Below, one piece after another: positions 1-7,493 of a DNA stretch of 7,493 bases. The translations under genes and the position numbers were made by a program. This DNA comes from an uncultured Eubacterium sp. (GTDB lineage Bacteria; Bacillota_A; Clostridia; Lachnospirales; Lachnospiraceae). Positions within the stretch are counted from its first letter, which is position 1. Each line of letters opens with the position of its first letter. The notes beneath the pieces were generated by a model. That model was not told the origin of the DNA and made no database searches. It saw nothing but the letters and a program-made list of their open reading frames with translations. The stretch is taken from positions 1-7,493 of the forward strand of contig CANTHI010000180.1 of NCBI GenBank assembly GCA_947653505.1, written 5' to 3'.

Positions 1-319
1 CCTCATAAGGCTCATCTGCAAATCGTCCTCTGCGCTGAACGGACTGTCTTGGATATTTTTTGACGATCAGATCTCCGCTGATTCTGATTTCCCTCCATCC
101 ATACGGATATAAAATCTCATCAAATTTCTTTGGGATTGGTGATTCATTCCCTCCTGCCTTTTTGATATCGGCAGGTGTCAGCTTTAGTCTGCGCAAACAG
201 TCCTGAATCTCATTCCATTCTTCCCCAAATGCATCATGCAGTATCTCTAATGCATGTCCGTAATTGTAAAATTCAAATTTTGTTAAAAGCTCTTTATCAA
301 TGTATTGATCCAGCCCCAT
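1..319 (-). CDS. Putative BglII/BstYI-family type II restriction endonuclease, N-terminal part (runs off the left edge)
   Basis: This is an open frame of 106 codons from ATG at 319-317 to the window edge, with no stop, so it is a partial gene. The start is well determined: AGGAG (327-331, minus strand) sits 7 nt upstream and an in-frame TAA directly precedes the ATG. Visible segments are FYNYGHALEIL (17-27), EEWNEIQDCL (33-42), GGNESPIPKKFDEILYPYGW (56-75), REIRISGDLIVKKYP (76-90) and a basic RRGRF patch (97-100). The pattern of an N-terminal helix with EW-EIQ, followed by FDE-L---GW-E, matches what I recall of BglII/BstYI-type endonucleases, which cut inside NGATCN sites. The catalytic acidic/Lys cluster should lie beyond the edge, so activity cannot be judged. 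The gene overlaps the end of trmK by 23 bp and is probably translationally coupled to it. GC over 1-300 is about 41%, far below sampled trmK. The family call rests on memory of homologues; a non-nuclease homologue is possible. Confidence 0.7.
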   Translation of the reverse strand, partial: MGLDQYIDKELLTKFEFYNYGHALEILHDAFGEEWNEIQDCLRRLKLTPADIKKAGGNESPIPKKFDEILYPYGWREIRISGDLIVKKYPRQSVQRRGRFADEPYE

Positions 320-1172
320 TTAACATCTCCTGTAAACAAGCAATCTCCTCCAGCCGCATCCCGGCTTCCATCCTCCTGCATGTAAAACGCTCCCCCACAC
401 ACTGCTGCCCGAAAGCCTCGCCCATGCCTTTTTCCAGCTCACACAAAATCCTGCGTTCCCGCTGTTCCTCACGCTCCAGCAGTTTTTTTAAAACCGGATG
501 CTTCACACAGATCAGATACTCCCCATACCGGTCCAGAAGATCCTGCACCCGCTCCGGCTCTGAAAGGCGCTCCTGCAGCTGCAAAAATACCTCCCGCCTT
601 TTCCTCTTCCATGCTTCCGCTTTTTTCCATGCTTCACCTGATTTTATCGTCTGTGCTTCCGCTTTTTCCCATGCTTCACCAGATTCTATCGTCTGTGCAT
701 GTACCACATGCAAAACAGGATACAGCTTTCCGACGTCATACACCAGATCTTCCTTATCGATATACATCTGATGTTCCCGCACATATCTGCGCACTTTTGC
801 AGGATCAGACTGCGGCTCTAAAACCAGCTCTTCCAGCTGCGGCAGCACATGTCCGGCCTCTTCCAGAATATGAAGCACCGTCATCCCGCCCATACCGGCT
901 ATCACCACGCTGTCCGCCTCGCCCTTTTTCAGCTCCTGCATACCGTCCGACAGCCGTGTCTGAATCACCGCTTCCAGTCCGGCTGCCGCAATATGTTCCT
1001 GCGCCCGCATCAGCGGCCCTTTGCGGATATCCATCGCGATAACATGCGGACATCTGCCGCTTTGTATCAGATAAATCGGTAAAAATCCATGATCCGTCCC
1101 GATATCCGCAGTCCGGCTGCCAGCTGTCACAAAATCCGCCACTGCCTGCAGACGCCCTGATAACTTCTGCAT
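297..1172 (-). CDS. trmK: tRNA (adenine(22)-N(1))-methyltransferase TrmK, 291 aa
   Basis: TrmK transfers a methyl group from S-adenosylmethionine to N1 of A22 in the D-arm region of tRNA, in the cytoplasm. The N-terminus MQKLSGRLQAVADFV leads into a Rossmann methyltransferase: ADIGTDHGFLP (about 22-32) is the SAM-binding loop, AMDI (46-49) the acidic strand end, SDGMQ (75-79), and VVIAGMGGMTV (89-99) the TrmK signature followed by LVLEPQSDP. The C-terminal part is helical and highly charged, as expected for the family's coiled-coil domain. I chose ATG 1172-1170 because GGAG lies 8 nt upstream and the family begins with this L-S-R-L segment. A longer GTG start at 1226 would add 18 residues but has GGAG abutting the start codon. 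The protein is longer than the usual 230-240 residues, partly because of a duplicated 14-residue unit at about 159-186. It follows rpoD, as is common in Firmicutes. Confidence 0.93.
   Translation of the reverse strand: MQKLSGRLQAVADFVTAGSRTADIGTDHGFLPIYLIQSGRCPHVIAMDIRKGPLMRAQEHIAAAGLEAVIQTRLSDGMQELKKGEADSVVIAGMGGMTVLHILEEAGHVLPQLEELVLEPQSDPAKVRRYVREHQMYIDKEDLVYDVGKLYPVLHVVHAQTIESGEAWEKAEAQTIKSGEAWKKAEAWKRKRREVFLQLQERLSEPERVQDLLDRYGEYLICVKHPVLKKLLEREEQRERRILCELEKGMGEAFGQQCVGERFTCRRMEAGMRLEEIACLQEMLNGAGSIH
613..696 (-). repeat. 42-bp imperfect tandem duplication inside trmK (two units)
   Basis: Units 613-654 and 655-696 are 42 bp each and match at 39 of 42 positions. They encode two 14-residue repeats, AQTIESGEAWEKAE and AQTIKSGEAWKKAE, followed by a decayed partial third unit (AWKRKRRE). 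The period is a multiple of three, so the frame is kept. The units fall at the junction between the methyltransferase domain and the helical C-terminal domain and lengthen a charged helix or linker. Confidence 0.93.
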
Positions 1173-1247
1173 ATTCCTTACTCCAGATAATTTTAACTCT
1201 CTGCCTGCTTCCTTATAATGGATCACTCCCGCGTTTTACCAGCTTCT

Positions 1248-2543
1248 TTACTCCAGATAGTCTTTCAGCTTGCGGCTTCTGCTTGGATGACGCAGCTTGC
1301 GCAGCGCCTTGGCTTCGATCTGGCGGATACGCTCACGGGTGACGTTAAATTCTTTTCCGACCTCTTCCAGTGTCCGTGCCCTGCCATCCTGCAGGCCAAA
1401 GCGCAGCGTCAGTACTTTCTGCTCGCGGTCCGTCAGCGTACCCAGCACCTCGCCAAGCTGTTCCTTTAACAGGGTAAACGCCGCGGCATCGGCCGGTACC
1501 GGTACGTTATCGTCCTGGATAAAATCTCCCAGATGCGAATCTTCCTCTTCGCCAATCGGCGTTTCTAAAGAAACCGGCTCCTGTGATATCTTTAAAATCT
1601 CCCGCACACGCTCGACCGGCATATTCATCTGCACCGCAATCTCTTCCGGAGACGGTTCGCGTCCCAGCTCCTGCAGCAGCTGTCTGGAGACACGGATCAG
1701 CTTGTTGATCGTCTCTACCATATGCACCGGAATCCGGATCGTTCTCGCCTGATCCGCGATCGCCCTGGTAATCGCCTGCCGGATCCACCATGTCGCATAG
1801 GTGGAAAATTTATATCCTTTGCGGTAGTCAAATTTTTCCACCGCTTTGATCAGACCCAGATTGCCCTCCTGAATCAGATCCAGAAAGAGCATCCCGCGTC
1901 CGACATAACGCTTGGCAATGCTGACAACCAGACGCAGATTTGCTTCTGCCAGACGTTTTTTGGCATCCTCTCCATGATCCTGCTCTAAGATCAGACGGTT
2001 AATCTCCTCGTTGATCTCACGCTTTTCTTCCACAGTCGTCTCCGGCTTGTCCCTGCGGCCTCTGAGGATGATAATCTTTTCATGCGCGACAGCTCCGTTT
2101 TCCATTTTCTGTGCCAGATCGATCTCTTCCTCTGCGCTTAACAATGGTACCTTTCCGATTTCTTTTAAGTACATGCGCACCGGATCCTCAATACTGACCC
2201 CGTCCGGTACTGTCAGATCGATGTTTTCTACTTCCACATCCTCATCTTCTATTAAAATATCATCGTCATCATCATCATCGGAAATACGCAGAACATCCAC
2301 GTTGTGGATCTCCAGATATTCCAGCACATTTTCCAGCTGCTCTGCTGACAGGCACATACTTTGGAATGCATCACTGATCTCCTGATATTCCAGCATATTC
2401 TTTTTCTTTTTGGCCCGTTCTACAAGACTGCCCAGAATTTCCAAAAATTTCTGCTGGTCAAACACTGGCGTTTCCGTGCCCTCTCTCTCCGGAGCATGAT
2501 CCTTTTTTTTCATTTTCTTTCTGTTTTCTTCCATATTTGCCAT
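1248..2543 (-). CDS. rpoD: Primary (housekeeping) RNA polymerase sigma factor RpoD/SigA
   Basis: RpoD binds core RNA polymerase and directs it to -35/-10 promoters of housekeeping genes. Numbered from the chosen start, region 1.1-like sequence lies at about 27-85, an acidic run with seven consecutive Asp at 89-95, region 1.2 ([21 protein letters not shown]) at about 120-140, region 2 ([54 protein letters not shown]) at about 203-262, region 3 at about 270-350, and region 4 with the -35-recognition helix-turn-helix ([19 protein letters not shown]) at about 392-410, ending in DYLE. About 40-45 residues separate regions 1.2 and 2, more than in the 371-residue Bacillus SigA. The start is ambiguous: ATG 2543 has GAGAGG 9 nt upstream, whereas ATG 2552 (434 aa) has it abutting the codon, so I prefer 2543. 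It lies 21 nt after dnaG. Confidence 0.96.
2259..2279 (-). repeat. GAT/GAC triplet run encoding seven Asp in RpoD
   Basis: Seven contiguous triplets, six GAT and one GAC on the coding strand, form a short microsatellite. It encodes Asp 89-95 of RpoD, in the acidic linker between region 1.1 and region 1.2. Gain or loss of a triplet would keep the frame. Confidence 0.85.
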
Positions 2544-2564
2544 TGATTTCATCCTCTCTTGGTC

Positions 2565-4370
2565 TCACATGCCTGTCGTTTCCGGCATCTGTGTCAGAAA
2601 TTCTTTTTCCCGCAGTGCCTCAAGCATCTTTTTCTCCTGCAGCATTTGTGAAAAACGTTCCTGCATCCCGTCTGGATCACGATTTTCTTTCAGTTTCTGA
2701 AGGTGATGTTCTTTTAATTTCATAATAGTATCTTTTAACGCCTGCCCGCGTTCTTCCCGTGTCTTTACTTCCCGTATCGTTTCATGAAACGCAGACACGA
2801 TCTGGCGCTGTTCTTCCAGATCTTCAAAATGTCCCGGAATCTGCGCCAGATTCAGACTGCCCGTTTCCAGCTGGTCAAACAGCGCTTTTGCAGCATGCGC
2901 GCATACCGGATCTGTAAAATCATCCGGTGTGATATATTCCCGTACCAGCGGATACAGCGCCGGCTCCTCGCTCAGCCAGGTCAGCAGCAGCTTCTGGGAT
3001 TTTTTGATCCCGTCTTCCCGGTGAGGCTCCTTTTTCTGCGTGCCGGATCTAAGCGGTTGCGGCCGCTGCACCGGCCCGGCCGCTGCGCCTTCCTGCGCTG
3101 TCAGCCTGCGCAGATTCTCATAACCGATCTGGTACTGGTTCGCGACAGCTTCAATATAATTATTCCGCTCCAGCGTTTCTTCAAATTCCAGCAGCTTCCT
3201 GGCAGCCGCCCGGTAAAACGCCGTCTTCCCCTGCGGATCGTTCATATTATAATTCTGCTCCAAAATCCGGATTTCAAACATAAAGCTGTTTTCTGCCTGA
3301 TCAATCCGCTCCTGATAGGCATCCGCTCCCAGCGCTTTGATAAACTCATCCGGATCTTTATACGGACTCATCTGGATGACCTTTGCGGTCAGACCGGCCT
3401 CCTTTAAAATCGGAATGGCCCGAAGCGCCGCTTTGATCCCCGCCCCGTCGCTGTCAAAGGTCAGATACACCTCCTTTGCATAACGCTTGAGCAGGCTGGC
3501 ATGTCCGCTCGTAAAGGCTGTGCCAAGAGACGCTACCGCGTTGTCAAATCCGGCCTGATGCAGCGCGATCACGTCCATATACCCTTCGCACAAAAGCATC
3601 TGCGGCCTGCGGGACTGTCTGGCCAGATGCAGCCCGTACAGATTCCGGCTCTTATCAAAAATCTGTGTTTCCGGTGAGTTCAGATATTTCGGCTCTCCCT
3701 CACCCATGACCCTGCCGCCAAAGCCTATGATCCTCTGATGTACATTCATAATTGGAAACATCGCCCGGTTCCAGAACTTATCATGCGCGCCCCGTTTCTC
3801 ATCAATGGTAATCAGTCCGGAGTCCCTGAGCAGCTGGTCTGAATAGCCTTTGGACTTTAAATACCGGTACAGATCATCCCGGTATTTATCCGCATAGCCA
3901 AGCCCGAATTTTTGCATCGTCTGATCAGAAAGCTCACGACCGCGGAAATATTCCAGCGCGTGCGCCCCACGTGCACTGCGCAGCAGCATATAATAATATT
4001 TTCCAGCTTCGCGGTTGACCTCCAGCAGCATGGAACGGTAATCGGACTCCCGCTTATCCTGCGCGGTCATCTCCTGCTGCGGCAGTGTGATCCCCGCACG
4101 TTCTGCCAGCTGCTGCATGGCTTCTGGAAATGTAAAATTTTCATACTCCATTAAAAAACCAAATACATCCCCTCCCGCGCCGCATCCAAAACAGTGATAC
4201 AGCTGTTTCCCCTGCGACACATGGAAGGAGCCTGTCTTTTCATTATGAAACGGACACAGTCCGACATAGCTGCTGCCCTTTTTCTGCAGCCTCACATATC
4301 CGGATATGACATCTACGATATCATTTGCGGATCGTACTTCTTCCTTTAATTCTTCTGAATAAAATGGCAT
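2565..4370 (-). CDS. dnaG: DNA primase DnaG, 601 aa
   Basis: DnaG synthesises the short RNA primers for lagging-strand and restart synthesis and works with the replicative helicase at the fork. Numbered from the chosen start, the zinc-binding domain is at about 1-95 with ligands C39, H42, C60 and C63 (CPFHNEKTGSF ... YHCFGCGAGGD). The catalytic core includes the KYLNSPET segment, and the Toprim centre has ECE-like E262 (CEGYMDV), D306 and D308 (FDSDGAG), then KDPDEFIK. A Pro/charged linker at about 430-455 leads to a helical helicase-binding C-terminus. Length is typical. I chose ATG 4370 because GGGAG lies 8 nt upstream and family members begin with a similar F-S-E-E/D segment. A GTG at 4424 would add 18 residues, has no ribosome site and would overlap dgt. 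The gene starts 41 nt after dgt ends and is probably cotranscribed with it. Confidence 0.97.
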   Translation of the reverse strand: MPFYSEELKEEVRSANDIVDVISGYVRLQKKGSSYVGLCPFHNEKTGSFHVSQGKQLYHCFGCGAGGDVFGFLMEYENFTFPEAMQQLAERAGITLPQQEMTAQDKRESDYRSMLLEVNREAGKYYYMLLRSARGAHALEYFRGRELSDQTMQKFGLGYADKYRDDLYRYLKSKGYSDQLLRDSGLITIDEKRGAHDKFWNRAMFPIMNVHQRIIGFGGRVMGEGEPKYLNSPETQIFDKSRNLYGLHLARQSRRPQMLLCEGYMDVIALHQAGFDNAVASLGTAFTSGHASLLKRYAKEVYLTFDSDGAGIKAALRAIPILKEAGLTAKVIQMSPYKDPDEFIKALGADAYQERIDQAENSFMFEIRILEQNYNMNDPQGKTAFYRAAARKLLEFEETLERNNYIEAVANQYQIGYENLRRLTAQEGAAAGPVQRPQPLRSGTQKKEPHREDGIKKSQKLLLTWLSEEPALYPLVREYITPDDFTDPVCAHAAKALFDQLETGSLNLAQIPGHFEDLEEQRQIVSAFHETIREVKTREERGQALKDTIMKLKEHHLQKLKENRDPDGMQERFSQMLQEKKMLEALREKEFLTQMPETTGM

Positions 4371-4411
4371 CCGGCTGACTCCCTTTCCTGTTTGCGTCCT
4401 GTTCCATCCTG

Positions 4412-5416
4412 TTATACCTGCCACGGGACCGGAACATAATATTCATTAAATTTTGCAATCGCATACAGATCCGTCATACCCGCAATATAATCACAAACGG
4501 CCCGGTCCAGACGTTCGCCTTTGCGTATCATATCTGTAAACTGCTCCGGCATCTTCTCCGGCCTTTTTAAATAATATTCGAACAGACGCTCCAGCAGCTC
4601 CTCCGCTTTCTGCTCTTCCCGCTTTGCCTTCGGATTATGATACAGATGGACAAACATATACTGGCGCAGTCCCTTCATGGCATCTTCTACCTCCGGTGAC
4701 ATCCGGATCTCATCCCTGCCCATACTGTTTGTAACAATATTATGTATTAAAGTATTCAAACGCATACGTACATTTGTCCCCAGAATTTCCCTGTACTGCG
4801 CGGGAATATCCTCTTCGCACAGAATTTTTGCCCGTATCGCGTCATCCACATCATGATTAATATAGGCAATCTTATCCGATAAACGTACAATCCGCCCTTC
4901 CAGCGTCGCTGGCATGCTGCTCATCTGATGATTTAAAATACCGTCCCTGACCTCCTTCGTCAGATTGAGCCCTTCCCCATGCTTTTCCAGCTTTTCCACA
5001 ATCCGCACACTCTGCTCATTGTGCCGGAATCCTCCCTCACACAGCCGGTTCAGCATAAATTCCCCCGCATGTCCAAACGGCGTATGTCCCAGATCGTGCC
5101 CCAGCGCAATCGCTTCCGCCAGATCTTCATTTAAACGCAGCGCTTTCGCAATCGTGCGGGCATTCTGGGAGACTTCCAGCGTATGGGACATTCTGGTCCG
5201 GTAATGATCACCTTTCGGTGTCAGAAAAACCTGCGTCTTATTTTTCAGTCTCCGGAACGCCCTGCTGTGCAGGATCCGGTCACGGTCACGCTGGTAAACC
5301 GGACGGATGTCACAAGGTTCTTCTTCCCGCTGCCGGCCTTTGGACTGATCGCTGAAAGCCGCATAGGGACTTAATATCGCATGTTCCCTCTGTTCCATTT
5401 CTTCCCGTATCGTCAT
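4412..5416 (-). CDS. dgt: Deoxyguanosinetriphosphate triphosphohydrolase-like HD-domain protein
   Basis: This family hydrolyses dGTP or other dNTPs to the nucleoside and tripolyphosphate, using a metal held by an HD-domain. Seen here: SRAFRRLKNKTQVF (51-64) and DHYRTRMSHTLEVSQ (70-84), which are diagnostic of the Dgt-like group, and metal ligands H78, H107-D108 (ALGHDLGHTPFGHAGE) and D181 (RLSDKIAYINHD), so the catalytic set is intact. Length is 334 residues, the short form usual in Firmicutes. The start ATG 5416 is supported by AAGGAGG 9 nt upstream (5426-5432). It appears to be the first gene of the leftward dgt-dnaG-rpoD-trmK operon. True substrate preference (dGTP or general dNTP) cannot be told from sequence. 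Confidence 0.93.
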   Translation of the reverse strand: MTIREEMEQREHAILSPYAAFSDQSKGRQREEEPCDIRPVYQRDRDRILHSRAFRRLKNKTQVFLTPKGDHYRTRMSHTLEVSQNARTIAKALRLNEDLAEAIALGHDLGHTPFGHAGEFMLNRLCEGGFRHNEQSVRIVEKLEKHGEGLNLTKEVRDGILNHQMSSMPATLEGRIVRLSDKIAYINHDVDDAIRAKILCEEDIPAQYREILGTNVRMRLNTLIHNIVTNSMGRDEIRMSPEVEDAMKGLRQYMFVHLYHNPKAKREEQKAEELLERLFEYYLKRPEKMPEQFTDMIRKGERLDRAVCDYIAGMTDLYAIAKFNEYYVPVPWQV

Positions 5417-5487
5417 AAGGATTTTCCTCCTTATTTTAAAAATTCTGTGTTTTTTTCAATTTTCCTTTATTTTTTTCTTATTTTTTG

Positions 5488-5493
5488 TATAAT
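5488..5493 (+). promoter_or_regulatory. Candidate -10 element (TATAAT) for the membrane-protein gene
   Basis: A perfect TATAAT is preceded by a T-rich tract and would place the transcript start near 5500, giving a leader of about 75 nt. No good TTGACA match lies 16-18 nt upstream, so the -35 is weak or replaced by the upstream T-rich DNA. Confidence 0.5.
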
Positions 5494-5563
5494 CATATTA
5501 GAGACGGCTGCTGCACCGCTGTTTTTTCCTAAAACCAGAAATCCATAACATCAATCAAAAACC

Positions 5564-5568
5564 AGGAG
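5564..5568 (+). promoter_or_regulatory. Ribosome binding site AGGAG
   Basis: AGGAG lies 8 nt before the ATG at 5577 and fixes the start of the membrane-protein gene. Confidence 0.8.
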
Positions 5569-5576
5569 TTCCTATC

Positions 5577-7400
5577 ATGAGACACACATATAAAAAACAA
5601 TATGAAATCCTACTATTCATGCTTTGTTCCATTCTGATCTTTCTCTTCCGCATCTGGTACATCCGCGAATCCAATGTACCCGCCATCCGTAACGATGAAT
5701 ACGGCTACTGGACCCATGCGGCGCTGTTTACCGGACACGACTGGTCCGACGTCTTTGCCGGCCATATGAACTGGTATTCCTACGGCTACAGCCTGATTTT
5801 AACCCCGCTGTTCTGGCTCTCCCACAACCTGCACCTGATGTATAAAACCGCGATTGTATGCAACGGGATCTTTGGCGTCCTGACTTACCTGATCTGTATC
5901 CGCTGCGGCAGGCTGCTGTTTGCGGATGCGGAACGCTGGCTGCTGTTTGTCGTTTCTTTTATGGTATGCATGTACTCTTCTTATATTACGCAGGGACCGG
6001 TTGCATGGAGCGAGACGTTTCTTTACCTGCTCGTATGGCTGCTGCTGTATTTATTTCTGGAATTTGAACAGCATCCGTCCGTCAGCGGCGCTATCCTGCT
6101 GGGCACCTGCATGGGCGCCTGCTACATTACCCACAACCGCACGATCGGCATTGTTACCGCTTATTTTATGATCGTACTGTTTCTGCGCCTGACAGACGCC
6201 ATTGACTGGAAGCTGTTTACAGCGCTGCTGCTCCCGCTGCTTCTTATTTTATATGTAAATGTGGATATCAAAGCATATTTATGTATGGTAGAAGGCTTCG
6301 GCCTAAAGCCCAAAAACGGCATGGGCGGCCAGAAAGACCATCTGCTCTCCCTGCTCACGCTGCAGGGCTGGCAGAATCTTTGCCGCTCCCTCAGCGGACA
6401 GCTGTGGGCACTGATGACATCGACATTCGGACTCGCATTCTGGGGAGTGGTCCATTGTGCTTCCCATGTCATCCAGGCATTCCGCAGCAAACGCTCCCAA
6501 AAGCATACTTCCTTTTACCTGTTTACCCTGCTGTCCTGTGCCGGTACGTTTCTGGTCTCAGCCATCAGCCTGATCGATCCGGCATCCATCACAAACCTGG
6601 ACTCGGATACCGACCTGACCTACTTCATCTACACCCGGTATGACGAATGCATCATCGGCATCCTGCTGTTCACAGGCTTTTTCGGACTGGCACAATGTAA
6701 AAACCACCGCAGGCGCCTTTTGCTGACAATGCTAGAAATCTGCTTTTACACACTGACCAGCGTGATTTTATATGTTAACCTGCAGCGGATCACCGACACC
6801 TGGCACTACCGTTCCTTTTGTGCCGCAGGCATTGGCTTTTACCGCCTGTTTTCCGAAAAATTCTCCATGCAGTGGTGCCTGATCATCGCTGCTGCCGGCG
6901 CGCTGATCCTGTTTTTTCTGTTATCCTTTTACAGACAGCGTTTCCAGCGCCTGCATCAGACAGCCGCCTGCGTGCTGCTGGCCGCGGCCTTCATCCCGAC
7001 CGGCCTGTATTCCGCGAAAATCGGTACCGTCAATTCACAACTGGGTAAAGTATCTTCCGGAAATCTGGCTATGTTCGATCTGCTTGGGGAAGTCGTCGGC
7101 GGCCGCGAGGTATACTGCACATTAGACGATACAAAAAATTACCGGATTGCCTACGAGCTACAGGTAAATCTGATCGATACCCATGTACTTTCCATTACAA
7201 TGGAAGATCTGCCAGTTGCAGAAGAAGGATATTTTATCTGCTGCAGCAACGGGGATCTGGACCATTTTGACGGGGACGATTACTATATGCTGACCCAGAG
7301 CCGGTACTACGTCATCGTAATTAAGGGAGATGACCTGATGCGGGAACTTGCTCCAAAAGTGGATCACGATCTGGTCAATCTGAATGTTTTAAAAAATTAA
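5577..7400 (+). CDS. Polytopic membrane protein, putative GT-C fold glycosyltransferase (PMT/ArnT-like)
   Basis: This is a 607-residue protein with about 13-14 predicted membrane segments (about 10-28, 69-83, 88-108, 119-137, 146-162, 170-184, 190-205, 212-228, 278-296, 312-332, 357-373, 380-400, 433-451 and 462-478) and a hydrophilic C-terminal tail of about 125 residues, probably extracytoplasmic. The first loop carries RNDEYGYW with D40-E41, the position of the catalytic/metal-binding acidic pair in GT-C enzymes that use polyprenyl-phosphate sugars. THNR (185-188) and YTRY (352-355) resemble family motifs. A role in moving a sugar onto a surface glycan, lipid or protein is inference; overall similarity to a named family cannot be confirmed here. 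The start is fixed by AGGAG 8 nt upstream. The gene stands alone, divergent from the dgt operon, with its own terminator, and its GC-rich codon use matches the core genes. Alternative: an uncharacterised membrane protein without enzymatic activity. Confidence 0.85.
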   Translation: MRHTYKKQYEILLFMLCSILIFLFRIWYIRESNVPAIRNDEYGYWTHAALFTGHDWSDVFAGHMNWYSYGYSLILTPLFWLSHNLHLMYKTAIVCNGIFGVLTYLICIRCGRLLFADAERWLLFVVSFMVCMYSSYITQGPVAWSETFLYLLVWLLLYLFLEFEQHPSVSGAILLGTCMGACYITHNRTIGIVTAYFMIVLFLRLTDAIDWKLFTALLLPLLLILYVNVDIKAYLCMVEGFGLKPKNGMGGQKDHLLSLLTLQGWQNLCRSLSGQLWALMTSTFGLAFWGVVHCASHVIQAFRSKRSQKHTSFYLFTLLSCAGTFLVSAISLIDPASITNLDSDTDLTYFIYTRYDECIIGILLFTGFFGLAQCKNHRRRLLLTMLEICFYTLTSVILYVNLQRITDTWHYRSFCAAGIGFYRLFSEKFSMQWCLIIAAAGALILFFLLSFYRQRFQRLHQTAACVLLAAAFIPTGLYSAKIGTVNSQLGKVSSGNLAMFDLLGEVVGGREVYCTLDDTKNYRIAYELQVNLIDTHVLSITMEDLPVAEEGYFICCSNGDLDHFDGDDYYMLTQSRYYVIVIKGDDLMRELAPKVDHDLVNLNVLKN

Positions 7401-7401
7401 T

Positions 7402-7428
7402 GGTATGCCTGCTTCCGGCAGGTATACC
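7402..7428 (+). other. Strong stem-loop just after the membrane-protein stop codon
   Basis: Arms 7402-7412 and 7418-7428 form an 11-bp stem with one G-U pair around a 5-nt loop. It starts 2 nt after the stop codon. No U-run follows on the plus strand, so it is not a canonical terminator in that direction; it may protect the 3' end of the mRNA. On the minus strand the next bases toward the gene include a T-run (complement of 7391-7396), so it could contribute to stopping leftward transcription. Confidence 0.7.
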
Positions 7429-7446
7429 GGAAATACGGAAAAACAA

Positions 7447-7482
7447 ACCCGCTTCCTTCTGGAAACGGGTCTGCTTTATTTT
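7447..7482 (+). terminator. Rho-independent terminator, probably bidirectional
   Basis: Arms ACCCG-C-TTCC (7447-7456) and GGAA-A-CGGGT (7461-7470) enclose a TTCT loop and are followed by the T-rich tail CTGCTTTATTTT (7471-7482). The A-rich flank 7436-7447 gives a T-rich tail for the opposite strand, and there the single C-A mismatch becomes a U-G pair, so the structure is if anything stronger leftward. It ends the membrane-protein transcript and suggests a convergent gene to the right of the window. Confidence 0.85.
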
Positions 7483-7493
7483 AGAATGCAGAA

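Follow-up and report, generated by a model that had tools for sequence, protein, structure and literature searches.

A BglII/BstYI-family nuclease gene at the tail of a dgt-dnaG-rpoD-trmK operon: a probable restriction-modification cassette at a candidate docking site for immune genes

How does a restriction-endonuclease-like gene come to stand at the tail of an operon that encodes primase and the main sigma factor, and how would it be expressed there? The question is raised by a stretch of 7,493 nucleotides from a gut bacterium, an uncultured Eubacterium sp. (hereafter the window), in which a run of minus-strand genes opens with dgt, encoding dGTP triphosphohydrolase (4412..5416; NF002327, 520.9 bits), and proceeds through dnaG (primase, 2565..4424 as an ORF from GTG, the real start of which may lie downstream, further in; TIGR01391, 449.8 bits), rpoD (main sigma factor, 1248..2552; NF006666, 601.6 bits) and trmK (297..1172 from the start that alignment finds common to its relatives, the longest ORF extending to 1226; PF04816, 148.7 bits) to the gene in question, designated here as R. 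The genes dgt, dnaG and rpoD all lie upstream of trmK and R, in the same direction, and are closely spaced or overlapping, in agreement with the placement of R at the tail of the primase/sigma-factor operon in an earlier sequence-only reading. Divergently from dgt, positions 5577-7400 of the plus strand encode an apparent membrane protein of 607 aa without a match in Pfam or NCBIfam; the same divergent gene stands beside dgt in both related genomes whose left side was compared (G411 and G418).

The 5' part of R occupies positions 2..319 of the minus strand: the frame begins with ATG at 319 and leaves the window through its left edge after 106 residues. ORF coordinates bear out the 23-bp overlap with trmK (297..319, trmK ending at 297), and a ribosome site of its own, AGGAG at 327..331, lies within the coding end of trmK, 7 nt before the ATG. 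The proposed BglII/BstYI affiliation also stood: the fragment matches PF09195 (Endonuc-BglII) with 27.9 bits (cut-off 26) over profile positions 1-62 of 163, and a test for the BstYI/BglII fold was positive; scans of the fragment with NCBIfam and PADLOC models gave no match, and a PDB sequence search gave no meaningful one. Four of four full-length relatives tested match the same profile at 145.6-148.8 bits. R is not a chance ORF, since a scan of genome contigs retrieved 115 relatives, the best 80 of which are 69-85% identical to it; these best 80, mostly labelled Lachnospiraceae or other Clostridia and in a few cases otherwise, are the basis of all counts of relatives below. Complete copies comprise about 212-242 aa, counted from the matched start. 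Of the 80 relatives, 78 show the motif around D..DLE.N.KDQTFDRDL in strict form, and L023 and L034 each depart from it by one change. The motif suggests a PD-(D/E)XK-type active site, predicted for the window protein as well; it has the form D-x8-D-x-E, in contrast to D-x8-E-x-Q of BstYI and BglII. With at least 7,797 matches among 8,000 candidates scored in a protein collection, the R family is very common.

Directly after R and on the same strand, an MT-A70-type methyltransferase gene (M) is found in 78 of the 80 relatives, the contig edge being reached after R in the other two (L014, L023). ORF clustering identified 77 of these M genes, 75 of which, taken from their mechanically assigned ORF starts, overlap the end of R; in L013, M is present after R and frameshifted. 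Cultured bacteria are among the carriers, for instance Faecalibacterium gallinarum JCM 17207 (L061) and Lachnospiraceae bacterium MD308 (L030). Both M proteins that were scanned with profiles match PF05063 (MT-A70). The methyltransferase partners of BstYI and BglII are m4C enzymes, in distinction from the m6A-type partner found here. Since the remaining genes around the pair mostly vary between loci, R-M is the unit. A scan of viral contigs added 25 R loci, 24 with the same M beside R (in front of it or on the opposite strand in six of the 24) and one with R and no M (L105). Because 78 of 80 related loci carry a methyltransferase directly after R, one very likely lies just left of the window, beside its R. 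A general link between R and trmK was considered and rejected, a TrmK homologue occurring near R in one of the 80 relatives (L080, on the opposite strand); an RpoD-like match near R also occurs in one (L043).

Cleavage at RGATCY has been demonstrated for R.Nph3I of the Nitratiruptor phage NrS-3 (PMC10734518). This system likewise consists of a PF09195 nuclease followed by a methyltransferase, and one of our related loci (L002) encodes an R 37% and an M 67% identical to those of the phage; given the latter value, the window cassette would probably also recognize RGATCY. Unlike the window R, which sits in a housekeeping operon, the phage system is prophage-borne and is followed by a regulator gene. 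A BglII/BstYI-superfamily nuclease and m6A in RGATCY are likewise reported for a cluster in a variable defence region of Acinetobacter baumannii A118 (PMC10287943); it differs in having a transcriptional regulator between M and R and in lying outside an essential operon.

The trmK junction was compared in 13 genomes of the same genus, whose RpoD is 85-97% identical to that of the window (96-97%, the highest values, in G411, G412, G414 and G415). In eight of them nif3 directly follows trmK, and in three (G411, G412, G414) other genes are accommodated between the two, all in operon direction. The cargo of G411 is an AAA-ATPase gene (PD-T4-4_A profile, 109 bits) with a 224-aa partner that matches no profile, that of G412 is a HipA-like gene (PDC-M03A, 35 bits), and that of G414 encodes one polypeptide of 657 aa with SIR2, STALD and TIR parts (399 bits for the ThsA profile and 53 bits for the ThsB_TIR domain). 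As matches to defence genes the three cargoes range from strong through moderate to weak, the weak one being the HipA-like gene. The G414 protein (L166:2984-4957), with SIR2_2, STALD and ThsB_TIR in a single chain, resembles a fusion of ThsA and ThsB of Thoeris. The GC content of the cargoes is 36-38%, versus 50-57% for trmK, and inspection of the ORFs in the cargo stretches by eye revealed no integrase. As to the remaining departures, G418 carries SnoaL- and antitoxin-like genes after trmK, with no nif3 following and no defence genes, and in G421 a spacer of 478 bp contains no convincing gene; this genome is also the only congener that possesses R, at another place. Thus, differing immune-type genes lie at the same core genes in three of 13 congeners, with three different cargoes and the window as a fourth case, a finding that goes beyond the sequence-only reading. 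In cDHS1 and cDHS2 of Pseudomonas aeruginosa (PMC10250203), fixed core flanks likewise enclose swappable immune systems, and recombination via the conserved flanks has been suggested; cDHS1, however, is given there as 1-224 kb (median 26 kb), whereas in our case one or two genes are packed tightly into an operon and share its orientation.

Outside the genus we used 105 genomes, 17 reached via R loci and 88 with the strongest trmK matches, chosen from 388 genomes in which trmK was found out of 397 drawn from the family; two of the 105 end at a contig edge, leaving 103 assessable. Directly after trmK, nif3 is found in 81 of them and a kinase-like gene in 20, which accords with the earlier expectation that nif3 is the usual neighbour. 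The two others are L131, with an 846-bp gap that holds only a 91-aa ORF, and L206, with other genes. No recognised defence gene was seen at the trmK junction in the 103 genomes, the genes of L206 being searched for R and M only. Fisher's test of 3/13 against 0/100 (100 being used instead of 103) gives p = 0.0012, a value to be taken as a guide only because the genomes are related, the site was chosen via the window and one cargo is a weak match. One further candidate for cargo, L223, had been flagged by the script through a poorly aligned start of nif3 and was dismissed; its nif3 is an ordinary neighbour with an ORF at +12. In G328, a genome outside the genus, the next junction of this operon, between nif3 and the kinase gene, holds an AAA-ATPase gene together with another gene that matches no profile (L217:1993-3850).

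The point at which foreign DNA begins in the window can be approached through the TrmK tail. The closest TrmK, P0001 (96% identical; a protein-collection entry without genomic context), ends in ...LEEIRVLTEILVE, while that of the window ends in ...LEEIACLQEMLNGAGSIH; because the two diverge about 14 residues before the stop, the inserted sequence probably starts between 341 and 320 (minus strand). The best TrmK identity among the sampled genomes (the family draw of 397 and the genus of 13) is 72%, and a draw of 116 relatives contained no genus closer to the window. Two observations on trmK itself may be added: the window gene contains a near-duplicate stretch at about 600-725 (..ESGEAWEKAEAQTIKSGEAWKKAEAW..), where P0001 is six residues shorter, and in G411 an apparent frameshift, real or due to a sequencing error, lies close to the 3' end of trmK, immediately ahead of the ATPase cargo (L164:10679-11641).

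Other housekeeping operons also accommodate such cassettes. Two loci (L018, L033) have a member of this R-M family placed between rseP and ispG; dxr lies upstream of the group and polC downstream (the neighbours in L018 and rseP and ispG in L033 being assigned by profile, the other L033 neighbours by cluster); R begins 9-10 bp after rseP, and ispG 15-24 bp after M. Among 11 genomes of this genus, R-M occupies the rseP-ispG site in three (one of them L249), one has there a pair of genes with scores of 402 and 210 bits as HEC-02A/B, and in seven ispG begins 12-48 bp after rseP. The R of L249 (G472) is truncated near the N-terminus, leaving 201 aa, and the M frame is open; this R may be decaying while M is kept. 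Adjoining the HEC-02-like pair, between ispG and polC of G471, is a YhcG_C PDDEXK nuclease gene (L283:3052-3699; PF06250, 185 bits; PDC-S02 profiles). Of 28 further genomes of the same family, 14 have ispG within 200 bp of rseP, 12 have no ispG in reach, one shows a 668-bp gap and one a contig end, and neither R nor M was found after rseP in any of them (the 12 without ispG being searched for R and M only). The R proteins of L018 and L033 are mutual best matches by a small score margin, that of L033 being equally close to L034 (87%), and the two loci may reflect either one common insertion or two. A third site is provided by Faecalibacterium gallinarum (L061), with R-M between ftsK and a YgiQ-like radical-SAM gene; among 30 ftsK loci of its genus, two of them not assessable, ygiQ follows 7-188 bp after ftsK in 25. 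In G479 and G483 genes for a C5 methyltransferase and an NgoMIV-type nuclease (417 and 463 bits) come after ftsK, ygiQ then following in G479 and not seen in G483. The pattern therefore recurs at rseP/ispG and ftsK/ygiQ, with no frequency derivable from it because the sites were reached via the positions of R.

Taken together, these data lead us to prefer, with a probability of roughly 70%, the following reading. The window ORF would represent the 5' part of R in a compact type II R-M cassette of just two genes, in which the gene for an MT-A70 m6A methyltransferase comes at once after that for the BglII/BstYI-family nuclease, overlapping or almost touching it. It would be docked between trmK and a presumed nif3 of the dgt-dnaG-rpoD-trmK operon and, having its own ribosome site, no visible promoter and no controller gene ahead, would be expressed within the growth-linked transcript. 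The trmK/nif3 junction would be a small docking site at which congeners carry different immune-type genes, and the simplest route of exchange would be homologous recombination in the conserved genes on either side. The sequence-only interpretation is thus partly supported, namely as to family and operon placement.

The main competitor, which we consider unlikely, is an autonomous R-M cassette that has its own promoter in trmK or R and merely stands behind trmK without being driven by the operon. The family offers models for it: a small Cro/C1-type gene, of the sort known from controller-dependent R-M systems, precedes R in 12 of 78 relatives (the two scanned are HTH_26), and the other related loci mostly have some intergenic space before R, many of them lacking a tight link to the upstream gene, so that the R family as judged from these loci is not generally promoterless. 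In the window, however, trmK runs into R, with no controller gene between them and no promoter space outside trmK; the absence of an obvious promoter within trmK, already claimed from the letters, was borne out by a coarse scan: on the minus strand neither trmK nor rpoD showed a site resembling a sigma-70 promoter, and the sole promoter-like match on that strand is inside dnaG (3 matches in the whole region versus 6.4 +/- 2.7 in shuffles). Nor did the coarse scan reveal a terminator-like site on the minus strand from dnaG to R. Against autonomy speak also the R genes that begin no more than 10 bp after the rseP stop in L018 and L033. Between these two loci dN/dS is 0.04 for R, 0.03 for M and 0.06 for rseP, with dS near saturation, and the R nested in the rseP operon is, by this sequence comparison, under purifying selection. 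For the R of the window, expression as a passenger of the growth transcript would be the simplest reading.

That the cassette is a decaying remnant, with R broken past the window edge or without a methyltransferase, is very improbable: the shortened R of L249 and the frameshifted M of L013 are precedents within the family, but all 106 visible codons of the window R are intact, it differs from R of L069 by dN 0.11 at dS 1.5, and the motif is kept in 80/80 relatives, two of them with one change. Least credible of all is a chimeric assembly, suggested by the mere 319 bp of R at the sequence edge and by the many contexts of R, able to break assemblies, for the junction looks functional (trmK reads to its stop, with ribosome site and overlap) and coincides with the cargo site of the congeners.

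Neither the enzyme family nor the R-M pair is new, and defence hotspots between core genes have been described at larger scale; Furuta and colleagues reportedly compared mobile R-M forms in 2010. Our searches of an open-access library yielded no account of R-M or other defence genes docked tightly, singly or in pairs, inside core operons, which is weak evidence of novelty, as subscription papers were mostly outside this scope. More broadly, and tentatively, at somewhat less than even odds, we suppose that junctions of housekeeping operons (trmK/nif3 behind dnaG-rpoD, rseP/ispG before polC, ftsK/ygiQ) may serve as interchangeable sockets for immune cassettes of one or two genes, which would need no promoter, controller or integrase, travel as passengers of growth transcripts and be swapped by recombination of the flanking core genes. 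It raises the question of control, namely how a controller-less R-M pair tied to the dnaG-rpoD transcript could be safely established. Searches for defence genes usually target large islands or mobile elements; if the supposition is true, those based on islands can miss cassettes nested in operons, and the flanking core genes, such as trmK and nif3, would be a simple index to new systems.
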